Assembly (NCBI GenBank): GCA_019873655.1 | Contig: JAIOAU010000005.1 | Coordinates: 1-64,000, forward strand | Length of the DNA stretch: 64,000 bases | Direction of reading: 5' to 3' | From: Chloroflexota bacterium | GTDB lineage: Bacteria > Chloroflexota > Anaerolineae > Anaerolineales > Villigracilaceae | Shown here: one piece after another, positions 1 through 64,000 of the stretch | Numbering within the stretch: position 1 is the first letter of the stretch | Layout of the letters: every line of letters starts with the position of its first letter | Translations under genes and position numbers: made by a program | The notes under the pieces: model-generated | Databases searched by the model: none | The model's input: the letters and a program-made list of their open reading frames with translations, nothing else | What the model was told of the DNA's origin: nothing

Positions 1-107
1 TGAGTATCTTCCAGATCGGCCTTCGCTTTATCCAAAGGAGGCTAACCAATGCCCTTCCTGTTCCTGTTCCGCTTTGTTCCTACCTATGACATCAAAGTGT
101 CAGGTGG
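1..107 (+). other. Junction region with a 20-codon ORF behind a strong SD
   Basis: An AAAGGAGG Shine-Dalgarno at 34-41 is followed 7 bases later by ATG at 49. The reading frame stops after only 20 codons, at 109-111, so its stop overlaps the stop-codon side of the broken ATPase gene on the other strand. The strong SD suggests this was the start of a plus-strand gene whose remainder is gone. The word GTGTCAGGTGGC lies at the join. I do not recognise the peptide. It may be the remnant of a mobile or rearranged sequence. Confidence 0.3.
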
Positions 108-974
108 CTAGAATTCACTGATAATCAGGTTTTCGAAAAGCGCGCCCTTGAGGTAGTGCAATCCGACTTGCTCGGCGCTGCGAATCCCAAGCAAGGAACA
201 GGCCAGGCCCGTATCGTAAAAATAGAGTTTTGGAGATTTTATCAGCCGTTTATTGAAGTTGCGATAGAACGGCTGCAAACGATAGAGAACGTATGCAGCC
301 TCCAACACCGAAAGCCAGGATTTTGCCGTGTTGGGGCTGATTCCGGCGTCGCTGGCCAAACTGGCATAGTTGATAGGCTGACCGATGCGCCCAGCGCATA
401 ATTGAGTGAACTGGATGAAAGCATTCAAGTCGCCGATGTTCTTTAGCAGGCGCACATCCTTCTCAACGTAGGTTTGGATGTAAGCAGGGTAAAAATCCGT
501 CGGGGTCAGGCCGCGATCGTAGAGGGGAGGATAACCGCCGCAGAAAATCCGTTCTTCGTACGCTTCCGGACCGGGAGGCAATTCTTCGAAGGAAAACGGC
601 AAAAGAGTCAGAACAGCGGTGCGTCCGGCCAGAGACTGGCTGATGCGTTCCATCAGCAGGAAATTGGAGGAGCCGGTGAGAATAAAACGCGCCTGTCGGT
701 TTTCATCCACGATAACCTGAATGTACGAGAACAGGTCGGGAACGTGCTGTACTTCATCCAAAATGACGCCGCCAGGATAGTTGGCGAGAAAGCCGCGCGG
801 GTCCGAGAGGGCAAACTGACGCATGTCCGGCGCTTCGAGCGAGACGTAGGGCATGTCAGGAAAAGCAGCGCGGACGAGGGTGGTTTTGCCGGATTGACGC
901 GGCCCGGTCAGGGTCACGACCGGAAAGGCACGCGCCTGGCTCAAAAGTTTGGGGAGCAGAGTGCGTGCAATCAT
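108..974 (-). pseudogene. C-terminally truncated AAA/DUF4143 family ATPase
   Basis: The 288-residue product begins like AAA_14/DUF4143 ATPases. It has Walker A GPRQSGKT near residues 25-32, Walker B VILDEVQ near 70-76 and sensor motif ILTGSSNF near 97-104, then the DUF4143 start with YVEKDV and the helix-turn segment INYASLASDAGISPNTAKSW. Family members usually run to about 380-430 residues. Here the protein stops right after LFENLIISEF, where the conserved C-terminal part (usually with WRD and EVD motifs) should begin. None of the three frames beyond 108 restores it, so a simple frameshift is unlikely. The start at 974 has a GAGGAGG Shine-Dalgarno and a good promoter. These proteins are often accessory ATPases of unknown partner; this one is probably non-functional. 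Confidence 0.75.
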
Positions 975-1010
975 AAGAGCCTCCTCTGCCAGAAAAAGGA
1001 GTTCTCTCCC

Positions 1011-1039
1011 ATCATACTACATCTGTGACAAATTTGCAA
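1011..1039 (-). promoter_or_regulatory. Sigma-70-type promoter of the DUF4143 ATPase gene
   Basis: On the minus strand TTGCAA (1034-1039) is separated by 17 bp from TATGAT (1011-1016). It lies upstream of the gene starting at 974 and of its GAGGAGG ribosome-binding site. Assigned by consensus only. Confidence 0.5.
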
Positions 1040-1071
1040 TCGAAATGCAGAATTGTCAAATTTTGTCCCCT

Positions 1072-1947
1072 TTACCCTTTCCTGAACGGTTTGAAGCCCT
1101 CGCCCAGCGCCTCGTGCGCCGTCCCGATGACCAAAAAGGCCTTCGGATCGCTCTCGTGGACGATGGTCTTCAACTGCTGGACCTCGGAGCGGCTGACAAC
1201 GCAGTACAGCACCGGCCGCGACGCCAGGGTGTAGCCGCCCGTCCCGTGCAGGATGGTCACGCCGCGCTCCATCTCGTGCAGGATGCGGTCGGCGATGGCC
1301 TCCATCCGGTCGGTGATGATGATGGCGGTGCGGACCGTGCCGCCGCCTTCGAGGACGGAATCTGCCACCAGGCCGCTGACATAGAGGACGATGACGGCGT
1401 AGAGGGCTTCCTTCCAGCCGAAGACCAGCCCGGCCGCCAGGACGACCAAGGAATCGGTGATCAGGTAACTCTGCGTCATCGGCACGCCGCGCCAGTGGTT
1501 GAGGATGCGCGCCAGCACGTCCGACCCGCCGCTGGTTCCCTGCGCCCGATAGACCAGCCCATACCCGACGCCGCTGACCACCGCCCCGTAGAGCGAGTTG
1601 AGCAGGAGGTCGTCGGTGATGCCGTTTTGGGGGAAGAAGGGCAGCAGCATCAACAGGTCGGCGAACAGCGAGTACGATGCCACGGCGACCGCCGTGCGCA
1701 GCGCGAAACGCCGTCCGCCCAGATAGCGCCAGCCGAGCAGGAAAAGCGGGACGTTGCCGAGGAAGACCATCAAACCGATGGGCCAGTCGGTGTAATGATG
1801 AATCAACTGGGCAATGCCGCTGATGCCGCCGGAGGCCAGTTTGGCCGGCACCAGGAAGAGGCGCAGACCGATGGCCTGAATGAGTGTCCCCAGGGCGATG
1901 ATGGCGTAGTCGCGGAGGGAGGGCCAGAATTTCTTGAAACGAATCAT
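1072..1947 (-). CDS. YitT family membrane protein (DUF2179 C-terminal domain)
   Basis: The 291-residue protein has five or so hydrophobic segments in its first 200 residues (for example YAIIALGTLIQAIGLRLFLV and GLMVFLGNVPLFLLGW). The family pattern follows: LASGGISGIAQL, GTSGGSDVLARIL, and a soluble C-terminal DUF2179 domain of about 80 residues (TAIIITDRMEAIADRIL, GVTILHGTGGYT, VIGTAHEALGEGF). YitT proteins are widespread inner-membrane proteins of uncertain transport function. The ATG at 1947 was chosen over upstream in-frame starts because it begins the conserved MIRFKKFWPSLRDY segment; upstream residues are the shadow of the neighbouring gene. It lies 23 bp after the dehydrogenase gene and is probably co-transcribed with it. 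Confidence 0.85.
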   Translation of the reverse strand: MIRFKKFWPSLRDYAIIALGTLIQAIGLRLFLVPAKLASGGISGIAQLIHHYTDWPIGLMVFLGNVPLFLLGWRYLGGRRFALRTAVAVASYSLFADLLMLLPFFPQNGITDDLLLNSLYGAVVSGVGYGLVYRAQGTSGGSDVLARILNHWRGVPMTQSYLITDSLVVLAAGLVFGWKEALYAVIVLYVSGLVADSVLEGGGTVRTAIIITDRMEAIADRILHEMERGVTILHGTGGYTLASRPVLYCVVSRSEVQQLKTIVHESDPKAFLVIGTAHEALGEGFKPFRKG

Positions 1948-1970
1948 GAACGTCTCTTTCCGAACGCCGC

Positions 1971-2861
1971 TTACTGGACGCTCAAACTTTCCCCCGCCAG
2001 TTCTTCGATGATCCCGATGACCGCCGAGTTGTCCAGGTCGCCCATGCCGTTCTGGAGCATGGCGTTGAACAACTGGGCGTCCAGGGCGGCGGAGGGGAGC
2101 GGGACACCGTACTCGCGGGCGGTCTCGAGGATGATGTTCAGGTCTTTGGCCTGCATGGAGGCCTTGAATCCGGGGGCGCGATTGCCGGCGAAGAGGCGCG
2201 GCGGCTTGACGTCCAGCGTCCAGCATTGAGCCGCGCCGCCGCGAATGGCCTCGACCACCTTGCGCGGGTCCACGCCGGCTTTTTGTGAGAAGATGAGCAA
2301 TTCGGCCATGGCCACCATCTGGGCGGCGACCATGATTTGATTGGCGGCCTTGGCCACCTGCCCGGCCCCCGACTCGCCGACGTGCGTGACCGTCTTGCCC
2401 ATCGCCCGGAAGATGGGCATCACCTTTTCGAGCGCTTCGGCCGGCCCGCCGACCATGATGGCGAGCGTGCCGTCGCGGGCGCCGATGTCGCCGCCGGAGA
2501 CGGGCGCGTCGAGGCTGAGGACGCCGCGTTCGGCCAGACGCAGGCTCAGGGTCCGCGCCGCGGCGGGCTTGATGGTGGAATTGTCCACCCAGATCAGGCC
2601 CGGGCGCGCCGCCTCGATGATTCCGTCCGCCCCCAGGACGACCTTTTCCACGTCGGGCGTATCGGGCAGGTTGGTGAAGATCACGTCCACCTGGCGGGCG
2701 ACCTCGGCGGGCGAAAAGGCCGGGCGCGCCCCCTCGGCGGCGAGTTCATCCACCGCCGCCCGGCTGCGGTTATGCACCACCAGCGGGAACCCGGCCTTGA
2801 GAATGTTGCGGGCGATGGACTTGCCCATCAATCCCAAACCAATGTAACCGACCGTCAGCAT
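1971..2861 (-). CDS. NAD(P)-dependent beta-hydroxyacid dehydrogenase (3-hydroxyisobutyrate dehydrogenase family)
   Basis: The product has 296 residues, the usual length for this family. The N-terminal Rossmann motif is GYIGLGLMGKSIA, with the loop VHNRSRAAVDEL. The family substrate-binding signature DAPVSGGDIGARDGTLAIMVGG is present, as is the catalytic lysine context AGQVAKAANQIMVAAQM. The C-terminal all-helical domain contains APGFKASMQAKDLNIILE. It should oxidise a small beta-hydroxyacid such as 3-hydroxyisobutyrate, tartronate semialdehyde/glycerate or a related substrate; sequence alone does not decide which. The ATG at 2861 has an AAGGAG Shine-Dalgarno. A TATAAT box on the minus strand (2889-2894) without a clear -35 may be its promoter. 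Confidence 0.85.
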   Translation of the reverse strand: MLTVGYIGLGLMGKSIARNILKAGFPLVVHNRSRAAVDELAAEGARPAFSPAEVARQVDVIFTNLPDTPDVEKVVLGADGIIEAARPGLIWVDNSTIKPAAARTLSLRLAERGVLSLDAPVSGGDIGARDGTLAIMVGGPAEALEKVMPIFRAMGKTVTHVGESGAGQVAKAANQIMVAAQMVAMAELLIFSQKAGVDPRKVVEAIRGGAAQCWTLDVKPPRLFAGNRAPGFKASMQAKDLNIILETAREYGVPLPSAALDAQLFNAMLQNGMGDLDNSAVIGIIEELAGESLSVQ

Positions 2862-2905
2862 GGGAAACTCCTTGGAAGAGATGGGCAGATTATATCGCAA
2901 AGAAA

Positions 2906-2935
2906 CCCTCGGCTTTTGGCGAGCAAAGCCGAGGG
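2906..2935 (-). terminator. Rho-independent terminator after the radical SAM gene
   Basis: An 11-bp perfect stem (CCCTCGGCTTT at 2906-2916 with AAAGCCGAGGG at 2925-2935) has an 8-base loop. It is followed on the minus strand by a T-rich run. It lies 38 bp past the stop of the radical SAM gene and separates it from the dehydrogenase gene. Confidence 0.75.
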
Positions 2936-2973
2936 GAAAGAACACCCGCCGCCTCTCTGCGCGGGGAAATCGG

Positions 2974-4539
2974 TTACAAGGCGATCTTTTCGACCACGTC
3001 GGGGTCGTCCTGATATTTGAGCAAGCGCAGGCCCTCCAGGCGCAGGGCCTCGGGGAAGAGAGCCTGGTAGATGTTGCAGTTCGGCGACTTGACATCGTAG
3101 CGTCCCGTAGCGCGGAAGGTCTCCAGCGGACAGCCGCCGGCGCACCAGTAGCGCCACTGACAGTCGCGGCAGCCCTCCTTTTCCTCCACCGACACATTCT
3201 GGACCCCGAGCCGGTCGGCGCGGACGAGGGCAAGTGGGTCGGCCGCCGAGGCGTCGGTCAGCGGCTGGCGCAGAAGCATCTGACATTTGGCCACCCGTCC
3301 CTGCGGGTCAAAGACGAGATAGTTCTGCCCCACCCCGCAGGTATGGACGTGCGGCAGGGACAGGTTGGCGCGGTCCACGATGCCGCCGAGGAAGGGTCGG
3401 CGCGGCAGGTTTTCTTCGATGACCCTGAACGCGGCCCGCATGCCGGCGATGATTTTCTCCTCGTCCAGGCGCAGGTCGTCATGGGAAGCCGAGAGCGGAT
3501 TCTCGCGGTAGAAGTTCAGGCTGAAAGGCAGGTCGCGCTCCAGAATCCAGGCCATGACTTCGGGGAGTCCCTGCGCCGTCCGCCCGCTGACCGTGACCGA
3601 GATGTTGGGCGTAAGGCCGTTGGCAAGGGCCAGGTCCACGGCTTCGGCCGCATCGGCGAAGGAGCCGCGTCCGCCCGCGTAACGGCGATGGGCGTCGTGG
3701 TATGCGCCGAGTCCATCCAGCGAAATCATCAGGCGCAGGCCGAGCGCGCGCATCGTCTTGGCCATTTGCGGGGTCAGGAGCGTACCGTTGCTGAGGACGA
3801 CGCCTTCCAGGTCGAGACCGTGCCGCTCCGCCAGCGATTGGGCGTACTGGTGCAACTCCACCATGAGCGGGAAGCGCAGGAGCGGTTCGCCGCCCGCGTA
3901 TTTGAACTTCACGTGCTGAAAGCCGTTGGCCAGCGCCGAGCGGAAAGCGGCGTCAACCGCCGCCCGCCCGGTTTCGAGCGACATGTCCTCGCGCTTGTGA
4001 GGCAGGTAGCAGTAGTCGCAGCGCAGGTTGCAGCGGTCGGTGAGGTGGAGCCAGGCCGTCAGGCCGACAGGCTGGACAGCGCGGCAGGTGGCATCGGTGG
4101 AGGCGCAGGCGCAGTCGATATCCGAAACCGTGCAAGCGCAATCGCTCTCGGCTGGCGTCAACAAGCCGAGGTCACTCCAGAGATGGATCAATGCTTCGGC
4201 CTTGTCCGCAAGCAAGGCTGGAGCGCAATCGTCCAGCGGGCGCGGCTCGGCAAAAGCCGCCAGCAAGGACATTTCTTGCCGGTCGAGCACAGCAACCCGG
4301 CCCAACGCGGCGGGACTGACAACCAGAGTTTTATCCGTTGTCAGCGGGTAGGTCAAAAGACCTGGAGCAATTTGCCAGCGAGAGGCGGATAAGCGGCTGG
4401 AGAGCGTCCTTTTTCCTGTGGCTGGAACGCAGGCGCAGTCATCCTCCTGTGTTTCGGTCCGCGAGGCGGCGATGAGCGTCTCTCCTGCACAGGCGCAGTC
4501 ATTACCCCCAACATCAATATTACGATGTTGTGTCAGCAT
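2974..4539 (-). CDS. Radical SAM/SPASM maturase-like protein with repeated DCAC motifs
   Basis: The 521-residue protein has a radical-SAM cluster motif CNLRCDYC (Cys170, 174, 177), the GGEPLLR motif, and a C-terminal SPASM region. SPASM cysteines are in HTCGVGQNYL, VAKCQML, CRDCQWRYWCAGGCPL and SPNCNIY. This layout matches anaerobic sulfatase-maturase and peptide-maturase type enzymes, which use SAM cleavage to modify a peptide or protein. The N-terminal part (about 50-130) resembles the small recognition domain found before the radical-SAM core in peptide maturases. Unusually, DCAC occurs four times, at residues 14-17, 34-37, 133-136 and 142-145, plus a related DCAP at 104. No precursor peptide or sulfatase gene is adjacent. 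The ATG at 4539 was chosen because AAGGGAGA precedes it; the upstream in-frame ATG at 4566 has no SD. The substrate is unknown. Confidence 0.85.
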   Translation of the reverse strand: MLTQHRNIDVGGNDCACAGETLIAASRTETQEDDCACVPATGKRTLSSRLSASRWQIAPGLLTYPLTTDKTLVVSPAALGRVAVLDRQEMSLLAAFAEPRPLDDCAPALLADKAEALIHLWSDLGLLTPAESDCACTVSDIDCACASTDATCRAVQPVGLTAWLHLTDRCNLRCDYCYLPHKREDMSLETGRAAVDAAFRSALANGFQHVKFKYAGGEPLLRFPLMVELHQYAQSLAERHGLDLEGVVLSNGTLLTPQMAKTMRALGLRLMISLDGLGAYHDAHRRYAGGRGSFADAAEAVDLALANGLTPNISVTVSGRTAQGLPEVMAWILERDLPFSLNFYRENPLSASHDDLRLDEEKIIAGMRAAFRVIEENLPRRPFLGGIVDRANLSLPHVHTCGVGQNYLVFDPQGRVAKCQMLLRQPLTDASAADPLALVRADRLGVQNVSVEEKEGCRDCQWRYWCAGGCPLETFRATGRYDVKSPNCNIYQALFPEALRLEGLRLLKYQDDPDVVEKIAL

Positions 4540-4733
4540 ACTTCTCCCTTTCGATAACGAAGCCATTAAATATTATACAACGCCTGTCAAGTGAAAAAGG
4601 GAACGAACGGCAAGATTTGCGCACTCCTTCCACTACTCAAGGCTCACATGACCACCAACCGACGAGCGGATTGACCTGATTGCACAAGCTTCCAGAGAAG
4701 GGAATTGGGGTGCTGGACGGAGAAATAAAACGA

Positions 4734-4756
4734 GAAGGATGTTGTTGGCATCCTTC
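4734..4756 (-). terminator. Terminator of the multi-ATPase operon
   Basis: An 8-bp stem GAAGGATG/CATCCTTC (4734-4741 with 4749-4756) is followed on the minus strand by a T-rich tract (GTTTTATTTCT). It lies 25 bp beyond the stop of the last ATPase gene. It would separate that operon from the radical SAM gene, making the latter an independent unit. Confidence 0.65.
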
Positions 4757-4780
4757 CCGCTTGGCTGGCAAAGAGATGCA

Positions 4781-7700
4781 TTACTCAAGCAATAGCGCCC
4801 GCTTGACCAGCATCTGCCGAAGTTGGGAGCGGCCAACTAAATCGTATTTCTCCTCCCATTCTGTAAGGCACTCCGCAAATATCTGTAAATTATGCATTCG
4901 CAGCGTTTTGAGATGGTCGTAAATCTGCTGTCTGGCGATTCGGAAATCGCGGTACTCTGGAGCATAAAAGGCATTGTGTTCCAAGGCTAGGAAATAATAT
5001 TTAGCAAGTTTTTGACAGACGTCTCTTACTATCGCCTCGTTTCTTACCGTTTCCTCGTCATTAGAGGATTTGATGTGTAAACTTATCTTCTCATAATTAT
5101 CACGATAGAAACGATGTCCTTTCAGCATGTACAGTTTTCCCAATTGGGTCGAAAGCAAAGGTTGATATTCATTCCTCCCGTAAATTTCAGGCCTGGATTT
5201 TCCCTCGGGCAATTCATAGGGCTCTAATAACTTTTCAACCTTGTCTTCTGCTTCTTTCCCAATACTCTCACCCATCTCGCCCGCATAGAATCCCAACCAC
5301 GCCAGGTTGACCAGGGCATCCACCTGACGATAATGGATTTGATCCTGTGAAACTAATGAAGCAGCTAAATCAGATGCTTTCTGCAAAGAATCCCGGCTTT
5401 CCTCAATAAGTTTTTGCATCTCATACTGTGAGAGACTCAAATCATGCATTACTTTCACCATATCACGGCGCGCGCACCCCATCTCGATCTGCGCTTCCAC
5501 CTGGCGGCTTTTCTCGCCTATCTCTTCAAAAACAGCTAATGCTTCTTGAGCGTGCTTGAAAGCCTGTTCAATCTGTTTTTCCGCATCGGCACTACCCAAT
5601 GCATTAGCCTGACGGCGGATAGCCTCTGCTAATGCAGTTTTCGCCAAACCGATGCCGCGTTTGGCTTCAAACACTCGAAAGATGGCAAGCGCCTTGGATG
5701 CATAATCAATCGCGTCTTTATAACGTCCCTCATGAGTATTTATCACCGCGAGGGTATTCAGACTATAGGCTACTTGCGTACCAAGCCCCAGTTCACTGCG
5801 TAATTCCAGCGCATTTTCAACCAGCGAATAAGCATCGCTGGATTCTCCTTTCAACATGAGCGCATACCCCAAATCATTGTTGACAGTCGCAATTTCCGCT
5901 TTCAGGTCAATATCTCGCAACCAGACCGACGCTTGCCGATAATCTGCAATAGTAGCCTCAATTCTCTCTTGTACACGATAAGCATACCCGCGAATACGAT
6001 AAGCAAAGGCTGTGAGCATTTTTGCCAGCCAGACACTTATCTCATCGTTGCTCTCTCTAATCGACTCAAGCACTTTCAGTACAGACTCAATTTCCATAGC
6101 AACCGCTTTCGGGTTAATGTAAGCCAGCGCATAAGCCTTCCAGACAGCCAGCATCGCTTTTCTCAGCGGGTCTTGCAGAGCTGCTGGCCAGGCATTCTCA
6201 ATCTTCTGAACCTCCTCCAACACTTTGCTGCTCTCACCCCTGGCCCAAGCCCGTTTGACCGGCGTCAGAAACAGCGACCAGCGCACCAGGTCATCGTCCC
6301 AGCCTGAATCTTTTTTATCTTTGCCTGCGCCCAACTCGCGCGAATAGGCTTTTAACTCCAATTGCAATTGCAGGGCAAATTCCAAATCGCCGTCAATAAC
6401 GGCCTCATGGTCATAACGCACCCAGCGGCGGTAGCCCTTAGGCGGGTCCTCGCGCAGGCGGTAGTAGAGCAAGGCCAAAAGAATTTCAGAACGACGGGCA
6501 AGGAGTTCGCCCAGTTCATCCCAATCAATGTCACGCCCTTCGTTCGTTTGAATCTGCTCGTAAACCTTTCTCAGGTCATGTCGCACATTCTTGAAACGCA
6601 TTTCATAACATTCAATCACTTTCTTATAAATTTCTTTCTTGTCGGGTTCAGCACCGGGAAGAGCAACGCCAAAGGCTGTTGCCCGCAACAAGTCGTATAG
6701 TTCATCATGCAAAAAATAGGTTTTTGTTTTCTGTTCACGGCCTTCGCGATATTTCACAAAAGAAAACTGTTCAATGTCCCTCAGGTAATTTCCTGCCACA
6801 TCCCCAGGCAATCCCAAAATGTTGCACAAAAGGTCAACATTCAAGCCCTTGGCGGTAAGCGCCATGTAACGCAAAACTTCGCCCAAGCGCGGCAGGCTTA
6901 AGAGACGCTCCAAAATTTTCTCTTTGAAGCGCTCCTGCGGCGTTTTTTTGGCTGCAACGCGCGAACTTTCAAATAACGTCTGAAGCAGGCCGCCGCTGGC
7001 AACGTAATCTGCTGTCAGCGCCAGCATAATCGGCCGGCCGCCGCTCAATTCATGCGCCAGTTTGACTTCTTCAGGTGTCAAAGACTCCAGACTTTTTGCG
7101 ACGCGATCAGCTCTGTTGCGGCGCGCCGTGGCCGCTGCGGCCTGGAAGTAGGCTTGCGCTTCCTCCAGCGAAAAAGTATCCAGAGGAACAGGCAACACTT
7201 CAATCGAGGCATCCAAACCTTTCAGCAATGGACGCGCTTCTTCTCGCCCGGCAGCGACAAGAACGATGTTCGGCGTATCCTTCAGTTGACCGGTCAGCCA
7301 GGTCCAGGTCTCGGCGGCTTCCGGCACATCGGGAATGTCCGTCCCATAGGCAAAGCGTTCCAGTGTATCGAGCAGGATAACCACACGCTGCCCTGTATTG
7401 TTCAAAAAGAGTTTCAAGCCAGCCACAAAAGAATCAAGAACCTGTTGTATCTGCGTTTCCACCTGCACCGCCTCGCCGGAGAGGCGAACGTTCCGCAACA
7501 CGCGAGCATGCTTCTCGTACTCGCGGAACGAACTATCCAAGGGTGTCAGGCTTTGATAGACATCCTGCACGAACTCAATCGGCCTGTGCACCCGCAGGTG
7601 ATAGGCATCCACCAAAGGCTCACTTACTTTGACGCCAGGCATGGTCTTGCAACGCGTGATAATCTCTTTCAAGAAGCGCGTCTTGCCAATCCCGCCCGGG

Positions 7701-7831
7701 CCTTCGAGGAAAATGATGCAGGAACGGGGATTGGACGTGTCCTGAATACGCCCAAGGACCTTTTCCAGTTCCTTCTCGCGTCCGACTAGTTCAGGGGTGG
7801 CAAAAGCGCCAGTCAGGGTTTCGGTAATCAT
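4781..7831 (-). CDS. STAND-type ATPase with TPR-like repeats (1016 aa)
   Basis: The N-terminal P-loop domain begins with the typical LVGREKEL motif (residues 15-22). It has Walker A GPGGIGKT (44-51), Walker B VVILLDTLE (150-158), an arginine-containing sensor-like VAAGRE (about 192-197) and LSGGRPIMLAL at the end of the helical lid. A winged-helix-like segment (about 300-370) follows. The C-terminal two thirds is alpha-helical with TPR-like units (for example TQVAYSLNTLAVINTHEGRY and DAIDYASKALAIF). STAND ATPases act as ligand-triggered switches in signalling or defence. The start at 7831 has a GAGGAGG SD and sits 10 bp after the previous ATPase gene, so it is the last gene of a five-gene operon. 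There is no recognisable nuclease, TIR or other killing domain, so any effector activity is unproven. Confidence 0.8.
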   Translation of the reverse strand: MITETLTGAFATPELVGREKELEKVLGRIQDTSNPRSCIIFLEGPGGIGKTRFLKEIITRCKTMPGVKVSEPLVDAYHLRVHRPIEFVQDVYQSLTPLDSSFREYEKHARVLRNVRLSGEAVQVETQIQQVLDSFVAGLKLFLNNTGQRVVILLDTLERFAYGTDIPDVPEAAETWTWLTGQLKDTPNIVLVAAGREEARPLLKGLDASIEVLPVPLDTFSLEEAQAYFQAAAATARRNRADRVAKSLESLTPEEVKLAHELSGGRPIMLALTADYVASGGLLQTLFESSRVAAKKTPQERFKEKILERLLSLPRLGEVLRYMALTAKGLNVDLLCNILGLPGDVAGNYLRDIEQFSFVKYREGREQKTKTYFLHDELYDLLRATAFGVALPGAEPDKKEIYKKVIECYEMRFKNVRHDLRKVYEQIQTNEGRDIDWDELGELLARRSEILLALLYYRLREDPPKGYRRWVRYDHEAVIDGDLEFALQLQLELKAYSRELGAGKDKKDSGWDDDLVRWSLFLTPVKRAWARGESSKVLEEVQKIENAWPAALQDPLRKAMLAVWKAYALAYINPKAVAMEIESVLKVLESIRESNDEISVWLAKMLTAFAYRIRGYAYRVQERIEATIADYRQASVWLRDIDLKAEIATVNNDLGYALMLKGESSDAYSLVENALELRSELGLGTQVAYSLNTLAVINTHEGRYKDAIDYASKALAIFRVFEAKRGIGLAKTALAEAIRRQANALGSADAEKQIEQAFKHAQEALAVFEEIGEKSRQVEAQIEMGCARRDMVKVMHDLSLSQYEMQKLIEESRDSLQKASDLAASLVSQDQIHYRQVDALVNLAWLGFYAGEMGESIGKEAEDKVEKLLEPYELPEGKSRPEIYGRNEYQPLLSTQLGKLYMLKGHRFYRDNYEKISLHIKSSNDEETVRNEAIVRDVCQKLAKYYFLALEHNAFYAPEYRDFRIARQQIYDHLKTLRMHNLQIFAECLTEWEEKYDLVGRSQLRQMLVKRALLLE

Positions 7832-7841
7832 GGCATCCTCC

Positions 7842-9065
7842 TCAAGCAGGTTGAGCGGCGATCCTGGTCTTTTCGCATTCGGCCAATGTCCCAGCCTTCT
7901 CCAGCACTTCTCTATAGGGCATAGCCAGTTCTTCATACTCCTTTCGATACTGGCTATACTTTTCGGCATAGTCAAGGTAAATCTTATAGGCAGCGCAATT
8001 CAAGCGACGCCATAATTCGGGCTGGTGATGTTTGAGGTAGTTTTTCAGTACATTTCTCAGCGAAGCATCCACCCGAAAGCCTCCGCCCTCCCAGCGGAAA
8101 AGGTAGGTCTTGAGCAAATCGTCGCGCACTTCGCGGATGGAATAGGGCGGCATAGGCTGCTTTTTGGCTTCGTAATAGGCTTTGAGCATGATTTCCATTT
8201 CCCCCTCGCGGAATTCGTCCAGCACGCAGAAGGCTTCAAAAGCATCGCGCAGCCGGCGGCGTTCCAGCGAAGGCGGAATGACCTCTAGAAAATACTCGGC
8301 CACCTCGTCTAGGGCGCGGATGGGGTCGTCGGTCTGCTGCATCAGGGCATAGCCCACCAGCGGACTGCCGCCGCTCAATTCGGCCACTTGACGGTTTCCT
8401 CGGGTCAACTGCTCGACGGGGAAATCCTTGAGCGTTTCTTCTTTCATCTCTGTCCGCAGGCCGGGCGAAATCCAGGGATAGGGGCGGCCGCGTCCGGTCA
8501 TGATGAAGAATACATTCGGTAGTTCGGCCAGCGGCGCAAGCATATTTTCTTCAATTAGTTCTAGCAATTCCCAATCGGCCTCAAAAACCGAGTCGAGAAT
8601 CAAAACCAATGTTTGAATGCCGGTAAATTTACTCTCCACGCCGCTTACCAATGCCCGCCGCAACTCAAGCAAGGTCGGGTCGTTAGGATAAGGAATATTC
8701 AACTGCTCACAAACCCACTTCATTAAGCGTTCACAAGTCTTTTCAGATGCTCGTTTCTCAACCTTCTCTGATAGTTTGGCAATTGCCCATTCATTCTTAC
8801 ACAAATCATCCCAATACTCATCTGGCAAGGGAAAGAGTGCAATATACAGAGAAGTTATCGCCGATGAGATTCCGGGCAAGATGGTTCTATGCAAATGAAA
8901 ACACAACCAACTTTTCCCAAACCCACGTTCGCCGCGAAAGAGGATTGCTTTGGGGGGTTTCTCTCTTCCCCCTGACTCAAGATATTGATTGAACTTGCCC
9001 TGTATCAAATCCACTTCGGTGCGATGAATAAAAGCATCTTTAGAATACGGCTGAAGTTTAATCAT
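7842..9065 (-). CDS. P-loop ATPase, second-last gene of the ATPase cassette (407 aa)
   Basis: Walker A GERGFGKS is at residues 45-52 and a Walker B-like strand LVLILD at 153-158, followed by SVFEADW rather than the usual acidic DE pair. LSGGSPLVGYALM (about 240-250) matches the lid motif GGxPL of STAND ATPases. The remaining C-terminal half is helical with an IREVRDDLLKTYLF segment resembling a winged helix. There is no TM segment and no known effector domain. It is 12 bp downstream of the 388-aa ATPase and 10 bp upstream of the 1016-aa ATPase in the same direction. The missing acidic residue after the Walker B Asp may mean weak or regulatory ATP hydrolysis. Specific function not recognised. 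Confidence 0.75.
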   Translation of the reverse strand: MIKLQPYSKDAFIHRTEVDLIQGKFNQYLESGGREKPPKAILFRGERGFGKSWLCFHLHRTILPGISSAITSLYIALFPLPDEYWDDLCKNEWAIAKLSEKVEKRASEKTCERLMKWVCEQLNIPYPNDPTLLELRRALVSGVESKFTGIQTLVLILDSVFEADWELLELIEENMLAPLAELPNVFFIMTGRGRPYPWISPGLRTEMKEETLKDFPVEQLTRGNRQVAELSGGSPLVGYALMQQTDDPIRALDEVAEYFLEVIPPSLERRRLRDAFEAFCVLDEFREGEMEIMLKAYYEAKKQPMPPYSIREVRDDLLKTYLFRWEGGGFRVDASLRNVLKNYLKHHQPELWRRLNCAAYKIYLDYAEKYSQYRKEYEELAMPYREVLEKAGTLAECEKTRIAAQPA

Positions 9066-9077
9066 GATACCCTCCCG

Positions 9078-10244
9078 TTAATCGGGGAAAATGCTTCTCG
9101 TTAGATACTGTTGTTCGGCTTTCTGAATATCTTCTGGTTCAAGATACCCCTCTCTCGCTAAATAACATTGAAGTACAAGATTGGCCAGCATAATGGCCTC
9201 GCGCGGCAACGGACGGGCGCGCTCGGCGATTAGCGTTTCCACATGGCGCAGGGCCGGGCTGCTCAGCGCATCCAGACTGCCAAAACGTCCCTGGCTGGCC
9301 ACATAGACGCGCCGGCGCAGGATTTCAGCCAGTTTGGGGACATCCCATTGAATTTGCGCTCTCAAAGACTGACGATAGAAGTCCCTGGCCTGCGCGGCAA
9401 GATGCACTTCCAAATCGGCGGGCAGGAAGGCTTTCAAAAAAACATTTGCTTTTGCCCAGACCGACGCTTGAGATAAAAGCGGCGCAATTACATCAAACTG
9501 CGCCTGGACATCCCCCGGCGGCAGGTTGCCGCCATCCACGCCATCCAAAAGAAGAAGGGTCGATTCGAACCGCAAATCTTCCCGAATGAAATCCAGCAGC
9601 GCCTCGAACTGCGCCGGACCAGACCAAAGGTCGCCCGCAGCGTCTTCCAGGTCTTGAAGCATGACCTTGCCCAGGCCTGCCGCCGCTTCTGGAGGAGGCG
9701 GGTCAGGCAGGCGATAGGTGCGGTCTAAGTAGTCGGAAAGTTGTCCAACATCGCCGCTTTCAGCCAAAATGCTTAAGATATATTCTAAACTGACGGGGAG
9801 CGCCACACGGAGCAACGATAAGAGATTCAAACGTTTGGGAACGGTAAGCGAGAGATACAAATCAGGCCGATAGGCGCACGCCAGAAGGACATCCGTGGCC
9901 GCGGCAGCGGCAATCGCAGTCTGGTGCGCTTCAAGGGAGGCCAATTCAGATAAATTAGCAAAAAATGGCAAATCATAGGAAATGGGGAACTTACGATATT
10001 TGCTTTCGCTCTTCCAGCAAGCGCGAAGTGTGTAAATGCGCATGGCCGTCTTGCCGCCGCCGGGAGGAGCAAAAAGCGCCGCTGGGGCTGTCTCCCAGGC
10101 GACGCTGAACATGTCATGCCCAATCAAATAACCGGAAATATAGGGGTCGTTGGAGGCTTCCAGCCGCTCAAAGGGATTAAAAGCAAAGCCCAGACTTGAA
10201 AGCCTTACTCCCACCGCGGTTTGTGTTTCCGGGGTCGCAGCCAT
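9078..10244 (-). CDS. P-loop ATPase of the ATPase cassette (388 aa)
   Basis: The N-terminus carries FAFNPFERLEASNDPYISGY, a variant of the NPF...G leader common before STAND-like P-loops. Walker A is APPGGGKT (59-66) and Walker B STLLLLDGVDG (about 228-238). A Pro-rich bend (PDPPPPEAAAG) splits the domain near residue 185. The C-terminal 100 residues are helical (LPREAIMLANLVLQCYLARE). No membrane segment or effector domain was recognised. A 97-bp gap with a direct-repeat operator separates it from the winged-helix ATPase gene upstream, so it may also be expressed from an internal promoter. The start at 10244 follows TAAGGAGATG at about 13 bases. Confidence 0.75.
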   Translation of the reverse strand: MAATPETQTAVGVRLSSLGFAFNPFERLEASNDPYISGYLIGHDMFSVAWETAPAALFAPPGGGKTAMRIYTLRACWKSESKYRKFPISYDLPFFANLSELASLEAHQTAIAAAAATDVLLACAYRPDLYLSLTVPKRLNLLSLLRVALPVSLEYILSILAESGDVGQLSDYLDRTYRLPDPPPPEAAAGLGKVMLQDLEDAAGDLWSGPAQFEALLDFIREDLRFESTLLLLDGVDGGNLPPGDVQAQFDVIAPLLSQASVWAKANVFLKAFLPADLEVHLAAQARDFYRQSLRAQIQWDVPKLAEILRRRVYVASQGRFGSLDALSSPALRHVETLIAERARPLPREAIMLANLVLQCYLAREGYLEPEDIQKAEQQYLTRSIFPD

Positions 10245-10279
10245 TACATGAATACATCTCCTTACTGCTTGGTTTTACC

Positions 10280-10345
10280 AATATATCGTTCTTTTTTCAT
10301 TCCCCCCATTTCGCCCCTCTCCCGTGATTCTCACAAAAATCTCAC
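10280..10345 (-). promoter_or_regulatory. Internal operator (direct repeat) and possible -10 upstream of the 388-aa ATPase gene
   Basis: Read on the minus strand, GTGAGAT (10339-10345) is followed by four T and GTGAGAA (10328-10334), giving an 11-bp period. It overlaps the stop codon of the winged-helix ATPase gene. A TATATT box (10280-10285) lies closer to the next gene with no matching -35, as expected if the promoter needed an activator. The same operator occurs at 14034 and 14259. Confidence 0.55.
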
Positions 10346-11724
10346 CACACATTTTCCAGGCGAACGATTCCCTTCCCGCGCTCCGAGACGACATACACTG
10401 GCTGTTTGGGATTAGGCTCCAAAGCCTGGCGCAGGCGCCAGAGAGCCGTATCCATGATGCCTTCCACCGTGTCGGGCAGTTCCCACGCAGAATCCTCCGT
10501 GGAACGCGGTTGATGATCCAGGCCGCGCAGGCCGCGATAGTACAGTTCTTGCTTGTCGCAAGCGCGGTCAGGATGCATATACAGATAGCGCAAAAGATTG
10601 AGCGACGACTCGGACAAACCGCTCACGGGAAAATGCCCCAGAAAAACCTTTTGTAAAGCGGCATCCATACGCAGACGCGGCGGGAAACGGCGCTGGAGGT
10701 CTGCGGTTGCTTCGGGTGTAAGCGGCCCCTGCTCGGTCTGGACGAGGTAAGCATCCACAAAAGGACGCAGAAATTCCAGCCAGCCGCGCGGGGAGGAACC
10801 GCCGTACTTTGCCAGCCAGGTCAGTAAGCCGGCATCTTCCGAAAGTTCTTCGAGACGGAACGAGTCCTTGCCGCAGGCCAGCGCCAACCGCCGCTCACAA
10901 AGATGACGCAAGGCCTCTGCCGGCCAGGTTAACTCGAAAATCTCGAACCGGCGGCGGGTCAAGCCGGTAGCCGCCGAAATCAAACTCTTCATCCGCAGCG
11001 GAGCCATCACCTTGACAGTAAAGCCGGGAACATCGAACACCGCGAGAGAAGAAAACAGGGCTGTCAGCGAGCGGCTCAGCGCAGCGGCTTCGAGCGTGAG
11101 CCAGGCATCCAGGCCATCAATCATCACCCAGAGTCCGCTCAAGCCGGCTGCGTCCAGTGTTCGTACCACTTCGGTCACCTGGCGTGGATAGGGGGCATGA
11201 GGCGGCACCAACATCTTAGGCGTGCGACTCAAAATCTCACCCAGAAGAGCAGCGCCCTCAGCGCTTTCTTCGCTTTCCAGGCGCAGCAAAAACAACTCTT
11301 TATCGGTGCGCAAGTATTGGTGAATCAGCCAGACCATCCCCTCCTGGGCAAAGCGCGCCGCCTGCGTAAACCGTTCCGGCTGCCGAACCAGATGAACAGC
11401 CAGGGACTGCGCCGCCAAGTCCAGGATTTCCTCCACAAACCGTCTGACAAACGCCTCTCCTTCCGCCTCTTCCTGGACCCCAGCCTGCCACTCAACGATG
11501 AGCGGAGCCGCCGTCCCCGGCGTTTCCCGCGCCGCCTCGATGAGCCGCAGACGCAGAGCCGTCTTGCCGCTGCCCTCCTCGCCGAAAACAATGACCGAGC
11601 GCATCCCGCGCATGGCCTCGAATCCCTGCGGCGGGACGAAGACCTGTCCCAGCCAGGCGATCTCATCTTCGGCGCGCAAGGTGTCGAAGAAGGCAAGAGG
11701 AGAGGAGAAAGGGGAAGATGTCAT
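10342..11724 (-). CDS. ATPase with C-terminal OmpR/PhoB-type winged helix (460 aa)
   Basis: Walker A GEEGSGKT is at residues 48-55 and Walker B-like GLWVMIDGLD at 197-206, in a STAND-like domain. The last 90 residues (about 370-460) look like an OmpR/PhoB-type DNA-binding winged helix. The opening helix is SSLNLLRYLYMHPDRACDK, the recognition-helix region is TVEGIMDTALWRLRQALEP, and the wing hairpin is YVVSERGKGIVRL. This suggests an ATP-dependent switch coupled to DNA binding. OmpR-type proteins bind direct repeats spaced about 11 bp, and such repeats occur three times in this island, so this protein is the obvious candidate regulator; that link is inference. The ATG overlaps the stop of the membrane-protein gene by 4 bp (ATGA), implying translational coupling. 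Confidence 0.75.
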   Translation of the reverse strand: MTSSPFSSPLAFFDTLRAEDEIAWLGQVFVPPQGFEAMRGMRSVIVFGEEGSGKTALRLRLIEAARETPGTAAPLIVEWQAGVQEEAEGEAFVRRFVEEILDLAAQSLAVHLVRQPERFTQAARFAQEGMVWLIHQYLRTDKELFLLRLESEESAEGAALLGEILSRTPKMLVPPHAPYPRQVTEVVRTLDAAGLSGLWVMIDGLDAWLTLEAAALSRSLTALFSSLAVFDVPGFTVKVMAPLRMKSLISAATGLTRRRFEIFELTWPAEALRHLCERRLALACGKDSFRLEELSEDAGLLTWLAKYGGSSPRGWLEFLRPFVDAYLVQTEQGPLTPEATADLQRRFPPRLRMDAALQKVFLGHFPVSGLSESSLNLLRYLYMHPDRACDKQELYYRGLRGLDHQPRSTEDSAWELPDTVEGIMDTALWRLRQALEPNPKQPVYVVSERGKGIVRLENVW

Positions 11725-13967
11725 GACTGTTCGATGACTTCAAAATCGTCGGGTTGTAAATATTCCCTGTCGGGGTGATATTGAGCATGATGTGAGAGAA
11801 TCTTCTGACCCAATTCGAGCATACGACCGAGAGAGCCATGGGATTGTTGGACAAGTCTACGGTCGTATTCCAATGGATCTGCAACAAATGGAGGACGCGC
11901 GAACAGAGAGGTAAAGCTATCCCGACTACAAATCTTTTGAACTCTCAGCATCAAAATTTCCAATAAGGCATCGTCGCTCCACCTAACTAACAAATCAGAT
12001 TCTTTGGGAATCTCTTTTGTAACCACTATCTCTTTGACAACGATCTTTTGTCTTAGCAATTCTCTCCGAGAAGCGCTTACGGCTTGTTGCCACTCATCGT
12101 TGAGCATTTTTTCACAAACTAGGATTAAGACGGTATGAGTAAGCCAAGGCGGTCGAATGTTCAACCAATCCAATATCTGCTCACTGTTTGGCAGAATGTC
12201 TTTTCCGTAGGGCAGGCTGAAATTAGCTATTCTTTCAAGCAGGACGTCCCTTTCTTTTGCCCAAACATCATTTTCTTTCCCTGAAGAATCCTTTTCTATC
12301 TGGGTAAAACGTTGTCGCAAACGGCCGTTCAAGGCCTGCACAGACCCGACATGCCAGCCCAAGAACCCTGTCAAGGCATCTCGCTCCGCCGGGCGCAAGT
12401 CCAGAAAGGCTTTGGGATTTATCACAACAAACTCTATCCAAGTCTCGGCTACTCGACGGGAAATCTGCTCTAATACCGAATGAGAAAATTTGTCCGGCTT
12501 TACATTCCAAAAAACAGGGAAAATTCCGTCCCTTGGCATCTTTTGCTGTTCAACGTACTCTTTCCAGAGTGCTTGCATAAAGACTCTTGCATCTTTCTCG
12601 AACACAATGGCACGTGCTGACTCGCGAACAGATTTGAGATATCCCCATTGAGTGGGATTTACCCAACTCTCCTCGACAATTTTTTCTACATGAAACAGAT
12701 CAGAATAAAGAATGTTTGGCTGAACAACATCGGTCTCAAAAAAATGATGAAATGGTTTAACAAAATAATACTCATCCGGTAAAGTCAATCCATACACATC
12801 TTTCATCCAATCTAATTGCGGATACCGAAGAAGACGTTTTCGATGTGAAGATTTCTCAAGAGCCGTTTTTACGCTTCTAATAGTTTCATCGTCAGGTTGT
12901 CGAGGTAACTGCTCCAAAGAATATACTACTAAACCTGCGCTAAGCACGTCAAATTTGTCCCACATGTCTCCAATAGCATCTATTATCATCTTTGCCAACG
13001 TGGTGCCTTTTTGCCCATTCAACCAATCGTGAATTTTCTGCAAAGATGAAGCAAGAGCATTATTTTCTTTGTTATCCAAAACATTAGGGAAATTATCAAA
13101 AAAGGATAAAACCTTATCCAGGGAGGAGAGCAGAGTCCTTGTTTCCCCTCTGTCGCCCATTTCACTTAATTGTTGAACAACCTTCTTGCGAGCCTCGGAC
13201 TGAAATAAGCGTGATGCTAACTTCGCTAGTCTTTCCTTGTTTTCATTGTCCAAGTGTTTCTTCTCGGCATACTCTTTCGCCTCAATACACTGAGAAAGAG
13301 CAAACAGGGGATCACCAACAAAGTCAGAAGATAATCTCGATAAAGTCTCTCGAAAAGTGGTCTCTGCTTTGTCGGCTTCCTTGCCCAAGTATGTTACCAC
13401 CCACCCCGCAATTGCCGAAAGCAAACCCAAGGGGAGGGCAATATTGCGGGCAAAAATGTCCAGGAAAATTCGCCAGCGGACTTGAGCAAGCGACTCGGTG
13501 ACAACCTGCCCTAGCGGAATCGGGTATTCTAAAAAATCAACCAATAACTTTGCATTCAAGAATATTGTATGTTTATCAGCATCTGGCAATGCTTGCACCC
13601 TGGCACGAAAAACAGCGTTTCCTTCCCCCTCCCAGCGAGGAGAAATGGCCTGCCCACTATCGTCATAAAAGCCTAGTCTGTCGTCGGCTTCAAGCAATAG
13701 CACATATTTTGTTGTTTCAGGCGCAGTCACACGAAAAATCATCTCTTGGGCCGGCATATTTGGGGACGGCAAGAAGATTTCTGACGGATACGTCACCGCG
13801 ATTTGAACGCCGCTTACGATTGTACGGTCCGTAACAATGAAACGATTGGATAAATTTGCTTCCCGCCACTGGATGAGCAGCGCCGCGCCAATGAACACTA
13901 ATGTGATCCCCCAAAAGATAAACAGCGTCTTGTATCGCGCCCAAAGTGTACCAAGAGAGCCCGCCAT
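11721..13967 (-). CDS. Two-TM sensor-like membrane protein heading the ATPase cassette (748 aa)
   Basis: Basic residues precede TM1 (about 14-33), followed by an extracytoplasmic domain of about 140 residues (34-175) rich in beta-type segments. TM2 is at about 176-195 and is followed by lysines, and then a cytoplasmic helical region of 550 residues. The topology is N-in/C-in with a single external loop, like receptor or sensor proteins, but no kinase, HAMP or cyclase motif is visible. I do not recognise the family. It is the first gene of a five-gene operon with P-loop ATPases; the next gene starts inside its stop codon. The ATG at 13967 was chosen because AAAGGAG lies 11 bases upstream and a near-consensus promoter stands in front. 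The longer in-frame version would start at TTG without an SD. Confidence 0.75.
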   Translation of the reverse strand: MAGSLGTLWARYKTLFIFWGITLVFIGAALLIQWREANLSNRFIVTDRTIVSGVQIAVTYPSEIFLPSPNMPAQEMIFRVTAPETTKYVLLLEADDRLGFYDDSGQAISPRWEGEGNAVFRARVQALPDADKHTIFLNAKLLVDFLEYPIPLGQVVTESLAQVRWRIFLDIFARNIALPLGLLSAIAGWVVTYLGKEADKAETTFRETLSRLSSDFVGDPLFALSQCIEAKEYAEKKHLDNENKERLAKLASRLFQSEARKKVVQQLSEMGDRGETRTLLSSLDKVLSFFDNFPNVLDNKENNALASSLQKIHDWLNGQKGTTLAKMIIDAIGDMWDKFDVLSAGLVVYSLEQLPRQPDDETIRSVKTALEKSSHRKRLLRYPQLDWMKDVYGLTLPDEYYFVKPFHHFFETDVVQPNILYSDLFHVEKIVEESWVNPTQWGYLKSVRESARAIVFEKDARVFMQALWKEYVEQQKMPRDGIFPVFWNVKPDKFSHSVLEQISRRVAETWIEFVVINPKAFLDLRPAERDALTGFLGWHVGSVQALNGRLRQRFTQIEKDSSGKENDVWAKERDVLLERIANFSLPYGKDILPNSEQILDWLNIRPPWLTHTVLILVCEKMLNDEWQQAVSASRRELLRQKIVVKEIVVTKEIPKESDLLVRWSDDALLEILMLRVQKICSRDSFTSLFARPPFVADPLEYDRRLVQQSHGSLGRMLELGQKILSHHAQYHPDREYLQPDDFEVIEQS

Positions 13968-13995
13968 ATACTTTCTGCTCCTTTGCTCCACGAAC

Positions 13996-14024
13996 AGTAT
14001 AGATATTTTTCGCCCAAAAGTCAA
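13996..14024 (-). promoter_or_regulatory. Near-consensus promoter of the ATPase cassette
   Basis: On the minus strand TTGACT (14019-14024), a 17-bp spacer and TATACT (13996-14001) lie 28 bp upstream of the start codon at 13967. The direct-repeat operator at 14034-14051 begins 9 bp upstream of this -35 box, a position suited to an activator or, by overlap, a repressor. Confidence 0.7.
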
Positions 14025-14033
14025 CTATCAATT

Positions 14034-14051
14034 GTGAGATTTTTGTGAGAT
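14034..14051 (+). promoter_or_regulatory. Direct-repeat operator, copy 1
   Basis: GTGAGAT (14034-14040), four T, GTGAGAT (14045-14051) form a perfect repeat with an 11-bp period, one helical turn. It lies next to the cassette promoter. Its plus-strand orientation points toward the candidate RNA at 14.1-14.2 kb. Confidence 0.6.
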
Positions 14052-14129
14052 TACAGAGGACAATCGTTAGATAAGCGAAATAGCGTTATTGTTGCCCCAT
14101 GCTAGAATACAAGTAACTTATTCGCTGAA

Positions 14130-14240
14130 CAACGGAGGTGCCTATCGAAAAGTCCTAACAAATTTTCCTTTCGATACGAAGCCCACAATTTATTCAACAC
14201 TGGAACCCTGTCAGAAATCTCTGGCAGGGTTTTCTGTTGT
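14130..14240 (+). ncRNA. Candidate structured RNA ending in a terminator
   Basis: No ORF of useful length lies between 14052 and 14405. This stretch can fold into two hairpins. The first pairs TATCGAAAAG (14143-14152) with CTTTCGATA (14168-14176). The second pairs CCCTG-CAG with CTG-CAGGG (14206-14229) and is followed by TTTTCTGTTGTT, a standard rho-independent terminator. A terminator on this strand with no annotated gene before it implies a short transcript. I found no convincing -10/-35 for it and no match to a riboswitch class I know. Confidence 0.4.
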
Positions 14241-14258
14241 TCCTTACTCGACAAAGTC

Positions 14259-14283
14259 GTGAGATTGCTGTGAGATATGAGAT
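14259..14283 (+). promoter_or_regulatory. Direct-repeat operator, copy 2, upstream of the coiled-coil membrane protein gene
   Basis: GTGAGAT (14259-14265), TGCT, GTGAGAT (14270-14276) have the same 11-bp period as the other two copies. A further ATGAGAT follows directly (14277-14283). It reads toward the plus-strand gene at 14406, about 120 bp away. Confidence 0.55.
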
Positions 14284-14405
14284 GGGTGAAAGTGGGAAAG
14301 TCGCAATTTTGCGGTAGGACAGGCATAAGCGCATGAGCGCCCAGAAGTCAGTATCATGGTGACGTAAATTCGGTGTAGTCGTTTGTAAAGAAAGGAGAGA
14401 AGACC

Positions 14406-15029
14406 ATGAACTGGATTTCTGGATTTGCCCTCTTGCTGCTGGTCACCGGCCTCGTTGTTGGTCTGTGCGTTGCAGGCACTGACCTCCTGAACCCCGTCAC
14501 CAGCCAGGCCGAGGCCGAGCGCATCTCCGTCGAAACCCGCCACCTGGATGTGATGAATCAACTCGAAGAGCAACGCGTCGCGGCCAAGACTGAGGCCGAG
14601 ATTGCCCGCATCCGTCATCAGATGGAACTGGAAGAGGCCCGCTATCAGGCCGAACTGGCCCACATCGCCGCTGACCAGGACCACTACGAAAGGATGCTGA
14701 ATATCAAGGCAATGGCGTCTGAGGGTGCTATCGTTGTGGCGCTCATTCTCTGTGGGGCAGGTGGTATCTCGTTGATTATCGTCAGAACAAAGCTTGCTCT
14801 GGCCCGTATTCCGGCCAACTCTGCCGCCCCCTCGCCAGCAGCCACCAAGCAGCCTTCTCGCCAGACCACCCGCCGCCACTCGCCAAATGGTTACGAGCAG
14901 GAGCGCATCAATGCCCGTCAACGTGAGCTCCTCGAACTCGCGATCACCCAGCGGCGTGTCCGCGCCGCCTGCAACGGCAAAAACATGACCCCCGAGGAAT
15001 ACAGAAACCTTCCCCTCGCCGGTGATTGA
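14406..15029 (+). CDS. Small membrane protein with coiled coil (207 aa)
   Basis: An N-terminal hydrophobic segment (about residues 5-24, ISGFALLLLVTGLVVGLCVA) is followed by a charged, Glu/Ala/Arg-rich helix of about 65 residues that looks like a coiled coil. A second TM segment (about 104-124, GAIVVALILCGAGGISLIIV) and a basic, Ser/Pro-rich tail ending in a helical TPEEYRNLPL segment complete it. I do not recognise a family. The start has GAAAGGAGAG eight to fourteen bases upstream. It is divergent from the ATPase cassette and shares its operator type, so it may belong to the same system as a membrane partner; that is inference. Confidence 0.7.
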   Translation: MNWISGFALLLLVTGLVVGLCVAGTDLLNPVTSQAEAERISVETRHLDVMNQLEEQRVAAKTEAEIARIRHQMELEEARYQAELAHIAADQDHYERMLNIKAMASEGAIVVALILCGAGGISLIIVRTKLALARIPANSAAPSPAATKQPSRQTTRRHSPNGYEQERINARQRELLELAITQRRVRAACNGKNMTPEEYRNLPLAGD

Positions 15030-15212
15030 GCCTCGCGATATCAGGTTCACGGGAAACAACGCAGCCCCGCCTGAGTCGATGGCAAGAAAAAAGGAGATAC
15101 CTCAACCGCAAATTTTACACGAAAGGAGGCGGCCCACAGGAAAGGCCAAATAACTGTAAACCCCACCATTCAAGGAGGTACACCGTGCTTCGGAAAAAGA
15201 TCGGCTAAAACG
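15030..15212 (+). other. Post-gene leader-like region with a 7-codon ORF
   Basis: The region holds three purine-rich SD-like words. The best, AAGGAGGT at 15174-15181, precedes GTG at 15185, which opens a 7-codon ORF ending at 15208 (MLRKKIG), five bases before a terminator stem. The same frame is open back to a TTG at 15026 overlapping the preceding stop (60 codons, basic, not recognised). Coding is doubtful. Confidence 0.25.
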
Positions 15213-15250
15213 GACGATGGCCTGGCAGTTCCCCAGGTCATCGTCTTGTC
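15213..15250 (+). terminator. Terminator of the coiled-coil membrane protein transcript
   Basis: A long stem pairs GACGATG (15213-15219) with CATCGTC (15239-15245) and CCTGG (15221-15225) with CCAGG (15233-15237), followed by TTGTC. The stem is strong and the U tract weak. Confidence 0.65.
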
Positions 15251-15294
15251 ATTCCAAGATGGACTATTGAACCACTTGATATCCGACCATCTGA

Positions 15295-16182
15295 CTACCC
15301 CACCACCTCCGGCCTGATCCCCAACTCGTCAATCAGCGCGTTCAACTCCTCGTCCGTCAACCTTCTCCCTTTCCCTGCATACGCCGTCAGCGCGGCTTCC
15401 ATCATGTTGGTGCCGAAGGAGCGGCCGTCGTAGCGCGGGGTGGTGGTGACAATCGTCTGCACGCCGCGCGACTTGAGGAGGGCGATGTTCTCCTCGGTAG
15501 TGGTATTCGTGACCACGGTCTTGCCGCGCAGGTCGAGGGGCAGGTACTTGCGCATGAAGAGAAAGTCGCCCGCCAGCAGGTCGGATTCGGCGAAGTATTT
15601 CTCGTATTTCGGCTCGTGCTCCGCCCCGCCGCTGCCGTAGAAGAGCATGGACATCGGGAAGTAACTGACAATCGGGAAGAGCGCCCGCGCCAGCCGTTTG
15701 TAGGCGCGCAGACCATAGACCGGGATGGGAATGCCCAGGGCAATCATCAGGTCGCCGATGACCAGCCGCTCCGAAACTTCCTCGGCCGCCTGCGCCAGCC
15801 CCATGCGGTCCACCGCCACCGGGACGAAGGCCTGGCGAAAGCGCAATTCGCCCAAGACGGGACGCACGAACTCGAAGACGCGCCGCTCCAGGGTGTGCTT
15901 CAGGCCGCGCCCGTCGCAGAGCGGGGTTTTGGTCACGCCCTCGACCAGTTTGAGGGCGGCGCGCAGGGGATACTCGCGGTCGTCCAGGCGCAGGTACAGG
16001 TCCACGCCGCCGACGCCGAAGGCGTCCACCTTGCCGTCCAGGTCGAGGTACAGGCGGCGGGCTTTTTCCACGTCGCCATCGGTGCCGATGCGCTCGATTT
16101 CGACGGTCTCGCCGCCGAAGCGGACGGTGACTTTTTTGTCGCGTTGGGAACTACCCAAACTGATGCTGACGGCTCGTTTCAT
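15295..16182 (-). CDS. Quinate 5-dehydrogenase-like protein
   Basis: The 295-residue protein starts MKRAVSISLGSSQRDKKV and contains GETVEIERIGTDGDVEKA and FGVGGVDLYLR. Near the C-terminus it has a Rossmann-like strand with KTVVTNTTTEENIALLKSRGV. This pattern matches a family often annotated as quinate 5-dehydrogenase in Firmicutes and Chloroflexota, although biochemical proof for the family is thin. No signal peptide; one hydrophobic stretch (ARALFPIVSYFPMSMLFYG) is probably buried. The ATG at 16182 has a CAGGAGG SD and was chosen over longer in-frame starts that read into the tandem repeats. No quinate or shikimate genes are adjacent. The name should be taken as a family label. Confidence 0.6.
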   Translation of the reverse strand: MKRAVSISLGSSQRDKKVTVRFGGETVEIERIGTDGDVEKARRLYLDLDGKVDAFGVGGVDLYLRLDDREYPLRAALKLVEGVTKTPLCDGRGLKHTLERRVFEFVRPVLGELRFRQAFVPVAVDRMGLAQAAEEVSERLVIGDLMIALGIPIPVYGLRAYKRLARALFPIVSYFPMSMLFYGSGGAEHEPKYEKYFAESDLLAGDFLFMRKYLPLDLRGKTVVTNTTTEENIALLKSRGVQTIVTTTPRYDGRSFGTNMMEAALTAYAGKGRRLTDEELNALIDELGIRPEVVG

Positions 16183-16200
16183 GGGGGCCTCCTGGTTTTT

Positions 16201-16460
16201 AAACACGAAGGACTCAAAGGGAACACGAAGGGCACAAAAGAGGACAAAGTTGGAAACACAAAGGACTCGAAGGGAACGCGAAGGACACAAAAGAGGAAGA
16301 AGTTGGAAACACAAAGGACTCAAAGGGAACACAAAGGGCACAAAAGAGGAAGAAGTTGGAAACACAAAGGACTCGAAGGGAACACAAAGGGCACAAAAGA
16401 GGAAGAAGTTGGAAACACAAAGGACTCGAAGGGAACACAAAGGGCACAAAAGAGAAAAAT
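16201..16460. repeat. Tandem repeat, 53-bp unit, about five copies
   Basis: Units start at 16201, 16254, 16307, 16360 and 16413. Each contains the words AAACACAAAGGACTC, GGGAACACAAAGGGC and ACAAAAGAGGAAGAAGTTGG with a few substitutions. There are no unique spacers, so it is not CRISPR. It begins just upstream of the quinate-dehydrogenase-like start codon. Confidence 0.9.
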
Positions 16461-16469
16461 AACGTTTCG

Positions 16470-16670
16470 TGGACTTTGTGCATCCTTCCTGTCCTTCGTG
16501 TTCTCAACTTCACAAATCTCTTCGCGACCTTTGTGCGCCCTTCCTGTCCTTCGTGTTTTCAACTTCACAAATCTCTTCGTGACCTGTGTGTGTCCTTCCT
16601 GTCCTTCGTGTTCCCAACTTCACAAATCTCTTCGTGACCTTTGTGTGCACTTCCTGTCCTTTGTGTTTTC
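16470..16670. repeat. Opposed tandem repeat, 55-bp unit, nearly four copies
   Basis: The anchor CACAAATCTCTTCG recurs at 16511, 16566 and 16621. The unit also contains CCTTCCTGTCCTTCGTGTT. Its words are the complement style of the neighbouring 53-bp array, so the two arrays face each other. The array ends on the stop codon of the MBL hydrolase gene (16669-16671). Confidence 0.85.
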
Positions 16671-17331
16671 AGACAAAAGGATTGAACATCTTTTCTTCGC
16701 CGACGGTGGTTTCTTCGCCGTGGCCGGAGAGGAGACGGGTCTCGTCGGGCAGGGTGAAGATTTGGGCGCGGATGCTCTCGACGAGCGCCGCCGGACTCCC
16801 GCCGGGCAGGTCGGTGCGCCCCACACTGCCCTGGAAGATGAGGTCGCCGCAGAAGCAGACGTCCGCCTGGGCGCAGTAGAAGACGCACAGGCCAGGGGTG
16901 TGACCGGGCGCGTGGCGGACCTCGAAGGTCAGGCCGCCCAGGGTCAGGGATTGTCCGTGCGCCAGGTCGAGGGTCGGGGCGCACCCTGCGGGTGTGCTAC
17001 GCTGCGCTCCGCAAGGCAGCGGGGGCAGGGAAAAGCCGAAGAGGGCCGCGCCGCCGCCCATCTCCCAGAGCGGACGCTCGGCCGGATGCAGGGCGATGAC
17101 CGGCGCCGGGTCGAGGCCGCGCACAAGGTCCGCGACGCCGCCGATGTGGTCAAAGTGGGCGTGCGTGACCCAGATTTGCTCCACGCGCCAGCCGCGGCGT
17201 TCGGCCTCGCGGCGAATGGTCTCGCCGTCCCAGGCCGGGTCGATCACCGCCGCCGCGCCGGTCTCGGAATCGGCGATCAGGTAACCGTTGGTCTGCAGAG
17301 GGCCGAGAGTCAGCCGGACGATGTCGAGCAT
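16669..17331 (-). CDS. MBL-fold metallo-hydrolase (glyoxalase II-like)
   Basis: The 220-residue protein has the metallo-beta-lactamase motif THAHFDHIGG (about 60-69), the further metal ligands APGHTPG and FCGDLIF, and the C-terminal SGHGEETTVGEE. This is the single-domain YcbL/glyoxalase II-like subgroup. These are zinc or iron hydrolases of thioesters or related substrates; the actual substrate is unknown. A short Cys-containing insert (PCGAQRSTPAGCAP, about 107-120) replaces the usual loop before the Gly-rich turn and may come from an inserted repeat word. The gene is last of a three-gene operon, 2 bp after the MFS transporter stop. Its own stop touches the 55-bp repeats. Confidence 0.8.
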   Translation of the reverse strand: MLDIVRLTLGPLQTNGYLIADSETGAAAVIDPAWDGETIRREAERRGWRVEQIWVTHAHFDHIGGVADLVRGLDPAPVIALHPAERPLWEMGGGAALFGFSLPPLPCGAQRSTPAGCAPTLDLAHGQSLTLGGLTFEVRHAPGHTPGLCVFYCAQADVCFCGDLIFQGSVGRTDLPGGSPAALVESIRAQIFTLPDETRLLSGHGEETTVGEEKMFNPFV

Positions 17332-17333
17332 GG

Positions 17334-18476
17334 TCACTCCTGGGAAACAGGAAGAGGGTCGGGGAGCGGACGCGGCAGGTAGCGCAGCGAGAGCAGCAGC
17401 GCCAGAGCGATGGCCGCCAGCGAGACGGGGTAGATGAGGTCGGGGCGCAGTTCGTAGAGCCAGCCGGCCAGCGGCGGAGCGAGGAAGAGCGGCAGGGAGT
17501 TGAGCGTCTCGGCGATGCCGTAGGCCAGGCCCATCTGATGCGCCTCGACAAAGGAACGCACCTGCGCCGAGGCCAGGGAGCGGGCAGCGCGGTAGCCGCC
17601 GAGCATGAAGTAGGCCGCGCCGTACCAGGGCAGGCCGCCGCCCTTCCAGATGAGCAGGCCGAAGAGCAGGACGCCCCCCTGGGCCAGGAAAAAGCCAAGA
17701 CGGGGAGCAAGTTGCCCCAGCGCCAGGTTGAAGACGGTGTTGCCCAAACTGCCCAGCGAGCCGAGTTGACCGATTTGCGCCAGCGAAAGGCCGCGCTGGT
17801 TCTGCAGGAAGTTGGGCGTCAGCGGCTGGGGCAGGTAGAGGGCAAAGAAGACCAGAAAGGCCAGGCCGAGAAAGTTCAGGTAACGGGGATTGGCCAGCAG
17901 GTCGCGGAACGATTGCCGGCCGTCGTGGGCTGCGCGCGGCTGGGCGCGCAGGAAGAAGATCAGCAGGGTGGAGAGGACGAACAGCCCGGCGGCGGCAAAA
18001 TAGACCGCCCGCAGGCCGAACGCCTGCCCCAGCAGGCCGCCGCTCAACGGTCCGAGCACCGCGCCGGCGGTGAAGGCCGAGGAACTGAGCGTGATGGCGC
18101 GCCCGACCGAGAGTCTGCCGCGCGCTTCCGTCAGGTAACTGTTGAGCGGGGAAATCACAAAGGCGGTGAAGTTGTAGAGGACCGCCCCCGCCGCAAAAAC
18201 CGTCAGACCCTCCGCCAGCGCCATCAGCCAGGCCGCCGCCAGACCCGCCAGCCAGGCCGCCCACAAGAGCGGACGCCGCCCGACGCGGTCGGCCAGCCAG
18301 CCGGCGGGGATGTGCGAAAAGGTCATCGCCAGGCCGCCCAGGCCGAGGACGAAGCCAATCGTCACCGGCGAAGCGCCCAGACGTTCCAGGTAAATCGGCT
18401 GGAAGTAGAAGAACATGCCCTCGCCGATTCCCCAGCAGAAGAGCGAGGCGGCCAGGAAGAGGAAATCGCGGGTCAT
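17334..18476 (-). CDS. MFS transporter (380 aa)
   Basis: Eleven to twelve hydrophobic segments are visible. The major-facilitator loop motif is present as GWLADRVGRRPLL between helices 2 and 3 (about residues 58-70). The length is typical of small drug or sugar efflux MFS proteins. It opens with MTRDFLFLAASLFCWGIGEGMFFYF and has a central charged loop near LRAQPRAAHDGRQ. Substrate cannot be inferred. The ATG at 18476 overlaps the stop of the upstream hydrolase gene by 4 bp (ATGA), so translation is coupled. Confidence 0.8.
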   Translation of the reverse strand: MTRDFLFLAASLFCWGIGEGMFFYFQPIYLERLGASPVTIGFVLGLGGLAMTFSHIPAGWLADRVGRRPLLWAAWLAGLAAAWLMALAEGLTVFAAGAVLYNFTAFVISPLNSYLTEARGRLSVGRAITLSSSAFTAGAVLGPLSGGLLGQAFGLRAVYFAAAGLFVLSTLLIFFLRAQPRAAHDGRQSFRDLLANPRYLNFLGLAFLVFFALYLPQPLTPNFLQNQRGLSLAQIGQLGSLGSLGNTVFNLALGQLAPRLGFFLAQGGVLLFGLLIWKGGGLPWYGAAYFMLGGYRAARSLASAQVRSFVEAHQMGLAYGIAETLNSLPLFLAPPLAGWLYELRPDLIYPVSLAAIALALLLSLRYLPRPLPDPLPVSQE

Positions 18477-19252
18477 GGGCGGGCGGCGACGCGGGCGATG
18501 AATTCGGCCGCCTTCTCGAAGACGAATTCCTTCTGCGGCTCCTCGGTGATGACGTGCCCGCTGCCCTCGATCCAGATTTTCTCCTTGTCGGGCGTGGTCA
18601 GGTCGGCGTAAATCATTTCCATGCTGTTCTCGACGATGTAATGATCGTCGCGGGACGAGATGAGCAGCACGGGGACGCGGATCTGCGGCAGGGCGGCGCG
18701 CATCACGCCCAGGAGTTCGTTCAGTTCGCCGATGGAGCGCACCGGATTGGCCGGGTAGGCGACGTGCTGCTTCCAGGCGTCGCCGAACCAGCCGTCGCCG
18801 GCGTTTTCGCTCTTGGGCATGTAGGGCTGGAATTTGGACAAAATCTTGATGTAGCGCAATCGCCAGTCATCGGGCAGTTTGTAGGGCGTGGACATCGCCA
18901 CGACGCCCTGAACCGGAAGCCGGCTGGCCGCGACCAGCGACAGGACGCCGCCCATCGAAAGGCCGAGCAGGAAGACTTTCTCGCAGGACGACCGCAGGAG
19001 GTGGTAGCCGTCCTCGACCGAGGCCAGCCAGTCGCGCCAGCGGGAGCGAATCATGTCTTCGGGCTGCGTGGCGTGACCCGTCAGCCGCATCCCGCAGACG
19101 GTGTAGCCGCGCCGGTTGAGGTCTTCGCCCAGCCAGCGCATTTCCTTGGGCGTGCCGGTGAATCCGTGCTGGACGAGGCAGCCGATGCGGGCGTTCTCGC
19201 CCTTGCCGGGGAAGAAGAAGGGTTCAGCAGTGGGGAGGATGAGTTGGGACAT
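18473..19252 (-). CDS. Alpha/beta hydrolase (carboxylesterase/monoacylglycerol lipase-like)
   Basis: The 259-residue protein has the nucleophile elbow GLSMGG (Ser about residue 98), oxyanion segment QHGFTGTPKEM, acid Asp in SSRDDHYI and catalytic His in GSGHVITEE. This set matches carboxylesterase Est30 and thermostable monoglyceride lipases, which cleave short to medium acyl esters. No signal peptide, so probably cytoplasmic. First gene of an operon with the MFS and MBL genes. Start at 19252 is followed by the conserved LILPTAEPFFFPG. Confidence 0.8.
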   Translation of the reverse strand: MSQLILPTAEPFFFPGKGENARIGCLVQHGFTGTPKEMRWLGEDLNRRGYTVCGMRLTGHATQPEDMIRSRWRDWLASVEDGYHLLRSSCEKVFLLGLSMGGVLSLVAASRLPVQGVVAMSTPYKLPDDWRLRYIKILSKFQPYMPKSENAGDGWFGDAWKQHVAYPANPVRSIGELNELLGVMRAALPQIRVPVLLISSRDDHYIVENSMEMIYADLTTPDKEKIWIEGSGHVITEEPQKEFVFEKAAEFIARVAARP

Positions 19253-19488
19253 GGTAGTTCCAGTGTTCAGTGTTCAGTAGTCAGTGTTCAGTGGAGTGGT
19301 AAGCAAATTATAACCCCGCCAGAGACAATTCGGGCGGGGTGTGGAATTTGCGGATTGGCTCCGAAGAGGCGTCGCGCAGTCGATTGTGCAAGGTATTTTC
19401 TGTAAATTCAAGGTCAAGAGCATCCTCTGAAAGAAAAGCAAGGGGGTATCTCGCCGTTCATCACGTCTGTCAAGATGGGGCTTTTGCT
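19253..19488. other. Non-coding spacer with word repeats and a hairpin
   Basis: From 19260 to 19297 the word CAGTGTTCAGTGTTCAGTAG and variants repeat. A GC-rich stem pairs ACCCCGCC (19313-19320) with GGCGGGGT (19333-19340). On the minus strand this stem is followed by TATAATTT, so it could be a terminator as well as carrying a -10 for the hydrolase operon. The rest, 19341-19488, shows no recognisable gene. Confidence 0.5.
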
Positions 19489-19611
19489 GAACCGACTCGT
19501 TTGCCAACGAGTCCTAACATGTTTGCAAACGAGTCTTAACACGTTTACCAACGAGTCTTAACAAGTTTGTCAACGAGTCTTAACATGTTTGCCAACGAGT
19601 CTCGATATCTT
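19489..19611. repeat. Tandem repeat, 22-bp unit, five copies
   Basis: AACGAGTC recurs at 19506, 19528, 19550, 19572 and 19594, exactly 22 bp apart. The intervening TTAACATGTTTGCC is slightly variable. The first copy forms a palindrome with a preceding GACTCGTT (arms 19494-19501 and 19506-19513). There are no unique spacers, so it is not CRISPR. The array overlaps the 3' end of the Cys-rich gene. Confidence 0.85.
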
Positions 19612-20497
19612 TGCAAAGACATTTTGATCTTTTCAAACCGATTCCATTCTGCCTTATGAAGAGCCCGTTTCCTTGAAGGAAACGGGCTCTTCCAGGGAAC
19701 TTTTTGCTCCAGACGGCGCAGCAGGCTCCGCCGGTGCAGCCCCATGAGCAGGTGGTGAAGTTGCAGATGGGGTAGGAGCCGGAAGGGTAGCCTAATGCCA
19801 AGCAGTTTGGAGTGGGTTGACTGCCGCATCCGAAACAGTCAGAAGGGCCGCAGACGCAAGTATTGCCAGAAGGCTGACATTTGGCGCCGATATTACAGGA
19901 GCCAGAGCACTGATTATTATATAATCCGCAGGGGACTTGGGTGAGACCGGGGAGTGGGGTCGGGCTGGCGAAGAGTTCTGGCGTGTTGGTTGGGGCGGGG
20001 GGGGAGGTGGGGCAGGTTTTACAGCATTGCCAGCCTGTACCGCAGTATTGAGAAGAGTTGCAAAGGCCAAGTTCACTGCAAGTTGTGTTTTTGACACAAA
20101 GCCCGCCATTTAACTCGCAAGGACATTGAGCGCAGATTCCGCCAGTGCAGGAAGTAGAGGAACATCCACAACGGCAGGAAGAAGAGCAGTATTTATCTTT
20201 ACAAACTCCGCCACTACAGTCGATTGAAGAACACCCGCATTCGCAGTTCGAAGAGCAGTAAGGCACAAGACAACTGAGGCTATCAGCGCAGGCTCCGCAT
20301 AAACATTTATAAGGAGAGGACCATTTTTTTGTCAGTGGGTCGCACTCATAAGAGTAGCCATTTGCGCAGCAGGTATACTCGTATAAAGGATTGCACGAAC
20401 AGCCGTTACAGCAGGCCGCATAAGAAGGTTTTGGGAAAGAAAGAGAGATAAAGATTATAAAAGTTATAAAGGTTATAACCAGCGCTTTTCTCCCCAT
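19580..20497 (-). CDS. Secreted cysteine-rich protein (305 aa)
   Basis: A signal peptide is clear (about 1-26, a basic MGRK, hydrophobic core, cleavage near SYA-AC). The mature part is dense in cysteine, with repeated units such as CSSNCECGCSSIDCSGGVC and a sister unit about 30 residues later. A Pro/Thr linker is near residue 180 (PTSPPAPTNTPE). Such proteins are exported and disulfide-linked; no enzymatic motif is visible. The last 45 residues after GACCAVWSKK lose the Cys pattern because the frame runs through an inverted repeat and into the 22-bp tandem array. The true end is therefore uncertain; a frameshift near 19700 is possible. Codon use is more AT-rich than the housekeeping genes, suggesting acquisition. 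Confidence 0.6.
   Translation of the reverse strand: MGRKALVITFITFIIFISLSFPKPSYAACCNGCSCNPLYEYTCCANGYSYECDPLTKKWSSPYKCLCGACADSLSCLVPYCSSNCECGCSSIDCSGGVCKDKYCSSSCRCGCSSTSCTGGICAQCPCELNGGLCVKNTTCSELGLCNSSQYCGTGWQCCKTCPTSPPAPTNTPELFASPTPLPGLTQVPCGLYNNQCSGSCNIGAKCQPSGNTCVCGPSDCFGCGSQPTPNCLALGYPSGSYPICNFTTCSWGCTGGACCAVWSKKFPGRARFLQGNGLFIRQNGIGLKRSKCLCKDIETRWQTC
19659..19692. terminator. Bidirectional terminator-like hairpin
   Basis: A near-perfect palindrome with the core CCCGTTTCCTTGAAGG and its complementary arm spans 19659-19692. It has the same stem words as the hairpin at 47793 after rpoD. It lies inside the apparent 3' end of the Cys-rich gene, which argues that the real gene ends before it. 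Confidence 0.5.
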
Positions 20498-20548
20498 AAG
20501 ATTAGTATAGCATAGGACTAATAGGAGGGAATAGGACTAATAAAAATC

Positions 20549-21871
20549 TTATGGATTAGCTGGCCATTCATTTCCCATTGAAACAGGAGTTATCAGCTGG
20601 AGCTCGGGAGGGAGAGGACGAGATAGGGATTGAGTTTCGATAATCCTTAGCTCAGGCAAGTGATTCATTCCGTTAGTGATATTAACCTGCATGTCTAAGT
20701 AACCATCTTGATATTCCATTCTACTCGCATCATTCCCCGGAATGCTCAAGAGCTGGGCGTAAATTGAATTGCGGGGAAGGATAACAGGCGGGCTGTTTGG
20801 GTCGTCTGGATTTTGGATAACAATATTTTCAGGATCATTGGGATCAAGGTCAGGATTGGTGGCAAAAAGGACAAGGCTTGGGAAAATTGGATTGGTTCTG
20901 CGAAAAGCCAAACTCCAATCGGCGTTGGGAAAAAGAGGTTCTTGGAAACTTTGCGGTTGTCCTTCGACGGTAGCAATACATACGAAAAATTTCCAGTTGG
21001 ATAAATCTTCAGGGTCAGGGTTTTCTTGATTTTGAGGGTCAAAGTTGGCAACGTAAAAGAAAGGATATCTTTGGCCGTTTATAATGATTTCGCCGCCAAT
21101 ATCCATATATCTCATAGTCAGGCCGTCTAACTGCTGTTGGTTTCCGCCGTCATTGCCTTTGGCTTTGAGGCTGGCAATTCTTGTGCCGTCTGGAAGGATT
21201 TCAAAAAGCAGGGAGTTTCCGCCGAGGTTCTGCCAGTTTTGCCGGACAGCATCTGGGTCCATATGGAGGATGTCGGCAAGGCTTTCGCCTTTGTCCATCC
21301 GCTCAAGGATGTGGGAGAGGATAAAGCGGGTGGCATCTCCGGACTGGACGTCTTCGATGGTGAGGGTGGGGAGGCTGGCAAGGGCTTCTTCGTTGAGCTG
21401 GGGGTTGTCGGTGTTGACGCCGGTGTAGAGTTCTTGGAAATTGGGGACAACGCGGAATTCTGCAGTGTCGGGGTTCCAGAGGAGGGTGAGTTCCTGTCCG
21501 TTTTGGTCCAAGGCGCGGACGGTGTAGGGGGCGAGGGGGTTGTGCTCGCGCAGGTCGTCGTGGGTGGCGAAGGAGGTGGGGATAAGCACAAAGTCTGCGG
21601 TCTGCAGTTCGCCGTCCGCCGTCCGATAGGCGGCGGCAACCAGCCATTCGCCGCCCTCATGGCGGATAAGTCCGCTCGTGAAGGCTGGGTCGAAGGCAAT
21701 GGGGTGTGGCAAGGGAGTCGCGGTCGGCGCGACGGTGGGAGTGGCAGTGTTCAGCGGCCGGTGTTCAGTGTTCAGTGGGACGGCGGTCTGCGGGCCGCCG
21801 TCCGCGGTCTGGGGAACACAGGCAACCAGGGCAAGGAGAAGAATGGCCAGAAGAAACGGAACACGCATCAT
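20549..21871 (-). CDS. Lipoprotein of unknown function (440 aa)
   Basis: A lipoprotein signal is clear, with a hydrophobic core and lipobox LVAC within the first 20 residues, so it is lipid-anchored outside the membrane. Residues about 20-55 are a low-complexity Thr/Pro linker (for example NTATPTVAPTATPLPHP) built from the same DNA words that fill spacers (GTGTTCAGTGTTCAGTG and CGGTCTGCGGGC words). The globular part has no motif I recognise; it is rich in Asn/Pro/Asp near the end. The gene lies 51 bp upstream of the Cys-rich gene in the same direction and may be exported with it. Start at 21871 or 21868 (MM), after AGGAAG. Confidence 0.7.
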   Translation of the reverse strand: MMRVPFLLAILLLALVACVPQTADGGPQTAVPLNTEHRPLNTATPTVAPTATPLPHPIAFDPAFTSGLIRHEGGEWLVAAAYRTADGELQTADFVLIPTSFATHDDLREHNPLAPYTVRALDQNGQELTLLWNPDTAEFRVVPNFQELYTGVNTDNPQLNEEALASLPTLTIEDVQSGDATRFILSHILERMDKGESLADILHMDPDAVRQNWQNLGGNSLLFEILPDGTRIASLKAKGNDGGNQQQLDGLTMRYMDIGGEIIINGQRYPFFYVANFDPQNQENPDPEDLSNWKFFVCIATVEGQPQSFQEPLFPNADWSLAFRRTNPIFPSLVLFATNPDLDPNDPENIVIQNPDDPNSPPVILPRNSIYAQLLSIPGNDASRMEYQDGYLDMQVNITNGMNHLPELRIIETQSLSRPLPPELQLITPVSMGNEWPANP

Positions 21872-21956
21872 AGAAAACTTCCTGTCCAGGGCGGCAAAGG
21901 CGGTTTCGCGCTGGAAGTCGAGGAGGGAGAGATACTCAGCAACGATCGCTCTCATT

Positions 21957-22379
21957 TCAGGCAAGCAAGGCATTCAGTTCTGCCGGGCGGATGACCGTTA
22001 CCAGCGCAGGCTGAAAATCTTGCGGGTTGCGCGTCGCCAGGTATTCGGCTTTGCACTGCGCCGCAGCGACCATCTGGACGGCATCTTCGAAGTCGCGATA
22101 GGGCAGATTGAGCGCCTGCTCGATGGTCATCCCATCCACAGGCGCAACGGATAGGAATTGCAGCAGGCTGGTCAAGGTAACGCGCGCTGCCGCAGGCGAC
22201 CGGTCTTTGGCGAGCAGATAGAACAGGGTTGTCAAAGAATGGGGCGCGACAAAACCTTGCACGCGCCCGGTCTCGGCATAGGCCAGGGCGCGTGCAGAAT
22301 CATCATAGAATGGCTCGCGCTTCTGAAGCACATCCAAAATCACGTTCAGGTCGAACAAAACCTTAACCGGCGCGGCCAT
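21957..22379 (-). CDS. PIN-domain toxin (VapC-like)
   Basis: The 140-residue protein has PIN acidic residues in KVLFDLNVILDVL (Asp near 10), ARALAYAE, LPYRDFEDAVQ (Asp/Glu/Asp near 93-98) and the last conserved part YLATRNPQDFQ. It is expected to be an RNase that cleaves RNA when released from its antitoxin. The gene overlaps the antitoxin gene by 17 bp, typical of toxin-antitoxin pairs. There is no sign of truncation. Confidence 0.8.
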   Translation of the reverse strand: MAAPVKVLFDLNVILDVLQKREPFYDDSARALAYAETGRVQGFVAPHSLTTLFYLLAKDRSPAAARVTLTSLLQFLSVAPVDGMTIEQALNLPYRDFEDAVQMVAAAQCKAEYLATRNPQDFQPALVTVIRPAELNALLA

Positions 22380-22608
22380 ATTTTTCTTCCAGATGGGATT
22401 TGTACTCTTCCGGACTCAGGTCAGGCGAAAGCACGCCGCTCAACCGCCGGACAATTGGCGCCCGGTCGAGCAATTCATCCTGAACAGGGATACGCCGGAA
22501 GTATTCGTTGATCAGGTTGGTCAAGGTGGTATTGTGCTGGCGGGCGTACCGCTTCGCGTTGTCCAGAAGGGAGCGCGGCAGGCGGATGGTCAATTTGGTC
22601 TCATCCAT
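22363..22608 (-). CDS. Antitoxin partner of the PIN toxin (ribbon-helix-helix-like)
   Basis: The 81-residue protein begins MDETKLTIRLPRSLLDNAKRY, the beta-strand plus helix pattern of ribbon-helix-helix antitoxins of the DUF6364 type. A C-terminal acidic tail (LSPDLSPEEYKSHLEEKYG) is suited to wrap the toxin. It should neutralise the PIN protein and repress the shared promoter. The SD is AGAGGTG, six bases from ATG at 22608. Confidence 0.75.
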   Translation of the reverse strand: MDETKLTIRLPRSLLDNAKRYARQHNTTLTNLINEYFRRIPVQDELLDRAPIVRRLSGVLSPDLSPEEYKSHLEEKYGRAG

Positions 22609-22623
22609 AAGTCACCTCTTTCT

Positions 22624-22659
22624 GCCGTGCAGAATAACATAAAATTGTACGGCTGTCAA
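22624..22659 (-). promoter_or_regulatory. Promoter and inverted repeat of the PIN toxin-antitoxin operon
   Basis: On the minus strand TTGACA (22654-22659), 17 bp, TATTCT (22631-22636). A near-perfect inverted repeat (GCCGTGCA at 22624-22631 and TGTACGGC at 22646-22653) overlaps the -10 and spacer, placing a probable antitoxin operator over the promoter. Confidence 0.65.
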
Positions 22660-22841
22660 CAGCGACAAAAAAGGCTGTTCAAAAAGTAGAGCAGAATACT
22701 ATCCCACCCAGGGGAAAAAGCCAGAGTCGAGGCTCTCTGATTGTCCAGCGCATTCGGGGGCCAGTAGCCTGCTCGAACCAGTTTTTTGGGCTAAGCCCCC
22801 GAAAAAACAAATGCCTACCGCCCTACCATCGTTATGAACCA

Positions 22842-23969
22842 TTAACCAACAACGCGCATCTCCCTCGGCATGTCGCTCAGACACTCCGCGCCCTCCTCGG
22901 TGATGACCACGTTGTCCTCGATGCGCACGCCGTTGCGGCCCGGCAGGTAGATGCCCGGCTCGACGGTGAAGGCCATGCCCGGCTCCAAAATCTGCTGGTT
23001 GTCGCCGCGTATGTACGGGTCTTCGTGGCCCTCCATGCCAATGCCGTGACCGGTGCGATGCGTGAAGAACGCGCCGTAGCCTGCCCCCTCGATGACCGCC
23101 CGGGCGGCGAGGTCCACCGCGGCGCACGGGACCCCGGGGCGGGCCGCGGCGCGCCCGGCGGCGTTGGCCTCCTGGACGATGCGGTGAATCTTCTCATACT
23201 CGGCGTCCACCGCTCGGCTGAGCGCTCGCGGCGAAGTCGCTCCGACCGCGAAGGTGCGCGTCAGGTCGGAGATGTAGCCGTCGAACGCCGCGCCCCAGTC
23301 TACCACCAGCAGGTCGCCCGGCTGGAGCGGACGGTCGGTCGGCGAGGCATGCGGGTTGGCGCTGTTCGGCCCGGCGGAGACGATCGGCGCGAACGGCATC
23401 TCGGGCTGCGAGCCGTGCCGCAGGAGTTGCATCACCAGTTCGGCGGCCAGTTCCTTCTCGGTCATGCCGATTTTGATGAGCGGAATCGCCGCCTCGAGCG
23501 CCGACTGGGCAATTTGCACCGCCCGGCGCATGGCGGCGACCTCGTCCGCGTCTTTGCGGACCCGCAGGCGGCTGACCACGTCCGAGGCGTCCGGGAACGC
23601 TGCGGCGGGCGCGGCGGCCTGCAAATAGCGGAATTCCAGCAGACGCAGGGCGCGCGGCTCGACGCCGATTCGTTTGCCGTCCAGGTTCAGCGAGGCGAGG
23701 GCGGCGCGGAAGACGTCCTCCCACGCGGCCGGGTTCTCGCCGTAGGGGAAGGCGCGCACCGGCAGACCTTCCACTTTGAGCATTTCCAGTTCCGGCAGGA
23801 CGATCACCGGCGGCGCGTCGGCGGTGAAGACGGCCACCACCGGCCGCTCCATCAGGTGGAAGTGCAGGCCGGTCAGATAGACCAGCGACGGGCTGGGGTT
23901 GAGGGCGAGGGCGTCCAGGCCGGAGGTCCGCAGCGAGGCGGAGAGTTTGTCGAGGCGGGAGGGATTCAT
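22842..23969 (-). CDS. pepQ: M24 family Xaa-Pro aminopeptidase
   Basis: The 375-residue protein has the creatinase-like N-terminal domain and the pita-bread catalytic domain. The metal ligands are visible: Asp in VVDWGAAFDG, Asp in YISDLTRTF, His in RTGHGIGMEGHEDPY, Glu in FTVEPGIYLPG and Glu in VRIEDNVVITEEG. It should remove residues before proline or cleave Xaa-Pro dipeptides in the cytoplasm; sequence cannot decide between aminopeptidase P and prolidase, so the symbol is tentative. The ATG at 23969 follows TAGGAGAAG. It is the last gene of an apparent folC-lon-SDR-M24 operon, 10 bp after the SDR gene. Confidence 0.85.
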   Translation of the reverse strand: MNPSRLDKLSASLRTSGLDALALNPSPSLVYLTGLHFHLMERPVVAVFTADAPPVIVLPELEMLKVEGLPVRAFPYGENPAAWEDVFRAALASLNLDGKRIGVEPRALRLLEFRYLQAAAPAAAFPDASDVVSRLRVRKDADEVAAMRRAVQIAQSALEAAIPLIKIGMTEKELAAELVMQLLRHGSQPEMPFAPIVSAGPNSANPHASPTDRPLQPGDLLVVDWGAAFDGYISDLTRTFAVGATSPRALSRAVDAEYEKIHRIVQEANAAGRAAARPGVPCAAVDLAARAVIEGAGYGAFFTHRTGHGIGMEGHEDPYIRGDNQQILEPGMAFTVEPGIYLPGRNGVRIEDNVVITEEGAECLSDMPREMRVVG

Positions 23970-23979
23970 GGGGCTTCTC

Positions 23980-24789
23980 CTAACCAACCTTATGGTAACG
24001 CCGGACAAAGGCGGTCTGGATGACCCGGTCCACCAGGCCGGGGACAACGGCGTCGAAGAAGAAGACGGGACGGTAATACCAGGGCAGAATCACCGCCCGG
24101 CGCGGGTGCGCCGCCAGCCAGACGACGCGGCGGGCGACCGCCTCGGACGACATGCGCAGGAAGGCGGGCGTCTTGAACTCTTTCAGCGCCTGCCCGCTGT
24201 GCTGGCCGAACTCGGTCGCCGCCGGGCCGGGATAGATGCCGGAGACCCGGACGCCAAACGGCGCGACCTCGCGCCGCAGGGCGTCGGTGAAGGCGCGCAC
24301 GCCAAACTTGGTCGCGGCATAGACGCTGTAGAGCGGCGCGGCAATCCAGCCGGCCACCGAGGACATGTGGATGATGTGGCCGGCGCGGCGCGCCAGCATG
24401 TGCGGCAGGACGGCGCGCGTGACCAGAATCAGGCCGGTCAGATTGACGGCGACCTGCGTCTCGATGTCGCGGTCGGGGTCGAGGTTCTCCAGCCAGTCGA
24501 GGCGGCCAAAGCCGGCGTTGTTGAAGAGGATGTCCACCTGGCCGTACACTTCCAGCACGGTCTTGACCATCGCCTCGACCTCGGCCCGCCGGGTGACGTC
24601 CACCGGAGCGACCAGCGCCTCGCCCCCCGCCGCCTGAATCTCCTCCGCCAGCGCCTGCAGCCGGTCGAGGCGGCGGGCGGCCAGGACGACGCGGGCGCCG
24701 CGGCGGGCGAACAGGCGGGCCGAATCGGCCCCAAAGCCGGAGGAAGCGCCGGTAATGAGGACGACTTTGTTGGCAAGTTTCGATTTCAT
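23980..24789 (-). CDS. Short-chain dehydrogenase/reductase
   Basis: The 269-residue classical SDR has cofactor motif TGASSGFGADSA, AARRLDRLQAL with basic residues after beta-2 suggesting NADP(H), NNAG, and the catalytic Ser (HMSSVAG) with YAATK. A C-terminal hydrophobic extension (AVILPWYYRPVFFFDAVVPGLV) resembles membrane-associated SDRs of the DltE/short-chain type. Substrate unknown. The spacing is 21 bp after lon. Confidence 0.8.
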   Translation of the reverse strand: MKSKLANKVVLITGASSGFGADSARLFARRGARVVLAARRLDRLQALAEEIQAAGGEALVAPVDVTRRAEVEAMVKTVLEVYGQVDILFNNAGFGRLDWLENLDPDRDIETQVAVNLTGLILVTRAVLPHMLARRAGHIIHMSSVAGWIAAPLYSVYAATKFGVRAFTDALRREVAPFGVRVSGIYPGPAATEFGQHSGQALKEFKTPAFLRMSSEAVARRVVWLAAHPRRAVILPWYYRPVFFFDAVVPGLVDRVIQTAFVRRYHKVG

Positions 24790-24810
24790 GGCACACTCCT
24801 GCAGCGAGGT

Positions 24811-27300
<2,490 letters not shown>

Positions 27301-27327
27301 AACACCTTCCCGTCCGAACAACGAGGT

Positions 27328-28659
27328 TCAAACGCGAGTGAATTTTTGCCAGGCGGTCTTGACCTCGGCGGTCACGAACATGCTGCCAGCCGAAAGCACC
27401 AGGCCGCCCTGGCCTGCCCGTTCCAGCGCCCGGGCGAGGGCCGCTTCCACCGGCTCGACCGCTTCCCCTTGCAGGCCCATCCGCCGGACGACATCCAGAA
27501 TCGCTTCCGGCTCGAAGGCGCGCGGGTGGACGGCGCGGGTGGCGATCACCCAGTCCAGCCGACTGCCGAGGGCCGCGAGCATGGCGGACACGTCCTTATC
27601 CTCCGAGGCGCCAAAGATGAGCGTCACCGGCCGGTTGGGGAAAGCCTCGTCGAGAGTCCGGGCGAGGTTCTCGAATGAGTCGGCGTTATGCGCCGAGTCT
27701 AACACAACCGGCGGCGCGCGGCGGACAATTTCGAAGCGGCACGGCCATCGCGCCGAGGCGAATCCGCGGCGGATGGCCTCGTCGGCGATAGGCAAGCCGG
27801 AGGCGCGCAAGGCGGCATAGGCCGCGGCCGCGTTGATCACCTGATGGCCGCCCAGCAAAGGAATGCGTAAGGTGAGCGAGGCAGAATTGAGGCTCGAAGA
27901 TTGAGGATAGGCGACCGAAAGCGTCTGACCATCCAGGTCGTGTTCGCCGCGCTGGAAGGTCACCTCGCGGCCGAGGAGGAGGAGCGGCGCGCCGCGCTCC
28001 GCCGCGACCCGCTCCAGCACGGTCAACGCCTCGGGCTGCTGGGGCGCGGAGACGACCGGCACGCCCGGCTTGATGATGCCAGCCTTTTCGCCGGCGATTT
28101 GCGTCAGCGTATTGCCCAGGACGGCCATGTGGTCATAGGAAAGCGAGGTGATGACGCTGACGCGCGGGACGACGACGTTGGTGGCGTCCAGCCGTCCGCC
28201 CAGGCCGACCTCGATGACCGCCGCGTCCACCTTCTGCTGGGCAAAGTACAGAAAAGCCAGAGCGGTCGTGATCTCGAAGGTGGTCAGATGCGGAATTTTC
28301 GCCACCGCCGGCTTGACCTGCTCGACCAGGTCCACCAGCCCGGCGTGGGAAATCGGCTGTCCATCCACCTGAATGCGTTCGACGAAATCCTGCAGGTGCG
28401 GCGAGGTGTAGAGGCCGGTGCGGTAACCGGCCGCGGTCAGCGCGGCGGCCGCCAGGGCGCAGGTCGAGCCTTTGCCTTTCGTGCCGGCCACGTGAATGAT
28501 CGGGTAGGCGCGATGAGGGTTGCCCAACGCTTCGAGCAAGGCGAACATGCGCGCCAGGTCGAAGTGCGCCCGCGCCAATTCGGAAGCCTTTTTCAGGCTA
28601 TAATCAACGAAGGAATACAGATAATCGAGCGCAAGATTGTAGGCGGTTTCGGTTTCCAT
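27328..28659 (-). CDS. folC: Folylpolyglutamate synthase/dihydrofolate synthase
   Basis: The 443-residue Mur-ligase family protein has P-loop GTKGKGSTCALAA, the folate-site segment GLYTSPHLQDFVERI, ISHAGLVD, the metal-site region IEVGLGGRLDATNV, the lysine-carbamylation region AGEKAGIIKPGVP and the glutamate-ligase domain with LDSAHNADSFENLA. It adds glutamate to folates, and may also make dihydrofolate. The upstream part of this open frame (to 29076) is a shadow of the opposite-strand DUF503 gene. The start at 28659 gives the conserved beginning YNLALDYLYSFVDYS. First gene of the operon with lon. Confidence 0.9.
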   Translation of the reverse strand: METETAYNLALDYLYSFVDYSLKKASELARAHFDLARMFALLEALGNPHRAYPIIHVAGTKGKGSTCALAAAALTAAGYRTGLYTSPHLQDFVERIQVDGQPISHAGLVDLVEQVKPAVAKIPHLTTFEITTALAFLYFAQQKVDAAVIEVGLGGRLDATNVVVPRVSVITSLSYDHMAVLGNTLTQIAGEKAGIIKPGVPVVSAPQQPEALTVLERVAAERGAPLLLLGREVTFQRGEHDLDGQTLSVAYPQSSSLNSASLTLRIPLLGGHQVINAAAAYAALRASGLPIADEAIRRGFASARWPCRFEIVRRAPPVVLDSAHNADSFENLARTLDEAFPNRPVTLIFGASEDKDVSAMLAALGSRLDWVIATRAVHPRAFEPEAILDVVRRMGLQGEAVEPVEAALARALERAGQGGLVLSAGSMFVTAEVKTAWQKFTRV

Positions 28660-28704
28660 ACTGCAGTGGATTGTAAATGGGAATGCGAAAATCGTAAACA
28701 TCCT

Positions 28705-28986
28705 ATGATCGGCCTTCTCACGCTGCACCTCCGCCTGCCCGGCTGCGCCTCGCTCAAAGAGAAGCGCGGCCGCATCCAGCCGTTCCTGCACCGCCTGCGG
28801 CGGGAATTCAACCTTTCGGTCGCCGAAATGGACCTGCAGGATCACCACCAGCAGGCCGTCGTCGCCTGCGCCATGCTCGGCAACGAGGCGGCGCACCTGC
28901 AATCGGCCCTCGAAACGGTGCGGCGCTGGAGCGAAGCGCACTGGTCGGACGGCGATGTGCTGGAGGCGAGGATCGAGATCATCTGA
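28705..28986 (+). CDS. DUF503 family protein (YlxP-like)
   Basis: The 93-residue product shows the DUF503 signature SLKEKR followed by FNLSVAEMDLQD and a C-terminal strand VLEARIEI. The family is small, cytoplasmic, often near rbfA/truB in other bacteria and of uncertain, possibly ribosome-linked, role. No good SD precedes the ATG. It is divergent from folC with 45 bp between the starts. It overlaps a long antisense reading frame that is only a shadow. Confidence 0.8.
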   Translation: MIGLLTLHLRLPGCASLKEKRGRIQPFLHRLRREFNLSVAEMDLQDHHQQAVVACAMLGNEAAHLQSALETVRRWSEAHWSDGDVLEARIEII

Positions 28987-29064
28987 ATGAGTCTGAGGTT
29001 TCTGAAGGACAAAGGCGACCTTCCCTGGACTTTCATCTCTAAAAATCCTTGTGCTGGAGGTTTT

Positions 29065-29856
29065 ATGGATCTGCAACTCAAAGACAAGCGCGCTCTCGTC
29101 ACCGGCGCGTCGCGCGGACTGGGGTACGCCGTCGCCCTCGGCCTGGCGCGCGAAGGCTGCCGCGTGGCCGTCAACAGCCGCGACGCGGCGAAAATTAGCG
29201 CCGCGGCGGAAAAAATCAGCCGGGAAACAGGGACGCAGGTATCAGGAATTGCAGGCGACCTGACCGACCCGGCCGTCCCGGCGCGGCTGGTAGAGGAGGC
29301 CGTCCGTCTCCTCGGCGGGCTGGACATCCTCGTCACCAACGCTGGTGGGCCGCCCGCCGGAGCGTTCGAGTCCTTCGACGAGGCCGCCTGGCAGAAAGCG
29401 GTCGAACTCTCCTTCCTGAGCCACGTGCGCCTCATCCGCGCCGCCCTGCCGCATCTCAAGCAATCCAAAGCCGCCAGCGTCCTGACCGTGACCTCCTACT
29501 CGGTCAAACAACCCATCCCCAACCTGGTGCTGTCGAACAGCGTCCGCGCCGCCACGGTCGGCCTGACGAAGAGCCTGGCGCTCGAACTGGGCGCGGCGGG
29601 CATCCGCTTCAACTCCATCCTGCCGGCCTGGACCGAGACCGAGCGCGTGATCGAATTGATGACCTTCCGCGCCCGGCAAAACGGGACGACGGTCGAGGAG
29701 GAGATTGCCAAACAATCGAGGGAGAGTCCGCTGGGGCGGATGGGCACGCCGCAGGAATTCGCCAACGCGGCGGTCTTTCTCGTCTCCCCCGCCGCCAGTT
29801 ACATCACCGGCGTCATGCTGACAGTGGACGGTGGCATGTACAAGGGAACGCTCTGA
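29065..29856 (+). CDS. SDR-family oxidoreductase with an atypical active site
   Basis: The 263-residue protein has cofactor motif TGASRGLGYAVA, VTNAGGPPAG and the C-terminal GVMLTVDGGMYKG typical of 3-oxoacyl-ACP reductase-like SDRs. At the active site the expected Tyr-X3-Lys is replaced by a segment reading LVLSNSVRAATVG, so the catalytic Tyr and Lys appear missing or moved. A family of SDRs with the LSNxxR pattern exists and its activity is unclear to me. The ATG at 29065 has CTGGAGG. It lies between DUF503 and a methyltransferase gene on the same strand. Confidence 0.75.
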   Translation: MDLQLKDKRALVTGASRGLGYAVALGLAREGCRVAVNSRDAAKISAAAEKISRETGTQVSGIAGDLTDPAVPARLVEEAVRLLGGLDILVTNAGGPPAGAFESFDEAAWQKAVELSFLSHVRLIRAALPHLKQSKAASVLTVTSYSVKQPIPNLVLSNSVRAATVGLTKSLALELGAAGIRFNSILPAWTETERVIELMTFRARQNGTTVEEEIAKQSRESPLGRMGTPQEFANAAVFLVSPAASYITGVMLTVDGGMYKGTL

Positions 29857-29864
29857 ATCTGACT

Positions 29865-30485
29865 ATGCGCAAACACTGGACCCCCCGCTACCTCTACGAC
29901 CGGGCCGCCAACCTGCTCTACCAGAAACTGCATCCCGGCGACCCCTGGCTGACGCCGCCCGCCATCCGCGTCCTGGACGGCGCGCTGGAGCGGCGCTTCT
30001 GGGGCCTCGAATTCGGCTCCGGGCGCAGCACCCTCTGGCTGGCGCGACGCGTCGGACGGCTGATCAGCGTCGAACACGACCCATTATGGTACGAAAAGGT
30101 CAAGAAGAACCTGGCCTACTACGAGATCGGCAACGTGGACTATCACCTCGTCCCGCGCGACCCCGACGACGCCCCCCCTCCCCCGGCCTACGTGCGCGTC
30201 GCCGACCTCGTCCCCGACGGCGAGTTGGACTTCGCCCTGGTGGACGGCATCTACCGCGACCTGTGCGTGCTGGCCGTCCTGCCCAAACTGCGCCGCGGTG
30301 GGTTCGTGGTCATCGACAACATCAACCGTTACCTGCCCTCGGCCTCGCGCGCCCCGTACTCGCGCCGCCCCGAAGACGGTCCTGCCGGCGAAGGCTGGCG
30401 ACAGGTCGCCGAGCGGCTGGCCGGCTGGAAAGTCTTCTGGTCCAGCAACGGCGTCTTCGATACCGCCATCTACTATAAACCTTGA
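29865..30485 (+). CDS. SAM-dependent methyltransferase-like protein
   Basis: The 206-residue protein has motif I as GLEFGSGRSTLWLA, a post-motif acidic turn SVEHDPLWYEKV, LDFALVDGIYRDLCV and GGFVVIDNINRYL, which fits a class I methyltransferase fold of the type acting with sugars or small molecules. Substrate unknown. It follows the SDR gene by 8 bp and ends in a strong terminator. Confidence 0.7.
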   Translation: MRKHWTPRYLYDRAANLLYQKLHPGDPWLTPPAIRVLDGALERRFWGLEFGSGRSTLWLARRVGRLISVEHDPLWYEKVKKNLAYYEIGNVDYHLVPRDPDDAPPPPAYVRVADLVPDGELDFALVDGIYRDLCVLAVLPKLRRGGFVVIDNINRYLPSASRAPYSRRPEDGPAGEGWRQVAERLAGWKVFWSSNGVFDTAIYYKP

Positions 30486-30504
30486 GCCTCTCTGCTCTTT
30501 CCTC

Positions 30505-30543
30505 CACCGCCGGAGCGTTGCGCGCAACCCCGGCGGTGTTTTG
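30505..30543 (+). terminator. Terminator after the methyltransferase gene
   Basis: A 9-bp stem pairs CACCGCCGG (30505-30513) with CCGGCGGTG (30530-30538), then TTTTG. Confidence 0.75.
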
Positions 30544-30586
30544 TACGTATGCCTGGATGAACTCAAATCGTTCGAAGGAGAGAATT

Positions 30587-31921
30587 ATGTCTCGTCACTT
30601 TTTCGCAAAGACCCTGTCTGGCCTGTTACTGACGGCCTTGCTGACCCTGACCTTCGCCACGCCGGTCGCCGCCGCCGAAACTCGTCAGGGCGATCACATC
30701 GTCATCGCCGCCGATGAAGTGGTTGCCGATGATTTGTACGTCGCCGCCGACACCTTCACCCTGGACGGCGCGGTCCAGGGCGACCTGGTGGTCGTTGCCA
30801 GCCTGGTCACCATCAACGGCGCGGTCGAGGGCGACCTGATGGCCGCCGCGCAGACCATCATCATCAACGGTCAAATCGCAGACGATGCGCGTCTGGCCGG
30901 GGCGGTCATTTTCGTCAGCCCGGAGGCCCGCATCGGCGGCGACCTGATCAGCGCTTGCAGTTCGCTCGAGACGCGCCCCGGTTCGACCATCGCCGGCGAC
31001 CTGCTGAACGGCAGCAACCAGGCCCTCCTGGCGGGCGTCATCGGCGGCGATGCCAGAGTCGGCGCCAACGGCCTGGAAGTGCGCGGTGAAATCGAGGGCG
31101 ATCTCGAAGCCTACGTCGGCGAGGCCTCTCAAGAGTACCCCTACCTGCCGCCCATCCCCGAGGTGAGCGTCACCATCCCGCTCGTCCGCCCCGGGCTGGC
31201 GCTCGATCCCGAAGCGCGCATCGCCGGCGACTTGAAATACGTCCAGTCCACCGACCTGGAAATTCCATCCGGCGTCGTGAGCGGAACCGTCAACCGCACC
31301 CCGCCGGCCCTCAGCGAGCAGGACGGCAGCCCCTTGCGCGGCGAGCGGGAACCGAGAACCACCGCTGAAAAGGTGGGGGCCTGGTTTCTGGACCTGCTGC
31401 GCCGCGCCGTGACCCTGATTCTGATCGGCCTGCTGCTGGCCTGGCTGGCCCCTCGTTTCCTCCCCGCCCTGGGACGGAAAATCGAGACCCGGCCGCTGCC
31501 CAGTCTCGGCTGGGGTGTCGTGGCCAGCGCCGCCTTCTGGTTCGCCCTGCTTGTCATTCTGCTGGCGACGTTCCTGCTCGCCCTCTTCTTCGGCGCTTTG
31601 ACCCTCGGCGGCCTGGCGACAGTCTCGGCGTTGATCGGCCTGTTGCTGATGGTCGAATTGGTGATCGCTTTTGTCCTGATCGCCTCCTGGTTGACCTATC
31701 TGATCATCGGCGCGCTCATCGGCCGGCTGATTCTGAACGCGGTCAAACCCGGTCTGGGCGAACACCGCATCTGGCCGCTCCTGCTGGGGGTTGTGCTGCT
31801 GGCCATTGCCTCCAAACTCCCCGGCGTGGGCTGGCTGATCGGCCTGCTTGTCATCCTGTTCGGCCTGGGCGCGCTCTGGCTGCAAGGCCGGGAAGCGCTC
31901 CAGCCGCAACCGTCAGCCTGA
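30587..31921 (+). CDS. Exported bactofilin-like polymer-forming protein with C-terminal membrane segments
   Basis: The 444-residue protein starts with a signal sequence (about 1-28, ending ATPVAAAE). Residues about 40-250 are a regular series of short beta-strand repeats such as GAVQGDLVVVAS and GAVEGDLMAAAQ, the right-handed beta-helix pattern of bactofilin/polymer-forming cytoskeletal domains. A Pro-rich charged link leads to four hydrophobic segments (about 300-440). The beta-helix is expected outside or at the membrane and the tail to anchor it; its role is probably structural. The ATG at 30587 follows GAAGGAGAG. Confidence 0.75.
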   Translation: MSRHFFAKTLSGLLLTALLTLTFATPVAAAETRQGDHIVIAADEVVADDLYVAADTFTLDGAVQGDLVVVASLVTINGAVEGDLMAAAQTIIINGQIADDARLAGAVIFVSPEARIGGDLISACSSLETRPGSTIAGDLLNGSNQALLAGVIGGDARVGANGLEVRGEIEGDLEAYVGEASQEYPYLPPIPEVSVTIPLVRPGLALDPEARIAGDLKYVQSTDLEIPSGVVSGTVNRTPPALSEQDGSPLRGEREPRTTAEKVGAWFLDLLRRAVTLILIGLLLAWLAPRFLPALGRKIETRPLPSLGWGVVASAAFWFALLVILLATFLLALFFGALTLGGLATVSALIGLLLMVELVIAFVLIASWLTYLIIGALIGRLILNAVKPGLGEHRIWPLLLGVVLLAIASKLPGVGWLIGLLVILFGLGALWLQGREALQPQPSA

Positions 31922-31927
31922 ATCAAA

Positions 31928-31968
31928 CAGAGACCGGGCTTCTCGACCCGGTCTCTGTTCTTTTCTTT
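31928..31968 (+). terminator. Strong terminator after the bactofilin-like gene
   Basis: An 11-bp stem CAGAGACCGGG/CCCGGTCTCTG (31928-31938 with 31947-31957) is followed by TTCTTTTCTTT. It sits between convergent genes, the other being nuoN. Confidence 0.85.
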
Positions 31969-31976
31969 ATCGTCAT

Positions 31977-33446
31977 TTAGAATCCCATCACCCCGGCCGC
32001 GCTGGCCCAGGCGAAGAGCGCCATCGGCAGGAAGGACAGGATGACCGTTGCAAGCGCCGAAACCGCCCAGGTGAAATCGAGCCAGGGTTCGCGCGTCGTT
32101 TCGGGCGCGCCCTCGCGCATGTACATGACCACCACCACCCGCAGGTAGTAGTACGCGGAGATGAGCGAGGTCAGCACACCGATGACCGCCAGCCAGACCT
32201 GCCCGGCCTCGATGACGGTGCGGAACAGGTAGAACTTGCCCACCAGTCCCAGCGTAGGCGGCATGCCGGTCAGCGAGAGCATGAAGACGGTCATCGCCGC
32301 CGCCAGCGCGGGACGCCGCCGCCCCAGCCCGGCGAAGTCGTTGATTTCCAGCCCGCTGGCCGCCTGCCCTGAGCCCGCCGAAGGGTCCTGCTTTTCGAGC
32401 GCAATCACCGCCGCCCAGGCCCCGTAGGAGGTCAGGGCGTAGGTGACCAGGTAGAAGAGCGCCGAGGCGACCGCGTCGGCGCGCGTGGCCGGGTTGCCGA
32501 AGGCAACGAAAGCCATCAGGATGTACCCGGCGTGGGCGATGGACGAGTAGGCCAGCATGCGCTTGATGTTGGTCTGGGCGATGGCGACCACGTTGCCGAC
32601 GAACATCGTCAGCGCAGCGAGGACCCAGACGACCGGCGTCAGGTCGGCGTCGAGGGCGGGGAACGCGGTCACGAAAACGCGCAGCAGGGCGGCAAAACCG
32701 GCGGCCTTGGCTCCGACCGCCATGAAAGCCGTGACCGGCGTCGGCGCGCCGTGATAGACATCCGGCGTCCACATGTGGAAGGGGACAGCGGCGACCTTGA
32801 AGCCAAACCCGACCAGGAAGAGCGCCGCGCCGATGGTCAGGAGCAGGCCGGAGGTCCCGAGCGAACCGGCCTCGATGGCCGCGACAATGCCGGAGAGCGA
32901 GGTCGTCCCGGTCGCGCCGTAAATCAGGGCAATTCCATAGATGACAAAAGCGCTGGCAAACGCGCCGAGCAGGAAGTACTTGAGGCCGGCTTCTTCCGAG
33001 TCGAGGCGCGGACGGGCAAACGCCGCCAGGACGTAGAGCGGCAGGGAGAGGAATTCGAGCGCCAGGAAGACCACGACGAGATCGGCGGCATGCGCCATGA
33101 GCATCATGCCGGCGGTGCTGAAGAGGAGCAGGGAGTAGTATTCGCCGCGCTCGATGTTCATGCGCTTGAGGTAGCCGTAAGCGACGGCAATCCCCAGCAG
33201 ACCGGAGAGGGGGAAGAGGACGTTCAGGAATGAGGCGAAGCCGTCGAGGGCGACCATGCCGCCGAAGGCGGTCGTCTCTTCGCCGGCCTGCGCCAGGGCG
33301 AGACCGGCCGTCAGCGCCAGGCCGAGCGCCGCCAGGAAGGCCGTGACGCCCTTGCGCTTGAGCCACAGGTCCACGAGCAGGAGCGCGCAGGCCCAGACGA
33401 CCAGCACGAGGAGGGGGAGGATGGAAAGCAAGTCGGAAGGTGTCAT
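31977..33446 (-). CDS. nuoN: NADH-quinone oxidoreductase subunit N
   Basis: The 489-residue protein has about 13-14 hydrophobic segments and the proton-pumping subunit signatures: the conserved Glu in the LEFLSLPLYVL helix, SEEAGLKYFLLGAFASAF, GFKVAAVPFHMWTPDVYHGAPTPV and IAQTNIKRMLAYSSIAHAGY. It is the last antiporter-like membrane subunit of complex I. An inserted linker (EKQDPSAGSGQAASG, about residue 355) is encoded by a short element that also occurs in nuoG. It ends the nuo operon. Confidence 0.95.
   Translation of the reverse strand: MTPSDLLSILPLLVLVVWACALLLVDLWLKRKGVTAFLAALGLALTAGLALAQAGEETTAFGGMVALDGFASFLNVLFPLSGLLGIAVAYGYLKRMNIERGEYYSLLLFSTAGMMLMAHAADLVVVFLALEFLSLPLYVLAAFARPRLDSEEAGLKYFLLGAFASAFVIYGIALIYGATGTTSLSGIVAAIEAGSLGTSGLLLTIGAALFLVGFGFKVAAVPFHMWTPDVYHGAPTPVTAFMAVGAKAAGFAALLRVFVTAFPALDADLTPVVWVLAALTMFVGNVVAIAQTNIKRMLAYSSIAHAGYILMAFVAFGNPATRADAVASALFYLVTYALTSYGAWAAVIALEKQDPSAGSGQAASGLEINDFAGLGRRRPALAAAMTVFMLSLTGMPPTLGLVGKFYLFRTVIEAGQVWLAVIGVLTSLISAYYYLRVVVVMYMREGAPETTREPWLDFTWAVSALATVILSFLPMALFAWASAAGVMGF
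32367..32387. repeat. CCCTGAGCC-type short element inside nuoN
   Basis: The 21-bp word CCCTGAGCCCGCCGAAGGGT plus one base encodes in frame the linker DPSAGSGQ. A sister copy lies in nuoG at 41117-41137. Confidence 0.75.
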
Positions 33447-33454
33447 AATCGCTC

Positions 33455-33524
33455 TTTCATGCGGTCAGGAGTCTGCTGTCTGCGGTCTGAACCCAAGACG
33501 GCGGACGGCAGACCGCGGACAGCG
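33455..33524. repeat. Word repeats between nuoM and nuoN
   Basis: The spacer is built from variants of GTCTGCGGTCTG and GGCGGACGGCAGACCG, making an imperfect inverted repeat. The same words are found in frame in glyQS and in the lipoprotein gene at 20.5-21.9 kb. Confidence 0.6.
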
Positions 33525-35030
<1,506 letters not shown>

Positions 35031-35039
35031 GTCGACTCC

Positions 35040-35092
35040 TGTGGTGTCAAAGGTCGAAGGTCAAAGGCTGACGTCGAACGTTCGACATTTGA
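35040..35092. repeat. Word repeats between nuoL and nuoM
   Basis: Variants of GGTCGAAGGTCAAAGG and TCGAACGTTCGACATTTGAC fill the spacer; TCGAACGTTCGA is a 12-bp palindrome. Related words occur in frame in the GlyQ-GlyS linker. Confidence 0.55.
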
Positions 35093-37234
<2,142 letters not shown>

Positions 37235-37247
37235 GGGGCTTGCCTCT

Positions 37248-37550
37248 CTATCCTTTCAAAGAACTCATCTGGTCCACGTCAATGTTGTGTTTGACGCGGA
37301 AGATGGCGACAATCAACGCCAGGCCGACGGCCACTTCCGCCGCGGCCACCGTCATCACGAAGAAGACAAACAACTGCCCGCTAAAGGCGTTGTACTGGCG
37401 GGCGAAGGCCACAAAGGCCAGGTTGGCGGCGTTGAGCATCAACTCGACCGACATGAAGATGACGAGCGCGTTGCGCCGAATCAGAACGCCCAGCGCGCCC
37501 ATGGTGAAGAGGATGGCAGAAAGAACGAGGTAATACGTGAGTGGAATCAT
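37248..37550 (-). CDS. nuoK: NADH-quinone oxidoreductase subunit K
   Basis: The 100-residue protein is the exact usual length of NuoK, with three TM helices and the two conserved buried Glu residues in [16 protein letters not shown] and [14 protein letters not shown]. It is part of the proton path of complex I. The ATG at 37550 gives the conserved start [18 protein letters not shown]. It lies 13 bp upstream of nuoL but is separated from nuoJ by a toxin-antitoxin pair. Confidence 0.95.
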
Positions 37551-37590
37551 GAAAAACTCATCTCCGTTGCAAGACTCAGACGCGCCGGAT

Positions 37591-38004
37591 TCATCCTTCG
37601 TCTCCCAGCCGCCTGACCCAGGAAAATCGACCTGCCGCGGTGTGGTACAGGCGCTCGTCTGCCGTGACCAGCGGATCGCCCGTCCGCTGCGCCAGGGCAA
37701 GATAGGCGGCGTCGTAGGCGCTGCAATTCGCCTGGCGGGCAAGGGGCAGAATTTCTTCCCAGTCCAGCGGCAACAGTTCCAGTTCGAGTTTCTTCAGCGC
37801 CGCAAGGATTTGTTCAACCTGGACTTCCGAAACCCGGCCGCGCCGCTCGGCGCGCCAAAGGGCGTGATTCACTTCGTACAGGAGCAGGTCCGGCGCCCGC
37901 AAACGTTCCTGACCGGCCACATGCCGGCGCAGAAGCGCCTGCGCCTGCGGCTGCGCTTCATCCGGGAAGACGGCGCTGAGCAGGACGCTGGCATCCACAA
38001 TCAT
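37591..38004 (-). CDS. vapC: PIN-domain toxin (VapC family) inside the nuo operon
   Basis: The 137-residue protein has PIN acidic positions in [13 protein letters not shown] (Asp4), [14 protein letters not shown] (Glu), [12 protein letters not shown] (Asp) and [10 protein letters not shown] (Asp). It should be an RNase neutralised by the upstream antitoxin. Its ATG overlaps the antitoxin stop as ATGA. It lies 40 bp upstream of nuoK and reads in the same direction, so nuoK-N transcripts may pass through it. Confidence 0.85.
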
Positions 38005-38255
38005 GCGCGGCCCTCCAGGTCTTCGCGTGCTGTGCGATAGAGTTCGGCGGCGGTCAGGCCGCTCTCGCGCAGAGTGTGCGAGAGGTCGACCAGCGTGTCA
38101 TAGGCCTCGTAGCGCTTCAGCCGCTCGTACTCTTCGGGCGAGATCAAGACGCCAACCGCCTTGCCGCGCCGAGTCAGCACGATGGGGGTCTGCGCGACCT
38201 TTTTGAGCAAGGACGAAAGGCGATTGTGCGCTTCTGCGATTGGAAGATGTAACAT
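38001..38255 (-). CDS. Phd/YefM-type antitoxin
   Basis: The 84-residue protein starts MLHLPIAEAHNRLSSLLKKV, followed by PIVLTRRGKAVGVLISPEEYERL, the diagnostic Phd/YefM pattern (DNA-binding N-terminal fold and toxin-binding tail). The ATG at 38255 was chosen because TTGGAGATAG precedes it. It is placed between nuoJ and the VapC toxin; its promoter is in the nuoJ-antitoxin junction. Confidence 0.85.
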   Translation of the reverse strand: MLHLPIAEAHNRLSSLLKKVAQTPIVLTRRGKAVGVLISPEEYERLKRYEAYDTLVDLSHTLRESGLTAAELYRTAREDLEGRA

Positions 38256-38270
38256 TTCTATCTCCAAAGT

Positions 38271-38316
38271 GTCTATTAGATATAGACATTATATCGTGCT
38301 ATTTTGTCTATATCAA
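38271..38316 (-). promoter_or_regulatory. Promoter and operators of the Phd/VapC pair at the nuoJ stop codon
   Basis: On the minus strand TTGATA (38311-38316), 17 bp, TATAAT (38288-38293). The -35 overlaps the nuoJ stop codon (38313-38315). Half-sites GTCTAT (38271-38276), ATAGAC (38282-38287) and GTCTAT (38306-38311) form a palindrome and a further site around the -10 and -35, as expected for antitoxin autoregulation. The promoter is close to consensus and could also drive nuoK-N. Confidence 0.75.
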
Positions 38317-38837
38317 GACCGGACCGCGCGTTCCCCTTTCGTCAGCACAATTGCGCCAATCATCGCCACCAGGAGCAGGAGCGAGGTCACCTCGAAGGGC
38401 AGGAGGTAGTCGGTGAAGAGCATCCCGGCCATCTGGCGCAGCGACTCCATCGAGTTCTCCCACGTCCCCGGGTCGGGCAGGGCGGCTGTCAGGCGGACGC
38501 GCTGGACGAGCAGATAGACCGCCTCGGCGAACAGGATGACGGCCGCGCCAATCGCCAGCGGCCGCTGCCAGGGCAGCGCCTCGCCCTTGGGCAGTTTCTC
38601 CGCCCCCAGGAGCATGATGACGAACAGGAACAAGACCATGATAGCCCCGGCGTAGACCGTCACCTGCGTCATAGCGACGAACGGCGCGCCCAGCAGCAGG
38701 TAGAAAACGGCTACTGTGGCGAAATTCAACACCAGGAACAGCGCCGCGTAGACCGCGTTGCGGCTGAGCAGCAGCCCGAGCGCGGTCGCGACGGCGGTCG
38801 CGGCGAGGAGGAAGAAGAGAAGGAGGGTGAAGTCCAT
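38313..38837 (-). CDS. nuoJ: NADH-quinone oxidoreductase subunit J
   Basis: The 174-residue protein has five hydrophobic segments and the NuoJ motifs NAVYAALFLVLNFATVAVFYLL and MTQVTVYAGAIMVLFLFVIMLLG. The C-terminal helix ends in VTSLLLLVAMIGAIVLTK. It belongs to the membrane arm of complex I. The start at 38837 (MDFTLLLFF) is preferred; an alternative ATG is at 38846. The spacer before it (to 38929) is made of short repeated words. Confidence 0.93.
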   Translation of the reverse strand: MDFTLLLFFLLAATAVATALGLLLSRNAVYAALFLVLNFATVAVFYLLLGAPFVAMTQVTVYAGAIMVLFLFVIMLLGAEKLPKGEALPWQRPLAIGAAVILFAEAVYLLVQRVRLTAALPDPGTWENSMESLRQMAGMLFTDYLLPFEVTSLLLLVAMIGAIVLTKGERAVRS

Positions 38838-38845
38838 AGGCACCA

Positions 38846-38929
38846 TTTCCGATTTACGATTTACGATTGCAGATTTACGATTGCAGATTTACGACTGCGC
38901 GCCAATCGAAAATCGTAAATCTACAATTG
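38846..38929. repeat. Word repeats between nuoI and nuoJ
   Basis: The word ATTTACGATTGCAG recurs, with its inverted form CAATCGAAAATCGTAAATC later in the same spacer, so the segment can fold back on itself. Confidence 0.6.
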
Positions 38930-39448
38930 TCAATCGGCCGGGTCTTTCATCTCCGGCACTGACCTCGTGAACTTGCCGGGTTCGGTCTTCTGCGGGGTCG
39001 GCGCGCCGCCCGCCGGGACGGGTTCGAGCAGCATTTCCTTCGGGTAGATGGCCTCGCGCCGGTCGGTGAAGGAGAGTTCGTAGTTGTCGCCGAGGACAAT
39101 CGCCTCGGTCGGGCAGGCGTCCTCGCAGAAGCCGCAGTAGATGCAGCGCAGCATGTTGATTTCGTAAGTGCTGGCGTAGCGGTCGCCGGGGGAGTAGCGC
39201 TCCTCGTCGGTGTTCTCGGAGGCTTCCACAAAGATGGCGTCCGCCGGGCAGGCCGCGGCGCACAGGGCGCAGCCGATGCACTTCTCCAGGCCGTTGTCGT
39301 AGCGCTTCAGCACATGGCGGCCGCGGAAGCGCGGCTTTACCGGACGCTTCTGCTCCGGGTATTGCACGGTGACCGGCTTCTCGGCCATCGAGCGGAGGGT
39401 CGTCCACAGGCCGCGCGCCAGTTCGACGATGGGTTCAAGCACGGGCAT
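38930..39448 (-). CDS. nuoI: NADH-quinone oxidoreductase subunit I
   Basis: The 172-residue protein has two 4Fe-4S ferredoxin motifs, CIGCALCAAACPADAI and CIYCGFCEDACPTEAI, which carry clusters N6a and N6b in complex I. The C-terminal tail after RREAIYPKEMLLEP is Pro-rich and longer than minimal homologues. Start at 39448 overlaps the end of nuoH by 14 bp. Confidence 0.95.
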   Translation of the reverse strand: MPVLEPIVELARGLWTTLRSMAEKPVTVQYPEQKRPVKPRFRGRHVLKRYDNGLEKCIGCALCAAACPADAIFVEASENTDEERYSPGDRYASTYEINMLRCIYCGFCEDACPTEAIVLGDNYELSFTDRREAIYPKEMLLEPVPAGGAPTPQKTEPGKFTRSVPEMKDPAD

Positions 39449-40580
39449 ATTCTTTCCTCCTCAACGTCTGATACATCCCCAGGATAGCGATAAAACCTGC
39501 CGCCAGCGAGGCCAGGGGAATGCCCCACTGGTACAGGGGGTTGACCTGCTCGGCCAGCAGCATGCCGATGGAGGTCAGGAAGACGAGCGCCAGCGAGAGC
39601 GGCAGGAGAATCTTCCAGCCGAAGGCCATCAGCCGGTCGTAGCGGATGCGCGGCCAGGTGGCGCGCACCCAAATCATGCCGAAGAGCAGGATGAAGACCT
39701 TGATAAAGACGTACAGCGGCCCCAGCCAGGGGGTCTGGTCCACGCCCAGGACGGTGTCGCGCAGGAACCAGGGTTCGCGGTAGCCGCCCAGGAAGAGCGA
39801 GGCGGCGATGGTGCAGATGGCAATCATCTTGTCGTACTCGGCCATGAACAGCAGGGCGAACTTCATCCCGCCGTACTCGGAGTGATAACCGGCGGCCAGT
39901 TCCTGCTCGGCTTCGGGCATGTCGAACGGGGCGCGGTTGACCTCCGCCAGGGTCGCAATCAGGAAGATGACGAAACCAACCGGCTGGAGGACGGCGAACC
40001 ACATGCCCTTCTGCGCTTCGACGATGTCGAGCAGGCGGGTCGAATTGGCCAGCACGATGACGGCGATGAACGACAGGCCGAGCGCCAGTTCGTAGGAGAG
40101 CATCTGCGCCGTGGAGCGCAGGCCGCCCAGCGTGGCATACTTGTTATTGGATGACCAGCCCGCCAGCACGATGCCGTACACCGCAATCGAGGCAATGGAC
40201 ATGATGTACAACACACCCACGTTCAGGTCGGCGATGTACCAGGTGATGGTGCGCCCGAACAACTGGAAACTGGCCGACTCAGGCCCGAACGGGACGACCG
40301 CCGTGATGACCAGCGCCGGGGTCAGCGTGATGATGGGGGCCAGGGTGAAGAGCAGTTTGTCGGCGCGGGCCGGCATGAACTCCTCTTTGAAAATCAACTT
40401 GATGGCGTCGGCAATCGGCTGGAGCAGACCCCACGGACCGGCGCGGTTCGGACCGACGCGCACCTGGATGCGCGCCAGCGCCCGGCGCTCGTAGTAGGTC
40501 AGGTAGGCGAATCCACCCAGCAGAATCAGCACCCAGACAAGACCTTTGACCAACCATTCAATCACATTCGCAAGCGTCAT
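39435..40580 (-). CDS. nuoH: NADH-quinone oxidoreductase subunit H
   Basis: The 381-residue protein has eight or so TM helices. The quinone-site motifs are YYERRALARIQVRVGPNRAGPWGLLQ, LRSTAQMLSYELALG and AEVNRAPFDMPEAEQELAAGY. It links the soluble arm to the membrane arm. Upstream in-frame residues to 40706 are not homologous, so the ATG at 40580 was chosen. It overlaps the nuoG stop by 4 bp (ATGA). Confidence 0.95.
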   Translation of the reverse strand: MTLANVIEWLVKGLVWVLILLGGFAYLTYYERRALARIQVRVGPNRAGPWGLLQPIADAIKLIFKEEFMPARADKLLFTLAPIITLTPALVITAVVPFGPESASFQLFGRTITWYIADLNVGVLYIMSIASIAVYGIVLAGWSSNNKYATLGGLRSTAQMLSYELALGLSFIAVIVLANSTRLLDIVEAQKGMWFAVLQPVGFVIFLIATLAEVNRAPFDMPEAEQELAAGYHSEYGGMKFALLFMAEYDKMIAICTIAASLFLGGYREPWFLRDTVLGVDQTPWLGPLYVFIKVFILLFGMIWVRATWPRIRYDRLMAFGWKILLPLSLALVFLTSIGMLLAEQVNPLYQWGIPLASLAAGFIAILGMYQTLRRKEYARA

Positions 40581-42691
40581 AAAGCCCTTCCTCTGACAAC
40601 GTTTGAACGTTTGAACGTCGAAACGTTGAGTTGTACGCCCAGGCCCTGGCGGTTTTCGTAGGTCGTGCCGCCGTAGTACAGGTCGCCGCGCCCGACGATG
40701 GGCCACTGCTCGGTCACTTCGGCCAGTTTGCGGTAGGAAATCCCCACGAAGGCCGGGACGGCGGCCGCGAGTTTGTCCATCACCAGCAGGGCGGAGCGGC
40801 CCTCGACCTCGAGGCCGGCCGCGGCAGCGACGGCCGCGGCGATGGCGAAGTCGGCGCGGGACTCGCCCAGCGGCGGCGTGGCCGGGTAGAAGCGCTGGAC
40901 GCGCCGCTCGCCGGACGTGTACGAGCCATCGCGCTCGGTGAAGGCCTGCGCCGGGAAGACCACATCCGCCAGGCTGGCCGTCTTGGTCGGGAAGAGTTCC
41001 TGGACGATGACGGCTTTGGCGCCCTTGAGCGCCTCGGCCAGTTGCGGGTCGTCGCCGGCCGGGTCGGCGGCGGCGAGATAGACCACCTTGCCCTTGACCG
41101 CCTGCGCCAGAGCCTGCCCTGAGCCTGTCGAAGGGTCAACGGGCTTGTAGCCCAGTTCCCACGCGCCCTGGTCGTTGGCGCGCGGCCAGACGCCGATGAG
41201 ACCGTTGTTGGCGCGGCCTTCGCGTCCCTGGAGCAGGGCGGCGCAGTCCTCGGCCAGATTGCGGTCCGCGGTGCGCCCGAAGAAGACGACCAGATTCTCG
41301 GCGGCGGTCAGTTCGGCGGCCAGTTCCCTGACCTTCGCGGCCGCTTCGTCCTTTCCACAGCGGACGAGTTTCTTCGCGTATTTATCGAGGCGGGTCGCCT
41401 CGGGGTTGACAATGACCAGGTTCGCCCCGCGCTCGGCGGCGGCCTTGACGCGCAGATACCAGATGGGAGCCTCGTGATACAGGTCGGCGGCGGCGACGAG
41501 AATGGCCGAACCGGCCCCCAGGTCGCCGAGGTTCGTCCCGGCCGAGACGCCGTAGCGGGTGGTCAGTTCGCCGCCGGGGAGCGAGTCATAGAGCAGGGCC
41601 TCCCCGCCCAGCCCGTCGGCGAGTTGTTTGAGATTGAACAAATCTTCGTTGGAAAGGCGGCCGGAAGCAACGACCAGCACCTGATTCCCTTTTACCTGAT
41701 TGCCTGCCGCTTCGATGGCGGCGCTCCACGACGCCTTCTCCAGCTTGCCATCCTTCTTCACCAGCGGGTGAGTCAGGCGGGACGGGTCTTCGACGTAGTG
41801 CCAGTTGAAGCGGCCGCGGTCGCAAATCCAGATTTCATTGACCTGCTCGTTCTGGCGCGGCATGGCGCGCTTGATGACCACCTTGCCGCCTGCTTTGGCC
41901 TCGCGGCGGGTGTTGAAGGTCAGGTTGCAGCCCACCGGGCAGAGCGAGCAGATGGAGGCCGCCGCTTTCATCTCCCACGGGCGCGCCCCAAAGCGGAAGT
42001 CCGCCGTGGTCAGCGCGCCGACCGGGCAGATGTCGGTGGTGTTGCCGGAGAAAATCGAGTCGAAGGGCGGGTCGGAGTGGGTGATGATGTCGGTGTCGCG
42101 GCCGCGCTGGTAGAACGACAGGACCGGGTCGCCGGCGATGATTTCCTGGAAACGGATGCAGCGTCCGCACTGGATGCAGCGCTCGCGGTCGAGCCAGATT
42201 TTGTCGCCCAGCGGGACGTGCTTCTCGGCGTGATGCTTCTCGCTGTAGAGGAAGCGGCTCTCGGCCGGACCGTAGGCCAGCGTCAGGTTCTGGAGCGGAC
42301 ATTCGCCGCCCTTGTCGCAGACCGGACAGTCGAGCGGGTGCGAGGTCAGCAGGAACTCGAGGATTTCCTTCTGCGCGGCGCGCGCCTTCTCCGAGTGGGT
42401 CAGGACGACCATCCCCTCCGAGACGGGCGTGGTGCAGGCAGTTTCGAGTTTCGGCCCGAACTGAATCTTGGGTTTGCCGTCCTCGAGCACCGGCTGACCG
42501 GTGGCGCGGTCAATGGCCGGGCGGCCGACCTCGACGAGGCACTGGCGGCACATGCCGACCGGTTCCATCTTCGGGTGGTAGCAGAAGACCGGGATGTCAA
42601 TGCCGACCATTTTGGCGGCGTTGACGATGAGCGTGCCTTCTGGCACAGTCACTTGCTGGTCGTCAATGGTAAGCGTTACGGTTTTTGTCAT
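40577..42691 (-). CDS. nuoG: NADH-quinone oxidoreductase subunit G (iron-sulfur)
   Basis: The 704-residue protein has the N-terminal 2Fe-2S ferredoxin domain (FCYHPKMEPVGMCRQCLVEV), the His-ligated cluster segment HPLDCPVCDKGGECPLQN, 4Fe-4S motifs around CIQCGRCIRFQE and CSLCPVGCNL, then a molybdopterin-oxidoreductase-like domain without visible active-site use. It carries electrons from NuoF toward NuoI. Two low-complexity features interrupt it: VDPSTGSGQALAQ from a short repeated element, and a C-terminal NVSTFKRSNVVRGRAL tail made from a word repeat (ACGTTTGAACG). It starts 22 bp after hicA. Confidence 0.93.
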   Translation of the reverse strand: MTKTVTLTIDDQQVTVPEGTLIVNAAKMVGIDIPVFCYHPKMEPVGMCRQCLVEVGRPAIDRATGQPVLEDGKPKIQFGPKLETACTTPVSEGMVVLTHSEKARAAQKEILEFLLTSHPLDCPVCDKGGECPLQNLTLAYGPAESRFLYSEKHHAEKHVPLGDKIWLDRERCIQCGRCIRFQEIIAGDPVLSFYQRGRDTDIITHSDPPFDSIFSGNTTDICPVGALTTADFRFGARPWEMKAAASICSLCPVGCNLTFNTRREAKAGGKVVIKRAMPRQNEQVNEIWICDRGRFNWHYVEDPSRLTHPLVKKDGKLEKASWSAAIEAAGNQVKGNQVLVVASGRLSNEDLFNLKQLADGLGGEALLYDSLPGGELTTRYGVSAGTNLGDLGAGSAILVAAADLYHEAPIWYLRVKAAAERGANLVIVNPEATRLDKYAKKLVRCGKDEAAAKVRELAAELTAAENLVVFFGRTADRNLAEDCAALLQGREGRANNGLIGVWPRANDQGAWELGYKPVDPSTGSGQALAQAVKGKVVYLAAADPAGDDPQLAEALKGAKAVIVQELFPTKTASLADVVFPAQAFTERDGSYTSGERRVQRFYPATPPLGESRADFAIAAAVAAAAGLEVEGRSALLVMDKLAAAVPAFVGISYRKLAEVTEQWPIVGRGDLYYGGTTYENRQGLGVQLNVSTFKRSNVVRGRAL
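41117..41137. repeat. CCCTGAGCC-type short element inside nuoG
   Basis: The word CCCTGAGCCTGTCGAAGGG plus two bases encodes in frame the linker DPSTGSGQ. It is the sister of the copy in nuoN (32367-32387), differing at two positions. Confidence 0.75.
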
Positions 42692-42713
42692 TCAGTCTCT
42701 CCGATGAGAGGGT

Positions 42714-42932
42714 TCAATCGGTAATTTCGTCTCGTTGAATGCCAGCCTGTCTCAAGATTTCCAACAACGTGCCTTGGGGCAAATCCTTATGATGAAACGG
42801 CACGGTGACTCTGGCTTTCGTTTCCGGATGGTAATAAATACGATGGCTGCCTTTGGCCCGGTCGAGTACAAAACCACGCTTTTCTAAAATCTTGATGATT
42901 TTCTGCGGCGTGAGGGCAGGCAGTTTAGGCAT
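42714..42932 (-). CDS. hicA: HicA-type toxin
   Basis: The 72-residue protein has the HicA/YcfA double-stranded-RNA-binding-like fold signature: LTPQKIIKILEKRGFVLDRAKGSHRIYYHP with the catalytic His in KGSHRIY, then VTVPFHHKDLPQGTLLEILRQAG. It should be an mRNA interferase held by HicB. It overlaps hicB by 8 bp and lies 22 bp upstream of nuoG in the same direction. Confidence 0.88.
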   Translation of the reverse strand: MPKLPALTPQKIIKILEKRGFVLDRAKGSHRIYYHPETKARVTVPFHHKDLPQGTLLEILRQAGIQRDEITD

Positions 42933-43155
42933 ACGCGCCCAGCGTCAGCGTATATTCAAAGACATCTTCTTCGGTCGGGACAGGCTCGCCATGCGCCTTG
43001 AGGCTTTCCAGGTAAAGTTCGATGGCTTCCCTGACCATGGCCTTCGCTTCTTCGAGTGTCTTTCCATAAGATACACAACCCGGCAAGGACGGCACAATCG
43101 CCGTAAAGCCGCCTTCCGGCTCTTTGCGGAACAGCACGCGGTAGGTCACGTTCAT
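42925..43155 (-). CDS. hicB: HicB-type antitoxin
   Basis: The 76-residue protein has the degenerate RNase H-like HicB fold: VLFRKEPEGGFTAIVPSLPGCVSYGKTLEEAKAMVREAIELYLESL. It is short and shows no separate C-terminal DNA-binding domain, so autoregulation by itself is uncertain. The order is hicB then hicA. The SD AAGGAG precedes ATG at 43155; only 31 bp separate it from nuoF, and no clear promoter lies there, so it is probably co-transcribed with nuo. Confidence 0.85.
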   Translation of the reverse strand: MNVTYRVLFRKEPEGGFTAIVPSLPGCVSYGKTLEEAKAMVREAIELYLESLKAHGEPVPTEEDVFEYTLTLGAYA

Positions 43156-43186
43156 GGCAATCTCCTTACTCCAAAGAGCAGAACTC

Positions 43187-44425
43187 TCAACCGCGAAAAT
43201 CCTGCGGGAAGCGCTCGATGGCGGTGGTGACGGCCATCGTGGAAAACTCGCCCAGCGGGCAGAGACACTTGTTCTGCATCTGTTTGGCGACGGTGTGCAG
43301 GAGTTGGGTGTTGGCCTCCACCTCCTCGCCGCGCTCGATGCGTTCGATGAGATGCAGCATCCAGTACGTGCCGTCGCGGCAGGGGGTGCATTTGCCGCAG
43401 GACTCGTGCTTGAAGAAGTGGATGGTCTTGTTGATGACCCAGTCCATCGAGACGCTGTCGTTGATGACGATGACGGAGGCCGACCCGAGGTCCGCGCCGA
43501 GCGCCTTGACCGAGGCGTAATCCATCGGCGTGTCGAGGGCTTTGTCGTCGGCGACGATGACCGCCGAGGACGCGCCCGCCGCCATAATCGCCTTGACCGG
43601 CCGGTCGTCCAGCACGCCGCCGCCGTACTCGTAGATGAGTTGGCGGAAGGTCGTCCCGAAGGGCAGTTCGTAGTTGCCCGGCTTCTTGACGTGGCCGGAG
43701 AGCGAGAAAATCTTGACCCCGGCGCTGTCGGCCGTGCCGAGCGACTTGTACCAGTCCGCCCCTTTCTCGACGATGAGCGGCACGTTGGTCAGCGTCTCGA
43801 CGTTGTTGACCACGGTCGGCTTGCCGTAGAGGCCGTAGACGGCCGGAAACGGCGGGCGGATGCGCGGCTGGCCGCGCTTGCCCTCGATGGATTCGAGCAG
43901 GGCGGTCTCCTCGCCGCAGATGTACGCGCCCGCGCCGAGGTGGGTGTAGATGCGCAGGGAGTAGTCTGTACCAAAGAGTTTGTCGCCCAGCAGAGCGGCT
44001 TTTTCCATCTCGGCGATTTTCTCGTCCAGGTGGGCGGCCACCGGCCAGAACTCGCCGCGCAGGTAGATGTAAGCCGCGTTCGCGCCGACCGCGTAGGCGG
44101 CGATGGCGACGCCCTCCAAAAACTGGAAAGGATTGCTCTCCATGATTTCGCGGTCTTTGAACGTGCCGGGTTCGGACTCGTCGGCGTTGGCGACGACGTA
44201 GTGCGGCCAGATATTGTTCGGGACGAAACTCCACTTGACGCCGGTCGGGAAGCCCGCCCCGCCGCGGCCGCGCAGACCGGAAGCCTTGACCACCTCAATC
44301 ACTTCCTGCGGCTTCATCTGCGTGACGGCCTTTTTGAACGCCTCGAAGCCGCCGTTCTTGCGGTAAACGTCCAGTTTGCCGATGTCGGGGATGTCGCGGT
44401 GACGGAGGAGAAGGTGGGCCATCAT
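43187..44425 (-). CDS. nuoF: NADH-quinone oxidoreductase subunit F
   Basis: The 412-residue protein has NADH-binding GRGGAGFPTGVKWSFVP, FMN-site motifs YVVANADESEPGTFKDRE and GAGAYICGEETALLESIEG, and the 4Fe-4S ligands ESCGKCTPCRDGT with the distal Cys in NKCLCPLGEFS. It oxidises NADH. The start overlaps the nuoE stop (ATGA at 44422-44425). Downstream 31 bp lies hicB. Confidence 0.95.
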   Translation of the reverse strand: MMAHLLLRHRDIPDIGKLDVYRKNGGFEAFKKAVTQMKPQEVIEVVKASGLRGRGGAGFPTGVKWSFVPNNIWPHYVVANADESEPGTFKDREIMESNPFQFLEGVAIAAYAVGANAAYIYLRGEFWPVAAHLDEKIAEMEKAALLGDKLFGTDYSLRIYTHLGAGAYICGEETALLESIEGKRGQPRIRPPFPAVYGLYGKPTVVNNVETLTNVPLIVEKGADWYKSLGTADSAGVKIFSLSGHVKKPGNYELPFGTTFRQLIYEYGGGVLDDRPVKAIMAAGASSAVIVADDKALDTPMDYASVKALGADLGSASVIVINDSVSMDWVINKTIHFFKHESCGKCTPCRDGTYWMLHLIERIERGEEVEANTQLLHTVAKQMQNKCLCPLGEFSTMAVTTAIERFPQDFRG

Positions 44426-44919
44426 TTCACCTCCTTGCGGGCGGTCTCGATGAACTCCAGCGTCTTCTCGACCGTCATGTTCTCGTGGTAGGAAATCCCG
44501 TCCGGGCCCTGCACCTGGAACATGGGGGCCTTGTCGCAGGCCGCCAGGCACATGACCGCCTCGACCATCACCAGACCGTCGGGCGTGGTCTCGCCGGGGC
44601 GGATGCCCAGCCGCTCGCACAGTTGCGCCAGGAACTCGTCCGCGCCGCGCAGGGCGCAGGCGATGTCGGTGCAGACCTGGATGCGCAGTTTGCCCTCCGG
44701 CTTGTCGTGGTAGAGGGTGTAGAAGCCGACGATTTCGGCCACGTCCGTCTCGGTGATGCCGCACAGGTCGGCAATCTCGACCAGGTCGTGGCGGTCCACG
44801 AAGCCCTTGCCGAGTTGAGCCAGATGTAGCAGCGGCATGACCGCCGACTGCTTGCGGTCGGGCGGGTATTTGGCAAAGATTTTCTGGATTTGTTCGGGAT
44901 ATTCTTCGGCCAGGCTCAT
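44422..44919 (-). CDS. nuoE: NADH-quinone oxidoreductase subunit E
   Basis: The 165-residue thioredoxin-like 2Fe-2S protein has cluster ligands in VCTDIACALRG and MCLAACDKAP. It is the NuoE partner of NuoF. It overlaps both neighbours by 4 bp (nuoD and nuoF), indicating tight translational coupling. Confidence 0.95.
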   Translation of the reverse strand: MSLAEEYPEQIQKIFAKYPPDRKQSAVMPLLHLAQLGKGFVDRHDLVEIADLCGITETDVAEIVGFYTLYHDKPEGKLRIQVCTDIACALRGADEFLAQLCERLGIRPGETTPDGLVMVEAVMCLAACDKAPMFQVQGPDGISYHENMTVEKTLEFIETARKEVK

Positions 44920-46145
44920 CGGTCAATGTCTCCCAGCACAATGTCAATCGAGCCGATGATGGCGACCAGGTCGGCAATCAGGTGGCCTTTGGCCATCAGC
45001 GGCAGGGCTTGCAGGTTGTCAAAAGAGGGCGTCCGCCAGTGGACGCGGTACGGGTGGGGGCCGCCGTCCGATTCGAGATAGACGCCCAGTTCGCCGCGCG
45101 GCGATTCAACCGCGCTGTACACATACCCTTTCGGCGCGTTGAAGCCCTCGGTCCACAACTTGAAGTGGTGGATGAGCGCCTCCATGCTGACGCCGATCTC
45201 GGAGCGCGGCGGCGGGACGTACTTACGGTTGTTGGAGCGCACCGGTCCCATCGGCAATTTGTTCAGGGCCTGCTCGACAATCTTGAGCGACTCGCGCATC
45301 TCCTGGACGCGCACGAGGTAGCGGGCGTACACATCGCCTTCGGTGCGGGTCGGGACCTCGAACTCGTACTGCTCGTAGCCGGAGTAAGGCCGCGCCTTGC
45401 GCAGGTCCCACTTCACGCCCACAGCACGCAGCAGCGGCCCGGTGACGCCGAGATTGAGGGCCTCCTCGGCGCTGATTTTGCCGATGCCCAGCGTCCGGTC
45501 GAGGAAGAGCGGGTTGCGGGTCAGGAGCGCCTCGTACTGGTCAATGCGCTTGGGGAACATCTTGAGGAAGTCCCGCACGGCGGCCTCGAATTCGACCGGC
45601 ACGTCGCGCCACAGTCCGCCGGGGCGGATGTAGGTGGTCATCATGCGCTGGCCGGAGACCAGTTCGAGGATGTCGAGGATGTCTTCGCGCTCGCGGAAGC
45701 AGTAGAGGAAGGTGGACATGGCCGCCACGTCGAGGGCCGCCGTCCCCAGCCAGACGAGGTGCGAGGCGATACGCTGCAACTCGGTCAGGATGACGCGGAT
45801 GGCCTGGGCGCGCGGCGGCACGTCGAGGTCGAGCAGTTTTTCGACCGCCATGCAGTAGGCCAGGTTGTTGCCGACCGTGTTGAGGTAGTCGAGGCGGTCG
45901 GTCATCACCTCGGCTTTCTGGTAGGTCTTGGCTTCCATGTTCTTCTCGATGCCGGTGTGCAGGAAGCCGATGTCGGGAATGCAGTTGACCACCGTCTCGC
46001 CGTCCAGTTCGAGCAGGAGACGAAGCACGCCGTGCGTGGACGGGTGCTGCGGCCCCATGTTCAGGAGCATCGTCTCGCCCGTCACGGCGCGCTCGGAGAC
46101 GAGGTGTTTCAAATCATCTACGGTGACTTCGAAAATGTCAGGCAT
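44916..46145 (-). CDS. nuoD: NADH-quinone oxidoreductase subunit D
   Basis: The 409-residue protein has the 49-kDa subunit motifs MGPQHPSTHGVLRLLLELDGE, GFLHTGIEKNMEAKTY, and the C-terminal ESPRGELGVYLESDGG and IGSIDIVLGDIDR. It forms the quinone-binding cavity with NuoB. The ATG at 46145 has TGGAGC six bases upstream. Confidence 0.95.
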   Translation of the reverse strand: MPDIFEVTVDDLKHLVSERAVTGETMLLNMGPQHPSTHGVLRLLLELDGETVVNCIPDIGFLHTGIEKNMEAKTYQKAEVMTDRLDYLNTVGNNLAYCMAVEKLLDLDVPPRAQAIRVILTELQRIASHLVWLGTAALDVAAMSTFLYCFREREDILDILELVSGQRMMTTYIRPGGLWRDVPVEFEAAVRDFLKMFPKRIDQYEALLTRNPLFLDRTLGIGKISAEEALNLGVTGPLLRAVGVKWDLRKARPYSGYEQYEFEVPTRTEGDVYARYLVRVQEMRESLKIVEQALNKLPMGPVRSNNRKYVPPPRSEIGVSMEALIHHFKLWTEGFNAPKGYVYSAVESPRGELGVYLESDGGPHPYRVHWRTPSFDNLQALPLMAKGHLIADLVAIIGSIDIVLGDIDR

Positions 46146-46160
46146 AATTGCTCCATCGTT

Positions 46161-46182
46161 GGGCAACTCGTACGAGTTGCCC
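46161..46182. repeat. Perfect 22-bp palindrome between nuoC and nuoD
   Basis: GGGCAACTCGT (46161-46171) is followed at once by its complement ACGAGTTGCCC (46172-46182), ending on the first base of the nuoC stop codon. With no loop it would fold as an 8- to 9-bp hairpin, which may reduce read-through or protect RNA ends. Confidence 0.75.
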
Positions 46183-46691
46183 TACTCTTTCGCGTACGGC
46201 TTGCGCACGTCAATCTCGTCGAAGTTGAAGGTGAACTGCGGCTCTTCGTAGCCGAGGGGATAGTCCTTGCGCAGGGGATGGCCTTCCCAGTCGGCGGGCA
46301 TGAGGATGCGGCGCAGGTCGGGATGGCCCTCGGCCTTGACGCCGAACATGTCCCACAGTTCGCGCTCGCGCCAGTTGGCGTTGTGGTAGATGTGCGCCAC
46401 CGACGGGACGGTCGGCTGGACGCCCGGCACGGGGACGCGGAAGCCCAGCCGCAGGTTCTGCGAGACCGAGGTGAACTGGTAGATGACGTGGAAACGGGGA
46501 TTCTCTTCCGGCCAGTAGTCCACGGCGGTGAGGGCCGAGAGCAGTTCGAAGCCCAGGTCTTTCATCTTCTGGCAGGCTTCCACGATGCGCTCGCGCGGGA
46601 TGACCAGGGTCACGTCGCCGCGGTATTCGCTCGCCTGCACGCCAAAGGCTTGTTCCAGTTGCTGGACGATGGGTTGAAGTTTTTCTTCCAT
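46182..46691 (-). CDS. nuoC: NADH-quinone oxidoreductase subunit C
   Basis: The 169-residue protein has the 30-kDa subunit signature HIYHNANWRERELWDMFGVKAEGHPDLRRILMP followed by DWEGHPLRKDYPLGYEEPQF. It contacts NuoD in the peripheral arm. It lies 125 bp after nuoB; that gap is filled with repeats. Confidence 0.95.
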   Translation of the reverse strand: MEEKLQPIVQQLEQAFGVQASEYRGDVTLVIPRERIVEACQKMKDLGFELLSALTAVDYWPEENPRFHVIYQFTSVSQNLRLGFRVPVPGVQPTVPSVAHIYHNANWRERELWDMFGVKAEGHPDLRRILMPADWEGHPLRKDYPLGYEEPQFTFNFDEIDVRKPYAKE

Positions 46692-46699
46692 AGGTTTAT

Positions 46700-46816
46700 C
46701 GCATCGAATTCCACGAATGTCACGAATTTTTGCCGGTTTTTGCTACATTGAATTGCACGAATGGCACGAATTTTTCTGCGCTTTGTGATCCTCGTGACCC
46801 TTCGTGTCCTTTGTGT
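46700..46816. repeat. Word repeats between nuoB and nuoC
   Basis: A 44-bp unit (GAATTCCACGAATGTCACGA, then AATTTTT and a spacer) begins at 46706 and again at 46750. It is followed by CTTCGTGTCCTTTGTG words of the same kind as the arrays at 16.2-16.7 kb. Confidence 0.75.
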
Positions 46817-47302
46817 TTAGCCTTTTTCCGCAAACTTGATTTTCTTGACCACTTTATCCTGCAGAGTCAGGATGCCGTGGATGAGCGCTTCGGGGCGCGG
46901 CGGGCAGCCGGCCACGTAGACATCCACCGGCACGACCTCGTCCACGCCCTGGACGATGGCGTAGTTGTTGAACACGCCGCCGCAGGAGGCGCAGTCGCCC
47001 ATGGCGATGACCCACTTGGGTTCGGGCATCTGGTCGTACAGGCGGCGCAGGACGGGCGCCATCTTGCGCGAAACGCGCCCGGCCACGATCATCAGGTCCG
47101 ATTGACGCGGCGAGGGGCGCATGAGTTCCATGCCAAAGCGGCTCATGTCGTTATCCGAGGCCTGGGCGGCCATCATTTCGATAGCGCAGCAGGCCAGGCC
47201 GAAGAGCATCGGCCACATGGCGTAATTACGGCTCCAGGCCACCGCCTGCTCCAGCGTCGTTGTGACGATGCCCAGGTTGCCGAGTTTTTGCTCTACTCCC
47301 AT
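46817..47302 (-). CDS. nuoB: NADH-quinone oxidoreductase subunit B
   Basis: The 161-residue protein has all four N2-cluster ligands, ACCAIE (two adjacent Cys), GDCASCGG and [10 protein letters not shown]. It passes electrons to quinone. Starts within the last 10 bp of nuoA. Confidence 0.95.
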
Positions 47303-47649
47303 TCCAGCGCTCCTTTCTTCCAGGCGTAAAAGTAACCTACCAGTAAGATGGCGATGAAAATCGCCATTTCGATCAGGCCAAACAGGCCCAGTTGACGAAA
47401 GACAATCGCCCAGGGCAGGAAGAAGACAATTTCGATGTCGAACAGGATGAACAGGACGGCGATGAGATAGAACCGCACAGGCATCCGGCGCGCGCCGGGA
47501 CCGATGGGATTCATGCCCGATTCATAGGGCATCATTTTGGCTTCGGTTTTCTTCCTGGGGCCGAACAACGCCCCCAGGATAATGGCGATCGCGCCGACCA
47601 GCACCGCTACCAGGATAAAAGCGGCAATTGCAGCGTATTCGAGAAGCAT
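47293..47649 (-). CDS. nuoA: NADH-quinone oxidoreductase subunit A
   Basis: The 118-residue protein has three TM helices and the conserved [42 protein letters not shown] segment between and in helices 2. First gene of the operon. The ATG at 47649 has TTGAGGAG five bases upstream; the alternative GTG at 47655 lacks spacing for this SD. Confidence 0.95.
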
Positions 47650-47690
47650 GGGCACTCCTCAAAAGGTGGAGTCAAGCGTACCGGCGGGAA

Positions 47691-47718
47691 AGTATATCAC
47701 AAGACCTCTAAAAAGAGG
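47691..47718 (-). promoter_or_regulatory. Possible nuo operon promoter region
   Basis: A TATACT box (47691-47696, minus strand) lies 41 bp upstream of nuoA. No consensus -35 is found at 16-18 bp; instead a small hairpin CCTCT/AGAGG (47705-47709 with 47714-47718) is there. A second TATACT lies further up near 47759. Weak assignment. Confidence 0.3.
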
Positions 47719-47792
47719 ACGAAATGTGTCTAGTTTCACAATGATTTTCGTCACATTGAGTATAACACCGCTTTGTGAAAAAAGACGCAATC

Positions 47793-47826
47793 GAACAACC
47801 CGTTTCCTGAAGGAAACGGGTTGTTC
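47793..47826 (-). terminator. Terminator after rpoD
   Basis: A long stem (GAACAACCCGTTTCCT with its complementary arm, loop of two to four bases) spans 47793-47826, two bases beyond the rpoD stop. A run of T follows somewhat later on the minus strand. It probably also separates rpoD from nuo. Confidence 0.75.
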
Positions 47827-47828
47827 TC

Positions 47829-49427
47829 TTATCCGAGGTAATCCCTCAAGTGTCTGCTGCGGGTGGGATGCCGCAGTTTGCGCAGCGCCTTGGCCTCGAT
47901 CTGACGGATGCGCTCGCGGGTCACGTTGAAGTAGCGGCTGACCTCCTCCAGTGTGTGATCCTTGCCGTCCACCAGGCCGAAGCGCAGTTCGAGCACCTGG
48001 CGCTCGCGCTCCGAAAGCGCCCCCAGGGCGTGGCGGACCTGCTCGCGCAACATCTCGCGCGCCGCGGCGTCCATCGGTTCGAGGGCGTCGGCGTCCTCGA
48101 TGAAATCGCCCAGTTGACTGGAATCCTCGTCGCCGACCGGCCCCTCGAGCGAAACCGGCTCCTCGGCCGAACGCAAGATGCGATCCACCTTGGCGATGGC
48201 CGAATCCAGGCGATGCTGCAGTTCGGGGTCGAGCGGCGTCTCCTCGTAGCGGGCGCGCAGAATGGCCTGCACATCAGCGTCGCTCAGGAAGCCGGACTCG
48301 AGGGCCATCTCCTCGTTGGTCGGATCGCGGCCGAGTTGCTGGGTCAGCGAGCGCTGGATGCGCAGGATGCGGGTGATCGACTCGAACAGGTGGACCGGGA
48401 TGCGGATGGTGCGCGCCTGCTCGGCGATCGAGCGGTTGATGGACTGGCGGATCCACCAGGTGGCGTAGGTGCTGAACTTGAAACCGCGCCGCGGGTCGAA
48501 TTTGTTGACCGCCCGCAGGAGGCCGAGGTTGCCTTCCTGGATCAGGTCGAGGAAGGAAATGCCGCGGCCGAGATAACGCTTGGCGACGCTGACGACCAGC
48601 CGCAGGTTGGCGCGGATGAGGGCGGCGTTGGCCTCGTCGGCGCGGTGGCGAATCTCTTCGATCTCCTCCTTGAGCGCCCGGGCGTCCGGCAGATTGCGGT
48701 AGAGCGTCCGCAGGGCGGGCAATTTCTGATGCGCCTCCACGTAACGAAGCAGCCAGGCGGCATAGTCGGCCGGCAGGAGGTAGAAGATGAGAAAGGCGTT
48801 GTAGGCGTGGGTGACCAGGCTGTCCCACAGCGGGTCCTTGCCCCAGTATTCACGGTCGATGTACGAACGCAGATAAGAGGGCGCGGTATATTCCCACCCC
48901 TGATGCAGCGACTGGGCTTCGGCCAGCATGAGAGCAGCGTCGGGCAATTCGATGCCCAGGCGCTGGGCGTCCTCCACCAGCCGCCCCCAGGCAGTGACCA
49001 GTTCGGCCAGAGCGGCGCGGTAGGCGGTCACCTCCATCGGGCCGCTGGAGGTCTTGCCGATTTTGCGCCGGCCGAGGGTCAGGATGAGGCGGCGGGCCTC
49101 GATGATGGTCGCCAGGCGGAATTCGCTGTCCGAATCGAGCAGTTTGACCTGGCCGATCTCGCGCAGGTAGAGCCGCACCGGGTCCTCGGAGAGTTCGGCG
49201 GCCAGTTCGCCGGGGCTGACTTCGAGCAAGTCCTCGCCGCTCAGTCCGTTGAGATCGCGGGCAGGGAACAGAGACGGCTCTTCGGTCTCAATGACCAGGC
49301 CCTCGTCCAAATCGCCGTTGATATCCGAGGCGAGTTCGCCGTTCTCGGAGAGAATGGCGTCCTCTTTGGCCTCCGAAGCGGCAGGGCGGCGCGGCAAACG
49401 CGGGGTGGGTTTCATTTTTCGCGGCAT
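47829..49427 (-). CDS. rpoD: RNA polymerase primary sigma factor (sigma-70)
   Basis: The 532-residue protein has the full regions: region 1.2 ([21 protein letters not shown]), region 2 with [32 protein letters not shown] and [20 protein letters not shown], region 3 ([15 protein letters not shown]), and region 4 ([47 protein letters not shown]). Between 1.2 and 2 there is a non-conserved helical insert of about 150 residues, common in RpoD-type sigmas. It directs recognition of the TTGACA/TATAAT promoters seen elsewhere in the window. It follows dnaG by 12 bp, the usual dnaG-rpoD arrangement. Confidence 0.95.
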
Positions 49428-49439
49428 AGAGGCTCTTCT

Positions 49440-51344
49440 TCAATGGCGGGCCAGCGATTTCTGCCCGGCCTGGTCAAGGATACGCAACAGGTAGGTGTAG
49501 TTTTGCACCATCTCACGATAGGATTCGGCGCGCAAATCTCCGGCTTGCTGGGCCTCCTCCAGGAGAAAACGCAACTGGTTGAGACTCTCGCTCAGCGCCG
49601 CCTTGCGAATCTTGATGATACCGCGCAGCATGTCTTCGAGCAAGCGTTCCTCGAGCGGAGCCAGGGGCTGGGAACGTTCGATCAGGTCCGCCGCCAGCGG
49701 CGCCAGGGTTTCGGGCAAAGAGGCCAGCAGGTAACGGTCGGGGTCTTCGGCGTCCTGCTCGAGCGACTGACGCACCAGGCGGAAAAGAACCTGATGATCA
49801 GTATACCCGAAATCTTCGTCGGAAAGACGGTTCAGGGAGACCTCTTGCAAAGCGCGGTCGAGGCGATAGAGCAGGTCGGGGCGGCGCAAGAGGATGCTCA
49901 GGATGTGGGCCTCGACGCGGGCGGAAGCAGACGGGGGAATCGGCGCCGGGGGGACGGCGGGCGCTTCGACGGGCGCCTCGACCCGCGGCCGGGGGCGGGC
50001 GCGGCGCGGCGCGGCGGGCAGCGCGCCGACGAGGGCGCGCTCGTCCACCCGCAGGAAGCGCGCCAGTTGCTGACGGTAGGTCTCGCGCTCGACCGGATCG
50101 GGCAAATCTTCGATGAGCGGCAGCACCCGGCCGGCGATCTCGGACTTGACCTTGGCGTCGTCCAGGTCGCGGCCGGCGGCCAGGGCGTGCATGACATGGA
50201 TGACGACCGGCTGGGCCTGCTCGATGAGGGTCCGCCACTGCTGCGGATCGCGCTGGACGATTTCGTCGGGGTCGAGGTCATCGGGCATGGCGGCGACGCG
50301 CAGGTCGGCCTGGAGGCGCGCCTCGTGGCGCAGGAGGCCGCGGGCGTCGAAGCGCAGTTCGTCCTCGCGGTCCAGGCTCTGGCGGGCGGCTTCCAGCCCG
50401 GAGAGGACGGCCTTCTGCCCGGCGGCGTCGGGGTCGAGGGCCAGGACGATGCGACGGCTGAAGCGTTTGAGCAGGCGCAACTGGTCTTCGGTCAGGGCGG
50501 TGCCCATCGGCGAGACGACGTTCTCGAAACCGGCCTGGTGCAGGGCAATGACGTCCAGGTAGCCTTCGACGATGACGGCCTGGTCGGCGGCACGGATGGG
50601 CTTGCGCGCCCGGTCGAGGCCGTAGAGGAGGCGGCTCTTGGAAAAGAGCGGCGTCTCGGGCGAATTGAGGAATTTGGGGTAATCGTTGGGGTCGAGGATG
50701 CGCGCCCCGAAGCCGCACATGCGCCCGTTTTCGTCGCGGATGGGAATCATCAGGCGGTTGCGGAAGCGGTCCACCAGGCCGCCCGCCTCGCGTTGCGAGG
50801 CCAGGCCGGCCTGCAACAGGTCTTCGTCGCGGTAGCCCTGGTCGCGGAAATATTTGAGGGTGGTCTCCCAGCCGGGGGGCGCGTAGCCCAGGCCGAAGGT
50901 CTCGATGGTCGCGTCGGTCAGGCCGCGCTTCTCGTGGAGGTAATCCAGGACGAACTTGCCGGCCGGCGTGAAGAGATGATGGCGATAGAAGGTGACGGCC
51001 GCCTCGAGCAGGCCGCGCAGGCGCTCGTGGGCTTCCCTCTCTTCGGGCTTCTCGGCGCGGTAGGCCTCCAACTGGACGCCAGCGCGCTGGGCCAGGTAAC
51101 GCAGGGCCTCTTTGAAGTCCCAGCCTTCTTTCTTCATGACGAACTTGAAGATATCGCCGCCCTCGTTGCACTGGCCGAAACAGCGCCAGGTCTGCCGTTC
51201 GGGCGAGACGATGAAAGAAGGCGTCTTCTCGCTGTGGAACGGACAAAGACCGGCGTAATTCCGGCCGGTGCGGCGCAGTTTGACGGTCTCGCCGATCAGT
51301 TCGACGATGTCGAGGCGGGATTTGATCTCGTCTATCTGGGACAT
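49440..51344 (-). CDS. dnaG: DNA primase
   Basis: The 634-residue protein has the CHC2 zinc finger (AGLCPFHSEKTPSFIVSPE and WRCFGQCNEGGD), the core with HLFTPAGKFVLDYLHEKRGL and EENGR-type motifs (RDENGRMCGFGARIL), the TOPRIM domain (AVIVEGYLDVIALHQAG and VLALDPDAAGQKA) and a C-terminal DnaB-interaction region. It makes replication primers. A Pro/Arg/Ala-rich link (PAAPRRARPRPRVEAPVEAP, about 435-455) separates the core from the C-terminal part. Confidence 0.95.
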   Translation of the reverse strand: MSQIDEIKSRLDIVELIGETVKLRRTGRNYAGLCPFHSEKTPSFIVSPERQTWRCFGQCNEGGDIFKFVMKKEGWDFKEALRYLAQRAGVQLEAYRAEKPEEREAHERLRGLLEAAVTFYRHHLFTPAGKFVLDYLHEKRGLTDATIETFGLGYAPPGWETTLKYFRDQGYRDEDLLQAGLASQREAGGLVDRFRNRLMIPIRDENGRMCGFGARILDPNDYPKFLNSPETPLFSKSRLLYGLDRARKPIRAADQAVIVEGYLDVIALHQAGFENVVSPMGTALTEDQLRLLKRFSRRIVLALDPDAAGQKAVLSGLEAARQSLDREDELRFDARGLLRHEARLQADLRVAAMPDDLDPDEIVQRDPQQWRTLIEQAQPVVIHVMHALAAGRDLDDAKVKSEIAGRVLPLIEDLPDPVERETYRQQLARFLRVDERALVGALPAAPRRARPRPRVEAPVEAPAVPPAPIPPSASARVEAHILSILLRRPDLLYRLDRALQEVSLNRLSDEDFGYTDHQVLFRLVRQSLEQDAEDPDRYLLASLPETLAPLAADLIERSQPLAPLEERLLEDMLRGIIKIRKAALSESLNQLRFLLEEAQQAGDLRAESYREMVQNYTYLLRILDQAGQKSLARH

Positions 51345-51400
51345 GGCGGTGTCCAGTGTTCAGTGTCCAGTGTGTTCAGTGTTCAGTGGTCAGGCGGCGG
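51345..51400. repeat. Word repeats upstream of dnaG
   Basis: The word CAGTGTTCAGTG and variants (GTCCAGTGTTCAGTGTCCAG) repeat here, as at 19260 and 54611. Confidence 0.6.
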
Positions 51401-51462
51401 AGGAGGACAGGTGAATTATAGACGCGGAGGGAAAGGGACGCAACCGCAAAATTAACGGCAGA

Positions 51463-51489
51463 GACGCCGGGGGCTTTCGTCCCGGCGTC
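51463..51489 (-). terminator. Terminator after glyQS
   Basis: A 9-bp stem GACGCCGGG/CCCGGCGTC (51463-51471 with 51481-51489) has a 9-base loop. A T-rich stretch lies about 10 bases further on the minus strand, downstream of the glyQS stop. Confidence 0.6.
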
Positions 51490-51515
51490 CTGAAGGGTCG
51501 CGGCCGGTCGGCGTT

Positions 51516-54500
51516 CTAGAAGCCTTCCAGTTTGCTCAAGTCGGCGAGGCCTTTGGATAAGTCGGCGATTTGCCCGACCAGGGCGAGGCGGTTGTTTCTC
51601 ACGGCTTCGTCGTCGGCCATCACCAGCACCTTGTCGAAGAAGGCGTTGATGGCGGGGATGAGGGCGACGACCATTTCGAGCAGTTCGTTGACGGTGGACG
51701 GCGGACGGCGGACGGTGGAGCGGAGGGCATCGTGCAGGGCTTTCTCCTCCGGCTCTACAAAGCGGCTTTCGTCCACGGTCTGCGGCCTGCGGTCGGCCGT
51801 CTTGAGAATGCGGACGCAGCGCGCGTAGCCGGGCAGGATTTCGCGCCAGTCGTCGCGCTCCACCCAGGCCTGGAGTTGTTTCACGGCGCGGGCCGCGGCG
51901 GCAGGGTTGGCGAACTGCTCGGCCAGGACGGCGTCCACGACATCGTAACGGTAGCCCATGTCTTTGAGGGCCACGCTCAGCCGCCCGGCGAGGAAGTCGA
52001 GAATCCTGGCCTGCATCTCCTGGGTGACCTCGATGGGCTGGAGGAGGGCGGCCTGCTTCACGGCTTCCACGAGGTCGAAGTCGGCGTCGTGTTCGATGAG
52101 CGGCTGGACGACGCCGATGGCGGCGCGGCGCAGGCCGAAGGGGTCTTTCGCCCCGGTCGGGGCCAGACCGGCGGCAAAGAGGCCGACGAGCGAGTCGAGG
52201 CGGTCGGCGAGGGCGAGCGCCAGCCCGGCGCGGCTCTGCGGGACAGGCAGGTACTGCTCGCCGATGGCCTCTGCCACTTCGGGCTTTTCGCCGGAACGGA
52301 GGGCGTACTCGCGCCCGATGATGCCCTGCAGGGAGGTCATCTCGGTCACCATTTGGGTCGCCAGGTCGGCTTTGGCGAGGAACGTGCCGCGTTTCACGGT
52401 GTCACGTTCGATGTTTGAAAGATGGAGCATGTCCGCAACCCCAGCGGCGAGGCGCAACATGCGCTCGGATTTGTCGAGCATGGAGCCAAGTTTGGTGTGG
52501 AAGGTCAGTCCCGCCAGTTTGGGGCGGAAGTCTTCCAGTTTGTGTTTGAGGTCTTCGCGGACGAAGTAGTTGGCGTCGGCGAAGCGCGCGCCGAGGACGT
52601 GTTCGTTGCCCTGGCGGACAAGGTCGAGGTGGAGGTCGTCGCCGTTGCGGATGGCGATGAAGTACGGCAGAAGAGGAGTGTCACGTTGCCCAGTGTCAAG
52701 TTGCCCGGTGTCATGTTGCCCAGTGTCACGTTGCTCAGTGTCATGTTGCACGGTGTCACGTTGCCCGGTGTCAAGTTGCCCGGTGTCACGTGACACGGGA
52801 ACACCTGACACTTTTTGCACGGGAAAATACCGCTGGTGTTTCTTCATCACCGAAATCAGCACGTCGCGCGGCAGTTGCAGGAATTGGGGGTCGAAGCCGC
52901 CCAGGACAGCGGTCGGTTTTTCGACCAGGTTGGCGACTTCGTTCAGGAGGTCTTCTTCGATGAGGGCTTCGCCTCCCACCGAGGCGGCCGCCTGCTTCAC
53001 CTGCTCCATGATGGCGGCCTTGCGCTCTTCCTTGTCGAGGACGACGCCGGCCTGGCGCAGGAGGTCGAAGTATTGGTCCGCCGAGGGGAGGACGATTTCG
53101 GGCGAGTCGTAGGGACGCAGGCCGCGCGTGACGTTGCCCGACGCGACGCCCGCGTACTCGAAGGGGATGACCGTCTCGCCGAAGAGGGCCGCCAGCCAGC
53201 GAATGGGGCGCGAGAAGGCGATGCCCAAGTCGTTCCAGCGCATCGTTTTCTCGAATTTGATTTCGGCAATCAGTTTGGGCAGGGCGTCGGCAAGGACTTC
53301 GGGCGCGGGGCGGCCGGTCTGCTTGACGACGGCGAAGACGTATTTGCCGCCATTCTCTTCGCGGACGATGAGGTCGTTCACGTCCACGCCGTTCTTTTTG
53401 GCAAAACCTTGCGCGGCGGGAGTGGGATTGCCGTTGTTGTCGAACGCTTTATCAGCGGGCGGACCCTTGACGAGCGACTCGCGGTCAGGCTGATTCGGGG
53501 AGAGAGACTCTATCGAAACGGCGAGCCGGCGCGGGGTCGCGAAGACGCGAATGTCTCCGTGGGTGAGGTAGAGTTCGTCGAGGAAGGATGGGAGGCGGGC
53601 AAGGAGTTGTTCGTGAGCGGAGTCCACATCCGAGGCAGGGAGTTCTTCGACGCCGATTTCCAGCAAGAAAGTCGAAGGTCGCAGGTCGAAGGTCGAAGGT
53701 TTGGCTTGACTTTCGACTTTCGACTTTTGACTCTCCTTGAGAAGCGGGTGTCCCAGTTCCTTGCGCTGTTCCACGTAGGCCTCGGCGACGCGGCGGGCAA
53801 GTTCGCGCATGCGGCGGAAGAAGGCCTGGCGCTCGGCCACGCTGACCGCGCCGCGCGTGTCGAGGACGTTGAAGGTGTGCGAGCATTTGAGGACGTAGTC
53901 GTGGGCGGGGAGGATGAGTCCCTGTTCGAGGCAGGCTTCGGCCTCGGCGGAGAAGAGGTCGTACATGCGACGGACGCGCTCGACATCGGCAATCTCGAAG
54001 TAGTATTTGGAATGCTCGAATTCTTCGCGGCGGCGAATCTCGCCGTAGGCGACCTGCTCGTTCCAGGGTTCGTCCCAGATGGCTTTGGCGTTATTGAGGG
54101 CAATGAGGATGCGCTCCAGCCCGTAGGTCAGTTCGACGGCGACCGGGTCGAGGGTCACGCCGCCCATCTGCTGGAAGTAGGTGAATTGGGTGATTTCCTG
54201 CCCGTCGAGCCAGACCTCCCACCCCAGGCCCCAGGCGGAGATGGCGGGCTGTTCCCAGTTGTCCTCCACGAAGCGGATGTCGTGCTGGCGCGGGTCGATG
54301 CCCAGGGCTTTGAGCGAGTCGAGGTAGAGTTCCTGCGGGTTGCCCGGGTCGGGCTTGAGGATGACCTGGTACTGGTAATGCACCTGGAAGCGGTTGGGGT
54401 TCTCGCCGTAGCGCCCGTCGTCGGGGCGGACGGACGGTTCGACGTAGGCAACGTTCCACGGCTCCGGGCCGAGGACGCGCAGGAAGGTAGCCGGGTTCAT

Positions 54501-54605
54501 CGTCCCCGCGCCGACCTGGGTGTAGTAGGGCTGCCAGATGAGACAGCCGCGCGAGGCCCAGTAATTCTGGAGTTTGAGGATGATTTCTTGAAACGTAGAA
54601 GGCAT
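51516..54605 (-). CDS. glyQS: Glycyl-tRNA synthetase, fused alpha and beta subunits
   Basis: The 1029-residue protein joins GlyQ (about 1-295; [65 protein letters not shown]) to GlyS (about 318 onward; [53 protein letters not shown], and a C-terminal anticodon-binding-like part). It charges tRNA-Gly. Fusion occurs in several Chloroflexota and other phyla. Three low-complexity stretches are encoded by spacer-type words: the alpha-beta linker ([20 protein letters not shown]), a DTGQ repeat after KHQRYFPVQ, and a C-terminal linker ([13 protein letters not shown] and [11 protein letters not shown]). Confidence 0.93.
52678..52811. repeat. 15-bp coding minisatellite in glyQS
   Basis: Seven full and one partial copy of a 15-bp unit (GTGTCAAGTTGCCCG and variants) start at 52678 and recur every 15 bp to 52782. 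The last unit becomes the perfect palindrome GTGTCACGTGACAC (52783-52796). On the coding strand the units give the pentapeptide DTGQ plus Leu, Arg or His. Confidence 0.9.
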
Positions 54606-54650
54606 GTCGGTATCCAGTGTTCAGTGTTCGGTGTTCAGTTTGGTGGAGCG
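54606..54650. repeat. Word repeats upstream of glyQS
   Basis: The word CAGTGTTCAGTGTTCGGTG fills the short spacer between the AbiEii gene end and the glyQS start. Confidence 0.6.
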
Positions 54651-54656
54651 AAAGGA

Positions 54657-55520
54657 TTATACCTGTTTTTCGAGGCCGCTGTCGGAGAGATAGAACTTTG
54701 CGAATTCGGTAAAGTTGACGTGGAAGCCTTCCAGCCAGGATTCGATGAAGGGGCGCGACTCGAACATCGGCAGCAAGTCCACTGCCAGATCGGCCGGACG
54801 GATTGCGGACACTTTTTCCTGCAACGCCTCCATGGCCGTTCGAACCGTGTAGGGTCTTTCGCCGTCTCTGGCAAGTTTTTCTTCCAGCGGCCAGACGCGC
54901 TTCTGCATGAACCACAGCAGGTCATAGAAATCGCGGCCTTTGAGCAGCGCCCCATCGCGCCCGCGCTGGAAGTTGCGCTCCAGGCAGGCCAGCATCTTCC
55001 CGGCCATCATCGTCTCCAGCGAGAAATGCGCCGGGACGAAACTCAAGCCGTGAAAGAAAACCGGCGTCTTTGCAATGACGGCGGTCTGCGGGTGGGTGCT
55101 GATCTCGATTTTCAGGTGCAAGGCTTCGCTGGGGTGGTCGGCCAGACCCAGGGCGTTCAACAGCGGAAGTTTCAGCGTGAAGCGCAGGATGCCGCTTTCG
55201 CCTTGCTGGGTTTTGACAGCCGCCTCGGGATAGGCCAGACTCTTGTGGAAAAACGCAAGCAAATCATCCGGCAGACGGCTCAAGTCCAGCCCGGCGCTGT
55301 TGTCCAGGTCGAGGTCCTCGGACAGGCGGTTGAGACCATAGACCACGTGCAGGCAGGTGCCGCCGTAGAAATTCAAGCGGCGGTAGAGAGGGTGGTTGTA
55401 GAGAAAATCGAGCAGGCGCGCTTGCAGGGCCTCTTTGAGCAGGATGCGCCGCGTCTCGTTGGCGAGAAGCGGGTCTCTGCTTTCGAGAACATGCCGCAAG
55501 GTCTGAATCAGGGTCGCCAT
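54657..55520 (-). CDS. abiEii: AbiEii-type nucleotidyltransferase toxin
   Basis: The 287-residue protein has the nucleotidyltransferase motif FYGGTCLHVVYGLNRLSEDLDLD (about 50-73), the acidic metal site DLDLD and the further strand LHLKIEIS with Glu/Glu. Conserved KMLACLERNFQRGRDGALLKGRDFYDLLWF follows. This is the AbiEii/AbiGii toxin family, used as an abortive-infection effector that transfers nucleotides to RNA. It overlaps the antitoxin gene by 13 bp. Complete and apparently intact. Confidence 0.88.
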   Translation of the reverse strand: MATLIQTLRHVLESRDPLLANETRRILLKEALQARLLDFLYNHPLYRRLNFYGGTCLHVVYGLNRLSEDLDLDNSAGLDLSRLPDDLLAFFHKSLAYPEAAVKTQQGESGILRFTLKLPLLNALGLADHPSEALHLKIEISTHPQTAVIAKTPVFFHGLSFVPAHFSLETMMAGKMLACLERNFQRGRDGALLKGRDFYDLLWFMQKRVWPLEEKLARDGERPYTVRTAMEALQEKVSAIRPADLAVDLLPMFESRPFIESWLEGFHVNFTEFAKFYLSDSGLEKQV

Positions 55521-56158
55521 ATATGCCTCCGCAGGTTTTCATAGATGCGCGTCATTTTGGGACTGGCAGCGCGTTCGACCAGCCGTCGGAATTCGTCCCG
55601 CTCTTCCGCCGGGACCTCGTCCAGGTTCAGGCGCAACTCCTCGGCGAGGTCGAAGTCGAGGCGGCGGACGGCCGCTCCCAGCGGACGCAGGTAGAAATAG
55701 TCGAACAGCGCTTTGGCCGGCGAGGCCTCGGCGTAGCGGATGCCGTAATATTCCAGAATCGTAAAACCGCAGTAGAGGTCCGGGCGCAGGTGACGATACC
55801 AGAAAGTCCCCAGGGGGTTGACCACCCGGCGCGTGTTCTTGAGCGTGACGGCGGTGAGCGGATAGGTAGCCTCGGTCAACAGGTTGTGGCGCTGTAAGAT
55901 GAACTCCAGCGAGACATAAGACTGCGGCAGGAGGATGGCGCTGACGGCGGGCATGAAAGCGGCGTCGGCGCGGCGACGTTCGTAGAAGCGGCGCGTCATG
56001 TAGACGCCCTTCTTGAGCGGCAGGATATGTCCGGCGGCCGCCCAGCGGTGGAGCAGCAGACGCGCCTGCGCCGGGCTGTCCATGCCGGCGGCCTGACGGA
56101 AGCCCTCGATGGTGAAGTAGGGGATGGACTCAAAGGCGGCGAGAAGATTCGTTTTCAT
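55508..56158 (-). CDS. abiEi: AbiEi-type antitoxin/transcriptional regulator
   Basis: The 216-residue protein has an N-terminal winged-helix (FTIEGFRQAAGMDSPAQARLLLHRWAAAGHILPLKKGVYMTRRF) and a C-terminal antitoxin domain (VSLEFILQRHNLL, IRYAEASPAKALFDYFYLRP). AbiEi proteins repress their own promoter through inverted repeats and neutralise AbiEii. No SD precedes the ATG at 56158; the start codon is part of the operator. Confidence 0.88.
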   Translation of the reverse strand: MKTNLLAAFESIPYFTIEGFRQAAGMDSPAQARLLLHRWAAAGHILPLKKGVYMTRRFYERRRADAAFMPAVSAILLPQSYVSLEFILQRHNLLTEATYPLTAVTLKNTRRVVNPLGTFWYRHLRPDLYCGFTILEYYGIRYAEASPAKALFDYFYLRPLGAAVRRLDFDLAEELRLNLDEVPAEERDEFRRLVERAASPKMTRIYENLRRHIWRP

Positions 56159-56212
56159 ATCGGATAATTATCAGATTATGATAATTATCCGATATAAATT
56201 TCTGGATGTCAA
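56157..56212 (-). promoter_or_regulatory. AbiE promoter with a 16-bp inverted-repeat operator
   Basis: On the minus strand TTGACA (56207-56212), 17 bp, GATAAT (56184-56189). A perfect 16-bp inverted repeat (ATATCGGATAATTATC at 56157-56172 and its complement at 56180-56195, 7-base centre) covers the -10 and extends to the start codon. It is the expected AbiEi binding site; the transcript leader is only about 20 bases and lacks an SD. Confidence 0.8.
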
Positions 56213-56221
56213 GCCGTGAGA

Positions 56222-56249
56222 CAGAAAACGCCCCGCTCCAAGCGCGGGG
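56222..56249 (-). terminator. Terminator after the MNT-type gene
   Basis: The stem CCCCGC/GCGGGG (56231-56236 with 56244-56249) is followed on the minus strand by CGTTTTCTG. It lies about 75 bp past the stop and just upstream of the AbiE promoter. Confidence 0.5.
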
Positions 56250-56322
56250 ACGGACGGGACAAAAGGCTGTAGTCCTATCGGACCGCCTCGCCGCAGTGCA
56301 AGACTACAACAATTTTTCTAGT

Positions 56323-56625
56323 TCAGGAATCAAAGGCGACACGAATCAACTCTCCCTCGATGCGCTCTTTGACATAAGGCTTCAAACTGTCGGGCGTCCC
56401 CAGGTCAACGGGGCAGCCGAGCAGTTTTTCGAGGTAATCCTGCAACGCAAACAAACCAAAGTAACCGACAGGGCGGTCGAACTCGACCAGCAAGTCCACA
56501 TCGCTGCCGGGAGCGGCTTCGTCCCGCGCCACCGAACCAAACAGCAACAGGGATTTGACGCCGAATTTTGTTTTCAATTCGACGTTCTTTTGTCTCAGCG
56601 TCTGGAGAACAGTATCTTGTTGCAT
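56323..56625 (-). CDS. MNT-type nucleotidyltransferase (antitoxin-like), orphan
   Basis: The 100-residue protein has the minimal nucleotidyltransferase motif LLLFGSVARDEAAPGSDVDLLVEF (about 26-49) with the two metal Asp residues. A conserved LFALQDYLEKLLGCPVDL and YVKERIEGELIRVAF follow. In most loci such proteins AMPylate and silence a HEPN toxin encoded next door; no HEPN gene is visible on either side here. It may be an orphan remnant or act in trans. Confidence 0.8.
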   Translation of the reverse strand: MQQDTVLQTLRQKNVELKTKFGVKSLLLFGSVARDEAAPGSDVDLLVEFDRPVGYFGLFALQDYLEKLLGCPVDLGTPDSLKPYVKERIEGELIRVAFDS

Positions 56626-56981
56626 CTCAAATATTATACGTCACTTTCACCAGGGCTTTAACTCCCGAGGTATGGCTTTTTCAAGAACGGCAAGTCAGAC
56701 GAGGCGCGCCTGGCGGGGCGGCAGGACGCACCGCGGCGTCTCCGGCGGGGGATGGAATCCCTCCGCCTCAGCGCCTGCAGCGGACTTCCATGACCTGGCG
56801 AGCAAATGGGCAAATCTCCGATTTGCCCCACGCATTCCACCTCCGTGAACGCCGCCGTCCACGAATTCTTGACGAATGCACGAATATCGAGGCAGGCGCG
56901 CATTCGTGCATTCGCGGCCCCATTCGTGGACGGTTTCCCCCGCTTCAGGATTCCAGAATTTCAGAAACCAGCGTTTCAGAA
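56626..56981. other. Non-coding spacer with a 13-bp inverted repeat
   Basis: No gene is supported. A perfect inverted repeat (CGAATGCACGAAT at 56873-56885 and ATTCGTGCATTCG at 56902-56914, 16-base centre) lies in word repeats of the CACGAAT kind. It could be a terminator for the neighbouring operon. GC and short-word content resembles the nuoB-nuoC spacer. Confidence 0.6.
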
Positions 56982-59741
56982 CTAAGGTGAGCGGACACAA
57001 CGAAAACCAACGAAATTGATCCAGTAATCGGGACCGAGCCAGCTGCGATCGGCGGAACGGACGTCGTTTTCGTCGTCGTCCCACGAGCCGCCGCGCAGCA
57101 CGCGAGAACTGCCGCTGGACGGGCCCGGTGGATTGCGAGCAGGGGAATTGGCGTAGTAGCCGCTGTCATACCAGTCTGCAACCCACTCCCAGACGTTACC
57201 AGCCAGGTCATAAATCCCATACGGGCTGACGCCGCTTGCATACCTGCCTACCGGGGTCGTGCCGCCGACGCAACCAGCGTAGTTCGCCCTATCGCAATTA
57301 ATTTCCTCCCCCCACGGATAGGTGCGGCCATCCGTCCCGCGGGCGGCTTTTTCCCACTCGGCCTCGGTAGGCAGGCGTGCCCCGCGCCAGGCGCAATAGG
57401 CACTGGCCTGATGCCAGTCCACGTTGACGACCGGGTGATTGGCGTAGTTGGCGTCGTCGTAGTAACGGGTATTGTGCGGCGGGTCGCAGGCGCCGGCCTC
57501 CACGCAGGCACGGTAGAGGGCGTTGGTAACCTCGTAGGTATCCATGTAGAAGGCGTCCAGGTATACGGTATGGGCCGGGCGTTCGCTGATATCGCCGTTT
57601 TCGCTGCCCATGGAGAACTCGCCCGCCGGCACCAGGCGCATGGAAATGGAATTGCCGGCCGGGTCGGCGAGGGAAATTTCTGTGGGAAGCGGAGTAGGAG
57701 TAGGAGTAGGAGTAGGAGTTCGGGTCGGGGTATTTGTGGGGGTTGGGGTATTCGTAGGCGTGGGCGTGCTGGTCGGCGTCGGGGTGTTGGTGGGCGTAGC
57801 CAGGCCTTTGAAGGGACCAAAGCCCTGGCGGCCGAGGTCCACCAGGGTCTGGCCCATGCCGAGGCCAAAGAAGAGGATGAAAATCAACAGGGCGGCCAGG
57901 GGGATGAGACGGCTGGGCTGGCGCAGCAAGCGCACCAGGGGCGGCGGCGGGTTCTGGCCTTCGTCCACGGCCTGGGCGAGCAGGCGGGCGGCTTTTTCGT
58001 CGCCGCGGGCGTAGTCGGGGCGGCGGGCGACCACCCATTGCAGGGCTTCGACGGCGCGCGCCCACTCGCCCTGTTTGAGGGCGCCCACTCCTTCGGTGAA
58101 GCGGCGGGCGAGTTCCTCCTCTTCCTCCTGTTTTTTGCGGATGCGCACCACCTGTTCATCGTTTCCGGCCTGATTGTAAGCCTCCACAGCAGCAAACAAA
58201 TCGCCGCGCGCTTCGGCGTCCTGGGCGCGCTTGTTCCAGATGCCGGCCCAGATGGCCAGGGCGCCGCGTTCGGCGGGCGAGAGTTCAAGGGCTTTGGCGC
58301 AGGCCTCCAGGGCGCCGTCTTCGTTTCCGCTGTTTTGCAGGGCGGCCGCTTGCGTCAGCCAGGCGCGCGCCAGGGGCAGGCGGGCCTCGTCGCGGTCGAG
58401 GTCGTAGGCCTTCTCGAAGGCCCGGATGGCGTCCTCGATGCGCCCCAGTTCGAGCAGGGTCTCGCCGAGATAGAGATGGGCTTTCAGGTGTTTGGGGTTT
58501 TCGCGCAGGGCCTTCTCGAACGAATCGCGGGCGTCGTCCCAGCGTTTTCTCTTGAAATAACTTTCGCCGGTCGAAAAGGCCAGGTCGGCAGTGCGGTCTT
58601 CCCTGTCCAGTTCCTCCTTCACCGACTTGAGCGGTCGATTCTGGCGCACCCAGCGGCGCAGGAGTTCGACGGCGAAGCAGTAGCGCCGCTCGCCGGCGTC
58701 CTCCAGAATGCGGCGCTTGACCAGGTCGCGCGGGGCCAGTTCGACCTCGCGGGTGCGCAGGCGGCTGGCGTGGGCTGAAAGCACCTGGATAATCCGGTCT
58801 TCGGCAATCGGCTCGTTCTCGTCGGACGATTCGGCCAGGGCGGCGGCGTAGATGCGCTCGGCGGCGGTCAGGCCGTCCCAGAGCCAGTCGAGGGCGGCGC
58901 GGCCCATCGCCAGGGCGTCGGGCGCGGCGGCGTCCACATCGGCCGCGTATATCTGCGGGGCGTCTTTGGGTTTGGCGGCATAGGCGCGCTCCCAGATGCG
59001 CTGACAGAGAAGTTGGGTCAGGTAAGGGTGACCGTGGGTCAGTTGCAGGACGCGCTCCACGGCGTCATTGGTGAAGCGCAGCGTGCCGTTGGCCTCGGCC
59101 TGACGGACAAGGGCGCGGGCGCTGTCTTCGTCCAGCACCCACAGTTCCAGCACCAGGGAGGCCTTGAGGGTGGCCGAGAAATCGAGCGAGAGTTCTTCGG
59201 GGTTGCGCCCGGCGACGAAGACGAAGGCCAGGGCGGGGAAGTCGGTCATCAGGGCGCGCAGGAAGGGGAAGAGGCTGTTGGCGGCGGCTTCTTCAGGCAG
59301 TTCGGCGGCGGCCTTGTCCAGGACGTCAAATTCGTCCAGCAGGAAGACCGGCCGCCGGCCGTCACCCACGGCCTGCAGGAAGCGGGGCAGGAAGTCGCGG
59401 CGGAAGGCGCGGCCGCGGTCGTCCATTTTCTCGGCGGGCGGCTCGATTCCGGCGGCGTCGGCCATCGTCTCCGCCAGGTCGCCCAAAACCTGACCGAGGC
59501 GGCGGCGCGCCTGGTCCTGCAAATCGAAGAAAATCGGCAGAAACTCATCCCCGGGCAGAGTCTCCTGCAGGCGCAGCAGGACGGTGGTCTTGCCGATGCG
59601 CCGCTGGCCGAAGAGGACTACGGCGCTGGTGCCGGGGTTGCGCAGTTCCTGGGCGACGCGCTCGAGGATGTCAGCGCGTCCGAAGAAATTCTTGCCGCGG
59701 ACAGGATTGCCCGCCACGTAGGGGTTGACCGGTTTTGCCAT
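56982..59741 (-). CDS. ATPase-TPR-TM-FGE/C-type-lectin-like fusion (919 aa)
   Basis: Domains in order: leader [17 protein letters not shown] (about 6-22); P-loop ATPase with Walker A GQRRIGKT (45-52), Walker [13 protein letters not shown] (131-142) and GRNPEEL; a winged-helix-like segment to about 360; TPR repeats (about 390-560, for example [20 protein letters not shown]); one TM helix (about 612-630); a 40-residue Thr/Pro linker (648-687); and a C-terminal FGE/sulfatase-modifying fold (688-919; [53 protein letters not shown] and GFRCV). The topology puts the ATPase inside and the lectin-like fold outside. The paired active-site Cys of true formylglycine-generating enzymes are absent, so it is likely a ligand-binding module. 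The start at 59741 is 2 bp after the upstream ATPase gene stop. Confidence 0.85.
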
Positions 59742-59743
59742 GC

Positions 59744-61081
59744 TCACACCTGTCTGCTTTGGACGATTTCATCCCACAGGGATTTGGCCAGCGCGCCCAC
59801 GCCGCGCAGCGCCGAAGCCGGAACCTTGCGCAGGAGGGCGCGGGCGTCGTCCCATTGTTTTTGGGTCAGGAGGCCGATGTATTTCTTCTGCTTCAGCCAC
59901 TCGTCGTATTTGGGGAGCGGGCGCGCCGAGGCGACGACCACATCGCGCACCCACCAGGAGAAGGCGGCGCAGGCGAGGCCCCAGCGCTGGCCGCGCCAGA
60001 CCAGGAGGTTCTTGCCATCCCAAATCCAGCCGCGGCGGCGGGCCTCCAGCCGCTCGGCCAGGCCGCGCCCGGCCAGTTTTTGCAGTTCGGGGCCGTAGCG
60101 GTCGACGCGCTCGATTTCGCCAAAGTTGAAGCGGTTGCCCAGGGCGCGCCCGCCCAGTTCCTGCAAGGCCAGGATGACGGCAATCGTGCGGGTGTCGTCG
60201 TCCATGTGTCCCCACAGGTCATCGAAGTATTGTGTAGCGGCGCGCTGGTAAAAGGCTTCGGCGGCCTTTTCGCCGCGCTCTTTGGACGCCGGCGTCTCGA
60301 ACAGGGCGGCGGCCATGGCCTGCAGGAGGTACGGGTTGCGGCCGGCGACGCGGCGGATGAAGAGCGCCTCGTCGTCCGAAAACGGCGGATCTGCCCTGGC
60401 GAGGAGGACTTCGATTTCGTCGTCGCCGAAGGGCGGCAACTGCAGGTTGGCCATCTGGTTGAAGAACGGCGAGCCGGTGTCCAGCAGGCCGCGCCCCATC
60501 TGATTCAGGTCGCTGACGCTCAACCGGCTGGCCAGGACGACCGCCAGGCCGCCCGTGCGCGTCGCCAGGCCGCGCAGGTGGGCGAAAAAGGCCGGGTCCT
60601 TGAAGTTGGGGTGCTTGAGCAGGCGCTCGAACTCATCCAGCAGGAGGACGAGCAGGTAGCCGCGCTCGGCCAATCTACGGAAGAGCGTTTCGAGCGGCTG
60701 ACGGCTGTACCCGCTCTGGGCGGCCCGTTCCTGGGCGGTTTTGATGCTCTGCACGCGCAGGCCGGAGAGGGGCGCCAGCGCCTCCTGCCAGAAGGTCGCC
60801 GGCGAATCCTGGTCGCCAAAGGCGAGCAGGTCCACGTTGGCGACCAGCAATTGCCGGTCGTCCTCGTCCAGGTACTCTTTGCGGGTCTCAGGGTCCGCGA
60901 TTTGGAACAGGAGGGAGGTCTTGCCGATGTGCGGCTCGCCAGTGACGGCGGTCGACTCGCCGTTGCGCAGGCGGTTGAAAATGGTGCGCAAGGCTTCTTC
61001 ACGGCAGAGGCATTCTTTCCCCTTGACCGGCCGGCCGTAGATGAAAGGGTTGCGGGAGGAGATGCGTTTGGCTGGGGTCAT
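59744..61081 (-). CDS. P-loop ATPase partner of the fusion gene (445 aa)
   Basis: Leader [19 protein letters not shown] (about 11-29) is followed by Walker A GEPHIGKT (48-55), Walker [14 protein letters not shown] (143-155) and [12 protein letters not shown] with a sensor-like Arg. A helical lid has [20 protein letters not shown]. The C-terminal part is a winged-helix-like stretch with [30 protein letters not shown]. It has no TM or effector domain. It is the first gene of a two-gene operon with the 919-residue fusion and is a distant relative of the ATPases at 4.8-11.7 kb. Confidence 0.8.
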
Positions 61082-61199
61082 AAGGCGAATCCTGAACTCA
61101 ACGAGGCCGTCTGTCCGCCCGGCGGAGAGCGGTAGAGGAATGCAGGGCGGATATGAAAATTATACGGCAGATTGGGGAAAAGCGAACGGAGTTTGGACA

Positions 61200-61436
61200 A
61201 CGGACTCTGTCACGGATTCACGGATGGAAACGGATTTCCCCGCGCATCAATTCGTTCTAATCCGCGATTCCGTGAAAAAGTCCGCTAACCCATCCGTTCC
61301 AATCCGTGATTCCGTGAAAAAGTCCGCTAATCAATCCGTTCCAATCCGTGATTCCGTGAAAAAGTCCGCTAATCAATCCGTTCCAATCCGTGATTCCGTG
61401 AAAAAGTCCGTTAATCAATCCGCGATTCCGTGAGAG
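61200..61436. repeat. Tandem repeat, 42-bp unit, about four copies
   Basis: GATTCCGTGAAAAAGTCCGC begins at 61266, 61308, 61350 and 61392, 42 bp apart, with a shortened copy at 61424. Words CAATCCGTTCCAATCCGT alternate. The last copy overlaps the final residues of the GT8 gene (stop at 61415-61417). Spacer 61082-61199 shows no gene. Confidence 0.85.
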
Positions 61437-62470
61437 AGTCCGTTAACCACCTTCAGCCCGCGAATCGCCTCCAGCAGGCGCGCCAGGCGGCGGACTTGCA
61501 GCAGGTCGGGATAGGAGCGCGTCACCATCTCGGTGTAGAGGCGGAACCAGAACTGGAAGTCCTCGAAACGCCCCCAATGGGCCATCGCCTTCGGATTCTT
61601 GAAGTTCCAGGGCTTGAAGCCGGCATAGTGCGAACCAAACAGGACGTCCATGCTGGGGTAGCCGTTGAAGCCGCTGAAGCGCAGGTCCACGCTGGTCCAG
61701 CGGCCGGACCAGTAGAGGGTCAGGAATTGCATCTCCGGCCAGTTGAAGCGGTCGCTGACCAGGGCGCGCATCTCCGGGGCGGCGACGGCCTGCTGGATGG
61801 CCTCGAATTCGGCCCGCGAGGGGGTCAGGACGAGCAGCGAGGAGTTGACGCCCATGTTCTCCGGGTCGCTGCGGACGCGCTCGGTCAGTTCGGCCGGGAT
61901 GGGCGACCCATGCGGGCAGACGGTCTCGTACAGGCGATGCCACTTCCAGGTCCCGTCCACCGCCACGCTGGGCGGGAGGATGTAACGGCCGCGCTCGTCG
62001 TATTCCATGACGTGCGCCCGGCGCTCGTTGATGATTCCGGCCGGAGTGGGCAGGGTGAAGAGATGGTCGTAGTAACGCAGCGGCAGGACGTCGGCGTCCA
62101 GCAGGACGATTTTTTCGTAGCGGCAGCCCAGGTCGCCGTCGGCGCCCAGGCGCAGGGCGTGCAGCCGGGTGAAGACGAACGGCCGGTCCTGGCGCTCCTG
62201 GCGGCGCTTGTGCGGGATGAAGAGGCGCGGCGTCTCGATCACCCGGTCGTAGAGCAGACTCAGCGCCCGCCGCGCTTCGGGCGTGATCTCCTCCGTCACC
62301 AGGCAGACCAGATCGGCGCGCGTCGCCTGGCGGCGCAAGCCGTAGGCGGTCATCAGCGCCCCCGGCAGGAAACTGTCGTTGAGCATCAGGAAGGTGACGA
62401 AGGCGAAGCGCGGCGAACCGTCAGCGGCGGTCATCGATTCGGGGGCAGGAAAAAGGTCGGGCCGGGTCAT
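61415..62470 (-). CDS. GT8-family glycosyltransferase (glycogenin-like)
   Basis: The 351-residue protein has an N-terminal strand FAFVTFLMLNDSFLPGALM, FTRLHALRLGADGDLGCRYEKIVLLDADVLPLR with the metal-binding DAD motif, NMGVNSSLLVLTPSRAEFEAI and the C-terminal GSHYAGFKPWNF. This matches GT8 enzymes, which transfer sugars from nucleotide-sugars with retention. The C-terminal residues (NGLSHGIAD) are encoded in the tandem repeats, so the original end may have been shorter or different. Start at 62470 has no SD and lies about 12 bases after a TATAAT box. Confidence 0.8.
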   Translation of the reverse strand: MTRPDLFPAPESMTAADGSPRFAFVTFLMLNDSFLPGALMTAYGLRRQATRADLVCLVTEEITPEARRALSLLYDRVIETPRLFIPHKRRQERQDRPFVFTRLHALRLGADGDLGCRYEKIVLLDADVLPLRYYDHLFTLPTPAGIINERRAHVMEYDERGRYILPPSVAVDGTWKWHRLYETVCPHGSPIPAELTERVRSDPENMGVNSSLLVLTPSRAEFEAIQQAVAAPEMRALVSDRFNWPEMQFLTLYWSGRWTSVDLRFSGFNGYPSMDVLFGSHYAGFKPWNFKNPKAMAHWGRFEDFQFWFRLYTEMVTRSYPDLLQVRRLARLLEAIRGLKVVNGLSHGIAD

Positions 62471-62480
62471 GGATGCCCGT

Positions 62481-62516
62481 TTATTATAGTGCAAACCGGA
62501 GGACGCTATAATAAGC
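62481..62516. promoter_or_regulatory. Divergent promoter pair between GT8 and FAD-reductase genes
   Basis: TATAAT boxes lie on both strands: plus at 62507-62512, 7 bases before ATG 62519, and minus at 62483-62488, 12 bases before ATG 62470. They form an inverted repeat (TTATTATAG and CTATAATAA). No clear -35 is seen for either. The spacings imply nearly leaderless transcripts. Confidence 0.5.
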
Positions 62517-62518
62517 GC

Positions 62519-63667
62519 ATGGATGACGCGACGTACGATGTCATCATCGTCGGGGCGGGGCCGGCCGGACTTTCGACCGCCCTGCACCTGGCGCAGATCG
62601 CCCCCGACCTCGCGCCGCGCACGCTCATCCTGGAGAAGGCGCGCCACCCGCGCCCCAAACTGTGCGGCGGGGCGCTGGTCGCCGACGCCGAGGTCATCCT
62701 GCGCCGCCTCGGCCTGGACGCCGCCGAGATTCCCCACCTGGACGCCACCGCGGCCCGCTTCGACTACGCCGGCCGCGGCCTGGTCATCCGCCTGCCGAAA
62801 GGCTACACCCTGCGCCTGATCCGGCGGGACGAATTCGACGCCTGGCTGGCCGCGAAGGCGCGGGCGCGCGGCTTCCGCATCCAGGAAGAGACAACGGTGA
62901 AGGGCGTGCGCGCCGAGGGCGCGGCGCTGGTGGTCGAGACCGACCGGGGCGAATACCGCGCCCGGGTCGTCGTCGGCGCGGACGGGTCGAACGGCGTCGT
63001 CCGCCGCGCCGTCCTGCCGCGCGCCCCGCTGCGGGCGGCGCGCGCCCTGGAGGTCGTCGTCCCCGCCGGGGAGGCCTCCACCCGCCGGGAGCAGGAGGCC
63101 CGCTTCGACTTCCTGCCCATCCCGCGCGGGATCGCTGGGTACATTTGGGATTTCCCCGCCCGGGCCGAGGGGCGGCCGGCGCGCCTGTGGGGCGTCTACG
63201 ACGCGGCCCTCTTCGGCGGCGGGGACCGCCCGGCGCTGACCGGCCTGCTGCGGGCCGAGATGACCCGCTGCGGCTATCGGCTGGAGGAGTCCGACCTGCG
63301 CGGCTAGCCGATCCGCCTCTTCGATCCGTTCGGCCGTTTCGCCGCCCCGGGCGTGATTCTGGTCGGCGACGCGGCCGGGGCCGATCCCATCTTCGGGGAG
63401 GGCATCAGTTTCGCCCTCGGCTGCGGCCGAATCGCCGCCCGGGCGATCCGGGCCGCCTTCGCCCGGCAGGATTTCTCGTTCCGCGATTACCGCCGCCGCG
63501 TCCTGCTGTCCCCGCTCGGCCAGGCGCTGACCCTGCGCTGGCTGATCGCCTGGATTCTCTACTCGTTCCAATGGCGCTGGATTCAGATTTTATTCTGGTG
63601 GGTCTTGAAGCCCCTCGTCGCCCTGATCGGCCTGCTGCTGGTGGTCAACTGGGCCAGGCGCGGCTGA
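62519..63667 (+). pseudogene. FAD-dependent reductase (geranylgeranyl-reductase-like) with in-frame TAG
   Basis: The reading frame runs 382 codons with one amber codon at 63305-63307. The first part has the FAD motif VIIVGAGPAGLSTALHLA and PKLCGGALVADAE; the second part has GVILVGDAAGADPIFGEGISFALGCG, the conserved FAD-binding/GDAAG motif, then a hydrophobic C-terminus (WIQILFWWVLKPLVALIGLLLVV). This fits the geranylgeranyl reductase/oxidoreductase family that saturates isoprenoid chains. The frame is preserved on both sides, so a single TGG-to-TAG change within RGWPIR is the simplest explanation. If real, the gene is interrupted; it could be a sequencing error or suppressed. Confidence 0.75.
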
Positions 63668-63675
63668 GGAGAGTG

Positions 63676-63710
63676 GATGAACCCGCTTCCTCGGAGGAAG
63701 CGGGTTCATC
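63676..63710. terminator. Bidirectional terminator between convergent genes
   Basis: A 15- to 16-bp stem (GATGAACCCGCTTCC with its complement, loop of about 5) separates the FAD-reductase gene from recO, which ends two bases later on the opposite strand. Confidence 0.75.
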
Positions 63711-63712
63711 GA

Positions 63713-64000
63713 TTATTTGCGAATCTGTTTCAAGAAATCGGGAGAATGCAGCGAACGTTCGAGCAGGTAGGTGAAATATTTCTGCATCAAGGCCTCGGCC
63801 TCGGCGCGGGTCTCCGCCGCCGGCTGGGCCCGCCGCGCCGCGGCGTAGTCGCTGCGCTGGAAGTGGCGCAGGTAGCGCAGGACATCCATCGAGACCGGCC
63901 AGGCCCCGGGCAATCCGGCCCCGCAGCGCGGACACAAGACGCCGCCGGCGGCGGGCGAGAAGAATTGATCGACCGCCTCGATTTCGGCGGCGCAGTTGAC
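63713..64000 (-). CDS. recO: DNA repair protein RecO, C-terminal part (cut by window end)
   Basis: The visible 95 residues have the RecO zinc-finger pattern VNCAAEIEAVDQFFSPAAGGVLCPRCG and the C-terminal helices VLRYLRHFQRSDY and KYFTYLLERSLHSPDFLKQI. RecO loads RecA at single-strand gaps. The gene continues beyond 64000; a TTG at 63937 is not its start. Confidence 0.8.
   Translation of the reverse strand, partial: VNCAAEIEAVDQFFSPAAGGVLCPRCGAGLPGAWPVSMDVLRYLRHFQRSDYAAARRAQPAAETRAEAEALMQKYFTYLLERSLHSPDFLKQIRK

Follow-up and report, generated by a model that had tools for sequence, protein, structure and literature searches.

What does a compact block of ATPase genes, headed by a two-transmembrane protein, do for a Chloroflexota bacterium? 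In the 64-kb window (the whole stretch of DNA that was analysed, 64,000 nucleotides), a sequence-only reading had picked out five closely packed minus-strand genes as an undescribed multi-ATPase cassette, one of whose STAND-like ATPases binds DNA, and in which a membrane sensor and a promoter switch led to an unknown output. All five ORFs are present: A (748 aa, 11721–13967), B (460 aa, 10342–11724), C (388 aa, 9078–10244), D (407 aa, 7842–9065) and E (1016 aa, 4781–7831). These genes are real but the unit is larger than five, because a radical SAM/SPASM maturase gene, R (530 aa ORF, 2974–4566, minus strand), had been overlooked and belongs to it, as does a divergent membrane protein gene, F. 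In the Chloroflexota cassette, linked ATP-driven switch proteins stand alongside a swappable component, a killing or a membrane module, and a radical enzyme whose own chain appears to hold its substrate. From its sequence features, we consider a role in immunity or programmed death probable, which would make this chromosomal cassette a variant of the STAND or "ternary" conflict systems.

A recurrent and patchily distributed cassette

The A-B-C-D-E-R gene order recurs across the class in many families, which bears out the idea of a conserved multi-ATPase cassette; a scatter of single genes in related genomes, the outcome that would have spoken against it, was looked for and not found. When R alone served as the anchor, E was its direct upstream neighbour in 35 of 39 testable loci, and R is the most constant partner of E, as E is the core partner of R. 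A short form comprising R and E without A–C also exists, so a multi-ATPase relay is not universal. The distribution is patchy: A and D are both present in 5 of 47 genera among the relatives, B is found in 52 of 396 genomes of the class (E ≤ 1e-10), and a genome of the same genus has the same flanks with the cassette absent. No tRNA that could mark an integration site lies within the 64-kb window, and a search for plasmid carriage gave only generic radical SAM matches for R and no match for a homologue of A. A nucleotide-pattern search of genome contigs with A returned no relatives because this gene diverges too fast.

Four ATPases and a variable, probable effector subunit

The four predicted P-loop ATPases were recovered, with standard Walker A motifs in B, D and E and a variant, APPGGGKT, in C. 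B is a DS41_1/Sll1717-like ATPase with, as had been proposed, a C-terminal winged helix of the OmpR/PhoB type, for which the Trans_reg_C match (E 1.3e-4) lies below the Pfam cut-off. C is homologous to B (hhalign, 99%) and matches DS41_1_antiphage along most of its length (E 4e-20, below the curated cut-off), while a PDB sequence search with C gave nothing useful. D is an AAA_22-type ATPase. E combines a STAND-type AAA_16 ATPase (4.7e-10) with C-terminal TPRs (TPR_12, 2.3e-10), both above cut-off, and is the more likely sensor of the cassette.

The two transmembrane segments claimed for A are predicted at residues 14–32 and 176–194, and they flank a beta-sandwich ectodomain that is followed by a helical region and a C-terminal AAA+/ORC-like ATPase-type domain with no Walker A motif. 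Fold matches to the AlphaFold2 model of A (pLDDT 81.5) are weak (ORC/RFC/RdrA and Ig-like). Direct profile comparison of A with B gave an hhalign value of 2%, and the kinship of these two proteins therefore rests on the matches of C/B profiles and Sll1717 to divergent A proteins and on the weak ORC-like fold.

Homologues of A keep the ATPase-type C-terminus and exchange the N-terminus for TIR, caspase, trypsin-like peptidase, EAD7 or other membrane modules. TIR_2 occurs in five loci (E 9e-12 to 1e-28), Trypsin_2 in two and EAD7 in three, the caspase domain matches at E 1e-16, and the TIR, caspase and protease catalytic residues are intact as judged by eye. The swaps affect A or, in the short form, its first gene, and at least 10 changes of effector type map onto the R tree, including a TIR inside the window's own clade. 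The TIR, caspase and protease modules at this position come with no ectodomain. A is more probably an effector subunit than the membrane sensor proposed earlier, because relatives carry such domains in its place, even though the ectodomain could equally be a sensor. For the same reason the output, previously called unknown, is now known in part, through the death effectors of the relatives.

A radical SAM maturase with a DCAC-bearing tail

R probably starts at Met10 (position 4539) and is an RRE-radical SAM-SPASM maturase, with invariant CxxxCxxC and SPASM cysteines and an RRE-like N-terminal domain that is seen in the AlphaFold2 model and in the match to CteB. CteB, which has the same RRE-radical SAM-SPASM layout, is its nearest solved kin, and PapB is its best family match. 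Both are thioether-forming RiPP maturases, and Cys/Asp chemistry is plausible for R; R scores 133 bits and its homologues up to 146 against a PapB-family cut-off of 340 bits (NF047865). Unlike both enzymes, R has DC repeats within its own polypeptide and sits within an ATPase-effector cassette. A locus from a Patescibacteria MAG (L098), where R scores 431 bits, lacks the motif as well as the cassette and was kept as an outlier.

Two DCAC motifs lie in the predicted disordered N-terminal tail (residues 23–26 and 43–46; 4429–4500, minus strand) and two more in a disordered linker before the radical SAM barrel (residues 142–145 and 151–154; 4105–4143, minus strand), all in regions with pLDDT below 50 in the AlphaFold2 model. 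Such acidic-Cys repeats occur in the tails of 60 of 64 R family members versus 0 of 72 generic radical SAM enzymes, which also have no cassette neighbours (0/72), and the R tails hold 104 motifs compared with 4.8 in shuffled tails. C44-A45 is invariant in 27 aligned R proteins, the number of DC motifs ranges from 1 to 5 per protein, the second motif Cys is replaced by Pro in L084 and L087, and there are [FY]AP or CRP variants. A search near R for a separate precursor peptide found none, and across 36 loci the motif is confined to R tails, besides scattered background matches. R may modify its own tail, since it is closest to thioether-forming maturases.

Candidate regulatory elements and the divergent gene F

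The proposed promoter switch finds support in the form of probable local autoregulation. An operator-like 11-bp direct repeat, GTGAGAT-N4-GTGAGAT, lies just upstream of the A promoter (14034–14051, plus strand), a second copy lies upstream of F (14259–14276, plus strand), and a third with one mismatch lies at the B-C junction upstream of C (10328–10345, minus strand). These are the only three matches in the 3.04-Mb genome and all fall in the cassette (control, 0), which supports a local role. The repeat is also present in 15 of 38 B-C gaps, where 0.03 would be expected, at a conserved position, and 22 of 22 sites point the same way. Tandem 11-bp repeats are the operator type of AfsR-like regulators. 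The winged helix of B probably autoregulates the cassette, and these repeats would be its binding sites.

The promoter-like sequence of A, TTGACT-17-TATACT (13996–14024, minus strand), matches at 10 of 12 positions, and a related genus has kept it. The intrinsic-terminator hairpin (4728–4762, minus strand) looks genuine, with a fold z of −4.8 and, in a relative, a hairpin that occupies the corresponding position but differs in sequence; it lies, however, between E and R and so does not mark the end of the cassette, as had been assumed. Immediately upstream of R, a TATAAT block (4563–4577, minus strand) is conserved, and R is likely to have its own promoter in the window's clade. The divergent coiled-coil membrane protein was confirmed as F (207 aa, 14406–15029, plus strand), a two-transmembrane accessory gene of a subset of cassettes that is also found at loci L060, L089 and L243. 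The candidate small RNA (14105–14236, plus strand), a ∼130-nt element with a TATCGAA/TTCGATA stem plus a terminator hairpin, has no match in Rfam but gives a good fold (z −4.5), and it is preserved in one relative and to some extent in another.

Comparison with known systems

The STAND or "ternary" NTP-dependent conflict systems combine ATP switches, exchangeable effectors and EAD domains, are biased to multicellular lineages including Chloroflexi, and in one subtype contain a radical SAM domain for which modification of a peptide effector has been proposed (Kaur et al. 2020, PMC7159879). The cassette has all of these in common with them, and exchangeable N-terminal effectors with intact catalysis, as in STAND conflict systems, are found here (TIR, caspase, trypsin-like, EAD7 and transmembrane). 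It differs in having several linked ATPases, a presumed peptide fused to the radical SAM enzyme and its own winged-helix operator, and vWA, MoxR or FtsH domains, which define the vWA-MoxR/FtsH type of ternary system, are absent from A–F and R. The DS-41 model (NF053860, DS41_1_antiphage), which stems from a phage-tested set (DefensePredictor, PMC13092281), is matched along the ATPase by B, C and the A C-terminus of some loci, at 57 bits for B, 72 for C and 35–147 over all these matches, with 147 for the best homologue, against a cut-off of 370 bits; the main text of that source does not set out what DS-41 encodes, and no cassette, E or R is known for it from there. The same proteins belong to the broad family of the Sll1717-family P-loop ATPase (NF047389), where B reaches 49 bits, C 39 and the matches as a whole about 36–62, with at most 62 in homologues, against a cut-off of 75 bits. 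The TPRs of E and the winged helix of B recall parts of AfsR-like STAND-TPR regulators, whereas in the cassette the ATPase-TPR and ATPase-winged helix combinations are encoded by different genes. No PADLOC system convincingly matches the window's proteins. In open-licence literature joining radical SAM enzymes with STAND or TPR proteins, only Kaur et al. 2020 was relevant, besides unrelated Dnd work, and a description elsewhere is possible.

Proposed mechanism and alternatives

In the immune or programmed-death reading, E would sense a cue of infection or damage and switch in an ATP-driven manner, and B, C and D, as related ATPases, would form or relay an assembly together with the ATPase-type C-terminus of A. 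The N-terminal module of A would be the exchangeable executioner, here a two-transmembrane ectodomain form that may act on and damage the membrane; relatives would use a TIR, caspase or trypsin-like protease instead. Binding of the B winged helix to its own repeats upstream of A, C and F would control dosage, and R would most likely modify its own acidic-Cys tail, such that the linked peptide sets or triggers the switch. A more specific version, in which R autocatalytically cross-links Cys to Asp/Glu within its repeats in a PapB-like manner and the state of the tail arms or releases the STAND-ATPase executioner cassette, is put forward tentatively.

Effector-like domains are also found in non-immune signalling, which counts against the immune reading. 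The cassette could instead serve envelope-stress or nutrient signalling, with the A ectodomain sensing the outside, the ATPases relaying and B regulating transcription; the membrane-anchored beta-sandwich of A and the OmpR/PhoB-type helix with its cassette-only operator would suit this, yet that same confinement of the operator, the patchy presence of the cassette and the catalytically intact, ectodomain-free enzymes at the A position make it unlikely. We regard as still less probable a RiPP biosynthesis cluster in which the product of R is a peptide for secretion or signalling and the ATPases regulate a natural-product pathway. The kinship of R with CteB and PapB fits such a cluster, and STAND-TPR proteins accompany other radical SAM RiPP enzymes (E matches HaaT), but no free motif-bearing precursor was found near R, the cassette map has no recurrent exporter or protease partner, and the effector domains at A are ill-suited to a biosynthetic role.

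A further alternative concerns the R tail step only and is compatible with an immune reading of the cassette: the DC repeats might bind an additional Fe-S cluster or a metal, or work as a redox switch, rather than serve as a substrate. The Cys-rich tail and the invariant C44-A45 agree with this, but the variable copy number, the Pro replacements and other motif variants, the predicted disorder and the SPASM cysteines that are already invariant leave it somewhat doubtful.

If R is autocatalytic, the cassette would have a peptide guard built into it and would need no separate gene for a precursor. If the immune reading is true, an immune-type system that combines several linked ATPases with a swappable killer module and an apparently self-substrate radical enzyme would be spread through Chloroflexota, and RiPP-type peptide chemistry would be tied to bacterial innate immunity in a way that is testable with single proteins.

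Organisation and conservation of the cassette

The sequence-only reading had described a compact five-gene ATPase unit, and its five minus-strand reading frames (A, 748 aa; B, 460 aa; C, 388 aa; D, 407 aa; E, 1016 aa) are all present where it had placed them. The unit is nevertheless larger than proposed: its order continues with R, a radical-SAM (rSAM)/SPASM maturase gene (2974-4566, minus strand), and F, encoding a two-TM coiled-coil membrane protein on the opposite strand (14406-15029, plus strand), lies nearby. The A and B genes overlap by 4 bp, while the C-D and D-E gaps are 10-12 bp each. B, D and E feature a standard Walker A motif and C has the variant APPGGGKT; no Walker A was found in A, which has two predicted TM segments. 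By Pfam, E is a STAND-type ATPase with TPRs (AAA_16, 4.7e-10; TPR_12, 2.3e-10), and the C-terminal end of B is an OmpR/PhoB-type winged helix whose match (1.3e-4) falls short of the family cut-off; no family matched A or C. The NCBIfam models DS41_1_antiphage (C, 4e-20; B, 1e-15; far below cut-off) and Sll1717 ATPase (below cut-off) matched both C and B.

The A-E order followed by R, with an F gene nearby, recurs in four further genera, where identity to the window proteins falls from about 79% to 16% and is lowest for A. R was present in 22 of 31 neighbourhoods collected by B and C searches, with E directly upstream in 21 of these 22; most remaining neighbourhoods outside this pattern are contig ends, and the exceptions L072, L075 and L088 are either genuine or unclear. 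When loci were anchored on R, 35 of 39 testable loci had a same-strand E immediately upstream, two (L259, L260) had E adjacent but reversed, and two (L256, L258) lacked it. A short form of the cassette comprises a single effector-ATPase gene, E and R. R-family proteins score ~300-930 bits, versus 101-165 bits for 72 generic rSAM-SPASM relatives, none of which (0/72) has cassette genes beside it. R occurs in 69/396 class genomes and 32/301 phylum genomes, and its named matches are from Chloroflexota (Anaerolineales HSG25, Caldilineaceae, Roseiflexus, Thermoflexales). Two loci (L265, L267) each carry two tandem E-type STAND genes ahead of R, and a Patescibacteria-labelled MAG contig (L098, 2641-4053) encodes an intermediate R-like rSAM protein (431 bits) with neither DC motif nor cassette.

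A varying, predicted effector position

Comparison across loci identifies A as the predicted effector position of the cassette. Its N-terminus is TIR_2 in L027 (1e-24), L065 (1e-26) and L083 (1e-28), a Peptidase_C14 caspase in L062 (1e-16) and one of an assortment of TM modules in other loci, while Trypsin_2 (L087, 1e-11; L255, 9e-7) and EAD7 (L074, L085, L238) also occur at this position, and TIR_2 is found in the short-form effector gene (L245, 8e-27; L250, 9e-12). Reading by eye, the caspase His/Cys, the L087 protease His/Asp/Ser and the TIR Glu are kept. The R proteins of L027 and the window share 65% identity, and L027 A begins with TIR where window A begins with TM, a direct swap within one clade (99% support). 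Effector type changed a minimum of 10 times on the R tree, as counted by a quick method on a tree with many open forks.

In divergent loci, profiles of C and of B match the C-terminus of A, and in L079 the Sll1717 model does so (6e-12); a profile comparison from five sequences gave no direct A-to-B match. An AlphaFold2 model of A (pLDDT 81.5, pTM 0.64) predicts TM, beta-sandwich, TM, helices and an alpha/beta C-terminus, the last with weak structural matches to ORC/RFC/RdrA.

The R tail as a possible substrate

In 60 of 64 non-redundant R proteins, the stretch N-terminal to CxxxCxxC contains Cys directly preceded by Asn or an acidic residue; among the other four, L246 and L253 seem to be truncated or disrupted and L077 has HCAC. 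The R tails hold 104 [DEN]Cx[CP] motifs versus 4.8 (maximum 12) in shuffled tails, and DCA[CP]-type motifs are absent from the generic rSAM proteins (0/72). AlphaFold2 modelled R with pLDDT 79.7 and pTM 0.83; pLDDT drops below 50 mainly in residues 1-59 and 142-163, which contain the four DCAC motifs, and a DCAP (113-116) lies within the folded N-domain. Repeat arrays are clearest in L248 (R 3407-4993) and L252 (R 3442-4965), whose tails have 3-4 similar GEDDCFAPDAP-type repeats; L265 and L267 repeat NDCR/QDCR/QDCH in place of DCAC.

CteB and anSME are the nearest structural and sequence relatives of R, and its top NCBIfam match is PapB, which acts at CX3D spacing. Asp/Glu occupies Cys+4 in 52 of 138 R-tail sites, against 10% acidic residues overall, in agreement with this spacing. 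PapB joins Cys to Asp/Glu (PMC9413430). No separate peptide bearing the motif was found, and the simplest reading of the sequences is that R carries its own substrate in its tail; a metal or redox role for the DC motifs is a possible alternative.

Operator-like repeats and transcription

GTGAGAT-N4-GTGAGAT occurs at three sites in the 3.04 Mb genome (<=1 mismatch; reversed control, 0), every one in the cassette. They sit at the B-C junction, 5' of the A promoter and 5' of F. In related cassettes, TCTCAC-N5-TCTCAC gave 52 matches versus 2 for the reversed pattern. Of 38 B-C gaps, 15 contain it, against 0.03 expected from shuffling, and all 22 sites there have the same orientation; the 15 are not independent events, as the cassettes share ancestry. 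PhoB/OmpR-like winged helices are known to recognise direct repeats of 11 bp, and no protein of this class other than B was seen in the cassette, so B likely autoregulates the cassette through this putative operator.

In the window clade, a terminator hairpin separates E from R and a TATAAT block is conserved at R; E and R overlap in other genera (L060). Between A and F, a single-copy element (14105-14236, plus strand) combining a hairpin, a terminator and the conserved block GGAGGTG..TATCGAA...TTCGATACGAAGCC is conserved in L026 and in part in L027, and may be a small RNA.

Genomic setting

In G015 and G035, RecX-like and RNase Y-like genes border the cassette on one side and a gene row on the other (384-aa protein, metallo-hydrolase-like, MFS-like and esterase-like, named by eye); this row borders the cassette in the window as well. 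In G002, a genome of the same genus, AzlC-like and other genes stand between these flanks and the cassette is absent from the site (L280, G002:C62:12000-31900); a divergent cassette is present at another place in G002 (L086). Near the cassette flank, window positions 16150-16650 contain repeated KHKGLEGNTKGTKE-like reading frames, open on both strands, and look like a short tandem repeat array.

Relationship to known systems

Thematically related systems were described by Kaur et al. 2020 (PMC7159879), one of which pairs an rSAM protein with a separate peptide, but none matches the cassette layout. The model of DS-41, a phage-tested system, resembles B and C; its layout, as far as the available description extends, is unlike that of the cassette. 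The linked genes, the exchanged effectors and the probable cassette-specific regulation are consistent with a STAND-type immune or suicide system.

Follow-up and report, generated by a model that had tools for sequence, protein, structure and literature searches.

Tandem repeats with an 11-bp period as probable operators of a cassette-encoded winged-helix ATPase in a Chloroflexota bacterium

In a Chloroflexota genome, three arrays of GTGAGAT-like direct repeats within one gene island were probably the operators of a self-contained regulon run by ATP4, an ATPase with a C-terminal winged helix encoded in the same island. The evidence computed here comprised the sites, their conservation in relatives, the locking of predicted −10 elements to the phase of the repeats, the missing −35 elements and the winged-helix assignment. 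For an uncharacterised multi-ATPase cassette that occurs across Chloroflexi, this points to a likely regulator and describes the operator code and the promoter geometry.

Repeat sites of the cassette and of its relatives

The cassette was found in a stretch of 64,000 nucleotides (the window), in the order MEM5-ATP4(wHTH)-(site A)-ATP3-ATP2-TPR_STAND and then usually a radical-SAM gene. MEM5, ATP4, ATP3, ATP2 and TPR_STAND all lay on the minus strand, with DIV6 divergent. Its genes and operators were as follows (positions in the window).

2974–4566, minus strand: radical SAM/SPASM peptide maturase, PapB-like (below cutoff), with DCAC repeats; homologues adjoin TPR_STAND in relatives
4781–7828, minus strand: TPR_STAND, AAA_16 plus TPR protein
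7842–9065, minus strand: ATP2, AAA-type ATPase
9078–10244, minus strand: ATP3, ATPase encoded downstream of operator A, with matches below cutoff to the DS41_1 anti-phage and Sll1717 ATPase models
10302–10345, minus strand: operator A, units GTGAGAT / GTGAGAA / GGGAGAG / GAAATGG with an 11-bp period, upstream of ATP3
10342–11724, minus strand: ATP4, AAA+-type P-loop ATPase with a C-terminal OmpR/PhoB-type winged helix (residues ~348–460), proposed binder of operators A, B and C
11721–13967, minus strand: MEM5, membrane protein, co-transcribed with ATP4; orthologues in the cassettes of relatives
14034–14077, plus strand: operator B, units GTGAGAT / GTGAGAT / GAGGACA / TTAGATA, pointing away from MEM5
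14259–14275, plus strand: operator C, upstream of DIV6, with weaker units downstream of it
14406–15029, plus strand: DIV6, conserved membrane / coiled-coil protein with operator C upstream

A pattern search allowing up to one mismatch gave three matches to GTGAGAT-N4-GTGAGA in the 3.04-Mb genome, every one within the island, and no further copy at one mismatch; the reversed control pattern had zero matches in the same 3.04 Mb. The looser pattern GTGAG-N6-GTGAG recovered, genome-wide, the same three sites and one unrelated place. Exact matches to GTGAGATNNNNGTGAGA lay at 10345–10329 (minus strand), 14034–14050 (plus) and 14259–14275 (plus). Three repeat sites had been noticed in a sequence-only reading of this DNA, which called for a genome search; they proved to be the only matches at up to one mismatch, and many random copies outside regulatory regions were not found. 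Their placement was also as described, with A before ATP3, B at the cassette promoter and C before the divergent membrane gene (14406–15029). The claim that one 7-bp word is repeated exactly held for B and C; in A the second unit is GTGAGAA, so that the full repeat is exact only in the other two. Unit 1 of operator A overlapped the ATP4 stop codon, and operator B adjoined the cassette promoter of MEM5-ATP4.

Homologues of ATP4 were present in 18 of the 152 genomes of the family, in 38 of 396 of the class and in two genomes outside the class. The order MEM5-ATP4-ATP3-ATP2-TPR_STAND was kept in most loci with enough sequence, in Anaerolineae as well as in the two loci outside the class, with an ATP4-ATP3 gap of ~40–400 bp. 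An exact 5-mer was repeated at lag 11 within this gap in 27/37 loci. Other lags from 6 to 39 gave 0–7 loci, except the harmonic 22 (13 loci), and shuffles gave a mean of 3.1 and a maximum of 9 (300 trials). In 29 of 36 relatives (p<0.05 each), two of them outside the class, the ATP4-ATP3 gap held a GTGAGA-like pair with an 11-bp period; the loci are related, and such locus counts are not counts of independent events. Seven gaps lacked an individually significant pair (L102–L104, L116, L117, L121 and L125), and most of these held diverged units (e.g. GTCAG or GTTAG). L120 and L124, in which the gene after ATP4 is not ATP3, had no site behind ATP4. The operator consensus was GTGAGa-N5-GTGAGA-N5-GnGAG, its unit 1 often overlapping the ATP4 stop, and the two cassettes outside the class, which had been left out of motif building, also carried the motif. 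Judged by comparison of sequences, the GTGAGAT repeats are probably real switch sites at the cassette promoters; a chance origin was excluded mainly by the comparison with relatives.

A position weight matrix (PWM) trained on A sites, whose scores for A sites are therefore not independent, found B-type sites upstream of MEM5 (e.g. L030–L033, L100 and L114) and C-type sites upstream of DIV6, irrespective of its position. Even in loci with DIV6 at the opposite end of the cassette (L034, L037, L097, L098 and L107), the C-type sites were kept with it. Since B- and C-type sites were found in this way, several predicted operators per island are the rule in nearer relatives and not peculiar to this genome. 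In the 152 family genomes there were 12 exact motif matches, nine in island copies and three inside unrelated coding sequence. Inspection of four family matches without a neighbouring ATP4 placed three in unrelated coding sequence; the fourth, L042, was a contig cut short, on which DIV6 stood with one B site and one C-like site, and is counted among the nine island matches. The motif is specific enough for finding further regulon members.

ATP4 as the proposed binder

The winged helix that had been read at the C-terminus of ATP4 was recovered as an OmpR/PhoB-type domain by profile and by predicted fold. An ATP4 profile matched solved DNA-binding domains of response regulators (best E 1.3e-7, PhoB ~1e-4); the single protein stayed below the Pfam Trans_reg_C cutoff (22.4 vs 26.2 bits). 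A structure predicted from 12 sequences (pLDDT 84) combined a P-loop core with a C-terminal domain of PhoB topology, that is, an N-terminal beta sheet, three helices and a C-terminal hairpin. The target-normalised TM-scores of this domain were 0.69–0.77 with the VicR, PhoB and RstA domains, reaching 0.77 against VicR and 0.71 against PhoB bound to the pho box. For the core, the matches were AAA_16/AAA_22-like by Pfam, and TnsC, ORC/Cdc6 and BrxC among solved folds. No receiver domain was found in ATP4 by Pfam, which sets it apart from two-component response regulators; there was no match to a BTA domain, and the winged helix is C-terminal, so that the SARP/AfsR architecture does not apply. A family scan of the six cassette proteins detected no other DNA-binding domain.

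Almost every locus kept D425, R430 and R432 in the recognition helix. Three loci with variant operators (GTCAG, GTTAG and GTAAG, i.e. G-to-C/T/A at position 3) shared a D-to-N change in this helix, and L120, without ATP3 and operator, carried R430G. This covariation is consistent with ATP4 as the binder; the independent events are few, and the association of D-to-N with the operator variants may go back to one event in evolution. Head-to-tail 11-bp direct repeats were present and conserved alongside the ATP4 gene, and ATP4 is the likely binder of operators A, B and C. The earlier proposal that the winged-helix ATPase binds these sites and controls its own island was supported at the level of sequence and model, because ATP4 has the winged helix, the repeats travel with the cassette across the phylum, at its own promoters, and this domain was the sole DNA-binding domain found among the six cassette proteins.

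Promoter geometry and proposed control of the cassette

The −10 element of each array was called as the best TATAAT-like hexamer (consensus match) 36–110 bp from the operator start. The predicted promoter elements and transcript of this genome were as follows.

10280–10285, minus strand: predicted −10 TATATT, at 60 bp from the operator A start, with a −35 no better than chance
13996–14024, minus strand: MEM5-ATP4 promoter TTGACT-N17-TATACT, near-consensus, 9 bp from operator B
14103–14108, plus strand: predicted −10 TAGAAT for a short transcript, 69 bp from the start of operator B
14115–14240, plus strand: candidate short non-coding transcript between B and C, with SD-like GGAG and YTATCGAA module, then an intrinsic terminator (prediction)
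14352–14357, plus strand: predicted −10 TATCAT, 93 bp from the start of operator C; a weak prediction in this genome

Across loci, the best −10 positions clustered at ~59, 70, 81 and 92 bp from the operator start (A mostly 58–60, B mostly 69–71, C mostly 81 or 92–93), and in the two loci outside the class TATGCT and TATGAT were read by eye at +81. At a period of 11, the phase of the −10 elements gave R=0.79 over 46 sites with near-duplicates removed; 0/1000 shuffles reached this value (maximum 0.42). The second-best hexamers gave R=0.19, which argues against a composition artefact. For TAATAT, a control hexamer that resembles the −10 consensus, R was 0.54. Units on the lattice scored above off-lattice values as far as the −35 position, and where the −10 was more distant the weak units extended further. 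At the A, B-forward and C promoters the −35 was not above chance (mean 2.25–2.57 matches of 6, shuffled ~2.4–2.5). In contrast, the MEM5 promoters had 5/6 matches to the −35, with TTGACT or TTGACC plus TATACT and a 16–17 bp spacer, and in six loci their −10 lay exactly 32–33 bp from the reversed operator B.

Because the −10 elements stand in the 11-bp register without a −35 above chance, as against the near-consensus MEM5-ATP4 promoter, the array looks like an activator platform with two strong distal units followed by weak units to the −35 position. In the simplest reading, MEM5-ATP4 would be a constitutive sensor-regulator, and A, B-forward and C activator-dependent outputs. The additional weak units, the −10 in phase and the implied activation of these three promoters go beyond the sequence-only reading. 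Because the −10 keeps to the lattice of repeats at several distances set by whole turns, the cassettes form a naturally occurring series in which to test how RNA polymerase is reached by head-to-tail OmpR-type arrays and whether this step can be gated by an AAA+ ATPase.

The near-consensus promoter would make ATP4 together with the membrane protein MEM5, and ATP4 would be switched on by a signal, the membrane partner and the ATP state being the obvious candidates. Its winged helices would bind the 11-bp units head-to-tail, nucleating on the strong distal GTGAGA pair and extending across the weaker units, until the last protomer sat at the position of the −35 box and recruited RNA polymerase to a −10-only promoter. 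The outputs turned on would be ATP3-ATP2-TPR_STAND (A), the short RNA (B forward) and the membrane protein DIV6 (C). We infer binding by ATP4, its oligomerisation, activation and the ATP switch. A more specific version is tentative: a TnsC/ORC/BrxC-like AAA+ ATPase might polymerise, under ATP or membrane control, on the 11-bp lattice from the distal nucleation pair to −10-only promoters at ~59, 70, 81 or 92 bp, the number of units setting promoter strength or threshold, and so switch on a radical-SAM peptide response (and, in relatives, an NYN-domain one) along with an antisense RNA tuning the radical-SAM message.

Two known types of activator resemble this arrangement. Pho boxes are direct repeats of 7+4 bp with core and weaker units (CTGTCAT-N4 in E. 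coli, GTTCACC-N4 in Streptomyces), at which PhoB/PhoP recruits RNA polymerase by contacting the sigma subunit (PMC4415409, PMC7866108). The cassette likewise had 11-bp units (7 conserved plus 4 variable), strong and weaker ones, and a winged helix of the same family. It differed in the operator word, in the lack of a receiver and in the C-terminal position of the winged helix on an AAA+-type ATPase; moreover, its strong units were furthest from the promoter, and weaker ones (4–6 units in all) bridged to the −35 position. In SARP activators, 11-bp-spaced repeats, the 3′ one 8 bp from the −10, take over the role of the −35 (PMC10936776). The cassette shares with SARP/AfsR an OmpR-type DNA-binding domain on an NTPase-linked regulator, and repeats of 11 bp in phase with the −10 that replace the −35 (R=0.79, −35 at random level). 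However, AfsR (SARP-NOD-TPR) has an N-terminal winged helix plus BTA, whereas that of ATP4 is C-terminal with no BTA found and the TPR is on a separate protein; the nearest lattice unit ended ~15 bp before the −10, as against 8 bp in SARP. The cassette would work like PhoB/SARP-type direct-repeat activation with a different protein architecture and array layout.

Other explanations of the repeats were considered. A chromosomal OmpR-family response regulator could bind the sites instead of ATP4, making the cassette a client of a host regulon, and such regulators normally target 11-bp direct repeats (PMC4415409). This is unlikely, as the motif was essentially absent from the rest of the genome, accompanied a sporadic cassette (18/152 family genomes) into different families and outside the class, and stood beside a PhoB-like domain of the cassette's own. 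That ATP4 binds the operators as sites of autorepression is likewise improbable, and slightly more so. The strong MEM5-ATP4 promoter has site B immediately upstream, and OmpR-family proteins can activate as well as repress; however, the arrays did not cover the −10 or the start, and promoters without a −35 in helical phase with the array (A, B-forward and C) are the mark of activation. At the MEM5 promoter by itself, repression is possible.

Tandem repeats next to a winged-helix ATPase also recall origins, and the fold search ranked TnsC, ORC/Cdc6 and BrxC for the ATP4 core, as would fit iterons or transposon-end sites served by an ORC/TnsC-like replication or transposition ATPase. Against this stood three different promoters with sites in phase with −10 elements, sites that followed DIV6 when it moved, and no transposase or replication initiator in family scans of the six cassette proteins, which made this account very improbable. 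The reading of the repeats as activating operators of ATP4 was kept as the probable one.

The B-C transcript and other outputs

The short unit between B and C contained a predicted −10, then GGAG...YTATCGAA in one or more modules, and a strong terminator that differed in sequence from species to species. The version of this genome folded better than 200/200 shuffles (z −5.1). No known RNA was found in the 64-kb window by Rfam at curated thresholds, and a relaxed threshold gave only snoRNA chance matches at 14000–14420. A tiny translated peptide in this transcript (SD plus AUC-GAA-stop) was considered and rejected on its unconserved start codon. In the leader of the radical SAM gene, the stretch covering the ribosome-binding site was complementary to the segment UCCUUUCGAUACGAAGCC of this transcript. 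The duplex energy was −42.3 here (minimum of 200 shuffles −38.2) and −62.7 for the radical SAM leader in L030 (shuffle minimum −44.1); none of the other cassette genes tested beat shuffles. Pairing of the B-C RNA with the radical SAM leader is thus suggested by two related genomes, too few to call it established.

No defence family was assigned to ATP2, ATP3, ATP4, MEM5 or DIV6 by PADLOC. ATP3 and ATP4 matched the NCBIfam models of Sll1717 and DS41_1 anti-phage P-loop ATPases (E 4e-20 to 4e-10) with scores far below the cutoffs (72 vs 370; 49 vs 75), a distant relationship only; for DS41_1, ATP3 scored 72.1 and ATP4 57.3 bits against the curated cutoff of 370. A search of the open-access literature, which is no proof of absence, found no known system with this make-up. 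A stress or conflict response by the cassette is plausible, given this distant match and the other outputs. Radical SAM homologues stood beside TPR_STAND in most loci, and operator-like sites in relatives were also located upstream of NYN-domain genes (L113 and L108) and of a radical SAM gene (L114).

Operator-like sites in related loci

Operator-like sites were also directed at the following genes in three relatives:

L113:1214, (-) strand, operator-like site directed at an NYN-domain gene
L108:8446, (-) strand, operator-like site directed at an NYN-domain gene
L114:2782, (-) strand, operator-like site directed at a radical SAM gene

These sites suggested a wider regulon.

Radical SAM gene and cassette variants

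In most cassette loci the AAA_16 and TPR protein gene (TPR_STAND) was adjoined by a radical SAM/SPASM homologue, represented in the window by:

2974–4566, (-) strand, radical SAM/SPASM peptide maturase

Its N-terminal part contained several DCAC motifs, possibly a fused or embedded substrate. The cassettes of L102, L103 and L116 carried an extra ATP2-like (AAA-type ATPase) gene between MEM5 and ATP4, and that of L102 also a second TPR_STAND there.

Candidate short RNA and repetitive DNA

Between operators B and C lay:

about 14115–14240, (+) strand, candidate short RNA

It comprised SD-like GGAG and YTATCGAA modules and a terminator; in the window and in L030 this candidate was antisense to the radical SAM leader. 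At least one copy of the GGAG...YTATCGAA module was present in L030–L033, L100 and L102, between site B and the divergent membrane gene DIV6 or beyond; at start-codon spacing these had AUC (or AUA/AUU), and AUG was not seen.

In repetitive DNA at about 15295–16640 of the window, both strands had long ORFs that overlapped one another and contained recurring peptide words; these ORFs were probably spurious.

Follow-up and report, generated by a model that had tools for sequence, protein, structure and literature searches.

mazEF, a toxin–antitoxin (TA) module, adjoins relA. TA modules inserted within operons have already been noted in the available parts of PMC6504116, whose reference 7 is the 1996 mazEF paper. 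Closest in build to the locus described here is class 2 of the hicBA modules in Gerdes (2024; PMC10865869, accessible sections), in which hicB precedes hicA and HicB, of 63–103 codons, has no recognizable DNA-binding domain. The same sections describe such small hicBA pairs, whose antitoxin does not bind DNA, as the commonest form of bicistronic hicA, and present the transcriptional control of class 2 bicistronic hicBA as an open question.

Here we describe a hicBA pair within the nuo operon of a Chloroflexota bacterium (Anaerolineae, Villigracilaceae), located in a stretch of 64,000 nucleotides that was analysed as a whole (contig JAIOAU010000005.1, positions 1 to 64,000; hereafter the window). 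The pair itself belongs to a known class; the nuo-operon setting is what is new. A literature search on TA modules in connection with complex I, the nuo/NADH dehydrogenase operon, conserved operons, HicB and Anaerolineae found no such report among the papers listed, subscription papers lying mostly outside its scope.

Results

An ordinary small hicBA pair between nuoF and nuoG

The nuo operon occupies the minus strand of the window, its 14 genes running from nuoA (47655) to nuoN (31977). Coordinates and Pfam matches agree with the original prediction that a hicBA pair lies between nuoF and nuoG in the direction of the operon, set off from its neighbours by spacers of 31 bp (nuoF–hicB) and 22 bp (hicA–nuoG) (Table 1). 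The two hic reading frames overlap by 8 nt, and both proteins exceed the Pfam curated cut-off, which is 27 bits for HicA_toxin and HicB_lk_antitox alike. Compared with most of the relatives examined, the window nuoF has a shorter tail.

Table 1. Features of the hicBA and Phd/PIN insertions in the window and their neighbours
Feature	Coordinates	Strand	Details
PIN toxin gene, nuoJ–nuoK	37591..38004	-	PF01850, 54 bits; same joint in G061, 84%
Phd/YefM antitoxin gene, nuoJ–nuoK	38001..38267	-	PF02604, 53.3 bits; same joint in G061, 87%
nuoG, downstream neighbour of hicA	40577..42691	-	Molybdopterin, Fer4_Nqo3, Fer2_4 and NADH-G_4Fe-4S_3 matches
hicA–nuoG spacer, 22 bp	42692..42713	-	CTCTC/GAGAG hairpin across the nuoG ribosome-binding region
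hicA toxin gene	42714..42932	-	72 aa, ATG start; PF07927 (HicA_toxin), 81.9 bits; GSH histidine is residue 30
hicB antitoxin gene	42925..43155	-	76 aa, ATG start; PF15919 (HicB_lk_antitox), 44.5 bits; UPF0150, 28.9 bits
nuoF, upstream neighbour of hicB	43187..44425	-	Complex1_51K, NADH_4Fe-4S and SLBB matches

HicB has a partial RNase H-type domain, recognized by PF15919 above its cut-off and by HicB chains in the PDB at E values of 0.0009–0.4. The protein stops after this RNase H-like region: no DNA-binding domain was matched in Pfam or NCBIfam, and NCBIfam gave no match at all. HicA has structural relatives in the PDB (1whz, 6g26, 4c26 and 9svk). Its GSH motif is invariant among the six intact nuo-linked copies, and H30 lines up with an alanine in both 6g26 and 4c26, structures that we take to be HicA crystallized as a His-to-Ala mutant. 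The pair thus combines the features of a type II HicAB TA system, namely a HicA domain, a HicB RNase H-type domain and the catalytic histidine, and by its sequence it is an ordinary small hicBA with a predicted TA function. In gene order, HicB length (76 aa) and the lack of a DNA-binding match in Pfam and NCBIfam, it also corresponds to class 2 as set out in the accessible sections of PMC10865869. A second HicA-domain match in the same genome (32.6 bits; cut-off 27) lies inside a 432-aa open frame. An assembly error as the source of the pair is ruled out, because five further genomes have an intact pair at the same joint. At 54657–56158 the window also holds a nucleotidyltransferase gene of AbiEii type (74.2 bits), whose AbiEi-like partner scores 21.3, below the Pfam cut-off of 25; immediately downstream on the same strand, a 1029-aa ORF resembles, by eye, a fused glycyl-tRNA synthetase.

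The original prediction had found no obvious separate promoter for the pair, and our scan of 42500–43700 for sigma-70-like promoters, the one type scanned, was likewise empty, with low power given a mean of 0.5 in shuffled sequences. HicB is unlikely to autorepress, because it has no DNA-binding domain; transcription can be provided by a site within an operon. The hairpin in the hicA–nuoG spacer has a minimum free energy of −6.3 kcal/mol and a z score of −1.2 that is not significant, 27 of 200 shuffles folding as well. As proof of translational coupling to nuoG it was rejected: in addition to the window value, the G024 sequence gives z −2.0 and that of G061 folds otherwise.

Few joints carry hicBA and both genes are under purifying selection

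NuoF matches were found in 146 of 150 family genomes, the window's own included. The survey of the joint comprised the window and 120 of the 145 other NuoF-matching loci, mostly the best-scoring ones, and in these 121 loci 120 nuoF–nuoG joints were measurable. hicBA or its remains occupy 12 of the 120 (window included). Six copies are intact, in the window (g1), G024 (g24) and G086, G119, G113 and G096 (all four g9); six are decayed, in G033 (g12), G121, G124, G115, G114 (g9) and G079 (g3). At 104 joints, merely −8 to 125 bp lie between the genes. The other four contain an N6/N4 DNA methyltransferase gene (G061), a DUF3800 gene (G012) or repeats (G015, G040). The operons closest to that of the window have no hicBA: G061 has its methyltransferase gene there, in G074 and G006 the two genes overlap by 8 bp, and the nuoF–nuoG gap is 106 bp in G026 and 1 bp in G018, a congener of the window. 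By eye, TA-free spacers of about 30–125 bp (for example, in L106, L082 and L135) are often packed with short palindromes, as if repeat elements settle at the joint.

At this frequency, with half of the carriers intact, hicBA is not an accessory part of the nuo operon present in most relatives. Nor does the survey show that the operon is addicted to its TA passengers, as had been suggested, and the persistence of operons without them does not fit such a need: given the 104 short joints and the near-universal presence of NuoF, the operon is not lost where the module is absent, as operon-stabilizing addiction would entail.

The variety of occupants brings in the explanation that hicBA is a neutral passenger, one of several arrivals at a joint that tolerates inserts; the methyltransferase and DUF3800 genes, the repeats, the many palindrome-rich empty spacers and the loss of hicBA in most lineages all speak for it. 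In six pairs within g9, however, dN/dS is 0.02–0.12 for hicB and hicA compared with 0.04–0.09 for nuoF and nuoG, and both hicB and hicA are, by this sequence measure, under purifying selection. Constraint as strong as that on nuoF and nuoG, seen in these close pairs, already weakens the neutral explanation, as do the share of TA families among long nuo inserts and the survival of antitoxin beyond toxin in decayed copies (see below), and we consider it quite improbable.

Within g9, synonymous divergence of hicBA is of the same order as that of its flanks (for G086–G113, dS of 1.08 and 1.33 versus 1.19 and 1.17), and between G113 and G096 it falls below them (0.80 and 0.65 versus 1.16 and 1.23). 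Between the window and G024, the synonymous difference is 0.82 for hicB and 0.76 for hicA versus 0.48 for nuoF and 0.51 for nuoG, synonymous sites being often saturated in pairs deeper than g9, window–G024 hicBA included. Because this difference is greater in hicBA than in nuoF and nuoG, there is no sign of recent transfer between the two lineages.

One clade with scattered carriers

Among 150 family genomes, every full-length hicBA copy of at least 67% identity lies at the nuoF–nuoG joint, and the best unlinked copies have 49%. When 152 family genomes were searched with a profile (E 1e-14), 15 gave matches, nine at the joint and six elsewhere. With no nuo gene in the flanking DNA inspected, the same hicBA subfamily occurs in other Anaerolineae families, Methanomicrobiaceae, Methanoregula and Aminicenantes. 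A wider distribution of the nuo-linked form across the class is unsupported, since none of 27 class loci, inspected for up to 1.5 kb on each side, has a nuo gene beside hicBA.

In a tree of close relatives only, the 11 nuo-linked rows group in a single clade, apart from 16 others (support 96/98), and eight nuo-linked rows do so again when the three shortest relics are removed (96/97, against 16). The clade appeared once nine long rows had been dropped (L202–L206, L208, L213, L217 and L231). It was not recovered in a tree with distant rows, which combined the nuo-linked rows with 25 of the 47 loci L192–L238 (the 22 omitted were nuo-linked duplicates, partial, partnerless or distant) and in which the window copy grouped with long branches; that tree is nevertheless compatible with a constraint that keeps the nuo-linked rows together (p-AU 0.39 with all 11 rows and 0.16 with the six intact ones, neither a rejection). 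The G124 relic was left out of both hicBA trees and of the split tests described below. Distances between hicBA copies follow those between nuo operons (r=0.81, p=0.0006 for eight taxa; r=0.85, exact p=0.0097 for the six intact copies). The carriers nevertheless lie scattered on the nuo tree, where their distribution takes 11 changes against a shuffled-label mean of 11.6 (334 of 1,000 shuffles were as low) and thus clusters no better than chance. A single gain of hicBA would require 42 losses (FastTree, midpoint-rooted nuo tree).

Such scatter would also follow if hicBA had come to the nuoF–nuoG joint more than once through homologous recombination, with the nuo flanks as homology arms and with TA-bearing alleles resisting replacement because loss frees the toxin. 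The reduced hicBA dS between G113 and G096 points in this direction, as does the outcome for two splits that the nuo tree predicts (G096 with G115; the window with G033, tested from both sides), which cost about 6 log-likelihood units in the hicBA tree and are disfavoured, not rejected, at p-AU 0.08. Two further nuo-tree groups are not disfavoured (p-AU 0.28 and 0.32). Recombination is countered by the agreement of hicBA with nuo distances, by the saturation of synonymous sites between the window and G024 copies, and by the course of identity beside the window insert: neither nuoF nor nuoG shows a local rise towards a G024-like donor, and recent import of the joint from such a donor was rejected on this ground. 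Taken together, we hold repeated arrival to be somewhat unlikely.

A fresh insertion in the window lineage is not favoured either, given selection and the single clade, though the nearest operons are empty at this joint or, in G061, hold another gene; from the sequences compared, hicBA at nuoF–nuoG is probably not a recent arrival. Because the copies form one clade and co-diverge with nuo, yet their carriers are scattered, hicBA appears to be an old resident of the joint, often lost and perhaps sometimes exchanged between lineages. The original prediction was to be given up if hicBA proved an ancestral, conserved part of the locus with another role. Antiquity and a single origin do fit the copies, but conservation does not (12 of 120 joints, half of them decayed), and nothing indicates another role.

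Other TA families at other nuo joints

The original prediction implied another TA pair in the window operon, and there is one, the unrelated Phd/YefM with PIN at nuoJ–nuoK. Phd/PIN relatives of 66–70% in G074, G006, G018 and G026 sit on contigs other than those of nuoF, and for this reason the pair looks younger in nuo. A Phd copy of 94% occurs in the congener G038.

Two insertions in one operon had been called unusual; within the family, this view did not hold. The survey of nuo operons for TA pairs that had been proposed as a check was run here across the family, and found, apart from hicBA at the same joint in 12 of 120 cases, other TA families at other joints. At least one TA family match falls in a nuo joint in 29 of 121 loci, and 12 loci have two or three modules. 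Among the 1,340 nuo joints measured in the 121 loci, 49 carry inserts of more than 300 bp, and 41 of these contain TA families, which were chosen after the inserts had been seen. Five joints have TA families, mostly one joint for each family: HEPN and/or MNT (MntA/HepT-like) at nuoE–nuoF in 19 of 121 loci (for example, L104:4299–4987); hicBA at nuoF–nuoG in 12 loci; Phd/PIN at nuoJ–nuoK in the window and G061; DUF4258 together with a YgiT-type zinc finger at nuoL–nuoM in six loci (for example, L094:4756–5285), another such pair lying at nuoE–nuoF in G015; and BrnT/BrnA at nuoM–nuoN in three loci (for example, L123:13989–14544), one with BrnA only. All 43 TA modules in nuo joints are co-directional with the operon. 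A TA module at nuoE–nuoF accompanies hicBA at nuoF–nuoG in 6 of 12 loci versus 13 of 108 without hicBA (p=0.004, kinship ignored). Other inserts include a DNA methyltransferase gene (L068:5257–6336), a DUF3800 gene (L168:5735–6463), a nuoC–nuoD insert (L086:2047–2535) encoding a 162-aa protein without clear family that is present too in G040, and a 7.6-kb insert at nuoI–nuoJ of L140.

A search of 152 genomes for MNT (E 1e-20) returned 24 matches, of which 21 adjoin nuoF, one (G040) lies elsewhere and two (G150 and G067) are unplaced. MNT distances show no co-divergence with the nuo tree (r=0.08, p=0.24; 16 of 17 rows), and HEPN/MNT is thus unsupported as a second case of co-divergence. A module that keeps to a single joint in 21 of the 24 genomes with a match, yet does not track the nuo tree, is again what repeated recombination would produce; against this reading, no clear edge was seen around HEPN/MNT in the five pairs inspected, and a non-significant correlation is no proof of transfer. 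A value of r=0.20 for HEPN versus nuo was set aside because an MNT row (L120) had wrongly been included, as had L143 with its variant HEPN. DUF4258 distances versus nuo gave p=0.06 with n=5.

Two control operons were examined in 20 genomes each, 18 in common, picked partly for having nuo inserts. The S10-spc-alpha operon has no insert of more than 300 bp in 535 joints, adk at secY–map discounted (apparent gaps there in 19 loci are the adk gene, its translation read by eye); atpA-G-D-C plus the next gene has one in 80 joints, a RadC-like stretch by eye and not TA. No TA insert was found in either operon across these genomes. Long inserts number 49 in 1,340 nuo joints versus 1 in 615 control joints (p=2e-7, joints of related genomes being non-independent); in the 20 genomes examined for S10-spc-alpha, the figure for nuo is 33 of 253 joints. 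That TA accumulation is special to nuo is suggested by these sequence counts; we word it no more strongly because the joints are non-independent, the controls comprise two operons and ribosomal operons are rigid.

Antitoxins seem to outlast toxins

Three of the six decayed hicBA copies (G115, G114 and G079) retain an open hicB frame of 65–70 aa and have lost hicA; in the other three both genes are damaged, and none of the six has hicA without hicB. At nuoE–nuoF, MNT is present in 17 loci; five of these (L066, L083, L097, L120 and L135) have lost the HEPN partner or have it in heavily damaged form, and in L112 it is shortened. A variant HEPN stands alone in L085 and L153, with changed HNL and RYP-type stretches. 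At nuoM–nuoN, G015 has BrnA without BrnT. Over all nuo TA modules, 9 or 10 are antitoxin-only versus 2 toxin-only (two-sided sign test, 0.065 for 9 of 11 or 0.039 for 10 of 12). With these modest statistics, the antitoxin seems to outlast the toxin, which is the order expected if the toxins are active.

Discussion

The explanation that we favour, with confidence slightly better than even, is that a compact hicBA, its HicB devoid of a DNA-binding domain, lodged once at nuoF–nuoG in an ancestor of this Anaerolineae family, and would since have been inherited chiefly along with the operon, though most lineages lost it. The pair would be read from the nuo transcript, such that synthesis of complex I always brings synthesis of HicB and HicA. 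If HicB is the less stable partner, as we assume, it would require constant resupply by nuo transcription; when this transcription stops, on starvation, phage host shut-off or loss or replacement of the segment, HicA may be freed to cut mRNA and arrest the cell. Judged from sequence, it is more likely that the pair borrows nuo transcription than that the operon is addicted to the pair.

Host shut-off raises a further explanation, in which the pair is kept for abortive infection and the nuo site gives only steady transcription. The available sections of PMC10865869 propose that HicA contexts serve in defence, and host shut-off would indeed stop antitoxin supply; on the other side, neither HicA nor HicB matches a PADLOC model, and no defence genes adjoin hicBA in the operon. 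We regard a purpose in defence as unlikely.

Lodging with borrowed transcription can be extended to the other modules, in a tentative proposal that we place somewhat on the unlikely side. Nuo joints could be safe harbours for TA modules without control of their own, with antitoxin supply reporting transcription of respiration genes, arrest following silence of the operon or host shut-off, and homology arms letting TA-bearing alleles resist or invade TA-free ones. If true, antitoxin supply embedded in nuo would couple cell arrest to the silence of an energy-converting operon. How such modules are transcribed can, for one case, be given a testable answer by an hicBA that has apparently resided in the same housekeeping operon in different genera, namely that the host operon transcribes it. 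The locus is also a natural experiment on the fate of TA modules, with apparently one origin, many losses and a toxin that is never alone, and five TA-bearing joints in one operon raise the question of why TA pairs settle among respiration genes.

In comparison with known systems, the window pair resembles class 2 hicBA, as presented in the accessible sections of Gerdes (2024), in having hicB first, a small HicB without a DNA-binding domain and a compact bicistron; whereas class 2 modules are described as bicistronic operons, it is part of a nuo operon of 14 genes and keeps to one joint in several genera. Members of the subfamily that stand free of nuo have a HicA up to 81% identical to that of the window and a small HicB, but no nuo gene nearby (27 class loci, up to 1.5 kb on each side, and 14 other loci), and 14 of 16 free-standing rows read GSHH where the six intact nuo copies read GSHR. 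Like the operon-inserted modules in the available parts of PMC6504116, the pair sits among non-TA genes with which it is presumably co-transcribed; unlike the cases described in those parts, it is accompanied by further TA families, which sit at different joints of a single respiratory operon across a bacterial family.
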